NCBI GenBank assembly: GCA_020432045.1
Contig: JAGQHB010000003.1
Coordinates: forward strand, 1 to 47,934
Source of the DNA: Dehalococcoidia bacterium
Lineage (GTDB): Bacteria; Chloroflexota; Dehalococcoidia; Tepidiformales; Tepidiformaceae
DNA: 47,934 bases
Reading direction: 5' to 3'
Shown here: positions 1-47,934 of the stretch, in pieces
Layout: every line of letters begins with the position of its first letter
How positions within the stretch are numbered: position 1 is the first letter of the stretch
The notes under the pieces: generated by a model
Database searches by the model: none
Told to the model about the DNA's origin: nothing
The model's input: the letters and a program-made list of their open reading frames with translations, nothing else
Position numbers and translations under genes: made by a program

Positions 1-769
1 CCAGTGAGACGACGATGAGGATGAGCGAGAGCGCGATGGCGCCGGAGACACCGAGGGAAGACCCCTCGAAGGCACTAATAATCGCGAGCGGCATAGTCTG
101 CGTCCGCCCTTCGAGATTGCCCGCAAAGATCAGCGTGGCGCCGAGTTCGCCCATCGCCCGGGCCCAGCACAGCACCAGTCCCGCCGCGAGTGAGGGCCAT
201 GCCTGGGGTACCGTAATCCGGAAGAAGGTGCGCACGCGAGACGCCCCGAGCGTGTACGCCACACGTTCGAACTGCGGATTGACGGACCGAAACCCACTGC
301 TCGCAGCGCGAACGTAAAAAGGCGTAGAAACGAGCAGTTGGGCCATGATCACCGCAGTGGTACTGAAGCCGAACGTGAAGCCTGTCCAATCTTCGATTGG
401 CTCACCGAGGACACCGCGGCGACCGAACGCCGTGAGGAGCGCAACGCCGGCGACCGTCGGAGGGAGAACGATCGGAAGGTCCACGAACGCATCGAGCACC
501 TCCCGGCCGGGAAACCTGGCCTTGGCCAGTGCGTAGGCCACGGGCGTTCCGATCACAGCGGCAATGATGGTCGTGACTGCCGAAGTCCATAGGGACAATG
601 TCAGCGCCTGGCGGATCTGTGATGCACGAAGCAGTTCCCATGTCCGGCGGTCCTCGATGGCACGGTCGATGAGTCCGACGAACGGCAGGACGAAGAGGAG
701 CGCGAAGACGGCCACCAAGAACGTGACCGTGACGAACGCCGCGCGGTCGATCGAGGCGGCAGAACGCAT
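1..769 (-). CDS. modB: Molybdate ABC transporter permease, 3' end outside window
   Basis: Reading from the ATG at 769 to the window edge gives 256 residues without a stop, so the C-terminus is missing. The product is an inner-membrane permease that moves molybdate (or tungstate) delivered by a ModA-type binding protein, powered by a ModC ATPase not seen here. Several hydrophobic segments follow a short N-terminus (first helix near residues 11-33). The cytoplasmic EAA loop reads RAMGELGATLIFAGN, which is typical of ModB. A strong AAGGGAGGGG ribosome site stands just before the ATG. It is the third gene of a minus-strand operon, 50 nt after the second binding-protein gene. Family assignment is firm; the exact oxyanion is inferred. 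Confidence 0.9.
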   Translation of the reverse strand, partial: MRSAASIDRAAFVTVTFLVAVFALLFVLPFVGLIDRAIEDRRTWELLRASQIRQALTLSLWTSAVTTIIAAVIGTPVAYALAKARFPGREVLDAFVDLPIVLPPTVAGVALLTAFGRRGVLGEPIEDWTGFTFGFSTTAVIMAQLLVSTPFYVRAASSGFRSVNPQFERVAYTLGASRVRTFFRITVPQAWPSLAAGLVLCWARAMGELGATLIFAGNLEGRTQTMPLAIISAFEGSSLGVSGAIALSLILIVVSL

Positions 770-819
770 GTCCCCTCCCTTGTAACTGGCTGCCGAGCGA
801 AGGATCTCACAAAGTCACG

Positions 820-1704
820 TCAGGAGGGCGGGCCGAATCCGAAGTCCTCGAGAATCGCCTGGCCGGTGGGCGACAGCAGGAACCGTATCCATGCTTCCGC
901 AGCCGTGGGGTTCTTCGATTCCTTCGTGACAGCCACCGGGTACGACGCCATGATGTTGTAGAGCGCAGGGATCTCGATGAGCGCCACTTCCTCGCCAACG
1001 ATGGCAGCATCCGTCCGGTAGACGATGCCGGCATCAGCTTCTCCCAACTGGACCTTGGTGAGCACGGCACGCACGTTCGCTTCATTGCTCCTCAGATTGG
1101 CGAGCACGCGGTCAGAAAAGCCTGGGCCGGGACCATCCGTGGCCTGCGATGCCTTGATGAGGATCTGGCGGGAATACGCGCCAATGGGAACATCAGGCCC
1201 TGCCAGCACGAGGCGAACGCCCGGCCGGGCAAGATCGTAAAAGGATGTGACCCCAATGCTCTTGGCGGGGACCACCACCACCGGGACGTTGGCGGCGAAC
1301 ATCACAGGGCTGGATGCGTTTCCGGCATCAGTCACGACCTGCATCTGCGCATCGTTGGCCGAAGCGAAGACGTCGGCAGGCGCGCCCTCATTGATCTGCG
1401 TGGAGAGCACAGAGGACGAAGCGAAGTTGAACGTGACGCTCACGCCAGGGTTCTGCGCGGCGAACGCCTTGCCAAGCGCACGAAAGACATCGGTGAGAGA
1501 CGATGCGGCGAACACGGTCAGTCCGCCTTGCACCTCCGTCCCGGTTGCCACCTGCGACCGCATATTTTCCGGAGCGCTGCTGCCGCCGCAGGCGCCGAAA
1601 AGTCCAACGACCAGGGCAAGGGCAGCAGCTGCAAGAGACGCCGGGAGACAAATTCGAATGCCCCGGGACACTGCTTTCGGGAGGAGGACTGGTTGCTGAT
1701 GCAC
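820..1704 (-). CDS. modA: Molybdate/tungstate-binding lipoprotein, ModA family (copy 1)
   Basis: A 294-residue extracytoplasmic solute-binding protein. The N-terminus has a lipoprotein signal ending in LVVGLFGACGG, so the mature protein is probably a lipid-anchored Cys. The ModA core starts with LTVFAASSLTDVFRALGKAF and continues with SSVLSTQINEGAPADVFASA, the oxyanion-pocket region of the family. The GTG start at 1704 directly follows the TAA of the preceding modA-like gene, so it is probably translated by coupling; no clear Shine-Dalgarno is visible. It lies 50 nt before modB. The C-terminus (GQAILEDFGFG) closely resembles that of its upstream neighbour, indicating a tandem duplication. Whether it binds molybdate or tungstate cannot be read from sequence. 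Confidence 0.9.
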   Translation of the reverse strand: MHQQPVLLPKAVSRGIRICLPASLAAAALALVVGLFGACGGSSAPENMRSQVATGTEVQGGLTVFAASSLTDVFRALGKAFAAQNPGVSVTFNFASSSVLSTQINEGAPADVFASANDAQMQVVTDAGNASSPVMFAANVPVVVVPAKSIGVTSFYDLARPGVRLVLAGPDVPIGAYSRQILIKASQATDGPGPGFSDRVLANLRSNEANVRAVLTKVQLGEADAGIVYRTDAAIVGEEVALIEIPALYNIMASYPVAVTKESKNPTAAEAWIRFLLSPTGQAILEDFGFGPPS

Positions 1705-2553
1705 TTACTGGCTCGCTCCGAAGCCAAACCCTTCCAGGATCGCCTGGCCATCATCCGAGAGCATGAAGTCGAAAAAGGCCTTCGCAAGGACGACTTCAGG
1801 GGGACGGGCGGTGAGGGCGGCAGGGTAGACGACGGCAAGGCCCAGCCTCGCGGGAAAGGGCAGGGCACCGATGGCCACGTCCGTGGCGAGCGACGTGAGG
1901 TCAGACCGGTAGACGATGCCCGCATCCGCCGCAGACGTACGCACCTTTTCGAGGACAGCACGAGTATCGGCCTCGCGTTCGAGCATGTTTGACAGGACGG
2001 ACTGCTTCCAGTCCTCGCCAAGCCCGGCGGCAGCGGACAGAATTCCAGCGTCGGCGTATGCCCCCGCGGACGTGCCTGGCGCGGCCACTGCGATACGGAG
2101 CCCCTGGTTCGCAAGATCCTCGAACGCGTTAAATCCGGTGAGCCCGTCTCGCGTCGCGACCATCAGGACGTTGGATGTGAGAGTGGAGGGCCGCTGGACC
2201 AGCCCGGCGGTTTCCAACTCCTGCATGGTGCTGGTGCCCGCTGTAACAACGAGGTCCGCAACATCGCCATTCCGCAGCCGCTGGATGAGGCTGTTGGAAT
2301 CTTCGAACCGGAATCGGACGTCTGCATCAGGGTTCGCACGTTCGAACGATTCCGAGAGCGCACCAAACGCGTCCTTCAGGGAAGAATCGGCCAATACGGT
2401 GAGGACCGGCTTCCCGGCGGAGTCTTCACAGGTAGCGCCAACGAGCAGGAGCAACAGCGAGAGGCAGAGGATGGCCACTCGCGAAATCCGGCTGTCTGCG
2501 GGGCCGTGGACACGGCCCGGGCAGGCCCGTGTGGCGGTATTCGTAGACTCCAT
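1705..2553 (-). CDS. Second ModA-family oxyanion-binding lipoprotein (paralogue)
   Basis: A 282-residue solute-binding protein, first gene of the mod operon. The leader has a hydrophobic run ending LLLLVGATCEDS, a lipobox-like site. The core begins LTVLADSSLKDAFGALSESF, matching the ModA fold, and the end reads GQAILEGFGFGAS, near-identical in pattern to the next gene. The segment PADVF of ModA is replaced by VADLVVTAGTSTMQELE, so the pocket may differ. The ATG at 2553 has no Shine-Dalgarno; a TACTAT hexamer ends 6 nt before it, suggesting a leaderless transcript. It could be a tungstate or molybdate specialist; specificity is not determinable from sequence. Confidence 0.87.
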   Translation of the reverse strand: MESTNTATRACPGRVHGPADSRISRVAILCLSLLLLLVGATCEDSAGKPVLTVLADSSLKDAFGALSESFERANPDADVRFRFEDSNSLIQRLRNGDVADLVVTAGTSTMQELETAGLVQRPSTLTSNVLMVATRDGLTGFNAFEDLANQGLRIAVAAPGTSAGAYADAGILSAAAGLGEDWKQSVLSNMLEREADTRAVLEKVRTSAADAGIVYRSDLTSLATDVAIGALPFPARLGLAVVYPAALTARPPEVVLAKAFFDFMLSDDGQAILEGFGFGASQ

Positions 2554-2559
2554 TTAGGC

Positions 2560-2565
2560 ATAGTA
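2560..2565 (-). promoter_or_regulatory. Candidate -10 box of a leaderless mod transcript
   Basis: On the minus strand TACTAT is followed by six bases and then the ATG of the first ModA-like gene. The expected transcription start would be at the ATG itself. No ribosome site exists between. The -35 region is weak. Confidence 0.5.
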
Positions 2566-2600
2566 GCCCGCTGAGACAGACGGCCGCACGGTAGCCCGCT
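2563..2600. repeat. Pair of 10-bp direct repeats upstream of the mod operon
   Basis: GTAGCCCGCT occurs at 2563-2572 and again at 2591-2600, a period of 28 bp. The promoter-proximal copy overlaps the candidate -10 box. The arrangement suits a regulator binding on one helix face, but no match to the known ModE operator is seen. Confidence 0.4.
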
Positions 2601-2676
2601 TCACGAAGACCGATTGCAGGGCCCAGGCGACTGAGCCAGGCTTTCCAACAACGCGCCATCCACTTTTCCACCCGTA

Positions 2677-2691
2677 CCGCCACGGTGGCGG
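2677..2691. other. Small perfect stem-loop after the Nudix regulator gene
   Basis: CCGCCA and TGGCGG pair around a 3-base loop, 10 nt beyond the stop of the gene ending at 2701. No T-tract follows, so I do not call it an intrinsic terminator. The rest of 2566-2700 shows no gene. Confidence 0.3.
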
Positions 2692-2700
2692 AAGGAGGCG

Positions 2701-3324
2701 TTACAGCACCATGGGCTCGCGGCTCGTAAATTCATACAGCATCGCGGGCCGGTGGGCGCCGCGCTTCTGAAGTTGGCCGGTCTCGCGAACAACGCCGAGG
2801 CCGACGACACGGCGACGGAAATTCCGCTTGTCCATCGCCTCGCCAAGGATGGCCTCGTACACACCCTGCAAGTCCGAGAGGGTGAAGCGCTCCGGCAGCA
2901 GGCTATAAGCGACGTTGGTGTATTCGAGTTTCGCCCGCAGGCGTTCGGATGCGTAGTCAATGATGCGTTCATTGTCGAAACCGAGGTGTGGCAGGGTACG
3001 CAGCACATGCCACGCGGGCTGCCATTCGAGTTCGGTCCGGAGCCGTGCCCGGCGGCTGTCGACAAGGGCAAAGTACGACACCACGACGGTTGCATCGCTG
3101 CTGGGGATGCAGTCGAACGTGTAGAGCTGTTCGAGAAAGACATCGCTCACGCCAGTCTCATCCGCGAGCTTGCGGACAGCTGCCTCTTTGAGCGACTCGC
3201 CACCATGCAGCAGCCCGCCCGGTAGTGCCCATGAACCGCGATACGGGTCACCGGAACGCTCGATGAGGAGGACGGAGAGCTCCCCGCCTGAAACGGTGAA
3301 GATGACGACGACGACTGCGGTCAC
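2701..3324 (-). CDS. NrtR-like regulator: Nudix domain plus winged helix
   Basis: A 207-residue protein with an N-terminal Nudix domain (about 1-125) and a C-terminal winged-helix region (about 130-207, with FTLSDLQGVYEAILGEAMDK and a basic RNFRRRVVG stretch). This is the architecture of NrtR regulators, which sense ADP-ribose and usually repress NAD genes. The Nudix box at 37-59 is degenerate: the catalytic REUXEEXGU reads RKLADETGV, with Lys52 and Asp55 in place of Glu, so hydrolysis is probably lost, as in many NrtR proteins. The GTG start at 3324 has no Shine-Dalgarno but a TACACT box ends 6 nt before it. No NAD biosynthesis gene is adjacent, so its targets are unknown. Confidence 0.82.
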   Translation of the reverse strand: MTAVVVVIFTVSGGELSVLLIERSGDPYRGSWALPGGLLHGGESLKEAAVRKLADETGVSDVFLEQLYTFDCIPSSDATVVVSYFALVDSRRARLRTELEWQPAWHVLRTLPHLGFDNERIIDYASERLRAKLEYTNVAYSLLPERFTLSDLQGVYEAILGEAMDKRNFRRRVVGLGVVRETGQLQKRGAHRPAMLYEFTSREPMVL

Positions 3325-3330
3325 GGCGCC

Positions 3331-3336
3331 AGTGTA
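3331..3336 (-). promoter_or_regulatory. Candidate leaderless -10 box of the NrtR-like gene
   Basis: TACACT on the minus strand ends 6 nt before the GTG start at 3324, with GGCGCC between. No ribosome site is present. A -35 element is not recognisable. Confidence 0.45.
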
Positions 3337-3369
3337 GAACGCAACGACGACGGGCGGAGCGACGGCTGA

Positions 3370-4248
3370 CTACACACGCGGAACAACTTCCCGCATGAAA
3401 CCTCTGAGTGCACTCAACAGGTCGTCCATGTCCCGGGCTGGCAGCGAGAGCATGAGCTCATCCATTCCCGCCGCCGCGTAAGCCCGTACGTCGGCTGCCT
3501 GTTCGTCCGCAGAGCCTGCCAGGGGTGGCCGGAGCCCGCCGGGCTGCGTGCGGCCGGCCGGCATGTGACGAAGGCAGACCGGTCCCGGCGTGCGTCCAAA
3601 GCGGCCGCACTGGTCGCGATACCGGTGTACGTTCGCGGCAAACTCGTCGACGCCGAGGTTGATCGGGTGCCAACCATCCCCAAGTTCGGCAGCGCGCCGG
3701 ATGCTGGCGGCGCCGTTGCCCCCCACCCAGAGCGGAATCGTCCCTCTCCGCTCCGCCGCTGCCTTCGGGAACATCCGCATCCCGCTGTACTGCTTCCAGC
3801 GACCTTCGAAACTCGACGTCTCTGTCTCCCAGAGGTTACGGAAAACCCGGAGGTATTCGTCGGTCATCGGCCCGCGCTCGTCGAAGGGGACGCCGAGCGC
3901 GGCGAACTCCTCCTGCATCCAGCCACTCCCCGTTCCAACAATGAGTCGACCGTTCGAGAGCAGGTCTACTGTGGAGAGAAACTTGGCGGTGAAGACGGGA
4001 TCGCGGTAGGGCACAATGAGCACGCTCACGCCGATTTTGACGTGTGTTGTCTGTCCCGCGAGGTATGCAAGCGTGGCCAGCGGTTCGTCCATGAACTCCG
4101 GGATATAGGACGACCCCTCCGGGACGATGACATGGTCACTGACCCAGATGGAATCGTAGCCAAGCTCTTCCACTGCCCGTGCCATCGTCCGGATCGCAGA
4201 CGGGGTGGCAAAGCGGTTGGCATGGGGAATCGCGACACCGTAGCGCAT
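3370..4248 (-). CDS. LLM-class F420-dependent oxidoreductase
   Basis: A 292-residue TIM-barrel protein of the luciferase-like monooxygenase superfamily. Recognisable segments are MRYGVAIPHANRF at the start, ELGYDSIWVSDHV, the conserved GRLIVGTGSGWMQEEFAALG strand-loop, and TIPLWVGGNGAASIRRAAEL before the cofactor-binding end. This pattern fits the F420-dependent TIGR03619-type group more than FMN-reduced luciferases, but the cofactor is inferred. ATG at 4248 is preceded by AGGAGG at good spacing. The gene lies 24 nt downstream of the malate/lactate dehydrogenase gene and is probably cotranscribed with it. The substrate is unknown. Confidence 0.88.
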   Translation of the reverse strand: MRYGVAIPHANRFATPSAIRTMARAVEELGYDSIWVSDHVIVPEGSSYIPEFMDEPLATLAYLAGQTTHVKIGVSVLIVPYRDPVFTAKFLSTVDLLSNGRLIVGTGSGWMQEEFAALGVPFDERGPMTDEYLRVFRNLWETETSSFEGRWKQYSGMRMFPKAAAERRGTIPLWVGGNGAASIRRAAELGDGWHPINLGVDEFAANVHRYRDQCGRFGRTPGPVCLRHMPAGRTQPGGLRPPLAGSADEQAADVRAYAAAGMDELMLSLPARDMDDLLSALRGFMREVVPRV

Positions 4249-4272
4249 GGGAACTGCCTCCTGGGACGGCTG

Positions 4273-5367
4273 CTAGCGGAGCGGAGCGGGAAACACGACA
4301 CCCGTTTCAGTACCGAGAGCGGTGAGTTGCTCGATCGACTCGTGATCAAGCGGGATACCGTTCGCGGTGCGGTCTGCGCGCGCGATATGCTCAGGGTCCC
4401 CGGGTATGAGGACGGCATCGACGCCATCCTCGGGACGCGTGGCACGGATGGCGTCGAGCCAACGGCGCATATCGGCCTTGAACTCGGCCAGGTCGCGGAA
4501 CGCGTCGATGCGCCATGCAGCGAACCAATGGCCCTGCACCAGCGTCGCCCGGTCGACGAAGAGGCCGGGCCCGGTGCCGTTCAACACACCCGTGAGGACG
4601 TCGACCATCAGGCCCAACCCGTAGCCCTTGTGGGAACTGGTCAAAAGGCGAGAGCCGAGCGGCAGGAGAGCGCCGCCCTGGCGGAGGATCGTTGGATCGC
4701 TGGCATCATTGCCATCACCGTCGAGTGCCCAGCCCGCCGGGATGGGTTTGCCCTGGCGCTGAGCAATTTCAAGCTTGCCTCCCGCGACGGCCGTAGTGGC
4801 AATGTCGAGCAAGAACGGAGGCTGGCCCTCGACCGGTGCACCGAAGGAGATGGGATTCGTCCCGAACACGCGGTCGCGGCCCCCGGCCGCCACAGCGATA
4901 GGAGGGACGTTACACATCGACATGCCGATCATGTCCTGGCTCGCAGCCATGTGAGCGTAGTACCCGGCGGCGCCGTAGTGGCGGCCGTTCCGGACCGTGA
5001 TCATGCCGATGCCAGTCGCGCGTGCCTTTTCGATGCAGGCTGCCATCGCCTTCTGTGACGTCACCACACCGATGCCGCCGCCCGCGTCCCACGTCGCGGC
5101 AACGGGACTGTCGCGCAGCACACCGATCGTTGGTGCGGCGTTGACGATTCCCTGCTTGAGGCCCGGGGCATACCCCGGATGCCAGGGCAGATGTGCGATG
5201 CCGTGCGATTCGATGCCAGCGAGGTCCGCATCGATGAGCACTTCGGCCCCGAGCGCCGCGTCGGCGGCCGCAACGCCATAGTGTCGAAAAACACCATCCG
5301 TGAAGTCACGGAGCGAGGTGGCGCTGTATCGATGACGGGTATCGTTCGCGGGGTTCGGCGCTGCCAT
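4273..5367 (-). CDS. Malate/L-lactate dehydrogenase family oxidoreductase (Ldh_2)
   Basis: A 364-residue NAD(P)-dependent dehydrogenase of the MDH2/LDH2 family, which includes malate, sulfolactate and ureidoglycolate dehydrogenases with a fold distinct from classical lactate dehydrogenase. Typical motifs are DLAGIESHGIAHLPWHPGY near residue 43, NGRHYGAAGYYAHMA, FGTNPISFGAPV, and SSHKGYGLGLMVDVLTGVL. I chose ATG 5367 because an AGGAGGAACAG ribosome site sits just before it and the protein then begins like other family members; the frame stays open further upstream to 5616 but without family similarity. It is divergent from the LLM gene at 5461. The substrate cannot be fixed. Confidence 0.9.
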   Translation of the reverse strand: MAAPNPANDTRHRYSATSLRDFTDGVFRHYGVAAADAALGAEVLIDADLAGIESHGIAHLPWHPGYAPGLKQGIVNAAPTIGVLRDSPVAATWDAGGGIGVVTSQKAMAACIEKARATGIGMITVRNGRHYGAAGYYAHMAASQDMIGMSMCNVPPIAVAAGGRDRVFGTNPISFGAPVEGQPPFLLDIATTAVAGGKLEIAQRQGKPIPAGWALDGDGNDASDPTILRQGGALLPLGSRLLTSSHKGYGLGLMVDVLTGVLNGTGPGLFVDRATLVQGHWFAAWRIDAFRDLAEFKADMRRWLDAIRATRPEDGVDAVLIPGDPEHIARADRTANGIPLDHESIEQLTALGTETGVVFPAPLR

Positions 5368-5460
5368 GTGCTGTTCCTCCTGCGCCGAGTGCATCCGGCG
5401 CGCCGGCAGAGGATAGCACTGGCCGGGGCATGTATTGTCTCCACACAAGTGAGGTGAACG

Positions 5461-6510
5461 ATGAAGGTTGCGATCGGCATTGGCGTGGTCAACGACGACT
5501 TCGAATCGGTGGGCACGTACGTACGTGAAGCAGAAAAACTCGGGGTGGACGCGGTCTGGTCTGCAGAATCGTGGGGACACGATGCCGTGACACCGCTGGC
5601 GTACTTGGCCGCACAAACCAGCAAAATCCTGCTGGGCAGCGGCATTATGCAGATTTCCGGCCGTACGCCAGCGATGACGGCAATGACTGCACTGACCCTG
5701 GCGACCATGTCACACGACCGCTTCCTGATGGGCTTTGGGGCGAGCGGGCCACAGGTGGTCGAGGGCTGGCACGGGCAGCAGTTCGGCTCCACGGTCCAGC
5801 GGCTACGCGAGTACATCGAGATCGTCCGCCTCGCAGTGAGCGGCGCGAAGGTGGAGTACGACGGCGAGATCTTCCACCTGCCGCGTCCGGGCGGCGAAGG
5901 CAAAGCGATACGTTCTGCAGCCAAGCCACGGTCCGTTCCGATTCCTATTTACCTCGCGACGCTAAGCCCCAAGAGCCTGGAACTTACGGGCGAGGTGGCC
6001 GACGGCTGGGTTGGGACTTCCTTTATGCCTGCGCACGCGGACGTGTTCTTCACCCATATGCGCCGTGGGGCAGAACGTGCCGGCCGTGATTGGGCGAGTA
6101 TCGACCGGATGGCCGGTGGCTCCGTGGAATTCGGCGACGATATCGAGAAACTGATAGCGCCCCGGAAGCCCGGCCTCGCATTTACGCTCGGCGCTATGGG
6201 CTCGCGGAGGCACAACTTCTACAACCAGGCGTTCCAGCGGGCCGGCTTCGAAGATGTCGGGAAAGAGGCACAACGCCTGTACCTGGACGGGCGTCGCGCC
6301 GAGGCAGCGGCACTGGTGCCGGACGAGATGGTGGTCGGGGCCAACCTGCTTGGCACTGAGGCGATGGTGAAAGACCGGGTACGCGCCTATCGGGACTCCG
6401 GCGTCACCACGCTCCGCGTCGACCCGCAGGGCGAAGGACTGGCAGGAAAGTTGGACACACTCGGACGGGTCGTGTCTCTAGTGCACGCGGTGAACGCTGA
6501 ATCCGCCTGA
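5461..6510 (+). CDS. LLM-class flavin/F420-dependent oxidoreductase
   Basis: A 349-residue luciferase-like TIM-barrel enzyme. It begins MKVAIGIGVVNDDF, then EKLGVDAVWSAESWGHDAVT, the family hallmark LAAQTSKILLGSGIMQI and HDRFLMGFGASGPQVVEGWH, and IPIYLATLSPKSLELTGEVA before the phosphate-binding end. The layout resembles F420-dependent methylene-tetrahydromethanopterin reductase-like enzymes. GAGGTGAACG precedes the ATG. It is divergent from the dehydrogenase gene, with 93 nt between them, and its TGA is separated by one base from the stop of the convergent DinB-like gene. It is only distantly similar to the LLM gene at 3370-4248. Substrate unknown. Confidence 0.88.
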   Translation: MKVAIGIGVVNDDFESVGTYVREAEKLGVDAVWSAESWGHDAVTPLAYLAAQTSKILLGSGIMQISGRTPAMTAMTALTLATMSHDRFLMGFGASGPQVVEGWHGQQFGSTVQRLREYIEIVRLAVSGAKVEYDGEIFHLPRPGGEGKAIRSAAKPRSVPIPIYLATLSPKSLELTGEVADGWVGTSFMPAHADVFFTHMRRGAERAGRDWASIDRMAGGSVEFGDDIEKLIAPRKPGLAFTLGAMGSRRHNFYNQAFQRAGFEDVGKEAQRLYLDGRRAEAAALVPDEMVVGANLLGTEAMVKDRVRAYRDSGVTTLRVDPQGEGLAGKLDTLGRVVSLVHAVNAESA

Positions 6511-6511
6511 C

Positions 6512-7033
6512 TCAGCCTTTGAGGGCCGCGACGATGCTCTCGAGCTGACGCGCGTGGTCGATGTCATGGATACGGGTGAAGAGCAGCCACTCGCGCCAGT
6601 TCAACGGACCGAAGAACGGGTGCTCCCAGGCGATGTCGAGGTGCTCATCGCCGGCAAGGGCGGCCAGCCGTTCGAACGTTGCCTTGCGTTCGGAATCTAT
6701 CGCTGCGAACCATTCAAGCGGCCGGCGTACGTCGCGCGTTGGGACGATGCTGTCGCGGACAGGGGCAGGATGACGGCCTTCGAACGCGGCGGCGAGCATG
6801 CCCGCGTTCACTGACTGACAGGAGTCCCTGACGTGGTTAAGGACCTCGTTGACGCTCCACTCGCCCTCGGCGGGCCGCGCTGTGATATCGACCGCCTCGG
6901 CAGATTCGGCGGCGGAGCGCAGCTGGCCCGAATCGGCGAGGACCTTCGCGACGAGGTCAGCGAGTGACAGTCGAGCGGCCTGCCCCTGCAGGTACGAGCG
7001 GATACGGATCTGTTCTTCGCTGAGATCTGCCAC
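6512..7033 (-). CDS. DinB-superfamily protein
   Basis: A 173-residue four-helix-bundle protein of the DinB/YfiT superfamily, whose members include metal-dependent thiol S-transferases and damage-induced proteins. Visible hallmarks are PAEGEWSVNEVLNHVRDS (first metal His) and LFTRIHDIDHARQLESIV (second and third His). The GTG at 7033 was chosen because a perfect AGGAGG stands six bases upstream; a longer open frame to 7138 has no such site. It is divergent from the MFS gene with at most 31 nt between starts. Function is not predictable beyond the superfamily. Confidence 0.82.
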   Translation of the reverse strand: MADLSEEQIRIRSYLQGQAARLSLADLVAKVLADSGQLRSAAESAEAVDITARPAEGEWSVNEVLNHVRDSCQSVNAGMLAAAFEGRHPAPVRDSIVPTRDVRRPLEWFAAIDSERKATFERLAALAGDEHLDIAWEHPFFGPLNWREWLLFTRIHDIDHARQLESIVAALKG

Positions 7034-7064
7034 GGGCAGCCTCCTGTGTTGATGAGGCCACCAT

Positions 7065-8453
7065 ATGGGCACGGGAGCACAGCGGCGAGGGGAACCGAAA
7101 CTCCACAGACAGACGCCGTTTACCTTTTCGCAGTCCATCCGTTACTTGGATCGCGGCCTCTTCGGCCCCGGGACAAACTTCTTGCGTTCAGGTGTTGTAC
7201 CAACTCGCCGCCCAGCCTCAGCGGGACGTGGACCAACGGCGAGGGGCAAACCCCTGGCGGCACTTCGTCACAGGGACTTCCGGATCCTTCTGTTCAGTAC
7301 GATGGCGCTTCAGGTCGGGTCATGGGTGCAGACGATCGGCCAGGGCTGGCTCGTCCTACACGACCTGAATGGTTCGGCGACATCGCTGGGCCTGGTGGCG
7401 CTGCTGCGCGGTGGGGCACTCGTCGTGATGTCACCGATCGGTGGCCACATGGCGAGCAAGTATGAGCGCAAACGCCAGCTGATGGCCTACACAAGCGGTA
7501 GCGCGGTTGTGGCGATCTTGCTCGCCGTCACGATCGCCACCGGACACGTCACGCTCTGGCTGGTCTTCATCACGGCAATCGCGGCGGGCACAGTCGAGGC
7601 ACTCGCGGCACCGATCCGCAGCATCCTCGTCTACGATTCAGTGGCTGGCGAGGACCTGACGGCAGCGGTCGCGCTGAACGCACTCGGCGGCAACGCGATG
7701 AGGGTCATCGGGCCGGCAATCGGCGGCGTCCTGATCGGCACGGTTGGCACACAGGGGGCATTCGAGGTCCAGGCGTTTTGCATCGTGCTTTCGCTGGGCT
7801 TCACGGCGATGCTGGCGCTGAGCCATCCGCCCGCGGAGCCGGACGAGGAGCCGGGAATCCTCCGGAACATGGTGGCAGGATTCCGTTACGTGATCCGGGA
7901 GCCGCGGATGCGGTTCATCGTCGGCATGGGGATGTTGCCAAGCATACTCGTCTACCCTTATGTAACGTTTCTGCCAGTATTCGCTCGCGACGTCCTCAAC
8001 TCCGATGAGTCCGGATACGGCTACCTCGCGGCCGCAGTCGGACTGGGCTCGTTGGCCGGGGGGACGCTCGTCGCCTTCACAGCCGCCCGGCGAACACACA
8101 TGGGCCGGTCGATGATCTGGACCTGCCTGCTCTACGCAGGAGCTGTCGGCGCGTTCACGTTGATGCGCAACCTCTGGTTGGGTGTGCTCTTCCTGGCGCT
8201 GGCAGGCGTGTTCCACAGCATGTATTCGGCTTACCAGGCTTCGCTCATGCAGCTCAAGGCAGAACCACGCTATCGCGGCCGCGTGCTCGCACTTCAAACC
8301 ACGATGTGGGGGACGACACCATTCGCAGCGGTGATCATGGGCCGGATGATCGACTACTGGAGCGCGGCGCCGGTAGTCGGGTTGTGGATGGCATCCGCTG
8401 CGGGGCTTTGTGTGCTCGTCGCGGTCTTTGCGCGATCAGCCCATGAAGTCTAA
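7065..8453 (+). CDS. MFS exporter (EntS/MFS_3-like)
   Basis: Up to 462 residues with about 12 membrane segments. Motifs are ALRHRDFRILLFSTMALQVG at the start of the first helix, the loop GGHMASKYERKRQL, GNAMRVIGPAIGGVLIG and YRGRVLALQTTMWG, as in the enterobactin-exporter-like MFS_3 group. The substrate is unknown. The start is uncertain: ATG 7065 gives about 75 residues before the first helix, has no clear ribosome site and leaves almost no promoter room beside the divergent DinB-like gene; an in-frame TTG further down is possible. It is a paralogue of the MFS gene at 29823-31196. Confidence 0.85.
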   Translation: MGTGAQRRGEPKLHRQTPFTFSQSIRYLDRGLFGPGTNFLRSGVVPTRRPASAGRGPTARGKPLAALRHRDFRILLFSTMALQVGSWVQTIGQGWLVLHDLNGSATSLGLVALLRGGALVVMSPIGGHMASKYERKRQLMAYTSGSAVVAILLAVTIATGHVTLWLVFITAIAAGTVEALAAPIRSILVYDSVAGEDLTAAVALNALGGNAMRVIGPAIGGVLIGTVGTQGAFEVQAFCIVLSLGFTAMLALSHPPAEPDEEPGILRNMVAGFRYVIREPRMRFIVGMGMLPSILVYPYVTFLPVFARDVLNSDESGYGYLAAAVGLGSLAGGTLVAFTAARRTHMGRSMIWTCLLYAGAVGAFTLMRNLWLGVLFLALAGVFHSMYSAYQASLMQLKAEPRYRGRVLALQTTMWGTTPFAAVIMGRMIDYWSAAPVVGLWMASAAGLCVLVAVFARSAHEV

Positions 8454-8479
8454 GCAAGGACGCACGCACCTCCCTGGGC

Positions 8480-8485
8480 TAGGAT
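8480..8485 (+). promoter_or_regulatory. Candidate leaderless -10 box of the exonuclease gene
   Basis: TAGGAT is followed by six bases (GACGCG) and the GTG start at 8492. No convincing ribosome site is present. The -35 region is weak. Confidence 0.45.
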
Positions 8486-8491
8486 GACGCG

Positions 8492-9145
8492 GTGCAGCAT
8501 CTCATCGATTTCCTGAAGCCCGGCTTGCGGGCGGTGCCCGAGCATGACTCGCGGCCAGAGATGGAGGAACACCTGGCAGAGAGCGGCGTGCTCCTTGTCG
8601 TAGACCTGGAGATGACGGGGTCTAACCCACAACAACACGAAGTCCTCGAAGCCGGGTGTGTGAGGGTGCTCCTGCGCGATGGGTTTCCGGAAGAGGTGTC
8701 GTGGGGAGAGCGAGTGCGGCCGAAGCACATCGGTAACGCGAACCCGGCCGCTCTGAAGGTCGTGGGCTACACGCCCAAGGCGTGGCGCACCGCCATTGAA
8801 CTGGAGGCGGCGGTCGCACATCTCGAAGAGTTGGGCACCGGGACGGTGCTCAGCGGTTGGGGCATCGGTCACGACCTGACGTTCCTCGCCGAAGCCTTCA
8901 GGCGAGCGCAACGGCCGTGGCCGTTCGCACCTGTGGCGCTGGATATTCAGCCGATCGCGCGGAACCTCTTGCGGCGTGGCGAGCAGGTCGACCGGTTCAA
9001 CCTCGGACACGTGGCGGACCGGCTGGGGATCGGGCGGATGGGCGAACACAGTGCACTCGCGGACGCGTTCGCTACCTACGATGTCCTGGTAAAGCTGACG
9101 GAATTGCACATGGCGAACAGTGGCAGCCCAGGACCCGGGGCTTAG
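8492..9145 (+). CDS. DEDDh-family 3'-5' exonuclease
   Basis: A 217-residue exonuclease of the DnaQ/RNase T type. The four acidic residues and the His are visible: VVDLEMTG (Asp and Glu of Exo I, near residue 38), SGWGIGHDLTFLAEAF (Exo II Asp), and GEHSALADAFATYDVL (Exo III His and Asp). No other domain is attached, so it could act in proofreading, repair or RNA trimming. The GTG start is used with a -10-like TAGGAT just upstream. The TAG stop interlocks with the stop of the convergent small gene (TTAG shared). Confidence 0.87.
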   Translation: MQHLIDFLKPGLRAVPEHDSRPEMEEHLAESGVLLVVDLEMTGSNPQQHEVLEAGCVRVLLRDGFPEEVSWGERVRPKHIGNANPAALKVVGYTPKAWRTAIELEAAVAHLEELGTGTVLSGWGIGHDLTFLAEAFRRAQRPWPFAPVALDIQPIARNLLRRGEQVDRFNLGHVADRLGIGRMGEHSALADAFATYDVLVKLTELHMANSGSPGPGA

Positions 9146-9363
9146 GCGAATCCTGCTCCGCCACTGCCACTCCCCCGCCGCGGCACTCCACGAAGCACGG
9201 ACTGGCCGAGGCGGACGACGGCGAGCACCGCGATGGCTGCCATCCAGCCGCCAGCCAGGAATGCACCTCCCGCGAGGGCCGTGACCGTGACGAACGTGGA
9301 ACGGGCTTCGCCCCCCGCAATCGGGTGGCGTTCGAGCAGGGCGTGGAGACCGCGTGATTGCAT
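9142..9363 (-). CDS. Small membrane protein of unknown function
   Basis: A 73-residue open frame. The centre is hydrophobic (VTVTALAGGAFLAGGWMAAI and following), enough for one long or two short membrane segments, and the C-terminus is Gly/Ser-rich. ATG 9363 is preceded by GAGGTATCC, a fair ribosome site; upstream in-frame ATGs have none. It sits between the exonuclease gene and the riboflavin leader. No family is recognised, and it could be spurious. Confidence 0.45.
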   Translation of the reverse strand: MQSRGLHALLERHPIAGGEARSTFVTVTALAGGAFLAGGWMAAIAVLAVVRLGQSVLRGVPRRGSGSGGAGFA

Positions 9364-9427
9364 TGGATACCTCGCTCTCATTATGACAGCCGGGCGTGGC
9401 GGAAACGACCCCTTTTGTGTGAGCTTC

Positions 9428-9456
9428 TTGACACTCACTTAGGCGTGCGCTAACGA
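9428..9456 (+). promoter_or_regulatory. Promoter of the riboflavin operon
   Basis: A perfect -35 TTGACA (9428-9433) stands 17 nt before TAACGA (9451-9456). The predicted start of transcription lies just in front of the FMN riboswitch, as expected. Confidence 0.55.
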
Positions 9457-9465
9457 TACGGAAGA

Positions 9466-9580
<115 letters not shown>

Positions 9581-9624
9581 CTTTACCCGCTGCACGCGGC
9601 GTCTCTGGGCGCGCGTGTCCCATC

Positions 9625-9677
9625 GCACCTCCCCGGAACCGGATCACGCGGGAACCGCCTCGAGCGGCCGGAGGTGC
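9625..9677 (+). promoter_or_regulatory. Riboswitch expression platform: ribE ribosome-site sequestering stem
   Basis: GCACCTCC at 9625-9632 is an exact reverse complement of GGAGGTGC at 9670-9677, which contains the Shine-Dalgarno of ribE three bases before its ATG. Pairing would hide the ribosome site. No T-tract is seen between aptamer and gene, so control is probably at translation initiation. Confidence 0.65.
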
Positions 9678-9679
9678 TG

Positions 9680-10279
9680 ATGTTTACAGGGATCGTGGAA
9701 GAGGTTGGGGAGGTCGTGGAGGCGGGGCCGGGGACGCTCCGAATCAGGGCGCCATTCATCCTCACGGACACCAAGCTCGGAGACTCGATTGCCATCAATG
9801 GGGTCGATCTCACGGTCGCCGAAATCTCTGGGGACTCGTTCTTTGCGAACCTCATGCCCGAGACATACCGGCGATCGAACCTGGCGGCACTGAAGGCCGG
9901 CGATGTCGCGAACCTGGAACGCAGCGTGCGTCCCACGGACCGGTTGAGCGGACATATCGTGCGCGGGGTAGTCGAGGCAACCTGTACGCTCGATTCGTTT
10001 ACGCCCGAAGGCGAAGCAATCATCGGCCGGTTTCTCGCTCCCGCAGAGTACCTGCGCTACATGGTAGTCAAAGGCCCGGTCTGCATCGACGGCATAAGCC
10101 TGACGATCATCGCGAAGGACGCTGAGAGCTTTTCCGTCTCGCTGGTGCAGTACACGCAGGAGCATACGAACCTGCACACCCGCAAGCCGGGCGATCGCAT
10201 CAACCTTGAGACTGACATCCTCGCGCGCTACGTCGATCAGCTGCTGGAAGCCCGTGGGATCGGAGGAGGCGAGCAATGA
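9680..10279 (+). CDS. ribE: Riboflavin synthase, alpha subunit
   Basis: A 199-residue riboflavin synthase that dismutates two 6,7-dimethyl-8-ribityllumazine into riboflavin and the pyrimidinedione precursor. The start MFTGIVEEVGEV is the family signature, and the two lumazine-binding halves repeat the pattern DSIAINGVDLTV (first half) and GPVCIDGISLTII (second half). ATG 9680 was chosen for this N-terminus and for the GGAGG just upstream; the frame is open through the riboswitch but that part is not protein. It overlaps ribBA by ATGA. Confidence 0.96.
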   Translation: MFTGIVEEVGEVVEAGPGTLRIRAPFILTDTKLGDSIAINGVDLTVAEISGDSFFANLMPETYRRSNLAALKAGDVANLERSVRPTDRLSGHIVRGVVEATCTLDSFTPEGEAIIGRFLAPAEYLRYMVVKGPVCIDGISLTIIAKDAESFSVSLVQYTQEHTNLHTRKPGDRINLETDILARYVDQLLEARGIGGGEQ

Positions 10280-11511
10280 CGGAGTCAGAATCCGTGATGG
10301 CCACCGTGCAGGAAGCCATCGAAGAGTATAAGCGCGGCCATTTCGTGATCATCACCGACGACGAGGACCGCGAGAACGAAGGCGACCTGTGTATCGCTTC
10401 GGAGTTCGCAACGCCAGAGGCGATCAACTTCATGGCAAAGTTTGGGCGCGGCCTCGTCTGCTGCTCGTTGACGGAGGAGCGTGTCGAGCAGCTGAAGCTT
10501 CCGATGATGGTCGAAGACAACAGCTCCCATTTCGGGACACCGTTCACAGTACCGGTCGAGGCGCGCACGGGCGTCACAACCGGGATCAGCGCGGCGGACC
10601 GGGCTCGAACGGTTCAGGTGCTGATCGATCCCAACTCGAAGCCGGAAGACCTCGTACGGCCCGGACACATGTTCCCGTTGCGGGCGCGCAAAGGTGGTGT
10701 GCTCGTACGAGCCGGGCAGACGGAAGCGAGTGTTGACCTTGCGAAGCTCGCCGGCCTGAACCCATCGGGTGTGATCTGCGAAATCATGAAGCTTGACGGC
10801 TCGATGGCGCGCATGCCGGACCTGAAGCGGTTCGCGCGGCGCCACGGCCTCAAAATTCTGACGACCAACGACCTGATCAAGCACCGGCTACGCACGGAGC
10901 GGCTCGTTCAGCGGGTGGCGGAAACGCGCCTCCCTGCGCCGTCCGGCGATTGGACGATAGTCGCGTACAAGGCAATCGATTCGCCGGACGAGCACGTGGC
11001 GATGGTTAGCGGGCCGATTGACCCGGAGACCCCAACGCTTGTGCGAGTTCATGATCAGTGCGTGACGGGTGACGTCTTCAGCTCTCTGCGTTGTGACTGT
11101 GGCGAGCAGAAGGAGATAGCGATGAAGATGATCGGCGAGCAGGGCGGCATCTTCCTTTACATGCGACAGGAGGGGCGCGGTATCGGACTGCACAACAAGC
11201 TCCGCACCTACGAGCTGCAGGACCAGGGTTTGGACACGGTCGACGCGAACCTGGCACTGGGGTTTCCGGCCGACCGGCGTGACTACGGGATCGGCATGCA
11301 GATCCTGGTAGACCTCGGCGTGCGCCGGATGAGACTGCTAACAAACAACCCGGCGAAGCGCACGGGGCTCGAAGCCTACGGGCTGGAGGTCGTTGAGCGG
11401 ATCGGGATTGAGACTACGCCGAACCCCCACAACATTCGCTATCTGACCACGAAACGCCAGCGCATGGGCCACCTGCTGGACGGGTTGGAAACGGTCGGAG
11501 GTGGGACGTGA
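10276..11511 (+). CDS. ribBA: Bifunctional DHBP synthase / GTP cyclohydrolase II
   Basis: A 411-residue fusion giving both riboflavin precursors. The N-terminal half (about 1-205) is 3,4-dihydroxy-2-butanone 4-phosphate synthase, with DDEDRENEGDL near residue 28 and GHMFPLRARKGGVLVRAGQT. The usual His of GHTEA is Gln148 here. The C-terminal half is GTP cyclohydrolase II with the zinc site CVTGDVFSSLRCDCG, the catalytic RQEGRGIGLHNKL and LLTNNPAKRTGLEAYGL. It overlaps ribE at its start (ATGA) and ribH at its end (GTGA), so translation is coupled. Both activities are expected, with a small doubt for the first because of Gln148. Confidence 0.95.
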   Translation: MTESESVMATVQEAIEEYKRGHFVIITDDEDRENEGDLCIASEFATPEAINFMAKFGRGLVCCSLTEERVEQLKLPMMVEDNSSHFGTPFTVPVEARTGVTTGISAADRARTVQVLIDPNSKPEDLVRPGHMFPLRARKGGVLVRAGQTEASVDLAKLAGLNPSGVICEIMKLDGSMARMPDLKRFARRHGLKILTTNDLIKHRLRTERLVQRVAETRLPAPSGDWTIVAYKAIDSPDEHVAMVSGPIDPETPTLVRVHDQCVTGDVFSSLRCDCGEQKEIAMKMIGEQGGIFLYMRQEGRGIGLHNKLRTYELQDQGLDTVDANLALGFPADRRDYGIGMQILVDLGVRRMRLLTNNPAKRTGLEAYGLEVVERIGIETTPNPHNIRYLTTKRQRMGHLLDGLETVGGGT

Positions 11512-11981
11512 CGCGCGAACTGGAAGGATCGGCCGATGGAGCGGGGTTGCGCGTGGCGGTCATCGTGGCGCGCTGGAACGGGTTCATTACGAGAAAGCTG
11601 CTCGAAGGGGCCATCAGCACTTTGAAGGAATGCGGCGTGCAAGATGCGGACATCACGACCGCATGGGTGCCTGGTTCGTTTGAAGTGTCGACGGCTGCGA
11701 AATGGGCAGCTGAAAGCGGCCGGTTCGATGCCGTCATCTGCCTTGGGTGCGTGATTCGCGGCGAGACGGCGCACTTCGAATACGTGGCCGGTGGCGCGGC
11801 CGAGGGCATCCTGGATGTGAGCCTGAAAACCGGCGTGCCAGTCGTCTTCGGGGTACTTACGACAGAAACCGTGGAACAGGCAACGGAGCGGACCGGCGGC
11901 AAGGAAGGCCACAAGGGCGAGGAGTCTGCACGGACGGCGATCGAAATGGCGACTTTGCGGAGGCTTCTCGCCGGGGACTAG
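11508..11981 (+). CDS. ribH: 6,7-dimethyl-8-ribityllumazine synthase
   Basis: A 157-residue lumazine synthase that condenses the ribitylaminouracil with dihydroxybutanone phosphate and usually assembles as pentamers or 60-mers. Motifs: VAVIVARWNGFITRKLLEGA, WVPGSFEVSTAAKW, CLGCVIRGETAHFEYVAGGA with the catalytic His, and PVVFGVLTTETVEQATERTG. The GTG start overlaps the ribBA stop (GTGA) behind GGAGGTGGG. It is the last gene of the operon; no ribD lies in the window. Its stop interlocks with the stop of the convergent lipoprotein gene. Confidence 0.96.
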   Translation: MTRELEGSADGAGLRVAVIVARWNGFITRKLLEGAISTLKECGVQDADITTAWVPGSFEVSTAAKWAAESGRFDAVICLGCVIRGETAHFEYVAGGAAEGILDVSLKTGVPVVFGVLTTETVEQATERTGGKEGHKGEESARTAIEMATLRRLLAGD

Positions 11982-13210
11982 AGCGGGCAGAGGTCGGTTG
12001 GCTTCTTGCGCGGATTGCCATAGCCATAGTCGAATCTTTCGTCGATGAGCCTCGAAGCTGTGGGCGTCGAGAAATATCGCGTCGCCTCGATGCAGGCCTG
12101 ACTCACGCTGCCTCCGGCCTGAAATCCCCGCCGGAAAGCCTGGATACCTTCGACGAAGAGCACATCCTGAGCGTTCGTGATGACCGCATCGATCGTCTCG
12201 GTCGGGTCGTCACCTCGAGCGGCTGTCGCCACGGCAATTCGAAACAGCGCATACGACTCAAGCGTTGGACGTCCGGGCCGTCCCGCCACCTCTTCCCGCC
12301 AATCGGCCAGCGTCGCATCTCCGACGAGCGCGGCGTACGCGGCCGCCGCACCGGAGAACTTCCCAAGGTCGAATAGAGCATCGGCATCGAGGACGGCATG
12401 GAAAAGGTATTTGGCAGCGTCAGGCGTTTGCGAGACGAGCTGATAGACCCCCTCCAACAACTCGAACACGGACGTGGAAGCCCGGCTTGGTCCGGCGCCG
12501 ACCGAGCCCTGCGCACCCGCGTGGACGGTGATCGTAGAGTCCACGCCCGACCCCTCGACGGTGATCAGGTCCGGGTTGGCGAAGGTGACGTTCGCGGGAC
12601 CGGCGTTGCGCCAGGAGGTGCCGTCCCACGACTGCATCTCGATGCTGCTGATGCAGTTGCTGGCGCCGCAGCGCGTCACGAGGAGTGTGATCTCAGCGCC
12701 CCCGCTGCCGGTACGATCCAGCACAGAGAAGATCCCCTTGCCTAGCAGCGAGTTGTCAGCATCCTCCTTTGGTGGAAACCGGACCAGGGCTGCTAAGCCG
12801 CTCGCACGCACAACGACGACCGCCGGCGCTCGTGATGCACCCTCTCCACCGAGAAGGGGCACGAGGTAGGCCTCGTCCGGGATCCCGTCGGCGTCGATAT
12901 CGCCGGTCTTACAGACAGCGCCCCAGTTCGCCAGGAGCGGTGCGTAACATGTGCCTCGTGGCTGATCGACGAGCACCGGGCCGAGCTGTTGGACCGCGTC
13001 CGTGGCAGTCGCAGGCGGCGGGCCAAGCGGATCCGGCGTTGGCGATGGTGTCGACGTCGGCGACGGGGTGACCGCGACCGTCGGCGTCAGCGTTGGAGGC
13101 GTGCGTGCCGGCGACGAAGCAGAGCCACCGCATGCCGGGATGGTTGTGAGAAGTACAAGGGCGCCGAGTAATGACCATCCGAAGCGTGCCGCGAAGCAAT
13201 TAGCGAGCAC
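11978..13210 (-). CDS. Lipoprotein with Thr/Pro-rich linker, function unknown
   Basis: A 410-residue predicted lipoprotein: hydrophobic SLLGALVLLTTIPACGG gives a lipobox, followed by a low-complexity Thr/Pro linker of about 40 residues and a globular part. A segment CKTGDIDADGIPDEAYLVPL resembles the Asp-rich loops of FG-GAP/VCBS proteins. The C-terminal half has helical tetratricopeptide-like stretches (DALFDLGKFSGAAAAYAALV). GTG 13210 was chosen because GAGGAG lies at ideal spacing and a proper signal peptide follows; it overlaps the upstream gene by 11 nt, implying coupling. No function is recognised; a cell-surface role is inferred. Confidence 0.7.
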   Translation of the reverse strand: MLANCFAARFGWSLLGALVLLTTIPACGGSASSPARTPPTLTPTVAVTPSPTSTPSPTPDPLGPPPATATDAVQQLGPVLVDQPRGTCYAPLLANWGAVCKTGDIDADGIPDEAYLVPLLGGEGASRAPAVVVVRASGLAALVRFPPKEDADNSLLGKGIFSVLDRTGSGGAEITLLVTRCGASNCISSIEMQSWDGTSWRNAGPANVTFANPDLITVEGSGVDSTITVHAGAQGSVGAGPSRASTSVFELLEGVYQLVSQTPDAAKYLFHAVLDADALFDLGKFSGAAAAYAALVGDATLADWREEVAGRPGRPTLESYALFRIAVATAARGDDPTETIDAVITNAQDVLFVEGIQAFRRGFQAGGSVSQACIEATRYFSTPTASRLIDERFDYGYGNPRKKPTDLCPL

Positions 13211-14033
13211 GGAGGTACTCCTCAGCCGCCCATCCGTTCGCTGCGCCAATGTTGACGTGCCACCACGTGCGACCGGCGGCCTCGCGCGGGCCGTCGACGA
13301 TGGTCAGCACGGAGCCATCGGGGAGGCAATCGATGACGGGTGCATCAGTCGATGCGTCAGCACGGACATTCAGGCATTCGCCGGTGCCAGTGACGGTGAC
13401 CTTCTGTCCGGCCTCAAACCGGCCGCCAGCCCCTGGCGTTGCGTCACCTGAGGCCGCCGACGGGGTGCTGGATGCATTGGACGCGCTGGCAGCCGGGGTC
13501 GGGAGCGGTGTTTGCGAAATCACCGTGGTAGAAGCCGCTGGTTCGATGGTCGACGCCGGCTCATCACCAACGATAGCGTCGACGGCGAGGACCACAGCAT
13601 ATGCCGTCACGGCAGAAAGGGCGGCGGCGGCGGGTACGTACCAGTACCGCAGCCAGCGCCGATGGCCGTACACGCGGGGCATAGGCGCCCTCATAGGATC
13701 GGACGGACGGGAGGGTCCGGGCGCCGCGATAGCGCGTCGCGAATCATACGGAGGATCGTGACGTGGGCGCGGGGCCGCGGGCAACGGAGAAGGGACAGAA
13801 GCCGGGACATGTGCACCGGCGATCTCGTCGAGCGCACCTTCAGGCGGGGGTTCGAGACCGTATACCCTGGCGACGGGCCGGCTCAGGTGCTCAGCCGCGG
13901 TGATGCAGTGCCCGGTGCGGTGCCAGCACGCCGGGTGATAGAGGACGCCGCAGCCCTCGCACTGGACGAGCGAATCGGCTCGGGCAAACGCTACGTCGCA
14001 CACGGGGCAGAATCGCTGAATGGCACTCGGCAC
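13200..14033 (-). CDS. Membrane protein with prokaryotic RING-like zinc finger and SH3b domain
   Basis: About 277 residues. The cytoplasmic N-terminus has a zinc finger, FCPVCDVAFARADSLVQCEG and then CGVLYHPACW, matching the Prok-RING_1 pattern. A Pro-rich stretch, a single membrane helix (VPAAAALSAVTAYAVVLAVD) and a Ser/Thr/Ala linker follow. The C-terminal 60 residues form a bacterial SH3 domain (ECLNVRADASTDAPVIDCLP, ending GWAAEEYLRAR), which often binds peptidoglycan. GTG 14033 has AGGA close upstream; an ATG at 14069 has no ribosome site. Kinase genes at 42-46 kb carry similar linkers. Function unknown; envelope sensing is a guess. Confidence 0.72.
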   Translation of the reverse strand: MPSAIQRFCPVCDVAFARADSLVQCEGCGVLYHPACWHRTGHCITAAEHLSRPVARVYGLEPPPEGALDEIAGAHVPASVPSPLPAAPRPRHDPPYDSRRAIAAPGPSRPSDPMRAPMPRVYGHRRWLRYWYVPAAAALSAVTAYAVVLAVDAIVGDEPASTIEPAASTTVISQTPLPTPAASASNASSTPSAASGDATPGAGGRFEAGQKVTVTGTGECLNVRADASTDAPVIDCLPDGSVLTIVDGPREAAGRTWWHVNIGAANGWAAEEYLRAR

Positions 14034-14120
14034 GGTAATTCCTGTCGCAGGCCTCGCCTGCGTCCACATGGTGCCGGAGGGTCGGAGGAGATGCGAGGGT
14101 AAGTCGAGACAACGAGAAGA

Positions 14121-15032
14121 TCATTCCCGGGCCATTAGCGCTTCAACATCGGCACGCAATGGGTACGAGGGAGCTGCGCCGGGCCGCGTCACACTGATCG
14201 CAGCAGCCGCGGCAGCAAACCGCACCGCCTCACCAAGCTCCGCACCTTCGACGAGCCGTACTGCGAGTGCGGCACAAAAGCCGTCGCCAGCGCCCACGGT
14301 GTCGATGGCTTCGACCGTAGGAGCGTCGAACCGGGCGGCGGTCTCCCCCCGAGCCCAAACGCCACCTGCCGGGCCGAGCGTCAGCACGATACTCTGCGGG
14401 CCGAGCGCGAGAAGCGCCCGGGCACGTGCCTCGTCGTCCGCGAGCCCAGGCGCGAGCATTCCGGCCTCGACCTCGTTTACGACAAGGATGTCGACGCTCC
14501 GCAGCAACTCGATATCGAACGGGCGGACGGGAGCCGGGTTGAGCAGGACGGGAACGCCAGCAGAGCTTGCCTGGCGGATCGCCTCGGTCACGACATCCAA
14601 CGGTGTCTCGAACTGCGTGAGAAAGATGCCTGCAGTCGTGATTCGTTCGGCCGGACCGAGGTCGTCGACGGTCATCTCGAGGTTTGCAGCTGGCGAGGCG
14701 AAGATCGCGTTCTCACCGCCGGCAACGACGATCGGTACAGCAAAGCCTGTCTCTCCGGTGGCACTCAGGGCCACGCCCGACCGATCGATACCGTCAGCAT
14801 CGGCGGCCGCCATCAAGATATCAGCGAACGGGTCTCGCCCGACGCGTCCGAGAAGCGTCACACGTGCGCCGAGCCGGGCGGCCGCGACCGCCTGGTTCAG
14901 GCCCTTGCCCCCTGGATAGAGCCCGCGGTCGAGAGCAAAAAGCGTCTCGCCGGGCGCGGGGAACCGCGGCATGTTCAGGACTACGTCCAGGGTGATACTG
15001 CCGAGAACGGTGATGGACGGCGGAGCAGACAC
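14121..15032 (-). CDS. Ribokinase-like PfkB-family sugar kinase
   Basis: A 303-residue cytosolic kinase, most like ribokinase (D-ribose to ribose 5-phosphate). Both PfkB signatures are present: GLYPGGKGLNQAVAAARLGA near the N-terminus and EAIDTVGAGDGFCAALAV, whose GAGD Asp is the catalytic base. The ending is of normal length. GTG 15032 was chosen because family members begin near SITVLGSITLD; it has no Shine-Dalgarno but a TAGGGT box 7 nt upstream. It is divergent from the Nudix gene. No ribose transporter is nearby, so another sugar or nucleoside is possible. Confidence 0.87.
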   Translation of the reverse strand: MSAPPSITVLGSITLDVVLNMPRFPAPGETLFALDRGLYPGGKGLNQAVAAARLGARVTLLGRVGRDPFADILMAAADADGIDRSGVALSATGETGFAVPIVVAGGENAIFASPAANLEMTVDDLGPAERITTAGIFLTQFETPLDVVTEAIRQASSAGVPVLLNPAPVRPFDIELLRSVDILVVNEVEAGMLAPGLADDEARARALLALGPQSIVLTLGPAGGVWARGETAARFDAPTVEAIDTVGAGDGFCAALAVRLVEGAELGEAVRFAAAAAAISVTRPGAAPSYPLRADVEALMARE

Positions 15033-15039
15033 GAATCGA

Positions 15040-15045
15040 ACCCTA
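15040..15045 (-). promoter_or_regulatory. Candidate leaderless -10 box of the ribokinase-like gene
   Basis: TAGGGT on the minus strand ends 7 nt before the GTG at 15032. Only a poor -35 (GTGCAA, 17 nt upstream) is visible. Confidence 0.4.
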
Positions 15046-15099
15046 TCCCGCCATGGTGGGTATTGCACCAGGGGTGCTGCCGAGCTTCAGGGCGACCGG

Positions 15100-15105
15100 T
15101 AGCAT
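15100..15105 (+). promoter_or_regulatory. Candidate leaderless -10 box of the Nudix hydrolase gene
   Basis: TAGCAT is followed by CCGGAG and the ATG at 15112. The GGAG lies too close to the ATG to act as a ribosome site. It is divergent from the ribokinase promoter 54 bp away. Confidence 0.42.
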
Positions 15106-15111
15106 CCGGAG

Positions 15112-15681
15112 ATGGACGACGAGATCCCTGTGCCGGACGTGCTGCGCCGCCTCGACACCGATTTTAACGCGCGGGGCCGGTACTGTTCCGATTGCGGGCA
15201 GCTGTTGCTCTCCGGCATGCGGGGCGGCCGCGAGCGAAGGCACTGCGTCTGCGGCTTTGTCCAGTACCGAAACCCGGCTGTCGGGGTGGCAGTCATCGTC
15301 TGCGATGAGCGAGGAGCGGTCCTCCTTGGCCGGCGAGTGAAGGGCGCGTACGCAGGGTTGTGGTGCATCCCGTGCGGGTATGTCGAGTGGGGGGAAGAGA
15401 TCCGCGAGGCCGCCCGGCGGGAGTTCATCGAAGAAACTGGACTGGACGTCGAACCGGGGGCGGTCATCGCGGTGCATTCGAACTTTCACAATCCGAAACA
15501 GTTGACGGTTGGCATCTGGTTTGGCGGACGCGTCACGGGCGGGCGATTGTTCCCGGCCGATGGCGAGCTCGATGCTCTCGAGTACCATCTGCCTGCCGAG
15601 CCGCCGCCACTGGCCTTTCCGACCGATGCGATAGTCCTCGCCGACCTTGCTCAGCGGACGATGCCGGGCCTCGGCCAGTAG
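15112..15681 (+). CDS. Nudix hydrolase with N-terminal zinc ribbon
   Basis: A 189-residue hydrolase. A zinc ribbon (CSDCG at residue 25 and HCVCG at residue 44) precedes a Nudix domain with a perfect box: Gly89, Glu95, Arg103-Glu104 and Glu107-Glu108. The reading GYVEWGEEIREAARREFIEE is fully conserved, so it should be active on a nucleoside diphosphate linked to another group. The zinc ribbon recalls NudC (NADH or NAD-capped RNA), but NudC-specific C-terminal motifs are not seen. The 3' end overlaps the convergent sodX by 31 nt. Confidence 0.88.
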   Translation: MDDEIPVPDVLRRLDTDFNARGRYCSDCGQLLLSGMRGGRERRHCVCGFVQYRNPAVGVAVIVCDERGAVLLGRRVKGAYAGLWCIPCGYVEWGEEIREAARREFIEETGLDVEPGAVIAVHSNFHNPKQLTVGIWFGGRVTGGRLFPADGELDALEYHLPAEPPPLAFPTDAIVLADLAQRTMPGLGQ

Positions 15682-16043
15682 CGCCACCGCACGCGCCCGA
15701 GCAGCAGGCGGCGCGGGACCGTTCCAAATACGCGGCTGTCGCTGCTCAGTTCGGGGTTGTCGCCTTCGAGCCAGGCTGCATCGTGGATATCGACGTGCAC
15801 CACGCGCTTCACGATCTCCCGATCGGGCGCTCGCGGATCACAGGCGAGCACGACGTGCCCGGGCCGGGGCAATCGCCGCGAGTAGGCCCCGCGGTCAACG
15901 AGCAGCCAATCGCCGCTGGCGAGCGCGGGCTCCATGCTTTCGCCGGCGACCTCGTACCGGGAGATCCGCCGCGCAAAAGACCAGGCGAAAGCACCCGCGG
16001 CGGCGGCCAGCATGGTTGCTGCGAAAAACGGGGCAGGCCACAT
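15651..16043 (-). CDS. sodX: Nickel-type superoxide dismutase maturation protease
   Basis: A 130-residue membrane-anchored S26 (signal peptidase I-like) protease that trims the NiSOD precursor so that His1 is exposed for nickel binding. An N-terminal helix (FFAATMLAAAAGAFAWSFA) is followed by the catalytic Ser box VAGESMEPALASGDWLLVDR, the Lys box REIVKRVVHV and GDNPELSSDSRVFGTVP. It follows sodN at 48 nt. ATG 16043 gives the expected length, but it lies in the loop of a terminator hairpin with no free ribosome site. TTG or GTG starts at 16082 or 16070 are alternatives, and the hairpin would then lie inside the coding region. Confidence 0.88.
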   Translation of the reverse strand: MWPAPFFAATMLAAAAGAFAWSFARRISRYEVAGESMEPALASGDWLLVDRGAYSRRLPRPGHVVLACDPRAPDREIVKRVVHVDIHDAAWLEGDNPELSSDSRVFGTVPRRLLLGRVRWRYWPRPGIVR

Positions 16044-16058
16044 GTGCAGCCTGCCCCG
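16024..16058 (-). terminator. Intrinsic terminator behind sodN, with the sodX start in its loop
   Basis: On the minus strand CGGGGCAGGC (16049-16058) pairs perfectly with GCCTGCCCCG (16029-16038) around a 10-base loop, and is followed by TTTTT (16024-16028). The sodN stop is 33 nt upstream. The loop TGCACATGTG contains the sodX ATG. It should strongly limit readthrough from sodN into sodX. Confidence 0.8.
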
Positions 16059-16090
16059 TGATCTACCCACGCGTGGGGTCAACGTGTCGC

Positions 16091-16531
16091 CTAGCTGGCA
16101 CGATAGAACGCGACGTCGCGGTTCTTCGATGCCCAGAAGGCCTTGTGGATCTTCTCGATGACGGCGAGCAGTGCTTCACCGTTTGCCGGGTCCTGCTCGG
16201 TCTTGTTCTTGGAGCAAAGCTTGGCGGCCTGCCAGAAGGTGTCGTGCAGGTCGGGGAAGTTGGCAAGGTGCTCAGGCTTGAAGTAGTCGTGCCAGAGGAC
16301 ATTGAGCTCGTGCTTGGCGAGCTCGGCCTGCTGCTCTTTGATTACGATGAATCGCGTGCGGGTGTTGATGGTGGCGGCGTCCTGGGCATCACCCAGGGCT
16401 GCGATCTTCTTTTCCATGGAGAGGACGGCTTCGGCGGCAATGCGGGCCGAAGCGGGATCGTAGACGCCACAGGGGCCGTCGCAATGGGCGTGTGCAACAC
16501 GCGAGGGCCTGAGGATTCGGCTGAAGTTCAT
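16091..16531 (-). CDS. sodN: Nickel superoxide dismutase
   Basis: A 146-residue NiSOD precursor that converts superoxide to oxygen and hydrogen peroxide. The nickel hook HCDGPCGVYDP starts at residue 16; the preceding 15 residues (MNFSRILRPSRVAHA) form the leader removed by SodX, leaving His1, Cys2 and Cys6 as nickel ligands. The remaining four-helix bundle is of normal length, with conserved HDYFKPEHL and DLHDTFWQAAKLCSKNK. ATG 16531 is preceded by AAGGGAG, and a perfect TATAAT lies further upstream. A strong terminator follows. NiSOD activity is firm; the usual hexamer assembly is known from the family. Confidence 0.97.
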   Translation of the reverse strand: MNFSRILRPSRVAHAHCDGPCGVYDPASARIAAEAVLSMEKKIAALGDAQDAATINTRTRFIVIKEQQAELAKHELNVLWHDYFKPEHLANFPDLHDTFWQAAKLCSKNKTEQDPANGEALLAVIEKIHKAFWASKNRDVAFYRAS

Positions 16532-16582
16532 CTGGTGCTCCCTTGTGATGAGGTGAGGGCCCCGGGATGGGGCGGCACCTTG

Positions 16583-16588
16583 ATTATA
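16583..16588 (-). promoter_or_regulatory. -10 box of sodN
   Basis: TATAAT in minus orientation, perfect consensus in a GC-rich setting. The -35 (CAGCAA at 17 nt) is poor, hinting that an activator may help. The leader to the sodN ATG would be about 45 nt and carries the AAGGGAG ribosome site. Confidence 0.55.
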
Positions 16589-16629
16589 GGCGGCGGGACA
16601 GCACCTTGCTGGCCCACCGCCTCAGAACG

Positions 16630-18699
16630 TTAGCCGACGAACAGCGGCCCAAAGACGACCGCGACGATGGCCATGAGCTTGAGAAGAATGTTGAGGGCCG
16701 GGCCGGACGTATCCTTGAACGGATCGCCGACGGTGTCGCCGACAACGGCCGCCTTGTGCGCCTCGGAACCTTTGCCGCCGAGGTGGCCGGCCTCAATGTA
16801 CTTCTTGGCGTTATCCCAGGCCCCACCGGCGTTGGCCATCATGAGCGCCAGGACGGCGCCGCTGACAATTGAGCCGATGAGCAGGCCGCCGAGTGCTTCA
16901 GCGCCGACAACAGCCCCGATCAGGATTGGCACGGCCACGGCGAGGATGCCGGGGACGACCATCTCACGGAGCGCGCCATCGGTGGAGATGCCTACGGCGC
17001 GAGCGTAGTCCGGCTTGCCGGTGCCCTCCATGATCCCGGGTATTTCGCGGAACTGGCGGCGAACTTCGTTGACCATCGCCATGGCCGCGCGACCGACCGC
17101 GCCCATCGTGAGCGCCGCGAAAACGAACGGCATAAGGCCGCCGAGAAGCAGGCCGATCATTGTGTCGACATCGAGGATGTCGATGGACGAGATCCCGACC
17201 ACCTGCGCGTACGTCACCATGAGCGCGAGCGACGTGAGGACAGCGGAACCGATCGCGAAGCCCTTGCCCGTTGCGGCCGTGGTGTTGCCAAGGCTGTCGA
17301 GGGCGTCGGTGCGCTCGCGCACTTCCGGGGGAAGGTGGGCCTGTTCGGCAATGCCGCCGGCGTTGTCAGCGACGGGCCCATATGCGTCCGTCGCGAGCGT
17401 AATCCCGAGCGGCGCCAGCATGCCGACTGCCGCAAGTGCGATGCCGTAGAGGCCGGCGATCTCATTGGTCAGCCAGATTGCAGCGACGATGCTGATGATT
17501 GGGATTGCAGTCGACATCATGCCGAGGCCGAGACCGCCGATGATGATCGTGGCGGGACCGGTTTCGGCCGTTTTTGCCAGGTTTTGTGTCGGTTTGAATT
17601 CGTAGGCCGTGTAATACTCGGTGACCGTCCCGATGACCTGTCCACAGACAAGGCCGACGAGTACGACCCAGAAGAGTTTGAACGGCAGGTCAAGCGCCAC
17701 GAGGGCGATCGCCGTCGACACAAGCACGAGGCCGCTGGCTGTGAAAATGCCCGTGCGGAGCGCCCAGAGCAGGCGCCCCATGCTCGCTCCTTCACCTGTA
17801 CGGACGAGGAAGGTGCCGATGATGGCGGAGAAGATGCCGAGGCCCATGATGACCAGCGGCAGCATCGCCGCCTTTGAATCCCAGCCGTCTGTGTCCGCGA
17901 CGGAGAACACGCCGTTCTCGTGTAGTCCGACTACAGCGAATCCGGTGAGCGCCATGGCGGCAACGATTGAGCCTGTGTACGACTCGAAAAGGTCGGCGCC
18001 CATGCCGGCAACGTCGCCAACATTATCGCCGACATTGTCGGCGATGGTGGCGGGGTTCCGCGGGTCGTCTTCAGGAATGCCCGCTTCGACTTTGCCAACC
18101 AGGTCGGCGCCGACGTCTGCAGCCTTCGTATAAATGCCGCCCCCGACGCGAGCAAAGAGCGCGATGGAGGAGGCACCGAAGGCATAGCCGGTAAGCGGCT
18201 GGAAGTCCTGGGTGACCAGATACACGAGCGAGAGGCCGATGACGCTGATGCCCGTGACGGTCACGCCCATCACTGCGCCAGAGGAGAACGCGACCCGGAG
18301 TCCCGCGTTCAAGCCCTCCTGCGCCTTCGCTGCCGTACGCACATTCGCGCGGACAGCAATGTACATGCCGATGTAGCCAGCAAGCGCCGAGGAAACGGCG
18401 CCGAGAACGTAGGCGACGGCCGTTCGCGGGAAGTCGGTGAGCTCGCCACGCTGGTCCCCGAAGCGGTCAAGGACGTCATAGTCAATAAACACGATCAGGA
18501 CGACGGCGACCACCGCTACGAATGCAACCAGGAACGTGTATTCGCGTTTCAGGAATGCGGACGCGCCCTCCTGGATAGCGACCGCGATCTCCTTCATGCG
18601 ATCGTTACCCTCGTCCTCGGCGAGAACCTGCCTGGCAAGTACCATGGCGAATCCCAGCGCAACGATGCCCGCCGCTAGAGCGAAAATTAGAAGTCCCAT
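16630..18699 (-). CDS. hppA: Membrane-bound ion-pumping pyrophosphatase, K+-dependent type
   Basis: A 689-residue integral membrane enzyme with about 16 helices that couples pyrophosphate hydrolysis to H+ (or Na+) pumping. The active-site motif KAADVGADLVGKVEAGIPED begins at residue 192, followed by DNVGDNVGDVAGMGADLFES, and near the end GDTVGDPFKDTSGPALNILL. At the K+ switch it reads GNTTAATGKG (471-480), with Ala475 and Gly478 rather than Lys and Thr, which marks the K+-dependent class; members of this class pump H+, Na+ or both, and the ion is not decided here. ATG 18699 has GAGGTACGT upstream. The gene stands alone; 18700-18937 is intergenic. Confidence 0.96.
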   Translation of the reverse strand: MGLLIFALAAGIVALGFAMVLARQVLAEDEGNDRMKEIAVAIQEGASAFLKREYTFLVAFVAVVAVVLIVFIDYDVLDRFGDQRGELTDFPRTAVAYVLGAVSSALAGYIGMYIAVRANVRTAAKAQEGLNAGLRVAFSSGAVMGVTVTGISVIGLSLVYLVTQDFQPLTGYAFGASSIALFARVGGGIYTKAADVGADLVGKVEAGIPEDDPRNPATIADNVGDNVGDVAGMGADLFESYTGSIVAAMALTGFAVVGLHENGVFSVADTDGWDSKAAMLPLVIMGLGIFSAIIGTFLVRTGEGASMGRLLWALRTGIFTASGLVLVSTAIALVALDLPFKLFWVVLVGLVCGQVIGTVTEYYTAYEFKPTQNLAKTAETGPATIIIGGLGLGMMSTAIPIISIVAAIWLTNEIAGLYGIALAAVGMLAPLGITLATDAYGPVADNAGGIAEQAHLPPEVRERTDALDSLGNTTAATGKGFAIGSAVLTSLALMVTYAQVVGISSIDILDVDTMIGLLLGGLMPFVFAALTMGAVGRAAMAMVNEVRRQFREIPGIMEGTGKPDYARAVGISTDGALREMVVPGILAVAVPILIGAVVGAEALGGLLIGSIVSGAVLALMMANAGGAWDNAKKYIEAGHLGGKGSEAHKAAVVGDTVGDPFKDTSGPALNILLKLMAIVAVVFGPLFVG

Positions 18700-18880
18700 A
18701 CGTACCTCACTGTGGATCCACTCCCCCCAAGCACACACGCGCGATCAACCCGTTTCAGACGGGTGGTAAGGCGAGCGGAAAGGTTCGGCGGTTCCTCGGT
18801 CGGCAGACTGTACCAAGTGTTTGGCACACGCGGAATCGCGGGCGCCATTGAATCGCGCGCGAAACCGTGCGGAACCCCGT

Positions 18881-18910
18881 TTGACCGGCAGCCCACAGGC
18901 CACACAGAAT
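18881..18910 (+). promoter_or_regulatory. Promoter of the cyclase-family gene
   Basis: TTGACC (18881-18886) and CAGAAT (18905-18910) are spaced by 18 nt. The inferred start leaves a leader of about 20 nt with AAGGAG before the GTG. A small inverted repeat (ACCCGT/ACGGGT, 18748-18764) lies further upstream in the gap to hppA. Confidence 0.45.
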
Positions 18911-18937
18911 CCCGCACCCCTATCAAGGAGCTACCCT

Positions 18938-21281
<2,344 letters not shown>

Positions 21282-21296
21282 GGAGCGAATCCACGG

Positions 21297-21330
21297 GCAG
21301 GGCTGTCTTCCTTATGGCAGGCAGCCCTGC
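21297..21330 (+). other. Hairpin enclosing the metX start codon
   Basis: GCAGGGCTG (21297-21305) and CAGCCCTGC (21322-21330) form a perfect 9-bp stem with a 16-base loop. The loop holds the presumed ATG of metX. No T-tract follows, so it is not a terminator; it could restrain translation of metX or show that the true start is the ATG at 21347. Confidence 0.5.
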
Positions 21331-22429
21331 TGGTACTGACCCACCGATGCCCAATGTTTCGAGTCCACGGCTGACGCGCGCGATTGGCGCACTTTCACTT
21401 GCCCGCGGGGGCAAGCTGGAAGGTGTGGAGGTCGCCTATGAGCAGTATGGCGAGTTATCGCCGTCGGGTGACAACGCAGTCCTCATCTGCCACGCGCTGA
21501 CAGGAAACGCGCAGGCGGCCGGCGAGGGCGGGTGGTGGGACCCGCTCATCGGGCCAGGGGCTGCCTTCGATACAGACCGCTACGCGGTTATTTGCGCAAA
21601 TATTCTCGGTAGTTGCTACGGCACGACAGGGCCGCCGTCGACAAATCCGTCGACGGGACGGCCGTACGGCGGATCATTCCCCGTGATCACGGTCGGTGAC
21701 ATGGTGGCTGCCCAGGAGCAGCTCCTGCTGCAGCTCGGCGTGCGGTCGCTTGCGAGTGTCGCTGGCGGTTCGCTTGGCGGACTTCAGGTGTTGGAATGGC
21801 TGGCGCGGCGTCCAGGATTCGTCCGGTCGGCAGTGATCGTGGCGGCGAACCTGGCACATGAACCGTGGACGATCGCCTTCAACGAGTGCGCACGCGACGC
21901 GATCCGTAACGACCCCAACTGGCTTGGGGGCGACTACGCCGGATCTGCCAAAGAGCCAGCACAGGGATTGGCACTCGCACGGATGATCGCCATGATCAGC
22001 TACCGGTCGGCGCCATCGTTCAGCTCGCGCTTTGGCCGGCGGGTGAGCGGCACGGCCGTGAGCGGGCAACCGCAGTTCGCGGTGGAATCCTACCTCCACT
22101 ACCAGGGCCAAAAGCTGGTCGGCCGCTTCGATGCCAACGCATACGTGCGGATCACGGAAGCTATGGACGCCTATGACGTGGGCGAGGACCGCGGAGGCGC
22201 GGGCGCGGCTCTCCGCGCATTCAAGGGGCCGGCGCTTGTCGTCGGCATCGACTCCGACATCCTTTATCCCACATGGCAGCAGCGGCAGATCGTTGACACG
22301 CTCCGGGCCAATGGCAACGTAGCCGAGTATGCAGAGATTGCAACTCCGCACGGCCACGACGCCTTCCTCATTGAATGGGCCCAGATGGACCAGCACATCC
22401 GCGGCTTCCTGGCGGAGCTACCCGGCTAG
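21314..22429 (+). CDS. metX: Homoserine O-acetyltransferase
   Basis: A 371-residue alpha/beta-hydrolase-fold enzyme that acetylates homoserine from acetyl-CoA, feeding MetY. The catalytic triad is visible: Ser in VAGGSLGGLQVLEWLARR, Asp in VVGIDSDILYP and His in TPHGHDAFLIEW. Other family marks are NAVLICHALTGNAQAAG and GSCYGTTGPPSTNPSTGRPY. It begins 32 nt after metY. ATG 21314 and ATG 21347 are both possible; neither has a good ribosome site, and the second gives a more typical N-terminus. Acyl specificity (acetyl against succinyl) is inferred from its pairing with MetY. Confidence 0.93.
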   Translation: MAGSPAGTDPPMPNVSSPRLTRAIGALSLARGGKLEGVEVAYEQYGELSPSGDNAVLICHALTGNAQAAGEGGWWDPLIGPGAAFDTDRYAVICANILGSCYGTTGPPSTNPSTGRPYGGSFPVITVGDMVAAQEQLLLQLGVRSLASVAGGSLGGLQVLEWLARRPGFVRSAVIVAANLAHEPWTIAFNECARDAIRNDPNWLGGDYAGSAKEPAQGLALARMIAMISYRSAPSFSSRFGRRVSGTAVSGQPQFAVESYLHYQGQKLVGRFDANAYVRITEAMDAYDVGEDRGGAGAALRAFKGPALVVGIDSDILYPTWQQRQIVDTLRANGNVAEYAEIATPHGHDAFLIEWAQMDQHIRGFLAELPG

Positions 22430-22432
22430 CAC

Positions 22433-23125
22433 TCAGGCAGAATTGGGGCGCGTGTCTCCAATGAACGCCCCATCGTGTAACTGGAGGATACGGTCGGCGA
22501 GGCCAGCCATTGCAAGGTCATGCGTCACCATGATCCCGAGCAGGTCGCGACCTTTGACCTCGTCGATCAGCGAGCGCACGACCCGTTTTCCTCGTTCGGA
22601 ATCAAGGCTGGCAGTCGGTTCATCGACAAGCACGAGCTCGGGGTTGTTCATGAGCGCCCGGCCGATGGCAACGCGCTGACGCTCACCACCGCTGAGCGAT
22701 GCCGAAAGTGCGTGTGCGCGCGGAGTAAGCCCGAGTTCTTGAAGTAATCGATCCGCGTGGCTGGCAGGGTCCTTCAGATTCCCATTGATTGCGCCCATCA
22801 CCAGCAGGTTTTCGCGGGCTGTCAGGAACGGCAGCAGATTGTTGGACTGGAAGACGTAGCCCACCGAATTGCGCCGGTAGGAGGCCTTCTCACGGCCTGA
22901 AAGCGAGGCGATGTCGCGGCCATTCACGGTAATAGTGCCGGACGAGGGCGTCAGCAACCCTCCGATCATGGCGAGCAGTGTCGTCTTCCCCGATCCGCTG
23001 GGACCGACGAGGGCGACAAATTCGCCGGGCTCGATGTGGAAGCTCAAATGGCGGACGGCGTGCACGGCCGTTTCCCCTTCGCCAAATGTCTTCGAGAGAT
23101 CGGAGACCGTGAGCGACGTGGCTAT
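22433..23125 (-). CDS. ABC transporter ATPase (LolD/MacB type), no standard start codon
   Basis: An ATPase of about 230 residues. Walker A is GPSGSGKTTLL, the signature is LSGGERQRVAIGRALMNNPE, Walker B is LVLVDEPTASLDSERG and the H-loop is IMVTHDLAMAG. It is typical of ATPases that drive MacB/LolCE-type extracytoplasmic-domain permeases, such as its upstream neighbour. The conserved N-terminus (LTVSDLSKTFGEGETAVHAV) is open in frame, but there is no ATG, GTG or TTG before it. A GGGGGGAG ribosome site precedes an ATA at 23125, which is my best start; ATG may have mutated to ATA. The first standard start, GTG 23065, would remove the first strands of the fold. Confidence 0.85.
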   Translation of the reverse strand: MATSLTVSDLSKTFGEGETAVHAVRHLSFHIEPGEFVALVGPSGSGKTTLLAMIGGLLTPSSGTITVNGRDIASLSGREKASYRRNSVGYVFQSNNLLPFLTARENLLVMGAINGNLKDPASHADRLLQELGLTPRAHALSASLSGGERQRVAIGRALMNNPELVLVDEPTASLDSERGKRVVRSLIDEVKGRDLLGIMVTHDLAMAGLADRILQLHDGAFIGDTRPNSA

Positions 23126-23136
23126 TGGTCTCCCCC

Positions 23137-24237
23137 CTACTGCTGTTGCCCGAGGGCTATGATCGGGTCGACCTTCACTACCTGGCGGGCGGAGAACGCT
23201 GCGCCGACCAGCGCAGTAATTATCATGGCGGCCGAAGTAGTGACAAACGTACCGTTTGTGAATGCGATGGGGACCGCTTCGGGCAATTGACGCAGGATCC
23301 TATCGGTTAGGAATGCAAGCGGCACTGCTATGGCAAGTCCGATTAACGACAAACTCAAAACCTGGATGAGGATCTGGCGAAACACAAACAAATTGGTAGC
23401 GCCGACCGCCTTCAGGACGCCTATCTGCGGGATCTTCTGCAGCGTCAGTACGTAGAAAAATACGCCAATGACAAGACCGCCAATGAGATAGCCGAAGACA
23501 CGAAGCGACGTCACGGTCGATTGCTGACCTGCAACACCTTCGATGTTCGAGAATGCCGTTCCCTTGTCCACGATCTCGAACCCTGCCCCCTTGATGCCCG
23601 GCAGGTCCCGTCCCTTCAGGAGGACGATGCTGGCGACGGGGTGGCCGGCCAAATCGCCATAGCGGAGTTCCTCCCAGGACGTTCGCAAGATGTACACGGC
23701 TGGTTGGAAGAAGAACGCACCCTCGTCTATCGCCCCAACGATGGTGAACACTCGCGTGTTCAGACGGATGTCGACTTCAACGGTGTCACCGACCTTGAGT
23801 TTGGCGGCATCGAGGAAGCTCCGGTCGGCGAGGAGACCGTCCGTATCAGCTGGTGTTAATGCTCGCCCATCCACTATATGTGGTTCACCGATGGTGCCCG
23901 GGTCGTACCCCATGAACGCCGCCGACTTCACCTTGCCGTCTGAGCCGACATAGTTGGCGGCGGTGTAGCCAATGCGTGCAAACGCTTCAACGCCCGGCTG
24001 CGACGCGATCGCATCGACGGTGTCCTGGCTGAGTTCCGAGCGAATCACGCTGATGCCTGCCTTTTCCGAATAGGCGATGGCATTGGCGTCGAAGTTCCGC
24101 AGCGCCGAGCCAGCCAGTTCATTCAGCCCAACGCCGAGGCCATTGATCATCAAGACAAGGTAGGAAATCAACGTGACCACAAGCGCGATGAGCGCGAACT
24201 GCACTTTGCGGCGGCGAATCTCAAGGAGACCAATCAC
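23137..24237 (-). CDS. FtsX/MacB-like ABC permease
   Basis: A 366-residue membrane protein with one N-terminal helix (FALIALVVTLISYLVLMING), a large extracytoplasmic domain (about 40-245) and three C-terminal helices around the FtsX-like core (YLIGGLVIGVFFYVLTLQKI and QIGVLKAVGATNLFVFRQIL). This is the MacB_PCD plus FtsX layout used for lipoprotein release, peptide or drug export, close to the DevC group. GTG 24237 has a strong AGGAGGAACGG site. The ATPase gene follows after 11 nt. Substrate unknown; no membrane-fusion protein lies next to it. Confidence 0.88.
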   Translation of the reverse strand: MIGLLEIRRRKVQFALIALVVTLISYLVLMINGLGVGLNELAGSALRNFDANAIAYSEKAGISVIRSELSQDTVDAIASQPGVEAFARIGYTAANYVGSDGKVKSAAFMGYDPGTIGEPHIVDGRALTPADTDGLLADRSFLDAAKLKVGDTVEVDIRLNTRVFTIVGAIDEGAFFFQPAVYILRTSWEELRYGDLAGHPVASIVLLKGRDLPGIKGAGFEIVDKGTAFSNIEGVAGQQSTVTSLRVFGYLIGGLVIGVFFYVLTLQKIPQIGVLKAVGATNLFVFRQILIQVLSLSLIGLAIAVPLAFLTDRILRQLPEAVPIAFTNGTFVTTSAAMIITALVGAAFSARQVVKVDPIIALGQQQ

Positions 24238-24333
24238 CCGTTCCTCCTCCGCATCCGTTCAGCATCGCTCCAGAGCGTAGCTGCTTAGCGGCTTCATGCG
24301 CACAGGGAAGCGTCAACGCACAGGATAGATGTC

Positions 24334-26700
24334 TCAGAGAAGAGGACGATCGGCGACGATTCCGCGAGCACGGAGCGAGGCGACTTCCCCGGCAGGGAGC
24401 CCAATATCCCCACCCAGAACCTCATCGTTATGTTCGCCGAACAGCGGAGCAGCACGGCGGATTCTCCCTGGCGTCGCAGAGAGCCTCCACGGGTAGCCAT
24501 CCCAGCGATGGTGGCCAACCTCAGGATGCACCACATCTACGAAGTAGCCTCGGTGAAAGAGATGCGGGTCGGACACGATCTCCCAATTGGCGAGCACCGG
24601 ACCCGCTGGGACACCAGCGCGCTGGAGAATGACGGTCGCTTCCTGGTGGTCGATGCTCCTCGACCAGGCGGCGACAGTGGCATCGATCTCTGCAGAGCCG
24701 GCGACGCGTGATTCGAGAGACGGGAAGCGGTCAGCCAACCCCGGCGTACCAATGGCGGTGCACAAAGAGCGCCATTGACCATCGCTTTCGATACCGATCG
24801 CAAGCCAGCAATCGATGCCAGCTGAGGGATAAACGGCCTGCGGTGCAACCCGGCGCGAGCGGTTGTTCGACTGGCCAGCTACGCGCCCGTTGAGCTGAAA
24901 GTCCATCAGTGCTTCGACGTTGAAGGACATGCCGGATTCCTGGAGGGCCATGTCAATGAATTGGCCGGTGCCCGTGGTCTCACGCTGGAGCAGGGCCGCC
25001 ATGATCCCGATCGTTGCGTGGGTGCCGGCAATCGGGTCGGCATAGTACGAACCAGTGCCGAAGGGCGGCCCATCACCATAACCAAGCTGCGACACGAGCC
25101 CCGTGGATGCTTCGATATTCGAGCCGTAGGCAACGTAATCGCGCTCCGGTCCGGTGGCACCCATGCCGGATATCGAACACATAATGATCCGCGGATTTCG
25201 CGCGCTAAGCACCGGGTACGGAAGCCCGAAGGATTGGAAGACGCGCGCGCTATTGTTTTCCAGGACCACATCGGCGGTGTCGACAAGCCGCAGGAAGATG
25301 TCGCGACCTTCAGGTGAGGCGAGGTCCGCAACAAGGTCACGCTTATTGCGGTTGAGGAGGTTGAAGTAGCCCGCCCGATTGTAGGGGCGTGTCCACATCT
25401 GTCCGCCGGACTGGTGCAGCGCGCGCGTTGCCGGCCGCCTGGCGGTCTCGATCTTGATCACGTCCGCACCGAGGTCACCAAGGTGACGCCCGGCCAGCGG
25501 GCCCGCCCAGTTGGCCGTTACCTCGAGAACGCGGATGCCCTCCAGAGGAAGCGTTCGATCCTGGCGCGTGGCCTGCCGCTGTGACCTGGCAGGAATTGTG
25601 AGCCCTGCTGCTTCGTTCAACAGCGGCGCGGGCGCAGCGGGCCCGGATTCTGACGCCGAGAAGTTCCACGGGGGGCCGGGAACCTCCACGTCGCCGATCG
25701 CGGTGCCAGTAAGAGTCCGCCACCAGCCGCGCGCGGCGAGCTGGGGAGATGCGGCGATGTCGGCCATGGAATTCACTGGTGTAATCGCGATGCGCATCGC
25801 CTGGGCAGTGTGGTAGATCTCTGCCTTCGTCCGGCCTGCGGCCCACTCAGCGACCAGGCCTCGCACCTCTGGCAGGGCAGCGCGCCAGGTGTCGATAGCC
25901 GTCCAGCGCGGATCATCAATGAGGTCGGGACGCTCGATCAGCACCCAGAGCTGCGGGTTGGCGACAGGCATCCAAAAGATGTAGCCATCGAGACACGGGA
26001 TCATGGCACTGGGCTCGCGACCCTGGACCTGCCCAAGGTGTGTCCACATCGTGGTGAGCCAGGAGTGGTCGTTGAGCATGGCCTCCATCGTTGAGACTTC
26101 GACGTGCTGGCCCTGCCCGGTCGCGCGGGCGTGCCACAATGCCAGCAATGCACCAGCCGCAAGATGCATCCCCGCGTGGAGCTCAGCCTGGTGGCCCGGG
26201 AGTAGCAGCGGGTGGCGTGCGGGATCCCCGCTGAAGTACATGAAGCCTCCCATCGCGTAATCAACGATTTCGGAGGTGACACGCCCGGCGTAGGGACCGT
26301 CGTTGCCGAACGGCGAATGTGAGACATACACGAACCCGGGATGGCTATCCGCGACATCGTCGTAGCCAAACCCGAGCGCAGACATTCCGCCGGGCCCCTT
26401 CGATTCGAGCAGGATCTCTGCACCGTTGAGGAGCGAGGCGAGGTGCTCTCGACCCACCGGGGTTGCGAGGTCCAGCAGGAGGCTGCGCTTGCCGGCGTTG
26501 AGGGCGAGATGAAGGCCCCCACCTTCGAGCGTGGGCCGGTCATCGCGAAAGGGGCCAATCGAACGAACCCGGTCCCCGCCCGGGGGCTCAACTTTGAGGA
26601 CCGTCGCGCCAAGGTCGGCTAGCAGTCTACCGGCATAGGCACCGGCCACACCTTCGGAACAGTCGACTACCGTGAGGTCCTCAAGGGGGCGTACTGACAT
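24334..26700 (-). CDS. Fused two-domain class III CoA-transferase (CaiB/BaiF)
   Basis: A 788-residue protein with two complete family III CoA-transferase domains, about 1-370 and 383-788. Each starts with the typical strand: PLEDLTVVDCSEGVAGAYAG and PLEGIRVLEVTANWAGPLAG. Family III enzymes move CoA between acids through an Asp-bound intermediate. The catalytic Asp is present in domain 2 (Asp555, in YYADPIAGTHA) but domain 1 has Glu173 at the equivalent place (HQAELHAGMH). One half may therefore be catalytic and the other structural or altered. ATG 26700 was chosen for its GGAG at good spacing and for the normal N-terminus. Substrate unknown. Confidence 0.92.
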   Translation of the reverse strand: MSVRPLEDLTVVDCSEGVAGAYAGRLLADLGATVLKVEPPGGDRVRSIGPFRDDRPTLEGGGLHLALNAGKRSLLLDLATPVGREHLASLLNGAEILLESKGPGGMSALGFGYDDVADSHPGFVYVSHSPFGNDGPYAGRVTSEIVDYAMGGFMYFSGDPARHPLLLPGHQAELHAGMHLAAGALLALWHARATGQGQHVEVSTMEAMLNDHSWLTTMWTHLGQVQGREPSAMIPCLDGYIFWMPVANPQLWVLIERPDLIDDPRWTAIDTWRAALPEVRGLVAEWAAGRTKAEIYHTAQAMRIAITPVNSMADIAASPQLAARGWWRTLTGTAIGDVEVPGPPWNFSASESGPAAPAPLLNEAAGLTIPARSQRQATRQDRTLPLEGIRVLEVTANWAGPLAGRHLGDLGADVIKIETARRPATRALHQSGGQMWTRPYNRAGYFNLLNRNKRDLVADLASPEGRDIFLRLVDTADVVLENNSARVFQSFGLPYPVLSARNPRIIMCSISGMGATGPERDYVAYGSNIEASTGLVSQLGYGDGPPFGTGSYYADPIAGTHATIGIMAALLQRETTGTGQFIDMALQESGMSFNVEALMDFQLNGRVAGQSNNRSRRVAPQAVYPSAGIDCWLAIGIESDGQWRSLCTAIGTPGLADRFPSLESRVAGSAEIDATVAAWSRSIDHQEATVILQRAGVPAGPVLANWEIVSDPHLFHRGYFVDVVHPEVGHHRWDGYPWRLSATPGRIRRAAPLFGEHNDEVLGGDIGLPAGEVASLRARGIVADRPLL

Positions 26701-26866
26701 GGCAACTCCGGTCGCGGTTAAGGCGTTGTAGCATCTGCGTCGGGCTGTTGCGGCCGGGAGCAGCCCTCGTTTCAAAGCCGCCGCGCTGAGCGCCCGGTTC
26801 GCATTCTGCACAGACGCGCCAGCAGTTCAATGTCTTCCTGCTCCCTGCGAGCGCGCGTCCTACCAA

Positions 26867-27883
26867 CTACGAAGACCCCAGCCGCTCGAGGAGTTGATCC
26901 TCAAACGAAAAATCGAATGTGCCCGTTCTATCGAGGCCCGCTGAGCAGTACCAGTCGTACGTTTGTTCGACCATCGAGCGGAAGGTGTACTCGGGTTCCC
27001 ATCCGATATCGGCCCGGAGCCGATCGATGCTGAAGATGACGCTGGAATTCCAGCGATGTATGTGCGGTGCAACCTTCTGAATGAGATGGGCTGCCTGATG
27101 GAGCGCAGGGCCGGAGGCGGCCCACAATTCGTCCATGACGGCGGCAGGGACGTGGATGCGGCGCGGTTCAACGCCGAGGACCTCCGCGAAGGTGTCCACG
27201 TAGCCTTCGTCGCTGTACGCGTCGTTGCCGGTGAGGTTGTACCGCTTCCCGAAGGTGACAGGGTTCATCATCATCATGCGCAGCGCGCGGGCCTGGTCAT
27301 CGACGTGACCTACCATCCCGAGCGTTGTACCGTCGCCGGGTACGAACACGGGGCGTCCCTGGAGCAGCCGCTGGAACATGCGCTGTTCGCGATCGGGGAC
27401 GATGTTGTTGGGCCCGAAGACCATCGAGAACGGGACGGTTGTGGCCGGGAATCCCTCGCGGCGGTGGAGATCGAAGAGGTAATCCTCGCAGTCGAGCTTG
27501 TTACGGGCGTAATCTCCCTGCCGCTCAGTGCGGTCGTCCGCATGTGTCTCACGAATGGGGAGGAGCCGCGCCGCCGCGTAGCCAACCGTTGAGCTGGCGA
27601 AGATGTAGTGGGCGATGCGTCCCTTGAGCAGTTCGACGGCGGAGCGCACCTGGGCGAGCGTGTACCCGCTGACGTCGTGAACGACGTCGTAGTCGCCCGT
27701 GCCAAGCGCATCCCGGAGCGAGGCCGAATCGTTGCGGTCCGCGGAAAGGCGGCGAACACCGCGCGGGAACACGGCATCCGTCTGCCCACGATTGAGTACG
27801 GTCACTTCGTGGCCGCAACGGGCAAGCTCGCGGACGAGCGCAAGGCCGTTGAATCGGCTACCGCCCATAACGAGGACACGCAT
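26867..27883 (-). CDS. NAD-dependent epimerase/dehydratase family protein (extended SDR)
   Basis: A 338-residue extended SDR. The nucleotide motif is unusual, MRVLVMGGSRFNGLALVREL (GGSRFNG in place of GxxGxxG), as in the group of plant CSP41/isoflavone-reductase-like and bacterial sugar-epimerase-like proteins. The YxxxK site is DYARNKLDCEDYL. The substrate side includes GHVDDQARALRMMM. ATG 27883 has GGGAGG at good spacing. It is divergent from the GGDEF-EAL gene, with 179 nt between, in which I see no clear promoter. Role unknown; a nucleotide-sugar enzyme is most likely. Confidence 0.85.
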   Translation of the reverse strand: MRVLVMGGSRFNGLALVRELARCGHEVTVLNRGQTDAVFPRGVRRLSADRNDSASLRDALGTGDYDVVHDVSGYTLAQVRSAVELLKGRIAHYIFASSTVGYAAARLLPIRETHADDRTERQGDYARNKLDCEDYLFDLHRREGFPATTVPFSMVFGPNNIVPDREQRMFQRLLQGRPVFVPGDGTTLGMVGHVDDQARALRMMMMNPVTFGKRYNLTGNDAYSDEGYVDTFAEVLGVEPRRIHVPAAVMDELWAASGPALHQAAHLIQKVAPHIHRWNSSVIFSIDRLRADIGWEPEYTFRSMVEQTYDWYCSAGLDRTGTFDFSFEDQLLERLGSS

Positions 27884-28062
27884 GTGATACCTCCCATTGT
27901 CTGAAATGCGGGCCGGAGTCTATCACGCGGCAACTGCGGCATCGGCAAGGTCGTTGTGTCACGCGAGTCACGCAACCGGCCCATTTCGTATGCACGTTTC
28001 TCCGGCGGAAGGGGTGCGCGGGGGCCGGGCGACGCCGACGTTAGATCCAGGTTGCATATGGA

Positions 28063-29739
28063 ATGAGACAGTCGATCCCTCTGCTTCGCCTGGCTGCAGC
28101 GTGTGCGGCAGCGCCGCTGGCGGCCGTGATGGTGCTGGCGGCCACGCTTCTGGTGGCGCACCCGGGTGACTGGCCGATGGTGGCCGGTGCCCTGGTCATG
28201 GCCGCAGCAGGCACCGCCGTGTGCGCCGCACTCTGGCTGCACACCTCGCAATTCATCGCTTCCGCCTGCCAGATGATGGACCAGATGCCCGACGCCGAAG
28301 CCGGCAGGCTCCCGCGGACACCGGTCACGGAGCTCCAGGCCCTCTCGAAGACTTACTCGAACATGGCATCCCGCTGGGCGGCGCGGCGCCAGTCCCTGAC
28401 TAAGGACGCCTACACGGATTCATTGACCGGGCTTGAGAACCGCAACTCGTTCAGCCGGAGCCTGACGACCGCGCTCGATCGTGTCGACCGGAACAGATCT
28501 GTCGCTCTGTTGTTCCTTGACCTGGACCGGTTCAAGCAAGTGAACGACAACCTCGGGCACGCCGTCGGTGACGAGTTGCTCCGCGCAGTGGCACGACGGC
28601 TGCTCCAGGTGGCGGAATCGGTCACCCCGGGGGTCAGGCATGGCAGCGTGCGTGTCGGCAGGTTAGGCGGGGACGAATTCACGATGATGGTCGCTGGGAA
28701 AGACGTCGAACAGCGGGCTATGCGAATGGCCGATGGCGTCCTCGCGATTTGCCGGAAGCCGATCGTTGTCGATGGGCATGAACTGTTCGCGAATGTGAGC
28801 ATCGGGATTGCGTTTGCATTCCAGCGGATGCCGACGACGGAGTTGCTTCGGAGAGCGGACATCGCCCTCTACAACGCAAAGTCAGCCGGCAAGGGCCGCC
28901 ACTCGATCTATCGTGCTCCGCTAAATGAACCCGATATCGATCCGGCCGCTCTCGAGAGTGGCTTGCGCCGGGCGGTGGAACGCGGCGAATTGGAGATGGT
29001 GTTCCAGCCAGAAGTCGACCTGAAAACAGGATACACGGTGGGCATGGAGGCATTGCTTCGTTGGAATCACCCGCACCTGGGCCGGCTCAGCCCCGACAGC
29101 TTCATCGAACTTGCCGAAGAGTCGGGAGAGATTAGCCGGATCGGCCAATGGGTGCTGCACGCTGCATGCCGGGAACTGGCGGCGCTCAAGCAGAGCCACG
29201 AGGTAGCGGCGGATCTTGTGATGGGCGTAAACCTTTCGGCAGCGGAGTTCCTTGGACCGGAGCTGCTTTCGTCCGTCCGGTCGGCACTGCGGGAGTCCGC
29301 ACTCATTCCCTCAAGCCTCCGTATTGAGCTCTCGGAGACTGTCCTCGCCGAGAACCTGGCGGACGCGGCAGAAGCCATGGCCAGTCTGCGGGCGTTGGGC
29401 GTCGAGGTGGCGATCGACGACTTCGGAACGGGATATTCCTCGCTGAAGTATCTGCAATCGCTGCCCATCAATGTGCTCAAGATCGACAAGTCGTTCATCG
29501 ATGGGATGGGGAAAGACGAACGCTCGAACGCCATCGTCCAATCGATCCTGGAGCTTGGTCGAAAGCTGGGGTTGGAAGTCGTGGCCGAAGGGATCGAGGC
29601 CCGGGATCAGGCGCTCGCACTGCGCCGAGCGGGTTGTACACGCGCGCAGGGGTACCTCTTCGCGAAGCCGCTTGCACGCGCGGAGCTGGACCAATACCTG
29701 TTTGACGAGCAAGAACGAAGAGCCACACACGTGGCGTGA
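28063..29739 (+). CDS. Membrane-anchored GGDEF-EAL cyclic-di-GMP enzyme
   Basis: A 558-residue protein. Two N-terminal helices (about 8-32 and 38-59) are followed by a HAMP-like linker, a GGDEF domain (about 112-285) and an EAL domain (about 295-545). The cyclase motif is intact (RLGGDEF at 200-206) and the phosphodiesterase motif is intact (GMEALLRW, Glu329; DDFGTGYSSL at 452), so both making and breaking of cyclic di-GMP are possible. No RxxD inhibition site stands before GGDEF. Only a short extracytoplasmic loop exists, so a sensor domain is missing. The ribosome site is weak. It lies upstream of the MFS gene but with 83 nt and a likely operator between. Confidence 0.93.
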   Translation: MRQSIPLLRLAAACAAAPLAAVMVLAATLLVAHPGDWPMVAGALVMAAAGTAVCAALWLHTSQFIASACQMMDQMPDAEAGRLPRTPVTELQALSKTYSNMASRWAARRQSLTKDAYTDSLTGLENRNSFSRSLTTALDRVDRNRSVALLFLDLDRFKQVNDNLGHAVGDELLRAVARRLLQVAESVTPGVRHGSVRVGRLGGDEFTMMVAGKDVEQRAMRMADGVLAICRKPIVVDGHELFANVSIGIAFAFQRMPTTELLRRADIALYNAKSAGKGRHSIYRAPLNEPDIDPAALESGLRRAVERGELEMVFQPEVDLKTGYTVGMEALLRWNHPHLGRLSPDSFIELAEESGEISRIGQWVLHAACRELAALKQSHEVAADLVMGVNLSAAEFLGPELLSSVRSALRESALIPSSLRIELSETVLAENLADAAEAMASLRALGVEVAIDDFGTGYSSLKYLQSLPINVLKIDKSFIDGMGKDERSNAIVQSILELGRKLGLEVVAEGIEARDQALALRRAGCTRAQGYLFAKPLARAELDQYLFDEQERRATHVA

Positions 29740-29756
29740 TCTTCCTAACGGCACCT

Positions 29757-29786
29757 TGACGTTGACGGAAACGTTACCCAACGTCA
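29757..29786 (+). promoter_or_regulatory. Candidate operator before the MFS-GGT-acylase cluster
   Basis: TGACGTTG (29757-29764) and CAACGTCA (29779-29786) are perfect inverted repeats with AACGTT between them (29770-29775). Two overlapping TTGACG hexamers at 29756 and 29762 could be a -35. The MFS ATG follows 37 nt later behind CAGGAG. It looks like a dimeric repressor site (TetR-like in form), but no regulator gene is adjacent. Confidence 0.45.
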
Positions 29787-29822
29787 CGCTATCGCTGACG
29801 CGAACAATCAGGAGCGTGGCGA

Positions 29823-31196
29823 ATGACTGCCTCGGAAAGTATGCGCGGTGGCATGCCGGGTGGCGCTGGACCGGGACGAGGTTCGAAGCCGTCGCTCCGG
29901 GCGGCAATGGTAGTGTTCCAGTACCGCCACTACCGCTACCTGTGGACCTCTTCAGCTCTGTCGTTCACGGGCATGCAGATTCAGCAGGTTGCACGCGCCT
30001 TGCTCGCGTGGGAGCTAACCAAGTCCTACGGTGCAGTGGGTGCTGTCTCGCTTTCGTTCGGACTCCCGATGATGCTGTTTTCGCTGATCGGCGGGTCGCT
30101 CGCCGACCGGCTTGAGAAGCGGAACCTGACGCTCATGACCCAGGCTGGCGTGGGAATCCTTTCGCTAATCACGGCGGTCTTGATTACCACGGACGTGATC
30201 ACGATCCAGATACTGCTGGGCCTCGGCCTTGTGCAGGGCACGTTCTTCGCGCTCGGTATGCCGGCTCGCACGCCGCTTATGGCCGAAGTTGTCGGCCCGC
30301 GAAACGTGATGAGCGCGATCGCCATGTCCAATGCTGCGATGAACGCCACGCGGCTGCTGGGGCCGGCTATCGCCGGGGTGCTGGTCGCCCTGTGGGGAAT
30401 TGATTCGGCGTACTACGTGATGTCCATGTTCTACGCACTGGCGATCGTGACGATGCTGCGAGTACCAACCGGCCTGAGTGAACTGGCGCGAGTAGAGTCA
30501 GGCGCGTTTCGCCGGCCGCAGGGCAATATGTTTGTCGAAATCGGGCGTGGGCTTTCGTATGTCGCCCGGCATCCACGGCTGCGTCTTCTGATCGGGATGC
30601 TATTCATCCTCACATTCTTCGCGTCGCCTTACATCATCCTCCTCCCGGGATTCGTCCAGGACGACCTCGGTCGAAGTAAGAGCGCATTCGCCGTGCTTCA
30701 GATGGTTTCCGGTGTCGGTGCTCTGGCAGGAGCGCTTGGCATCGCTACGCTCACAGGCCACGACCGGAAGCCGCTGATCCAGTGGGTTGCGGGAATCCTC
30801 ACAGGCGCGGGACTGATCCTGCTGGCGGTGGGGTCGAGCCTGTTCGGCTTTGGCGGCGCTTGCGTGGCAGTGCTCTTCCTCGGGCTCTTCCTTACCGCCT
30901 ACCAGACGCTCAACAACACGATGCTGATGGACGAGGCCGACCCTGAGTATTACGGCCGCGTGATGAGTATCAACATGCTCACGTTCAGCGCCATGCCCGT
31001 CATGGCCTACCCGCTGGGGGCGATTGCTGATGCCTTCGGGGCGAAGCAGACGTTCTTCGCCGAAGGGGCGATTGTCGCGGGGTTCATGGTGCTGGTTGCC
31101 GTCATCAATTCGCGGTACACGTTCGGCCGCCTCTCGTCCCACGTCCGGCAGGTGACGGTGACGCACGGAGCGGAAGAACGCACGAGCGCAGCCTGA
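29823..31196 (+). CDS. MFS transporter (MFS_3-like)
   Basis: A 457-residue, 12-helix transporter. The first helix region reads YRYLWTSSALSFTGMQIQQV; the loop GGSLADRLEKRNLTLMTQAG carries the MFS A-motif pattern, and NATRLLGPAIAGVLVALWG and YYGRVMSINMLTFSAMPVMA match the same family as the MFS gene at 7065. Probably a drug or metabolite exporter; direction is inferred. CAGGAG precedes the ATG. It is the first gene of a co-directional cluster with gamma-glutamyltransferase, a beta-lactamase-fold hydrolase and penicillin acylase, which suggests its substrate is linked to theirs. Confidence 0.9.
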   Translation: MTASESMRGGMPGGAGPGRGSKPSLRAAMVVFQYRHYRYLWTSSALSFTGMQIQQVARALLAWELTKSYGAVGAVSLSFGLPMMLFSLIGGSLADRLEKRNLTLMTQAGVGILSLITAVLITTDVITIQILLGLGLVQGTFFALGMPARTPLMAEVVGPRNVMSAIAMSNAAMNATRLLGPAIAGVLVALWGIDSAYYVMSMFYALAIVTMLRVPTGLSELARVESGAFRRPQGNMFVEIGRGLSYVARHPRLRLLIGMLFILTFFASPYIILLPGFVQDDLGRSKSAFAVLQMVSGVGALAGALGIATLTGHDRKPLIQWVAGILTGAGLILLAVGSSLFGFGGACVAVLFLGLFLTAYQTLNNTMLMDEADPEYYGRVMSINMLTFSAMPVMAYPLGAIADAFGAKQTFFAEGAIVAGFMVLVAVINSRYTFGRLSSHVRQVTVTHGAEERTSAA

Positions 31197-31280
31197 GTTT
31201 CAAGCGCAACGGCTGAAAGTTGCGGCCACACCGGCTTGGGGCTAGAACTGGCCGACGATACAGATCACTGGGAGCGCTTC

Positions 31281-32975
31281 ATGCTGAATGTGCCCGACGG
31301 CCGGGATCCCTGGACGGTCAAACAGCCCGCCTTCGGATCCCGGGGAATGGTTACATCGAACCATCCACTCGCGTCACTGGCAGGCACCGAGATACTTCTC
31401 GCGGGTGGAAACGCCGTCGATGCTGCCATTGCAACGATGCTGGCGTTGACGGTCGTCGAACCGATGATGGTGACAATCTTCGGGGCGGGGTTCGTGAACA
31501 TCCGCCTCGCGGATGGGACGGCCGTCGTTGTCGACAACTACGCAACGGTGCCGCTCCGCGCCACACCGGACCTGTATGACGCCGACCTGAACAGCATCGA
31601 CCACGTGGTCGCAGGTGACGTGAACGCAACGGGCCATCTTGCGGTCGCTGTCGGCGGGACGATCAAGGGATGGGCGCTCGCGGTGGAGAAATACGGGCGC
31701 CTCTCACTGGCCGAGGTCGCCGCTCCGGCGATCCGTTTCGCCCGCCAGGGCTACCGTGTTAGTCCCTACCTGCACGAGAGCATCCGTTCCAACCGTGAGC
31801 GGTTGGAACGCTCGCCGGACAGCGCCAAGGTATTCCTCCCCGGCGGGGCCATCCCCGCAGCGGGCGACCGAATCAGCCGCCCGGAGTATGGCGACACCCT
31901 GGAAGTGATTGGAAGGAAGGGACCTGACTACCTGTACCACGGCCCGCTGGGCACCGCGATCGTCGATGACATGGCGGCAAACGGTGGACTGATCACGCAG
32001 GCCGACCTCGACTCGTATCGCGTGTACGAACGCCCGCCGGCCAGCGGAAAAGCGTTCGGCGTTGAGATTTCGGCGCCACCGCCGCCCTCGTCTGGTGGGG
32101 CGCATATTGTCCAGATCCTGAAAATCCTGGAAGGGTTCCCGATCAAGCAATGGGGGTTCGGAGCGGCAAATACGGTCCACGTGACGGCCGAGGCCATGAA
32201 GATCGCGTTTGCTGACCGGTTCACGTACATGGCCGACCCGACGACCACAGACATCCCGCTCGAATGGCTGATGTCTGACCGGTATGCGGCAGAGCGACGG
32301 GTGCAGATCGACCTTAGCCGGGCACAGCCGTTCACGGCAGGGATCCCCCCGGACCGTGAATCGGCATCGACGACGCATTGCACGGCCATGGACGCGGACG
32401 GGAACGTGGTCGCGACGACGAACACGCTTCACTACGGTTTCGGGTCAGCTGTCACCGTGCCTGGCACAGGTATGCTGCTCAACAACTGCATGCAACTCAT
32501 GGACCCAATCCCGGGACGGACCAACTCCATCGCCCCGGGGAAACGCATCCTCTCTTCAATGTCGCCGACAATCGTGCTGCGCGACGGAGAGCCCTGGATG
32601 GCGCTTGGCCTGCCGGGCGGGCTGAAGATCTTTGGTGCTGTAATGCAGGCGATCGTCAACGTCGTGGTCCACGAGATGACGATCCAGCAGGCGTTCGAAG
32701 CGCCACGGCTCTGGGACCGTGGGCCCGAGCTGGAGCTAGAACGTGGCTTCCCCCACTTCGACCTGCTGGCCAAGGAGATGGAACACCGGGGACACAGGGT
32801 CGCGCCACTGTTCAAAGTCGCGGGGGGCATGAATGGATTGATGCGGCATCGAGACCGTGGCCTCATCGAAGGAGGCGCCTGTTGGCGGGCCGATGGAGCA
32901 CCGATCGGTGTCTCCGGCGGCGATGCCCTCGTCGAATTCGGCGACACCGCTGCGGCCATGCACCATGGCGGCTGA
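31281..32975 (+). CDS. ggt: Gamma-glutamyltransferase family Ntn-hydrolase
   Basis: A 564-residue member of the gamma-glutamyltransferase family, which cleaves or transfers gamma-glutamyl groups after self-cleavage before a Thr. The nucleophile is Thr364 in ESASTTHCTAMDADGNVV; ahead of it come GSRGMVTSNHPLAS and GGNAVDAAIATMLALTVVEP. The small-subunit part includes the SSMSPTIVL and LGLPGGLKIFGAV segments that hold the glutamyl group. No signal peptide is present, unlike periplasmic GGT, so it probably acts in the cytosol. ATG 31281 has GGGAG upstream. The 84 nt after the MFS gene hold only a small hairpin (CGCAAC/GTTGCG). The true substrate may be another amide. Confidence 0.9.
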   Translation: MLNVPDGRDPWTVKQPAFGSRGMVTSNHPLASLAGTEILLAGGNAVDAAIATMLALTVVEPMMVTIFGAGFVNIRLADGTAVVVDNYATVPLRATPDLYDADLNSIDHVVAGDVNATGHLAVAVGGTIKGWALAVEKYGRLSLAEVAAPAIRFARQGYRVSPYLHESIRSNRERLERSPDSAKVFLPGGAIPAAGDRISRPEYGDTLEVIGRKGPDYLYHGPLGTAIVDDMAANGGLITQADLDSYRVYERPPASGKAFGVEISAPPPPSSGGAHIVQILKILEGFPIKQWGFGAANTVHVTAEAMKIAFADRFTYMADPTTTDIPLEWLMSDRYAAERRVQIDLSRAQPFTAGIPPDRESASTTHCTAMDADGNVVATTNTLHYGFGSAVTVPGTGMLLNNCMQLMDPIPGRTNSIAPGKRILSSMSPTIVLRDGEPWMALGLPGGLKIFGAVMQAIVNVVVHEMTIQQAFEAPRLWDRGPELELERGFPHFDLLAKEMEHRGHRVAPLFKVAGGMNGLMRHRDRGLIEGGACWRADGAPIGVSGGDALVEFGDTAAAMHHGG

Positions 32976-34173
32976 GGCCCTGATCACGGGCAACTGCGAG
33001 CCCGAATTCGAAGCCGTAGGCGAAGCATTCAGGGAAAACTTTGCCGAACGCGACGAGATCGGCGCCGCCGTTTCCGTGGTCGTTGGCAGCCGAACCGTCG
33101 TTGACCTGTGGGGCGGATGGATGGATCGTGGCCGCTCGTCTCCGTGGCGAGAGGACGCCATCGTCAACGTCTGGTCGGTCGGAAAGCCGTTCCTTGCGGT
33201 TTCGCTGTTTCAGCTGATCGATGCGGGCAAAGTAGAACTCGAGGCTCCGGTGGCGCGCTACTGGCCCGAATTCGCCCAGGCGGGCAAGGAATCGATCACG
33301 GTCCGGCAGGTCCTCAATCATTCGTGCGGCCTACCCGCCATCGGCAAGCCGCTTCCGGCGGGCTTCATGCTGACTAGCTGGGAAGGCATGGTCGAGGCGA
33401 TCGCGGAACAGGAGCCGTGGTGGGAGCCGGGCACACGCTTTGGTTATCACGTCAACACGTTCGGGTTCCTCGTCGGCGAGCTGATCCGGAGAGTCGACGG
33501 CCGCCGTTACGGGGCGTATGTGCGGGAAGAGATCGCCGAGAAGCACGGCATCGATTTCCTCGCCGGGTTCGGCCCGGAGCATGATGCACGCGTCGCCGAG
33601 TGGGTCGCCTACGTGGCGCCACCGGATGAGCCGTCTCAGCGGCCATGGTTGGACCAGGACCCCGCGACGTTGAGCGGCGTCGACCTTGCTCGCTACATGG
33701 CCTACCGGAACCCGGCGCCGCTGCCCGGCACGGACATGAACTCCAGGGTGTGGCGGGCCGCCGAGTACCCCGCGACGAACCCGCACAGCAACGCGCGGGC
33801 GGTGGCGCGGTTCTACGGGGCGCTCGCGACGGGCGGAATGCTCGACACGGGCCGCCTCGTATCGTCTGAATCGATCGAACGTGCGAACACAATCGAGTCG
33901 GACGGCGAGGACGCGATGCTCATGCGCCCGAACCGGTTCGGGCTGGGGTTCCAGCTCACAATCCCGGGAGTGAGGCCGCTCGGGCCGGGCCCCCGTGCCT
34001 TCGGCCACTACGGCAACGGGGCAGTCCTCGGGTTCGCCGACCCGGACGCTGGCATAGGATTCGCGTACGTGTGTAACCGCGCAGGCCGCTCCTGGCGGGA
34101 CCCGCGAAACATCGCGCTGGTGGACGCGTTGTACGCAGCCTCGGGGCAGCCCGCGCCAGTGCCAACTGGATAA
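32965..34173 (+). CDS. Beta-lactamase-fold serine hydrolase (class C/esterase type)
   Basis: A 402-residue serine hydrolase of the beta-lactamase/EstB superfamily. The nucleophile motif is WSVGKPF (Ser71 and Lys74), the Tyr motif is FGYHVNTFG (Tyr161) and the third motif near the end is FGHYGNGAVLGFAD. No signal peptide is seen, so it is not a classical periplasmic beta-lactamase; esterase or amidase activity is more likely. ATG 32965 overlaps the end of the gamma-glutamyltransferase gene by 11 nt and has no own ribosome site, so it is translationally coupled. The penicillin acylase gene follows after 16 nt. Confidence 0.88.
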   Translation: MAAEALITGNCEPEFEAVGEAFRENFAERDEIGAAVSVVVGSRTVVDLWGGWMDRGRSSPWREDAIVNVWSVGKPFLAVSLFQLIDAGKVELEAPVARYWPEFAQAGKESITVRQVLNHSCGLPAIGKPLPAGFMLTSWEGMVEAIAEQEPWWEPGTRFGYHVNTFGFLVGELIRRVDGRRYGAYVREEIAEKHGIDFLAGFGPEHDARVAEWVAYVAPPDEPSQRPWLDQDPATLSGVDLARYMAYRNPAPLPGTDMNSRVWRAAEYPATNPHSNARAVARFYGALATGGMLDTGRLVSSESIERANTIESDGEDAMLMRPNRFGLGFQLTIPGVRPLGPGPRAFGHYGNGAVLGFADPDAGIGFAYVCNRAGRSWRDPRNIALVDALYAASGQPAPVPTG

Positions 34174-34189
34174 CAAGGAGATTCGACTC

Positions 34190-36541
34190 ATGACCAACGT
34201 GCCGATGCCGGACTTTGCCGCTTCGCTTCCCCAGATGGACGGCGAAATCACTGCCGCCGGGCTCGATGGGCCAGTCTCTATTCGCAGGGATCAGTTCGGA
34301 ATCGCACACATTTCTGCGACAACCGAGCATGACGCCTGGTTCGGACAGGCATATGCCTCGGCCCAGGACCGGCTCTGGCAGATGGAGTGCGACCGGAGGA
34401 GAGCCACCGGACGGTGGGCCGAGGCGGCCGGCGCAGACGCGCGCTTTGCCGGAAGCGGAGCAGTCGCGACCGACATCCTTGGGCGACGGCTCCGATTGGC
34501 GGACGCGGCGAAGGCCGACTATGCCGCGATGACACCGGAAACCAGGGCGATGTTCGACGCATACGCCGACGGTGTGAACGCATTCCTCACGGCGGGCCAA
34601 CCACTCCCGGTCGAGTTTGGGCTCTGCGGGGTCACACCGGAGCCGTGGAAACCGTGGCACTCGCTCGCGCTGTTCAAGGTCAGGCACGTGCTGATGGGAA
34701 GCTGGCAGCAGAAGATCACGTGGGGGCAGGTGCTCGCACGGATCGGGCCCGACGCGTACGCCCGCCTTGAAGCCGGTTCACCGCCGGGAAGTGCCGTCAT
34801 CCTTCCACCGGGCGCGAAGGTCGAATCGCTGCTCAACGAAGCAGCCGATGAGATCGCAGCGGCGGCCGAGATGCTCGGCTACCTGGCTCACGGCGATGGT
34901 GGCTCTAACTCCTGGGCCGTGCACGGCACTCGGACTACGACGGGAAAACCCATCATCTGCAACGACAGCCACCGCGGACTCGACGTCCCGAACGCTTACT
35001 GGCAGGTTCACGTCATTTGCCCCGAATTCAACGTGATCGGCGCAACGTTCGCCGGGCTGCCGGGCTTCCCACACTTTGGCTACAACGGCTCTGTCGCGTG
35101 GAACATCACGCACACGCAGGCGGACTACCAGGACCTGTACGTGGAACGATTTGGGGCCGATGGACGGTACGAGACCCCGGCTGGCCCGGAGGCCGCTGAC
35201 CGCCGGGAGGAACGGATTCGCGTCCGGGGCGGAGACGATGTCGCTTTCGAGACCTGGGCAACGGCGCATGGCCCCGTAGTCCACGGCGACCCGCGTCAGG
35301 GGCTTGCCATCGCGATGCGGTATACAGCCACAGATGGCCCCTGCCGCCAGTGGGAAGTGCTGCGCCCAATGCTCCGTGCCAGGACCGTCGACGGCCTGTT
35401 CGGCACACAGGACGCGTGGGTCGACCCGGTGAACAACCTCGTTGCGGCCGACACGAGCGGAAACATCGGCTACCTGACTCGCGGGCGCCTGCCCATCCGC
35501 ACGACAAGTGCAGGACGCCGGATGCCAGTGGCGGGATGGACCGGCGAACACGAGTGGCACGGCGACGTACCAGTCGAGCGCATGCCGCGCTCCGTGAACC
35601 CCGACACCGGTTACATCGCCACCTCAAACCAGCGCGTGCTTGATGGCGACGACCCGTACATCTCGGACCTGTACGCACCCGCATTCCGAGGGGATCGCCT
35701 GCAAGAACTGCTCGGCGGCGGCGACCAACTCACGCCGGAACGCATCGCGTCGTTCCAGGGGGACGTTCTCTCCCCGGCTGCTCGTGCCTGGGCCAGCCTG
35801 TTGGCGCGGACGGGACCATTTTCTGGGCCAGCCGAGCGCGCGCGGGAGATGCTGACGTCGTGGGACGCCACGCTGCGGCCGGACGGAGGGGAGGGCCTGC
35901 TCTATGCGTATTTCCGCCGCGCAATCACCGAAGCCGTGCTGACTCCGGTGATCGGCAATGCCACGTGCCGGTGGCTCATGGACGAGAAGTCGCCAGGCGC
36001 TGGCCGGGTGCTCGCCCACTGGCTTTCCAACATTGTGTACCGGCTCGAAACCACGTACGCGACGAACGACCCATCCGGGCGGCCGTGGAGCGAAGTGCTG
36101 CCCGGAGCACTTGAGCTGGCGTGGATGGACGCTGCCGTGCAGTCGGGCGAGGACCCTTCGCGCTGGCGATGGGACGAACGGCATGGTCTCGCATCGAAAC
36201 ATGCCCTGAGTTCCGCGTTCCCGGACCTGGACGGGGCACTGGACCCGCCGACGGCACCCGCTGGCGGTGATGCAGACACGCTCCAGGCCGCCGCCTACGG
36301 GTGGAGCGGCAAGAGCGACTTCGTGATGACCACGCTCCCTGTCTATCGCCAGGTGGTGGACTTCGCGGTACCAGATCACGGGAGTTTCGTCATTCCGGGC
36401 GGTGTGTCAGGGCTCCCGGGGACCGCGCACTACGCGGACCAGGTGGAGCACTGGCGCACGCATACAAGGGTCCCGATGCAGTACGCACAGGGCAACATAG
36501 AGGCCAACGCAGCTCACACGCTGAGGCTTCGGCCGAAGTAG
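34190..36541 (+). CDS. Penicillin acylase family amidohydrolase
   Basis: A 783-residue Ntn-hydrolase precursor of the S45 family, which hydrolyses side-chain amides of penicillins, N-acyl-homoserine lactones or related N-acyl compounds. Self-cleavage is expected before Ser239 in GDGGSNSWAVHG, giving an alpha chain of about 238 residues and a beta chain that starts with the Ser nucleophile. The conserved NDSHRGLDVPNAYWQVHV and FPHFGYNGSVAWNITHT follow. Unlike periplasmic acylases it lacks a signal peptide, so it acts in the cytosol. AAGGAG precedes the ATG. Last gene of the MFS-GGT-hydrolase cluster. Confidence 0.92.
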   Translation: MTNVPMPDFAASLPQMDGEITAAGLDGPVSIRRDQFGIAHISATTEHDAWFGQAYASAQDRLWQMECDRRRATGRWAEAAGADARFAGSGAVATDILGRRLRLADAAKADYAAMTPETRAMFDAYADGVNAFLTAGQPLPVEFGLCGVTPEPWKPWHSLALFKVRHVLMGSWQQKITWGQVLARIGPDAYARLEAGSPPGSAVILPPGAKVESLLNEAADEIAAAAEMLGYLAHGDGGSNSWAVHGTRTTTGKPIICNDSHRGLDVPNAYWQVHVICPEFNVIGATFAGLPGFPHFGYNGSVAWNITHTQADYQDLYVERFGADGRYETPAGPEAADRREERIRVRGGDDVAFETWATAHGPVVHGDPRQGLAIAMRYTATDGPCRQWEVLRPMLRARTVDGLFGTQDAWVDPVNNLVAADTSGNIGYLTRGRLPIRTTSAGRRMPVAGWTGEHEWHGDVPVERMPRSVNPDTGYIATSNQRVLDGDDPYISDLYAPAFRGDRLQELLGGGDQLTPERIASFQGDVLSPAARAWASLLARTGPFSGPAERAREMLTSWDATLRPDGGEGLLYAYFRRAITEAVLTPVIGNATCRWLMDEKSPGAGRVLAHWLSNIVYRLETTYATNDPSGRPWSEVLPGALELAWMDAAVQSGEDPSRWRWDERHGLASKHALSSAFPDLDGALDPPTAPAGGDADTLQAAAYGWSGKSDFVMTTLPVYRQVVDFAVPDHGSFVIPGGVSGLPGTAHYADQVEHWRTHTRVPMQYAQGNIEANAAHTLRLRPK

Positions 36542-36557
36542 GGCGGGACCAAGGCAG

Positions 36558-37436
36558 TTACGGCCCGTACCAGACGCGGTGGGATGCCGCCGTGAGTCCT
36601 GTGGACTCGGGGATGGGCGCGGAAAACGACCCCGTCGCTCCAACGGGGAGCGGATCCGGAGAAACGTCAGCCGATGCGATGCGCGTTATGTTTCCATCTG
36701 CCCCGTAGACGGCTACAAACGCCACCGCCGAGGCGTCCTCGCTGCCATCGTTGCGGGCTGTGCCGGACACGGTGAGTCCGCCCGCGGTCGTGACATTGGA
36801 GGTAACCGTCGTAAGTTCGACCCGGAAGAAGAACTGCAGCAGCAGCGGGCTCGCCGTATCACAGGCGGACACCGACACGTCGAACGATGAGAAGGCGGGC
36901 GGATTATCAAAGTAGGCTTCAAACAGCGCGTCGCCACCAGGATCGATGAAGAGCGGAAGGACAAGCCCGCTGTCTGAGGCGACCGCGGCGCCAGCTGCGT
37001 TCTTGAGCGTTACGGTAACCTCGGCGCCATTATTCGTGTCGTTGGGGCCGATCACTGTGGACTTGCCATTCACGAACTCTCCGACGACATGAAGGACGCC
37101 CTCGCCGTCGACGAAGGATCCTGCTTTGCGCGTGGAGCACTGGCCGGTGACCGTCGGAGATGGGGATGGGCTGGGGGCCGGTGATGCTGAAGGAGACGGC
37201 CCGGGCGATGCTGTTGCGGATGGTGATGGCGAAGCGGATGCGCTGGCAGACGGCGACGCACTAACGGATGGCGACGGGGAAGCGCCGACTGCCGAATCCG
37301 CGGCGATCATCGGGATGCGGGACCTGAGTTCAAAGGACTCCGCCTGGAGTGGCGTCCCGTTCGAAAGGGCCATTCCGACGAGCGTGGCGGCGATAGCAAA
37401 AAGCAAGGCAGGACCGAGCGTGCGAAACAACTTCAC
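36558..37436 (-). CDS. Secreted protein with Ser/Pro/Ala-rich stalk, function unknown
   Basis: A 292-residue protein. The N-terminal hydrophobic stretch (LFRTLGPALLFAIAATLVGM) is a signal peptide or anchor. Residues about 52-97 are low complexity, nearly only Ser, Pro and Ala, and probably an extended stalk. Two beta-rich parts follow; GEFVNGKSTVIGPNDTNN and LTVSGTARNDGSEDASAVAF look like the FxLYD-type repeats found in extracellular proteins. The GTG start has AAGGAG at good spacing. In the upstream gap (37437-37521) GTTATCG occurs twice with an 18-bp period. No function is recognised. Confidence 0.7.
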   Translation of the reverse strand: MKLFRTLGPALLFAIAATLVGMALSNGTPLQAESFELRSRIPMIAADSAVGASPSPSVSASPSASASASPSPSATASPGPSPSASPAPSPSPSPTVTGQCSTRKAGSFVDGEGVLHVVGEFVNGKSTVIGPNDTNNGAEVTVTLKNAAGAAVASDSGLVLPLFIDPGGDALFEAYFDNPPAFSSFDVSVSACDTASPLLLQFFFRVELTTVTSNVTTAGGLTVSGTARNDGSEDASAVAFVAVYGADGNITRIASADVSPDPLPVGATGSFSAPIPESTGLTAASHRVWYGP

Positions 37437-37521
37437 GCAGTGACTCCTTCCGGGGCACAGAGCAGGTTACCACGGCCGATAACGATGTCAGCCGCGATAA
37501 CCCTTTCGGCCAACGGTGAAA

Positions 37522-38454
37522 TCAGCCCGTGGGTACTTCGACGTGGTACTGATCACGACGGCCCCAGTAGTAGCCATCTTCGCCAAAGGTGCGGTCCCAC
37601 TGGTCGAACATCTGGTCGATATCGTAGGCCGGTGAGTTGATGAACATGACACGTTCTTGGACGGGCTCGTTGTAAAGCGAAACCCGGTGGCCGGTGGCAC
37701 CGAAGATGTGGCCATTGGCGACTCCACCTTCGTCAGATCCAAGCCAGACTGCGATCGGCGCCACGTTCAGCGGGTCGCCAGGCGTCCCGGCGGCACGCGC
37801 GCTCGGGGGCTCAGCATCCTTGTCGACGGCGCGGCCACGGTCGGTCATGCGGGTGGAGGCGAAGGGTGCGATGCAGTTCGTGGTCACGTTGTAGCGGGCG
37901 AGCGCACCAACGTTGGAACGCATGAGCCCGAGTTTGCCGGCGTGCGCCGCAGCATAGTTCGACTGCCCCGCACTTCCGAAAATGCCAGCATCAGAGGTGA
38001 GATAGATAATCCGCCCGCCAGCCTGGGCCTGGCGCCAGTAGATCGTGGCGAACTTGGTCGGCGCAAAGCAGCCTTTGAGATGGGTGCGAATAACACCGTC
38101 CCATTCGTCCTCAGTCATGTTGAAAATCATGCGCTCGCGGAGGATGCCGTGCGCGCACACGAGGATGTCCAGCTTGCCATAGGTGTCGAGCGCAAGGCGC
38201 ACGACGCTCTCCGCGTAATCCATATCGGCGATATCGCCCATGGAGCTGATGGCTTCGCCACCGGCCGCGCGGATCGCATCGACGACGGCGTTTACGCGCG
38301 CCGGGTCCATACCCATGCGACCTTCAACGTCGGCGCCGGTGTCGGCGACGATGACCTTCGCACCCTGGGCGGCGTAGGTCTTGCTGATGCCACTACCGAT
38401 ACCGCCGGCGCCGCCGGTGACGATCGCAACTTTTCCTTCGAGATGCCGGGCCAT
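37522..38454 (-). CDS. SDR-family protein with YxxxH in place of YxxxK (copy 1)
   Basis: A 310-residue short-chain dehydrogenase-like protein with a 60-residue C-terminal extension. Cofactor binding looks intact (TGGAGGIG at 13-20, Asp38 for NAD). The catalytic Ser154 and Tyr167 are present, but the Lys four residues after Tyr is His171 (SNYAAAHAGKLG), with a Lys three further on; the NNAG motif is CAHG. It resembles bile-acid or hydroxyacyl-CoA dehydrogenases (RERMIFNMTEDEWDGVIRTH). It is the last gene of a minus-strand operon with an SDR paralogue and two CoA-transferases. GGAGG precedes the ATG. It may be an altered dehydrogenase or a non-redox partner. Confidence 0.88.
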   Translation of the reverse strand: MARHLEGKVAIVTGGAGGIGSGISKTYAAQGAKVIVADTGADVEGRMGMDPARVNAVVDAIRAAGGEAISSMGDIADMDYAESVVRLALDTYGKLDILVCAHGILRERMIFNMTEDEWDGVIRTHLKGCFAPTKFATIYWRQAQAGGRIIYLTSDAGIFGSAGQSNYAAAHAGKLGLMRSNVGALARYNVTTNCIAPFASTRMTDRGRAVDKDAEPPSARAAGTPGDPLNVAPIAVWLGSDEGGVANGHIFGATGHRVSLYNEPVQERVMFINSPAYDIDQMFDQWDRTFGEDGYYWGRRDQYHVEVPTG

Positions 38455-38472
38455 AGGAAACCTCCGTAGTGA

Positions 38473-39387
38473 CTAGGGGAATTGCTGGGGCGGAGGAGCG
38501 ACGCCAATCGCCTGGAGCGTGGCGGGCATCTCTTCGAAGAGGCGGTCGATGTCCCAGAAGGGCTCCTCGTAATAGATCGAGGCTTCCCACTGGGATTGCC
38601 GCCACATCGTGAGCTTGTTCCCGGTGACGCCAACGACTTTGCCGGTGGTTGATGCCCCACGGTCAGATGCGAGATAGACGATGGGAGGCACGATGTTTGC
38701 CGGATCCATTGCCGTGCCCGCTGCCGACAGGCTGGGTGCAGCCCCGGACTGATCGACCCCGCGTCCACGGTCAGTCATGCGGGTGGACGCGCCGGGCGAG
38801 ATGCAGTTGGCGGTAACGCCATAGCGGCCCAGCGCCTGTGCGCACGAGAGCATCAGCCCGATCTTGCCAGAGTGTGCAGCCGAGTAGTTCGGCTGTCCGG
38901 CACCGCCACGGATGCCCGCGGATGACGTGAAGTAGATGAGGCGGCCTCCCTGCTTCACCTGCCGCCAGTAGATGGATGCGAACTTGGTCGGAGCGAAGCA
39001 CCCTTTGAGGTGGGTTCGCACGACGCCGTCCCATTCGTCCTCAGTCATGTTGAAGATCATGCGTTCACGGAGGATGCCGTGGGCGCAGACGAGGATGTCG
39101 AGCTTGCCGTATCTGTCGAGCGCGAGGCGGATAACGCTCTCCGCGTAGTCCATATCGGCGATGTCGCCGATGGATGCGATCGCTTCGCCTCCGGCAGCGC
39201 GGATGCTATCGACGACCGCGTTCACGCGCGTGGCATCGACGCCCATTCGGCCTTCAACGTCGGCACCGGTGTCAGCGACGATGACTTTCGCACCCTGCCG
39301 GGCGAACTCGGTGCAGATCTGGGTACCGATGCCTCCGGCGCCGCCAGTGACGATCGCAACTTTGCCTTCAAGATGTTGTTGAGCCAT
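38473..39387 (-). CDS. SDR-family protein with YxxxH in place of YxxxK (copy 2)
   Basis: A 304-residue paralogue of the next gene, with long identical stretches. TGGAGGIG at 14-21, Ser155 and Tyr168 are kept, but the catalytic Lys is His172 (PNYSAAHSGKIG), read directly from CAC in the DNA, and NNAG is CAHG. The C-terminal extension diverges from that of copy 1, so the substrate pockets differ or the pair forms a heteromer. TGGAGG precedes ATG 39387. It lies 18 nt before copy 1 and 71 nt after the CoA-transferase pair. Likely acts on an acyl-CoA made by these transferases (inference). Confidence 0.88.
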   Translation of the reverse strand: MAQQHLEGKVAIVTGGAGGIGTQICTEFARQGAKVIVADTGADVEGRMGVDATRVNAVVDSIRAAGGEAIASIGDIADMDYAESVIRLALDRYGKLDILVCAHGILRERMIFNMTEDEWDGVVRTHLKGCFAPTKFASIYWRQVKQGGRLIYFTSSAGIRGGAGQPNYSAAHSGKIGLMLSCAQALGRYGVTANCISPGASTRMTDRGRGVDQSGAAPSLSAAGTAMDPANIVPPIVYLASDRGASTTGKVVGVTGNKLTMWRQSQWEASIYYEEPFWDIDRLFEEMPATLQAIGVAPPPQQFP

Positions 39388-39458
39388 TCCTGTGCCTCCA
39401 GCTCAGCGGAGTAGCGGCGCGAGACCACGGATCTGGTTCGCGCCAGTCAAACGGATGT

Positions 39459-40787
39459 CTACGGGATCGAAGGGTCGAAGTCCATCGAAACATGGCCTCG
39501 CGACTTGAGGTCGTCATATTCGGCCTCACTCACGCCGATTACATCCCGGTAGACGTAGTCGTTGTGCTCACCCATGGCGACCGGAGCCTGCCGCGTGGTG
39601 ATGGGTGTCTCGGGCATCTGATAGAACGGCTGCACGTAGCGAAACGTGCCGATGTCGTCGTACAGCGTTTGCGGCTGGTAGAGACCACGAGCTTGCGTGT
39701 GAGGGTCGTCGAACACCCGTGACCCTTCGAGGACGGGCGCCGAGGGAATGCCGGCCGCCTGCAGCCGGTGAAAGACGCTGTAGTCGTCCTGGACACGCGT
39801 CCAGGACGCGATCGCCGCTTCGATTTCGTCCTGGCGGCTTGCACGGCCAGCGTTTGTCGCGAGTTCAGCGTCAGCGGCAAGGTCGGGCCGGGCCATTAAC
39901 TCACACAGGTTTCGCCACTGTTCGTCGCTTATGACGGAAATGGAAATCCAACGGTCTTCGCATTCGGCCGGGTCCCCGCCGCGACAGGGGAAGACTCCCT
40001 GTGGCGCAAAGCCGTAATACGAACGGTTACCGAGCCGCCCGGCACTACGGCCGTTGAGCGTGTAGTCCATGAATGCCTGGCTCAGCATCGCAGACGCGTT
40101 TTCAGCCTGGCTGAGTTCGACGAGCTGGCCCTGGCCCGTACGGTCGCGGTGCCAGACGGCCATCTGCACAGCGAGCGCGGCCTGGGCGCCAGCGAGGTAG
40201 TCACCGGAGAAGATCGGCGTGCTCGACGTCGGATCCAGGTCGCGATAGCCCCGGAGGAGGGTATGACCCATGACGCTTTCCAGGTGTACGCCGAGCGCAC
40301 GGGCCTGGGCATAGGGCCCAGACGCCCCATAGGCTGCCATTCGGACCATGATGATGTTGTCGCGGTAGGATCGCAGCCAGTCGTAGGTGATTCCGAGCTT
40401 CTCAAGCGTTTCGGTTGCGTTGTTCTCGACGACAGCGTCGGACTTTGCGACGAGGCGGCCGACGATATCGCGCCCCTCATCGGTGCGCCAATCGACCGTG
40501 AAGCTCTTCTTGTTGCGATAGAGCGAGACGAAGGTCGGGTTGTAGTTCCAGGCTCGCGGTCCAGGTTCTCCACCCGGATAGGCGCCGGCCGATGCAGGCG
40601 TGGCGGCGAGCAGCTCTTTCGTTGGGCGGGCACGGTTGCCGCGGGTCATCGGTGGAAGTACGAACGGGTTTTCGACCTTGATGACCTCGGCGCCGAGGTC
40701 GCCAAGCAGCAAGGTGGCGAACGTGCCGGCCCAGACCACGCACAGGTCGACGACGCGAATGCCTTCGAGCGGGAGATGTTGCGTCAT
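39459..40787 (-). CDS. Class III CoA-transferase with catalytic Asp (CaiB/BaiF)
   Basis: A 442-residue family III CoA-transferase. It starts LPLEGIRVVDLCVVWAGTFA and keeps the catalytic Asp at residue 196 (IFSGDYLAGAQAAL), four residues before the conserved Gly. The central MRMAAYGASGPYAQ and the C-terminal GEHNDYVYRDVIG are typical. It should form the acyl-aspartyl intermediate. The ATG overlaps the stop of the preceding CoA-transferase gene (ATGA), so both are made together and may form a heteromer. Acids such as succinate derivatives, bile acids or aromatic acids are possible substrates; none can be fixed. Confidence 0.92.
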   Translation of the reverse strand: MTQHLPLEGIRVVDLCVVWAGTFATLLLGDLGAEVIKVENPFVLPPMTRGNRARPTKELLAATPASAGAYPGGEPGPRAWNYNPTFVSLYRNKKSFTVDWRTDEGRDIVGRLVAKSDAVVENNATETLEKLGITYDWLRSYRDNIIMVRMAAYGASGPYAQARALGVHLESVMGHTLLRGYRDLDPTSSTPIFSGDYLAGAQAALAVQMAVWHRDRTGQGQLVELSQAENASAMLSQAFMDYTLNGRSAGRLGNRSYYGFAPQGVFPCRGGDPAECEDRWISISVISDEQWRNLCELMARPDLAADAELATNAGRASRQDEIEAAIASWTRVQDDYSVFHRLQAAGIPSAPVLEGSRVFDDPHTQARGLYQPQTLYDDIGTFRYVQPFYQMPETPITTRQAPVAMGEHNDYVYRDVIGVSEAEYDDLKSRGHVSMDFDPSIP

Positions 40788-41989
40788 GCGACGACTCCAG
40801 CCGCAAAGAGGCGGTCCTGCTCGTCTGTCGCTATGCCGGCATCTGAGAGGATCTCGCGGGTGTGCTGGCCTAGCAGCGGGGCCGGCCGGTGAACTTCCCA
40901 GGGCGACGCGTTCATAATGAACGGCCGGCCTGGCATTTCGAACGAACCGGCAACGGGATGCTCGACGGCCGCCCAGAAACCACGCTCACGGAAGTGGTGA
41001 TCGGCGACAAGTTCGTCGATCGTGAACAGCGGCCCACAGAGGACGCGAGCGTCGCGGGCTTTGGCCCAGATCTCCTTTTTCGTGTGCTGGTAGAGCCATG
41101 GGTAGAAGTTGCCATCGAACTCGGCCGCATTGTCGGCCTGGAAGATTGCACCGGGTGCGTCCCAGCGTGGGTCGGACAGCCATTCGGGATGACCGAGCAT
41201 TTCGCGAAACCGATCCAGGCGCGTTCCGGCGCCGGTGAATTCGACGTAGCCATCGGCACAGGGGTACACGCCACGGAGGACGCCGCTGGAATCGAGGGGG
41301 TTTCGCCCAGTACGGCGGCCAGCAAATTCCACGGCTATCGAAGCCACATGGCGCCGATCCGCGCCTCCAAACTGCGAATCAACAATCGAGAAGTCGACAT
41401 GCTGGCCGATCCCCTGGCGGTGTGTGAGGAAGAGCGATGCCATGACAGCATTGGCGGCGGCGGCACCGGATTCCACCAGTGCGGCCGTGCCGAACATCAT
41501 CACGGGCTCGCGTTCTGCCACGCCCATAGAAAACATCTCACCACCAAAGCCGTATAGCGTAAGTTCCGTGCCCTCGTAGTCCCGGTACGGGCTCTCCTGC
41601 CCGAAATTGGAGATGGACACGAGCGAGATCGCCGGCTTCCTCCCATGGATGAAATCCCAGCCGACGCCGAATCGCTCTAGGACGCCGGGCTTGAAACTTT
41701 CGACCACCACGTCGGCCCATTCGATGAGCGCCGCCATGACGCCGGCGCCGGCCGTTGCCCTCAGATCGAGGACAATCGACCGCTTGTTCGTGTTGAAATA
41801 GAGAAACGTGCCGCTCTTCTCGGGATGCGGCGTATCGCCGCGGAACGGCCCAAGTCCTCGCGTGAAGTCACCGGATGGCCGCTCAACCTTGATGACGTCC
41901 GCGCCGTAATCGGCGAGGAGACGTGTGGCGTAGGGGCCCGCGATACCAACCGTCAGATCGAGCACGCGAACACCATCAATCGGACCCAT
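40784..41989 (-). CDS. Class III CoA-transferase homologue lacking the catalytic Asp
   Basis: A 401-residue CaiB/BaiF family protein. It begins IDGVRVLDLTVGIAGPYATR and has the usual fold marks, but in the catalytic segment FGTAALVESGAAAANAV the residue four before the conserved Gly175 is Leu171, not Asp; Glu173 is two further on. It could be a non-catalytic partner of the Asp-containing protein encoded next, or use the Glu. GAGG precedes ATG 41989. It is the first gene of the operon with a second CoA-transferase and two SDRs, and is divergent from the thermonuclease gene. Confidence 0.9.
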   Translation of the reverse strand: MGPIDGVRVLDLTVGIAGPYATRLLADYGADVIKVERPSGDFTRGLGPFRGDTPHPEKSGTFLYFNTNKRSIVLDLRATAGAGVMAALIEWADVVVESFKPGVLERFGVGWDFIHGRKPAISLVSISNFGQESPYRDYEGTELTLYGFGGEMFSMGVAEREPVMMFGTAALVESGAAAANAVMASLFLTHRQGIGQHVDFSIVDSQFGGADRRHVASIAVEFAGRRTGRNPLDSSGVLRGVYPCADGYVEFTGAGTRLDRFREMLGHPEWLSDPRWDAPGAIFQADNAAEFDGNFYPWLYQHTKKEIWAKARDARVLCGPLFTIDELVADHHFRERGFWAAVEHPVAGSFEMPGRPFIMNASPWEVHRPAPLLGQHTREILSDAGIATDEQDRLFAAGVVA

Positions 41990-42062
41990 AGGCAGCCTCG
42001 TTCACAGCAGCGGCATCCTAGCACGGGTGAGCACTCAAGCGGCGAGGGAGAGCACGTTTCGG

Positions 42063-42068
42063 CATAAT
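42063..42068 (+). promoter_or_regulatory. Leaderless -10 box of the thermonuclease gene
   Basis: CATAAT (five of six to consensus) is followed by CCGGTC and the ATG at 42075; the predicted transcription start is the ATG. There is no ribosome site. The -35 is weak. Confidence 0.55.
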
Positions 42069-42074
42069 CCGGTC

Positions 42075-42899
42075 ATGGGACGGGTAGCCACTATTGCCAC
42101 CGGGATTGTCGCAGTGCTTTTCCTTGCGGCTTGCGACCCTTCGGCGCCGCTCATCACGGAATCAGTGGCCGCACTGCCATCGAGTTCGCCAGGCCGTTCG
42201 GTGACGGTTGAGCGCGAGTCACCCACGCCCAAAGCGACTGCGACGCCATCACCGACCGCGACGCCAGCCATTCCGCCATCGGTGTCCTGCGAGTGGACAC
42301 TGGTCTCTGGTGTCGACGATGGCGATACGTTCCGGATCACGGGCTCGGATGGCGCGGAGGAACGGGTCCGGCTCATCGGCGTGGACGCACCGGAGGGCGG
42401 GAAGCCGCTCTCCGCAGAGGCGAAGCAGGCGCTCACGGACATGCTGGGGAGCCGATCGTGCCTCGAATCCGACACGACGGACCGCGACCGGTTCGGCCGT
42501 CTTCTCCGGTATGCGTGGGCGGGCTCAGGCGTGTTGGTGAACGAAGCGCTCGTCCGCCAGGGGTTGGCTGTGGTGGCCACATTCCCGCCAGACATCCGTT
42601 ACCTTGCTGAGAAGTATCAGCCGGCCGAGGACCTGGCGAAGGGAGAACGGCGCGGGTTGTGGGGACTGGCAGCGACGGCCACACCAGCGACGCCGGATGT
42701 TACGAAACCCGCGGGAAATCCGTCTCCGGCTGCCGGAGCGGAGTGTGATGCCTCGTACCCCGATGTCTGCATCCCGCCTGTTGGGAAAGCCGGGGACCTT
42801 GACTGCGCCGATGTCCCGTACCGGAGGTTCCGGGTGCTCCCACCGGACCCTCATCGCTTCGATGCGGACAAGAACGGTATTGGTTGCGAAAGTGGCTAG
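42075..42899 (+). CDS. Thermonuclease-like lipoprotein with excalibur domain
   Basis: A 274-residue lipoprotein (VAVLFLAACDPS lipobox, near residue 20). A Ser/Thr/Pro linker is followed by a staphylococcal-nuclease domain (about 73-210) with VDDGDTFRI, VRLIGVDAPEGG and TTDRDRFGRLLRYAW; the Asp and two Arg of the active site are present, as far as I can align. A C-terminal excalibur calcium-binding domain ends FDADKNGIGCES. It probably degrades nucleic acids outside the membrane. ATG 42075 was chosen for the signal peptide and the -10 box in front. The TAG interlocks with the stop of the convergent kinase gene in CTAG. Confidence 0.88.
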   Translation: MGRVATIATGIVAVLFLAACDPSAPLITESVAALPSSSPGRSVTVERESPTPKATATPSPTATPAIPPSVSCEWTLVSGVDDGDTFRITGSDGAEERVRLIGVDAPEGGKPLSAEAKQALTDMLGSRSCLESDTTDRDRFGRLLRYAWAGSGVLVNEALVRQGLAVVATFPPDIRYLAEKYQPAEDLAKGERRGLWGLAATATPATPDVTKPAGNPSPAAGAECDASYPDVCIPPVGKAGDLDCADVPYRRFRVLPPDPHRFDADKNGIGCESG

Positions 42900-44584
42900 C
42901 CGGGCAGGACGAAGAGCTGGTTTTCGGGCAGTGCGAGGCATGTGGAGTCGTCCAACTGGTTCACGAATTGGAAGCGCGCCTCATCGACGAGGTTGCCGAT
43001 GCTGACGCTGAAGCAGGTGTCGCCAGCCCTGGTCAGATAGGTTCTTGCAGGGTCGAGATAGCGAAGGCTGCCGTCGACGGCACCAACCTCTTTCACCCAG
43101 CCCACGGTGGAGGTGCCCGGAATGAGCACACGCCAGAACACAAGCCCCTCGGTGATCCTGTAGGTGGCACCTGGCGGGGAATTCGTGACGACCACGACAC
43201 CCTCGCCGGCGAACAGCGTGGCAAGGACCACGTTGTCTGGCGTCAATTCAGAGGGTGTCTGCCAGACGTTTATGGCCACGCCATCGTCCCGAACGACAGC
43301 GCCACCCCCCGAACTGAGACGAGATGTCGAGACAGGTGGGGTAACGGACGGCAGCACCGCGGCTGTCGCGGTTTGGCTGGCGCTGGACGCCGCGGTCGGC
43401 GTCGCGCGAGCGGTGGTTGGAGAGACCGGGCGCGGACTGGAAGCGGGTGTGGGCGCCGATAACGCGGAGTCATCCCCATCCCCGAGTATAAGCACGGCGA
43501 CGATGGCGACCACCGCGACGGCGGCCGCCGAACCGGCAAGTGCAAAGAGGATGGGACGACGGGACGGTTTGGCGACGGGCGGCTGCAGCTCGGAAGCATG
43601 GACTGGTTCTGGCTGAAGAACCGGGGGCCGCTGCGGGTATTCGAGGCCCGGCGCGGGCACGCCGGTCACATTGGATGACGGCCGCGGAGGGATGGATGAC
43701 GAGGGGCCAGGCGGCGGCGGCACAGCCTGAAGCGTCCCACCGGCACTCATGCGGGTGACGGACTGACGGCCGCGTTCTATCGCGCCCGAGAGTTCCGCGG
43801 CCGTCTGGTAACGGTCGCGCGGATCCTTTTCGAGGCAACGGCGGACGATGTTCTGGACGCTATCAGGAAAGGCCTGGAGGGGGCCGGTGGGCACCGGCGC
43901 CGTCCGGTGTTGGAAGAGCGTGTCTATCGCGCTCTTTCCTTCGAACGGCGGACGCCCCGTGAGCATCGCGTAGAGCGTTACCCCGAGCGCGTAGATATCA
44001 GATCGTTGGTCGACTTCGCCATCGATCTGTTCGGGAGCGGCGAAGGCCGGCGTGCCAACAAAGCCTCCCGCAGTAGTGAGCCCCGGAGCCGCGGTGGAAC
44101 GCGCAATGCCGAAGTCGATGACCTTCACGCGCCCGTCGGTGTCCAAGAGGATGTTCTCCGGCTTGATGTCGCGGTGGACCAGCCCTCGGGCCCCGGCTTC
44201 TTCAAGGGCGCGGGAAACTTCACCGGCGACACGAAGCGCCTCGGCGGGGGCGATCGGGCCACGGTTCAGGATGCGCGATAGCGGCTCGCCGTCGATGTAC
44301 TCCATCACGAGAAACGCCTGCCCGTGTTCGACTCCGAAGTCGATCAGGTGAGCGGTGTACGGGGAACGAAGTAGCGCGGCGCTGTGGGCCTCGCGCTCGA
44401 AGCGGTCGAGGTAAGTCGGGTCGCTCGCGGCAAGATGCTGGTGTAGCAGCTTGATGGCGACGCGGCTGCCGTCACGGCGATCTTCGCCTTCGAAGACCAT
44501 GCCCATCCCGCCCTGCCCGAGGAGTCGCTTGACCTGGTAGTGCTTGATCCGGTCGGGTGCCGGCGGACTGCCAGAGGCTGACAT
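42896..44584 (-). CDS. Transmembrane Ser/Thr protein kinase (PknB-like), copy 1
   Basis: A 562-residue receptor-type kinase. The kinase domain (about 16-270) has GQGGMGMVFEG, Lys45 in VAIKLL, the catalytic HRDIKPEN at 137-144 and DFG at 157-159, so it should be active. A Pro-rich linker leads to one membrane helix (about 344-368) and an extracytoplasmic part of 190 residues with a Thr/Ser/Pro stalk and a possible SH3-like fold (GVVVVTNSPPGATYRITEGL). GGAG precedes the ATG. It follows its paralogue by 53 nt. The outside domain differs from that of the paralogue, so they probably sense different signals. Confidence 0.92.
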   Translation of the reverse strand: MSASGSPPAPDRIKHYQVKRLLGQGGMGMVFEGEDRRDGSRVAIKLLHQHLAASDPTYLDRFEREAHSAALLRSPYTAHLIDFGVEHGQAFLVMEYIDGEPLSRILNRGPIAPAEALRVAGEVSRALEEAGARGLVHRDIKPENILLDTDGRVKVIDFGIARSTAAPGLTTAGGFVGTPAFAAPEQIDGEVDQRSDIYALGVTLYAMLTGRPPFEGKSAIDTLFQHRTAPVPTGPLQAFPDSVQNIVRRCLEKDPRDRYQTAAELSGAIERGRQSVTRMSAGGTLQAVPPPPGPSSSIPPRPSSNVTGVPAPGLEYPQRPPVLQPEPVHASELQPPVAKPSRRPILFALAGSAAAVAVVAIVAVLILGDGDDSALSAPTPASSPRPVSPTTARATPTAASSASQTATAAVLPSVTPPVSTSRLSSGGGAVVRDDGVAINVWQTPSELTPDNVVLATLFAGEGVVVVTNSPPGATYRITEGLVFWRVLIPGTSTVGWVKEVGAVDGSLRYLDPARTYLTRAGDTCFSVSIGNLVDEARFQFVNQLDDSTCLALPENQLFVLPG

Positions 44585-44637
44585 CGGTCAACTCCGACGG
44601 GTGAGTACGCCCAGCGTACAGGACTGGCCGCACGCAA

Positions 44638-46323
44638 TCAGGGAAGGGACACGCAGTTTCCCGTGCCAGGACGGATGGAGTGGTTGGCATTCGCGACGAG
44701 GACACATATTCGAGTGGCACCCTGGGGTCGATCCCCGGGGCCAAGAAGTTGAAATGGACTCGAATCGCCGTATACAACCCATGGCCCGCCGCCGGGCGCC
44801 CCTGCTTGTTCGACTGGCACCGTATCGAAGAAGAAGTGGACATGCGTGCCCGGGAGGCTGTAGGTGAAGCCAGACGTGACGAAGTCGACGACGTAGCGCC
44901 CGCCACTGATGCGGATGTTGGTAATGTTGGCGAACCCGCCCTGGGGGGTAGGCGTGGCGGTGGGCGGCGCCTGCGTGACGACGGCGGCGCGGGTGTTCGT
45001 CGGCGTGACGCTCTGCGTCGTCGGGGAAGATGTCGCCAAAGCAGAGGGCGAAGCTGTCGCGGAGGTATCGGCCTTCTGGTCGCCGTCGCCGCCGCGGCCA
45101 AGTGCGAAGACCAGGCCAACCACGATCGCTGCAACGGCTCCTGCCCCGCCCAGGCCCGCGAGTAGCACGACGGGGCGCCGGCCCGGGGGCGGACCACTGC
45201 GGGCGGGTGGCGGGCCACTGCTGGGCGGCGGCGCATATTGGCCGGGACCACCGCTGTGTGACAGGACGGTCGCCGGTGGCTCGGCCGGGCGAACCGGGCC
45301 ACGGCCGACGGACGTTGGCACTTCACCGGAGCCCTGTGGAACGCGTTGCGGAGCGACGGGCGGAGGCGGGCTGCCCAGGCGGGCCGCGGGCACAGGCGGA
45401 CGCGACGACGGTGCTTCGGTCCCACCTTGAGACGGCCGTGGCGGTGCAGCGGGCGGTGCGGCGGCCGGGGTGCTTCCGCCCTGGCTGCCCCGCGCGAGGA
45501 GCTGCCGCCCGCGATCGAGCGCGCCGGCGAGTTCGGCTGCGGACTGGTAGCGGTCGAGCGGGTCTTTCTCCATGCAGCGCCGGACGATGTTCTGGACGGT
45601 ATCGGGGAGGTAGCTCAACGGGCCCATGGGGAGGGTGGCGGTACGATGCTGGAAGAGCGTGTCCATCGCCGTCTTGCCCTGGAACGGCGTGCGGCCCGTG
45701 AGCATGGCGTAGAGGGTGACGCCAGTCGCGTAGATGTCGGCACGATGGTCCACGTGACCATCGACCTGTTCCGGGGCCGCGAAGGCCGGGGTACCAACGA
45801 AGCCGCCGGTGACCGTGATGCCGGGGGCGGTCGTCGACCGGGCGATACCAAAATCCGTCACCTTGGCGCGACCGCGCGTGTCCAGGAGCACGTTTTCCGG
45901 CTTGATGTCGCGGTGGACGATGCCACGGGCGCCGGCCTCTTCGAGTGCGCGCGCAATCTCACCACCAATGCGGAGCGCTTCTTCGGGCGGTAGCTGGCCG
46001 TTGCCGAGGCGTTCGGCGAGCGATTGCCCCTCGATGTACTCCATGACGATGAAGTACTGGTCATTCTCGACGCCGTAGTCCAGCAAATGGACGGTGTACG
46101 GCGAACGCAAAAGTGCGGCCACGTGCGCCTCGCGTTCGAACCGCTCGAGGTATGTCGGGTCGCTTGCGGCGAGGTGCGGATGGAGCAGTTTCACCGCGAC
46201 GCGACTCCCGTCACGACGGTCTTCGCCTTCGTAGACGGTGCCCATGCCTCCGCGCCCAAGGAGCCGGAGCAGTGTGTAGTGCCTGACTGCCCGTGGCTCG
46301 GACACGTCTCCGGCGGAGGGCAT
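44638..46323 (-). CDS. Transmembrane Ser/Thr protein kinase (PknB-like), copy 2
   Basis: A 561-residue paralogue of the next gene. Kinase motifs: GRGGMGTVYEG, Lys45 in VAVKLL, HRDIKPEN near 137 and DFG near 157. A long Pro/Ser-rich linker precedes one membrane helix (VVLLAGLGGAGAVAAIVVGL). The outside domain of about 100 residues (ITNIRISGGRYVVDFVTSGF, then THVHFFFDTV) is beta-rich, of unknown family and not related to the copy-1 outer domain. AGGAG precedes ATG 46323 and a TATACT box lies 30 nt further up. It heads the kinase pair; the four-helix membrane protein gene is just upstream. Confidence 0.92.
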   Translation of the reverse strand: MPSAGDVSEPRAVRHYTLLRLLGRGGMGTVYEGEDRRDGSRVAVKLLHPHLAASDPTYLERFEREAHVAALLRSPYTVHLLDYGVENDQYFIVMEYIEGQSLAERLGNGQLPPEEALRIGGEIARALEEAGARGIVHRDIKPENVLLDTRGRAKVTDFGIARSTTAPGITVTGGFVGTPAFAAPEQVDGHVDHRADIYATGVTLYAMLTGRTPFQGKTAMDTLFQHRTATLPMGPLSYLPDTVQNIVRRCMEKDPLDRYQSAAELAGALDRGRQLLARGSQGGSTPAAAPPAAPPRPSQGGTEAPSSRPPVPAARLGSPPPPVAPQRVPQGSGEVPTSVGRGPVRPAEPPATVLSHSGGPGQYAPPPSSGPPPARSGPPPGRRPVVLLAGLGGAGAVAAIVVGLVFALGRGGDGDQKADTSATASPSALATSSPTTQSVTPTNTRAAVVTQAPPTATPTPQGGFANITNIRISGGRYVVDFVTSGFTYSLPGTHVHFFFDTVPVEQAGAPGGGPWVVYGDSSPFQLLGPGDRPQGATRICVLVANANHSIRPGTGNCVSLP

Positions 46324-46352
46324 TGTGCGAACTCCTGTCGGGGGCTGAATCG

Positions 46353-46358
46353 AGTATA
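46353..46358 (-). promoter_or_regulatory. -10 box of the kinase pair
   Basis: TATACT in minus orientation, five of six to consensus, in the 42-nt gap after the membrane-protein gene. The predicted leader of about 23 nt includes AGGAG before ATG 46323. The -35 is weak. Confidence 0.5.
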
Positions 46359-46365
46359 AGGGATT

Positions 46366-47616
46366 CTAGCGAGCAACCTTGCCGCTCAGACCTGAGCGAA
46401 ACGCGGTGCGCGAGACGACAAAGAGCGCGACACCAACGCCTGCCGCGACAAATCCGGGGAGAAAGACGTACGGCGTAAGGTTGCTGACGCAGCGGCGAAG
46501 CACGTCGCGGGCGAGCGAATCGAAGGCTGCAGAGGGAGCATGCCCACCTTCGAACGCTGCATCGATAACAAGCCGTTGCGTGAGCGGGAGGGCAATGAGC
46601 CAGATGACGACGGTGGCAATCCCGGCGGCGGCGAGGACGATGCCGGCGCGCCTCGTCGTGTCCTGGGTATGCGCGCGCGACAGGTAGATGACTGCGCCGA
46701 GGGCTACCAGGAAGAGGACGACGCCAGCGGGCCGCAGCCAAAAGGCATTCGCGGCGACGAGCTGGATGGCAAAGAGCGATTCGTCAATCTTCTTGACCAC
46801 GTCCGGAGGGGGCGCGAGGACGTATCGCGTCTCCCCGTTGCGCTGCTCTTCCCGCACGAATTTGCCCGCCGCGAGGTTCAGCTTCGCGCCGGCGGATACG
46901 TCCGCAAGCATGGGCACGAGGGTGGCCTTGATCGCCACATCGGTCGCACCAACGGCGACGGCGGCCGTGACCGCCGCACGTGTGCCGATGGACTGGAGGG
47001 AGCCGTCGTCGGCTCCCGATTTGCTGAGGATCAGGCTGGTGACTTCATCCCGCTGGCCGGGAGGAACATCGAAGGTTGGGATCGTTTCTGGAACGCGCCC
47101 TTCGGCCGACATGCCTCCGATGAGGCTATCGAGCGCGTCTTTGAACGAGTCGATATCGGGGGATTCCACGGCCGGTGCACCGGCGATCTGTGTGCCGGCG
47201 GTGAGGATGCCCGCGCCGGGGACACCGTTGACGAAGTCCGTGATATCGAGCTTGAGTTCAAGGTCCTTGTGCTTCTTTAGATACTCGATGAGGTCTTTGA
47301 TTGCGACCTCGGTGGCTGCCTCGAGGGCGGAAGGAGCGATTGCCGCCTTCAGGAGGCCGGGAACGGCGGTGCCAACCGGTACCTGGACGCCACCGAGGAG
47401 GTCGTTGGAGAACGGGGCAAGCACATCGTCGGCCGGAAGCTCGGCGTACGCCTCTTCGTAGGCATTCTCGTCTTTGAGCACCTTCTGGTAGTAGCCGGGG
47501 CTGAGCACGGCGGCCTGGGCGGCGTTCGCCATGACGCCGATGAAGAAGGCGACGATTGCCAGGGCCATCAGGCCGCGGATCAAGGCCGGGGACGTTCGCC
47601 GTGCCTGTGGCTGCAT
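46366..47616 (-). CDS. Four-helix membrane protein with large outer domain, unknown function
   Basis: A 416-residue protein. One N-terminal helix (LIRGLMALAIVAFFIGVMAN) is followed by an extracytoplasmic domain of about 270 residues and three C-terminal helices (near AGVVLFLVALGAVIYLS, AGIVLAAAGIATVVIWLIAL and VFLPGFVAAGVGVALFVVS). ATG 47616 has GGAG at good spacing; an ATG at 47653 has a poorer site. The outer domain starts YYQKVLKDENAYEEAYAEL and contains repeated helical patterns. No family is recognised. It stands directly upstream of two receptor kinases and could share their signal or be a substrate (inference). Confidence 0.75.
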   Translation of the reverse strand: MQPQARRTSPALIRGLMALAIVAFFIGVMANAAQAAVLSPGYYQKVLKDENAYEEAYAELPADDVLAPFSNDLLGGVQVPVGTAVPGLLKAAIAPSALEAATEVAIKDLIEYLKKHKDLELKLDITDFVNGVPGAGILTAGTQIAGAPAVESPDIDSFKDALDSLIGGMSAEGRVPETIPTFDVPPGQRDEVTSLILSKSGADDGSLQSIGTRAAVTAAVAVGATDVAIKATLVPMLADVSAGAKLNLAAGKFVREEQRNGETRYVLAPPPDVVKKIDESLFAIQLVAANAFWLRPAGVVLFLVALGAVIYLSRAHTQDTTRRAGIVLAAAGIATVVIWLIALPLTQRLVIDAAFEGGHAPSAAFDSLARDVLRRCVSNLTPYVFLPGFVAAGVGVALFVVSRTAFRSGLSGKVAR

Positions 47617-47718
47617 CCTCAACTCCGGGCCGAAGGCGGCCCCAAGGGCCATGCTACCTGAGCGCGTGAACACGATCGTTTGCCTGGTTCACAGAGCGGC
47701 CTCGAAATATTGAGGTTC

Positions 47719-47748
47719 TTGACGTCTGGTAAAAACTATTGCTGGTAT
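47719..47748 (+). promoter_or_regulatory. Candidate promoter of the Tat-exported protein gene
   Basis: TTGACG (47719-47724) and TGGTAT (47743-47748) are 18 nt apart in an AT-richer stretch. It leaves a leader of roughly 80 nt before the TTG start at 47834. The remainder of 47617-47833 shows no gene. Confidence 0.4.
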
Positions 47749-47833
47749 CGATTCTGCCGATGTGTCAGAATCCACCCGGACCAGCCTGGGGGCATGTACG
47801 GCCATCACAGGCCAGTTCCAACGGAGGGGACCC

Positions 47834-47934
47834 TTGGCAGATAACGAACGGAACTATTGGGCGAGAGCCTCACGGCGCTACTCGCGACGCACGGTGGTCC
47901 GTGGCGCCGGTCTTGCCGGGCTCGGGGCGGGGGC
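47834..47934 (+). CDS. Tat-exported protein, probably an ABC substrate-binding protein, 3' end outside window
   Basis: Only the first 33 residues are present. The TTG start is supported by GGAGGGGACCC just upstream. The peptide NERNYWARASRRYSRRTVVR followed by GAGLAGLGAGA is a twin-arginine signal with the start of the hydrophobic part. Leaders of this kind (NYW, then two Arg pairs and a GAG run) are common, as I recall, on peptide/nickel-type ABC substrate-binding lipoproteins of Chloroflexota, so this is my best guess. The mature protein is not visible. Confidence 0.6.
   Translation, partial: MADNERNYWARASRRYSRRTVVRGAGLAGLGAG

Follow-up and report, generated by a model that had tools for sequence, protein, structure and literature searches.

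The sodN-sodX junction

We analysed a window of 47,934 nt, the whole stretch of DNA considered here, from contig JAGQHB010000003.1 of a Dehalococcoidia bacterium (GCA_020432045.1). Its genome (Chloroflexota; 3.48 Mb in 115 contigs, 97% complete) belongs to a family that includes Tepidiforma. The junction carries the following features, listed in the direction of transcription:

16538-16544, minus strand: sodN Shine-Dalgarno (SD) sequence, AAGGGAG (anti-SD duplex -7.8 kcal/mol)
16531-16091, minus strand: sodN, nickel superoxide dismutase (NiSOD) precursor (TIGR02753, 183 bits with a cut-off of 90; Pfam Sod_Ni)
16082-16080, minus strand: TTG, the alternative sodX start of an earlier note on this DNA (without counterpart in relatives)
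16070-15651, minus strand: sodX, predicted NiSOD maturation protease, 139 aa from the proposed GTG 16070 (TIGR02754; start placed by comparison)
16059-16028, minus strand: putative terminator hairpin within the sodX reading frame (fold -29.1 kcal/mol; compensatory changes in relatives)
16043-16041, minus strand: ATG in the hairpin loop, the sodX start of the earlier note, probably internal (not conserved in relatives)
16028-16024, minus strand: T5 tract of the putative terminator (read from the sequence)

The names sodN and sodX, given in the earlier note, are confirmed, as both products score above the cut-offs of TIGR02753 and TIGR02754, the latter matching SodX with 71.6 bits against a cut-off of 63.25. 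SodN carries the nickel hook HCDGPCGVYD and also satisfies the NiSOD family model, and sodX adjoins sodN. SodX is thereby predicted to be the NiSOD maturation protease, with the SodN precursor as its predicted substrate. A search of the host genome (G000, 97% complete) for Fe/Mn and Cu/Zn SOD genes found neither, suggesting that NiSOD may be the sole superoxide dismutase of this bacterium. At its 3' end, sodX overlaps tail to tail, by 31 bp (15651-15681), with a Nudix hydrolase gene on the plus strand (15112-15681).

The hairpin behind sodN and its conservation

Behind sodN, the minus strand reads A-CGGGGCAGGC-TGCACATGTG-GCCTGCCCCG-TTTTT. A GC-rich stem core of 10 bp (16058-16029) encloses a nominal loop of 10 bases and is followed immediately on its 3' side by the T5 tract, as the earlier note had described. 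The ATG 16043-16041, which the same note had placed in the loop, does lie in the nominal 10-base loop; in the minimum-energy fold the stem is lengthened to 14 bp (16059-16028), with internal G-U pairs, leaving this ATG only partly unpaired. The fold energy (z -5.3) was matched by none of 200 shuffled sequences. In a strict scan of 316 kb of stretches of the host genome, used as background, no more than 11 hairpins of the same class turned up, and a crude gene caller placed 10 of these in non-coding sequence. A general pattern scan with a loop limit of 8 omitted the sodN-sodX hairpin, whose nominal loop has 10 bases. The possibility that the structure terminates the plus-strand Nudix gene was rejected, as the plus strand has no T-tract and that gene is about 340 bp away.

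The family is represented by 38 genomes in our collection, and junctions were read in the members where sodN was found. A hairpin lies 17-34 nt 3' of sodN in all 21 family loci compared, whether sodX is adjacent or elsewhere, suggesting that the hairpin belongs to sodN as its terminator; no clear terminator was found behind sodN in the family members L022 and L027 and in genus g12. The stem sequence varies from locus to locus with its pairing retained. Among nine loci (L013, with a bulged stem, was omitted), 97.8% of cells are paired and 7 of the 10 stem pairs carry double-sided changes, counted in arms that were aligned manually with the loop masked, so that the covariation count leans on the chosen register. 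The covariation score was reached by none of 500 shuffles, and the signal was lost when the pairing partners were slid out of register. The earlier note had asked for this comparison and regarded an unconserved stem as speaking against its reading; what was found is a conserved structure whose sequence is not conserved, a result that does not refute the reading.

Most relatives have T-rich tails. L006 and L011, with 3 T in 8, have a poor tract, and L020 and L117 have only 4 in 8. The stable stem present in all loci, together with the poor tracts of L006 and L011, would also fit a hairpin acting mainly as a 3' stabiliser, in which the sodN-sodX transcript is cut or trimmed, the stem protects the sodN mRNA and the excess of this message arises by differential decay, a process described as widespread among operon segments in one report (PMC5927463). 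We consider this explanation quite unlikely, given that the T5 tract of the window and the T-rich tails of most relatives favour termination. Judged from its sequence and conservation, the hairpin is an intrinsic-type terminator of sodN, at which transcription would end.

In genus g13 (Tepidiforma; G012, G029 and others), the sodN and sodX genes are separated by some 26-30 kb. The sodN gene of this genus retains a terminator-like hairpin despite the distant sodX, and its T-tract is poor.

The start of sodX

In 11 loci from nine genera (the window, L003, L006, L007, L011, L013, L015, L019, L020, L021 and L117), the sodX frame continues through the hairpin. An in-frame ATG, GTG or TTG, followed by an open frame, lies 2-13 nt 5' of the stem in 10 of these 11 embedded loci, compared with none of the ten family terminators used as controls, the embedded loci being related by descent and their counts therefore not independent. 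The two sets were split by the location of sodX, and L005 and L008, where sodX starts 3' of the hairpin, were counted as controls. When nine loci were aligned on the first codon of the stem core, the codon at -4 was a start in seven, and every other column from -10 to +3 held a start codon in at most one locus. The exceptions at -4 are L020, with CTG, and L015, with ATG two codons later; L011 deviates from the spacing rule. In L020 (G006), sodX has no canonical start 5' of the hairpin, and the CTG, in the region +11 to +16 behind the sodN stop, stands where the relatives have ATG or GTG.

By this conserved spacing, SodX of the window would start at GTG 16070, which places the terminator inside sodX. 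This codon, lying between the two candidates of the earlier note, is the start that we favour by comparison, and the sodX start is corrected here accordingly. The suggestion that the terminator might fall within a coding region thus stands, counted from GTG 16070 and not from TTG 16082, which was rejected for having no counterpart among the relatives. ATG 16043 is probably not the sodX start.

The N-termini read from the conserved starts mostly share the pattern M-x3-[R/K]-G ... A-P-x-F, followed by a membrane segment. As placed by comparison, the stem arms encode the R-G and A-P-x-F of the SodX N-terminus, right before the membrane segment, and the shared motif appears to be the coding shadow of the stem.

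SD strength was compared between the starts. All ten sodN genes tested have a strong SD (-7.5 to -10.2 kcal/mol). No SD is present at the embedded sodX starts (+1.0 to -4.3 kcal/mol, with a background in sodN coding sequence of -2.7, sd 2.3), and the sodX genes that start 3' of the terminator have strong ones (L005, -9.5; L008, -10.7). Nine embedded and nine other sodX starts differ in SD strength (p = 0.003), an imperfect contrast, since the non-embedded sodX starts of L027, L133 and L135 also lack an SD.

These data bear on the possibility that SodX starts behind the hairpin, for example at ATG 16013, the open frame through the stem being a GC-rich accident and the hairpin an ordinary intergenic terminator. 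L005 and L008 do start there, with their strong SDs, ATG 16013 exists in the window, and the N-terminal residues of SodX are poorly conserved except for those dictated by the stem. In L003, L015 and L021, however, the upstream ATG is the sole canonical start codon (ATG, GTG or TTG) from the sodN stop to the codon of the catalytic Ser (Ser-Met motif), none lying between hairpin and serine, so that the terminator must be coding in these loci unless a non-canonical start is used. The constant spacing of the upstream starts, their absence from the controls and the lack of an SD at ATG 16013 point in the same direction, and we regard a start behind the hairpin as improbable.

The earlier note had also proposed that the hairpin hides or exposes a sodX start in its loop, ATG 16043 being the true start and the hairpin gating translation in the readthrough mRNA. 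The SD-like CGGGGCAGG six bases 5' of ATG 16043 (-7.0 kcal/mol) would suit such a start, and in L169, a locus of another family, a hairpin loop holds the sodX ATG. This SD-like sequence, however, is the 5' stem arm itself, the conserved position is held by GTG 16070, and the loops of L003, L013, L015 and L021 contain no in-frame start, so that within the comparison the loop start is peculiar to this genome. With the conserved start about 10 nt 5' of the stem, gating from the loop seems to us very improbable.

Several junctions depart from the embedded arrangement. In genus g12 of the family (L023-L026, L028-L031 and L196), sodX follows sodN without a terminator; within 0-60 nt past the sodN stop no ATG, GTG or TTG precedes the sodX membrane segment, and sodX is in the sodN frame in 8 of 9 loci, with an invariant ACG at +6. 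Here sodX would need a non-canonical start or readthrough of the stop codon, the latter giving a SodN-SodX fusion. In L169 (G335), a hairpin of 12 bp without a T-tract, located at about +11 to +56 past the sodN stop, carries the in-frame ATG in its loop. The embedded-terminator pattern was not clearly seen in other Chloroflexota, from which nearly all of 40 further stretches read at this junction come. Of 54 further junctions where sodN and sodX are adjacent (mostly from cyanobacteria, the rest from Acidimicrobiia, Chloroflexota and other groups), 13 carry a terminator, mostly 5' of sodX, and the five flagged with a start before the terminator are all doubtful (L062, L072 and L080, with starts inside sodN; L050; L106).

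A proposed terminator embedded in sodX and its known counterparts

We propose that sodN and sodX form an operon in which the sodN terminator is embedded in the 5' coding end of sodX and sodX is a low-yield readthrough cistron, a reading to which we assign a probability of roughly 0.7. In this Chloroflexota family, the hairpin probably keeps the protease scarce by passing only a minority of transcripts. Most polymerases leaving sodN would halt at the T-tract and yield a short, abundant sodN mRNA, and the minority that read through would supply the mRNA for SodX, which would stay scarce. The presence of a conserved intrinsic-type terminator behind sodN, between the gene of the enzyme and that of its protease, makes a ratio-setting role likely, and the suggestion of the earlier note that termination sets the SodN:SodX ratio is supported to that degree. 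A separate weak promoter inside sodN may alternatively serve sodX.

SodX would begin about 10 nt 5' of the hairpin, in the window at GTG 16070. Lacking an SD, this start probably relies on reinitiation by ribosomes coming straight from the end of sodN, 20 nt upstream. Every terminated sodN mRNA would carry the sodX start without a stop codon, and strong initiation there, to judge from PMC4824070, would let ribosomes run off the end of the mRNA and recruit tmRNA; a tmRNA was found in the host genome. A weak sodX start would be expected because the start is present, without a stop, on each terminated message, and the lack of SDs at embedded starts would be expected if ribosomes on terminated sodN mRNA are costly.

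The same geometry could allow ribosome-controlled antitermination, in which prompt initiation at sodX covers the 5' stem arm and disarms the terminator, as at pyrBI, so that sodX translation sets its own transcription. A ribosome initiating about 10 nt from the stem would cover the stem base; this distance is strikingly constant, and the sodN stop lies 10-21 nt further upstream of the sodX start in nearly all loci. Against this, an AUG with an active ribosome-binding site at a similar distance cut termination in E. coli by only ~10% (PMC4824070), the natural sodX starts have no SD, and neither a pause site nor a sensor was identified at the junction, and we consider such control unlikely. A dual-coding terminator with feedback, in which translation of the first sodX codons opens the sodN terminator and readthrough needs reinitiation by sodN ribosomes, is likewise a doubtful proposal. 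If it were true, one RNA element would be terminator, N-terminal coding segment and ribosome sensor, setting the SodX:SodN ratio, and would have persisted in nine genera despite the drift of its sequence.

If the embedded readthrough terminator is the correct reading, a terminator and a protein N-terminus have co-evolved on the same bases across nine genera, with arms that must both pair and encode R-G and A-P-x-F ahead of the membrane segment. The junction would then be a natural example of a geometry known until now from reporters and leader peptides, and genes starting 5' of an embedded terminator would be predicted to avoid SD sequences. A literature search of open-licence papers returned no description of a terminator that lies within the initial codons of a downstream gene in an operon.

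In E. coli, a terminator more than ~27-30 nt behind a stop codon is fully efficient; at shorter distances the terminating ribosome represses it more and more, and terminators less than 100 bp into a coding region perform well (PMC4824070). By this measure, the window hairpin, 31 nt behind the sodN stop, would be expected to terminate efficiently; in several relatives, at 18-26 nt, repression may by analogy be partial and sequence-dependent. In the tR2 construct W48, with a start codon 30 nt and an upstream stop 48 nt before the terminator, termination fell by only ~10%, and the non-stop message halved expression of the upstream gene except where the start had been silenced (PMC4824070). The sodN-sodX junction shares with W48 the order of upstream gene, stop, start and terminator; in W48, termination was efficient and the terminated mRNAs were non-stop. 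Unlike this artificial construct with its active ribosome-binding site, the natural junction has no SD and a shorter distance from start to stem.

In Streptomyces, the sodN-sodX junction is the target of the sRNA s-SodF (PMC3919588). A conserved element between the two genes is common to both systems; in Streptomyces it is a conserved sequence complementary to the sRNA, whereas in the Tepidiformaceae junctions only structure is conserved. A sequence-conserved sRNA target was accordingly rejected for the window: its junction sequence occurs only once in the genome and differs in every relative, and a search for an Fe/Mn SOD gene found none.

The non-stop mRNA of arfA is caused by a hairpin within the ORF. 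This E. coli mRNA, lacking a stop codon, is repressed by trans-translation, as stated in one study (PMC10107115). In both cases a hairpin in a coding region would give a non-stop mRNA; the arfA hairpin sits close to the 3' end of its ORF and serves ribosome-rescue feedback, whereas that of sodX is at the 5' end. The pyrBI attenuator of E. coli is an intrinsic terminator in a translated ORF, near its 5' end (PMC4824070). The comparative start evidence likewise places the sodN-sodX terminator inside an ORF that would be translated; unlike the leader-peptide ORF of pyrBI, with its control by transcriptional pausing, the ORF here is predicted to be a functional protease gene, sodX, matching TIGR02754 above its cut-off.

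In the rpsU-dnaG operon of E. coli, a leaky intergenic terminator reduces expression of the downstream gene. Internal operon termination is also described for Methanococcus maripaludis, in one report (PMC10450193). Like leaky intergenic terminators, the sodN-sodX terminator stands between co-directional operon genes, with the presumably abundant product first and the presumably scarce one second; unlike them, it would lie within the downstream coding sequence itself, with arms that encode protein.
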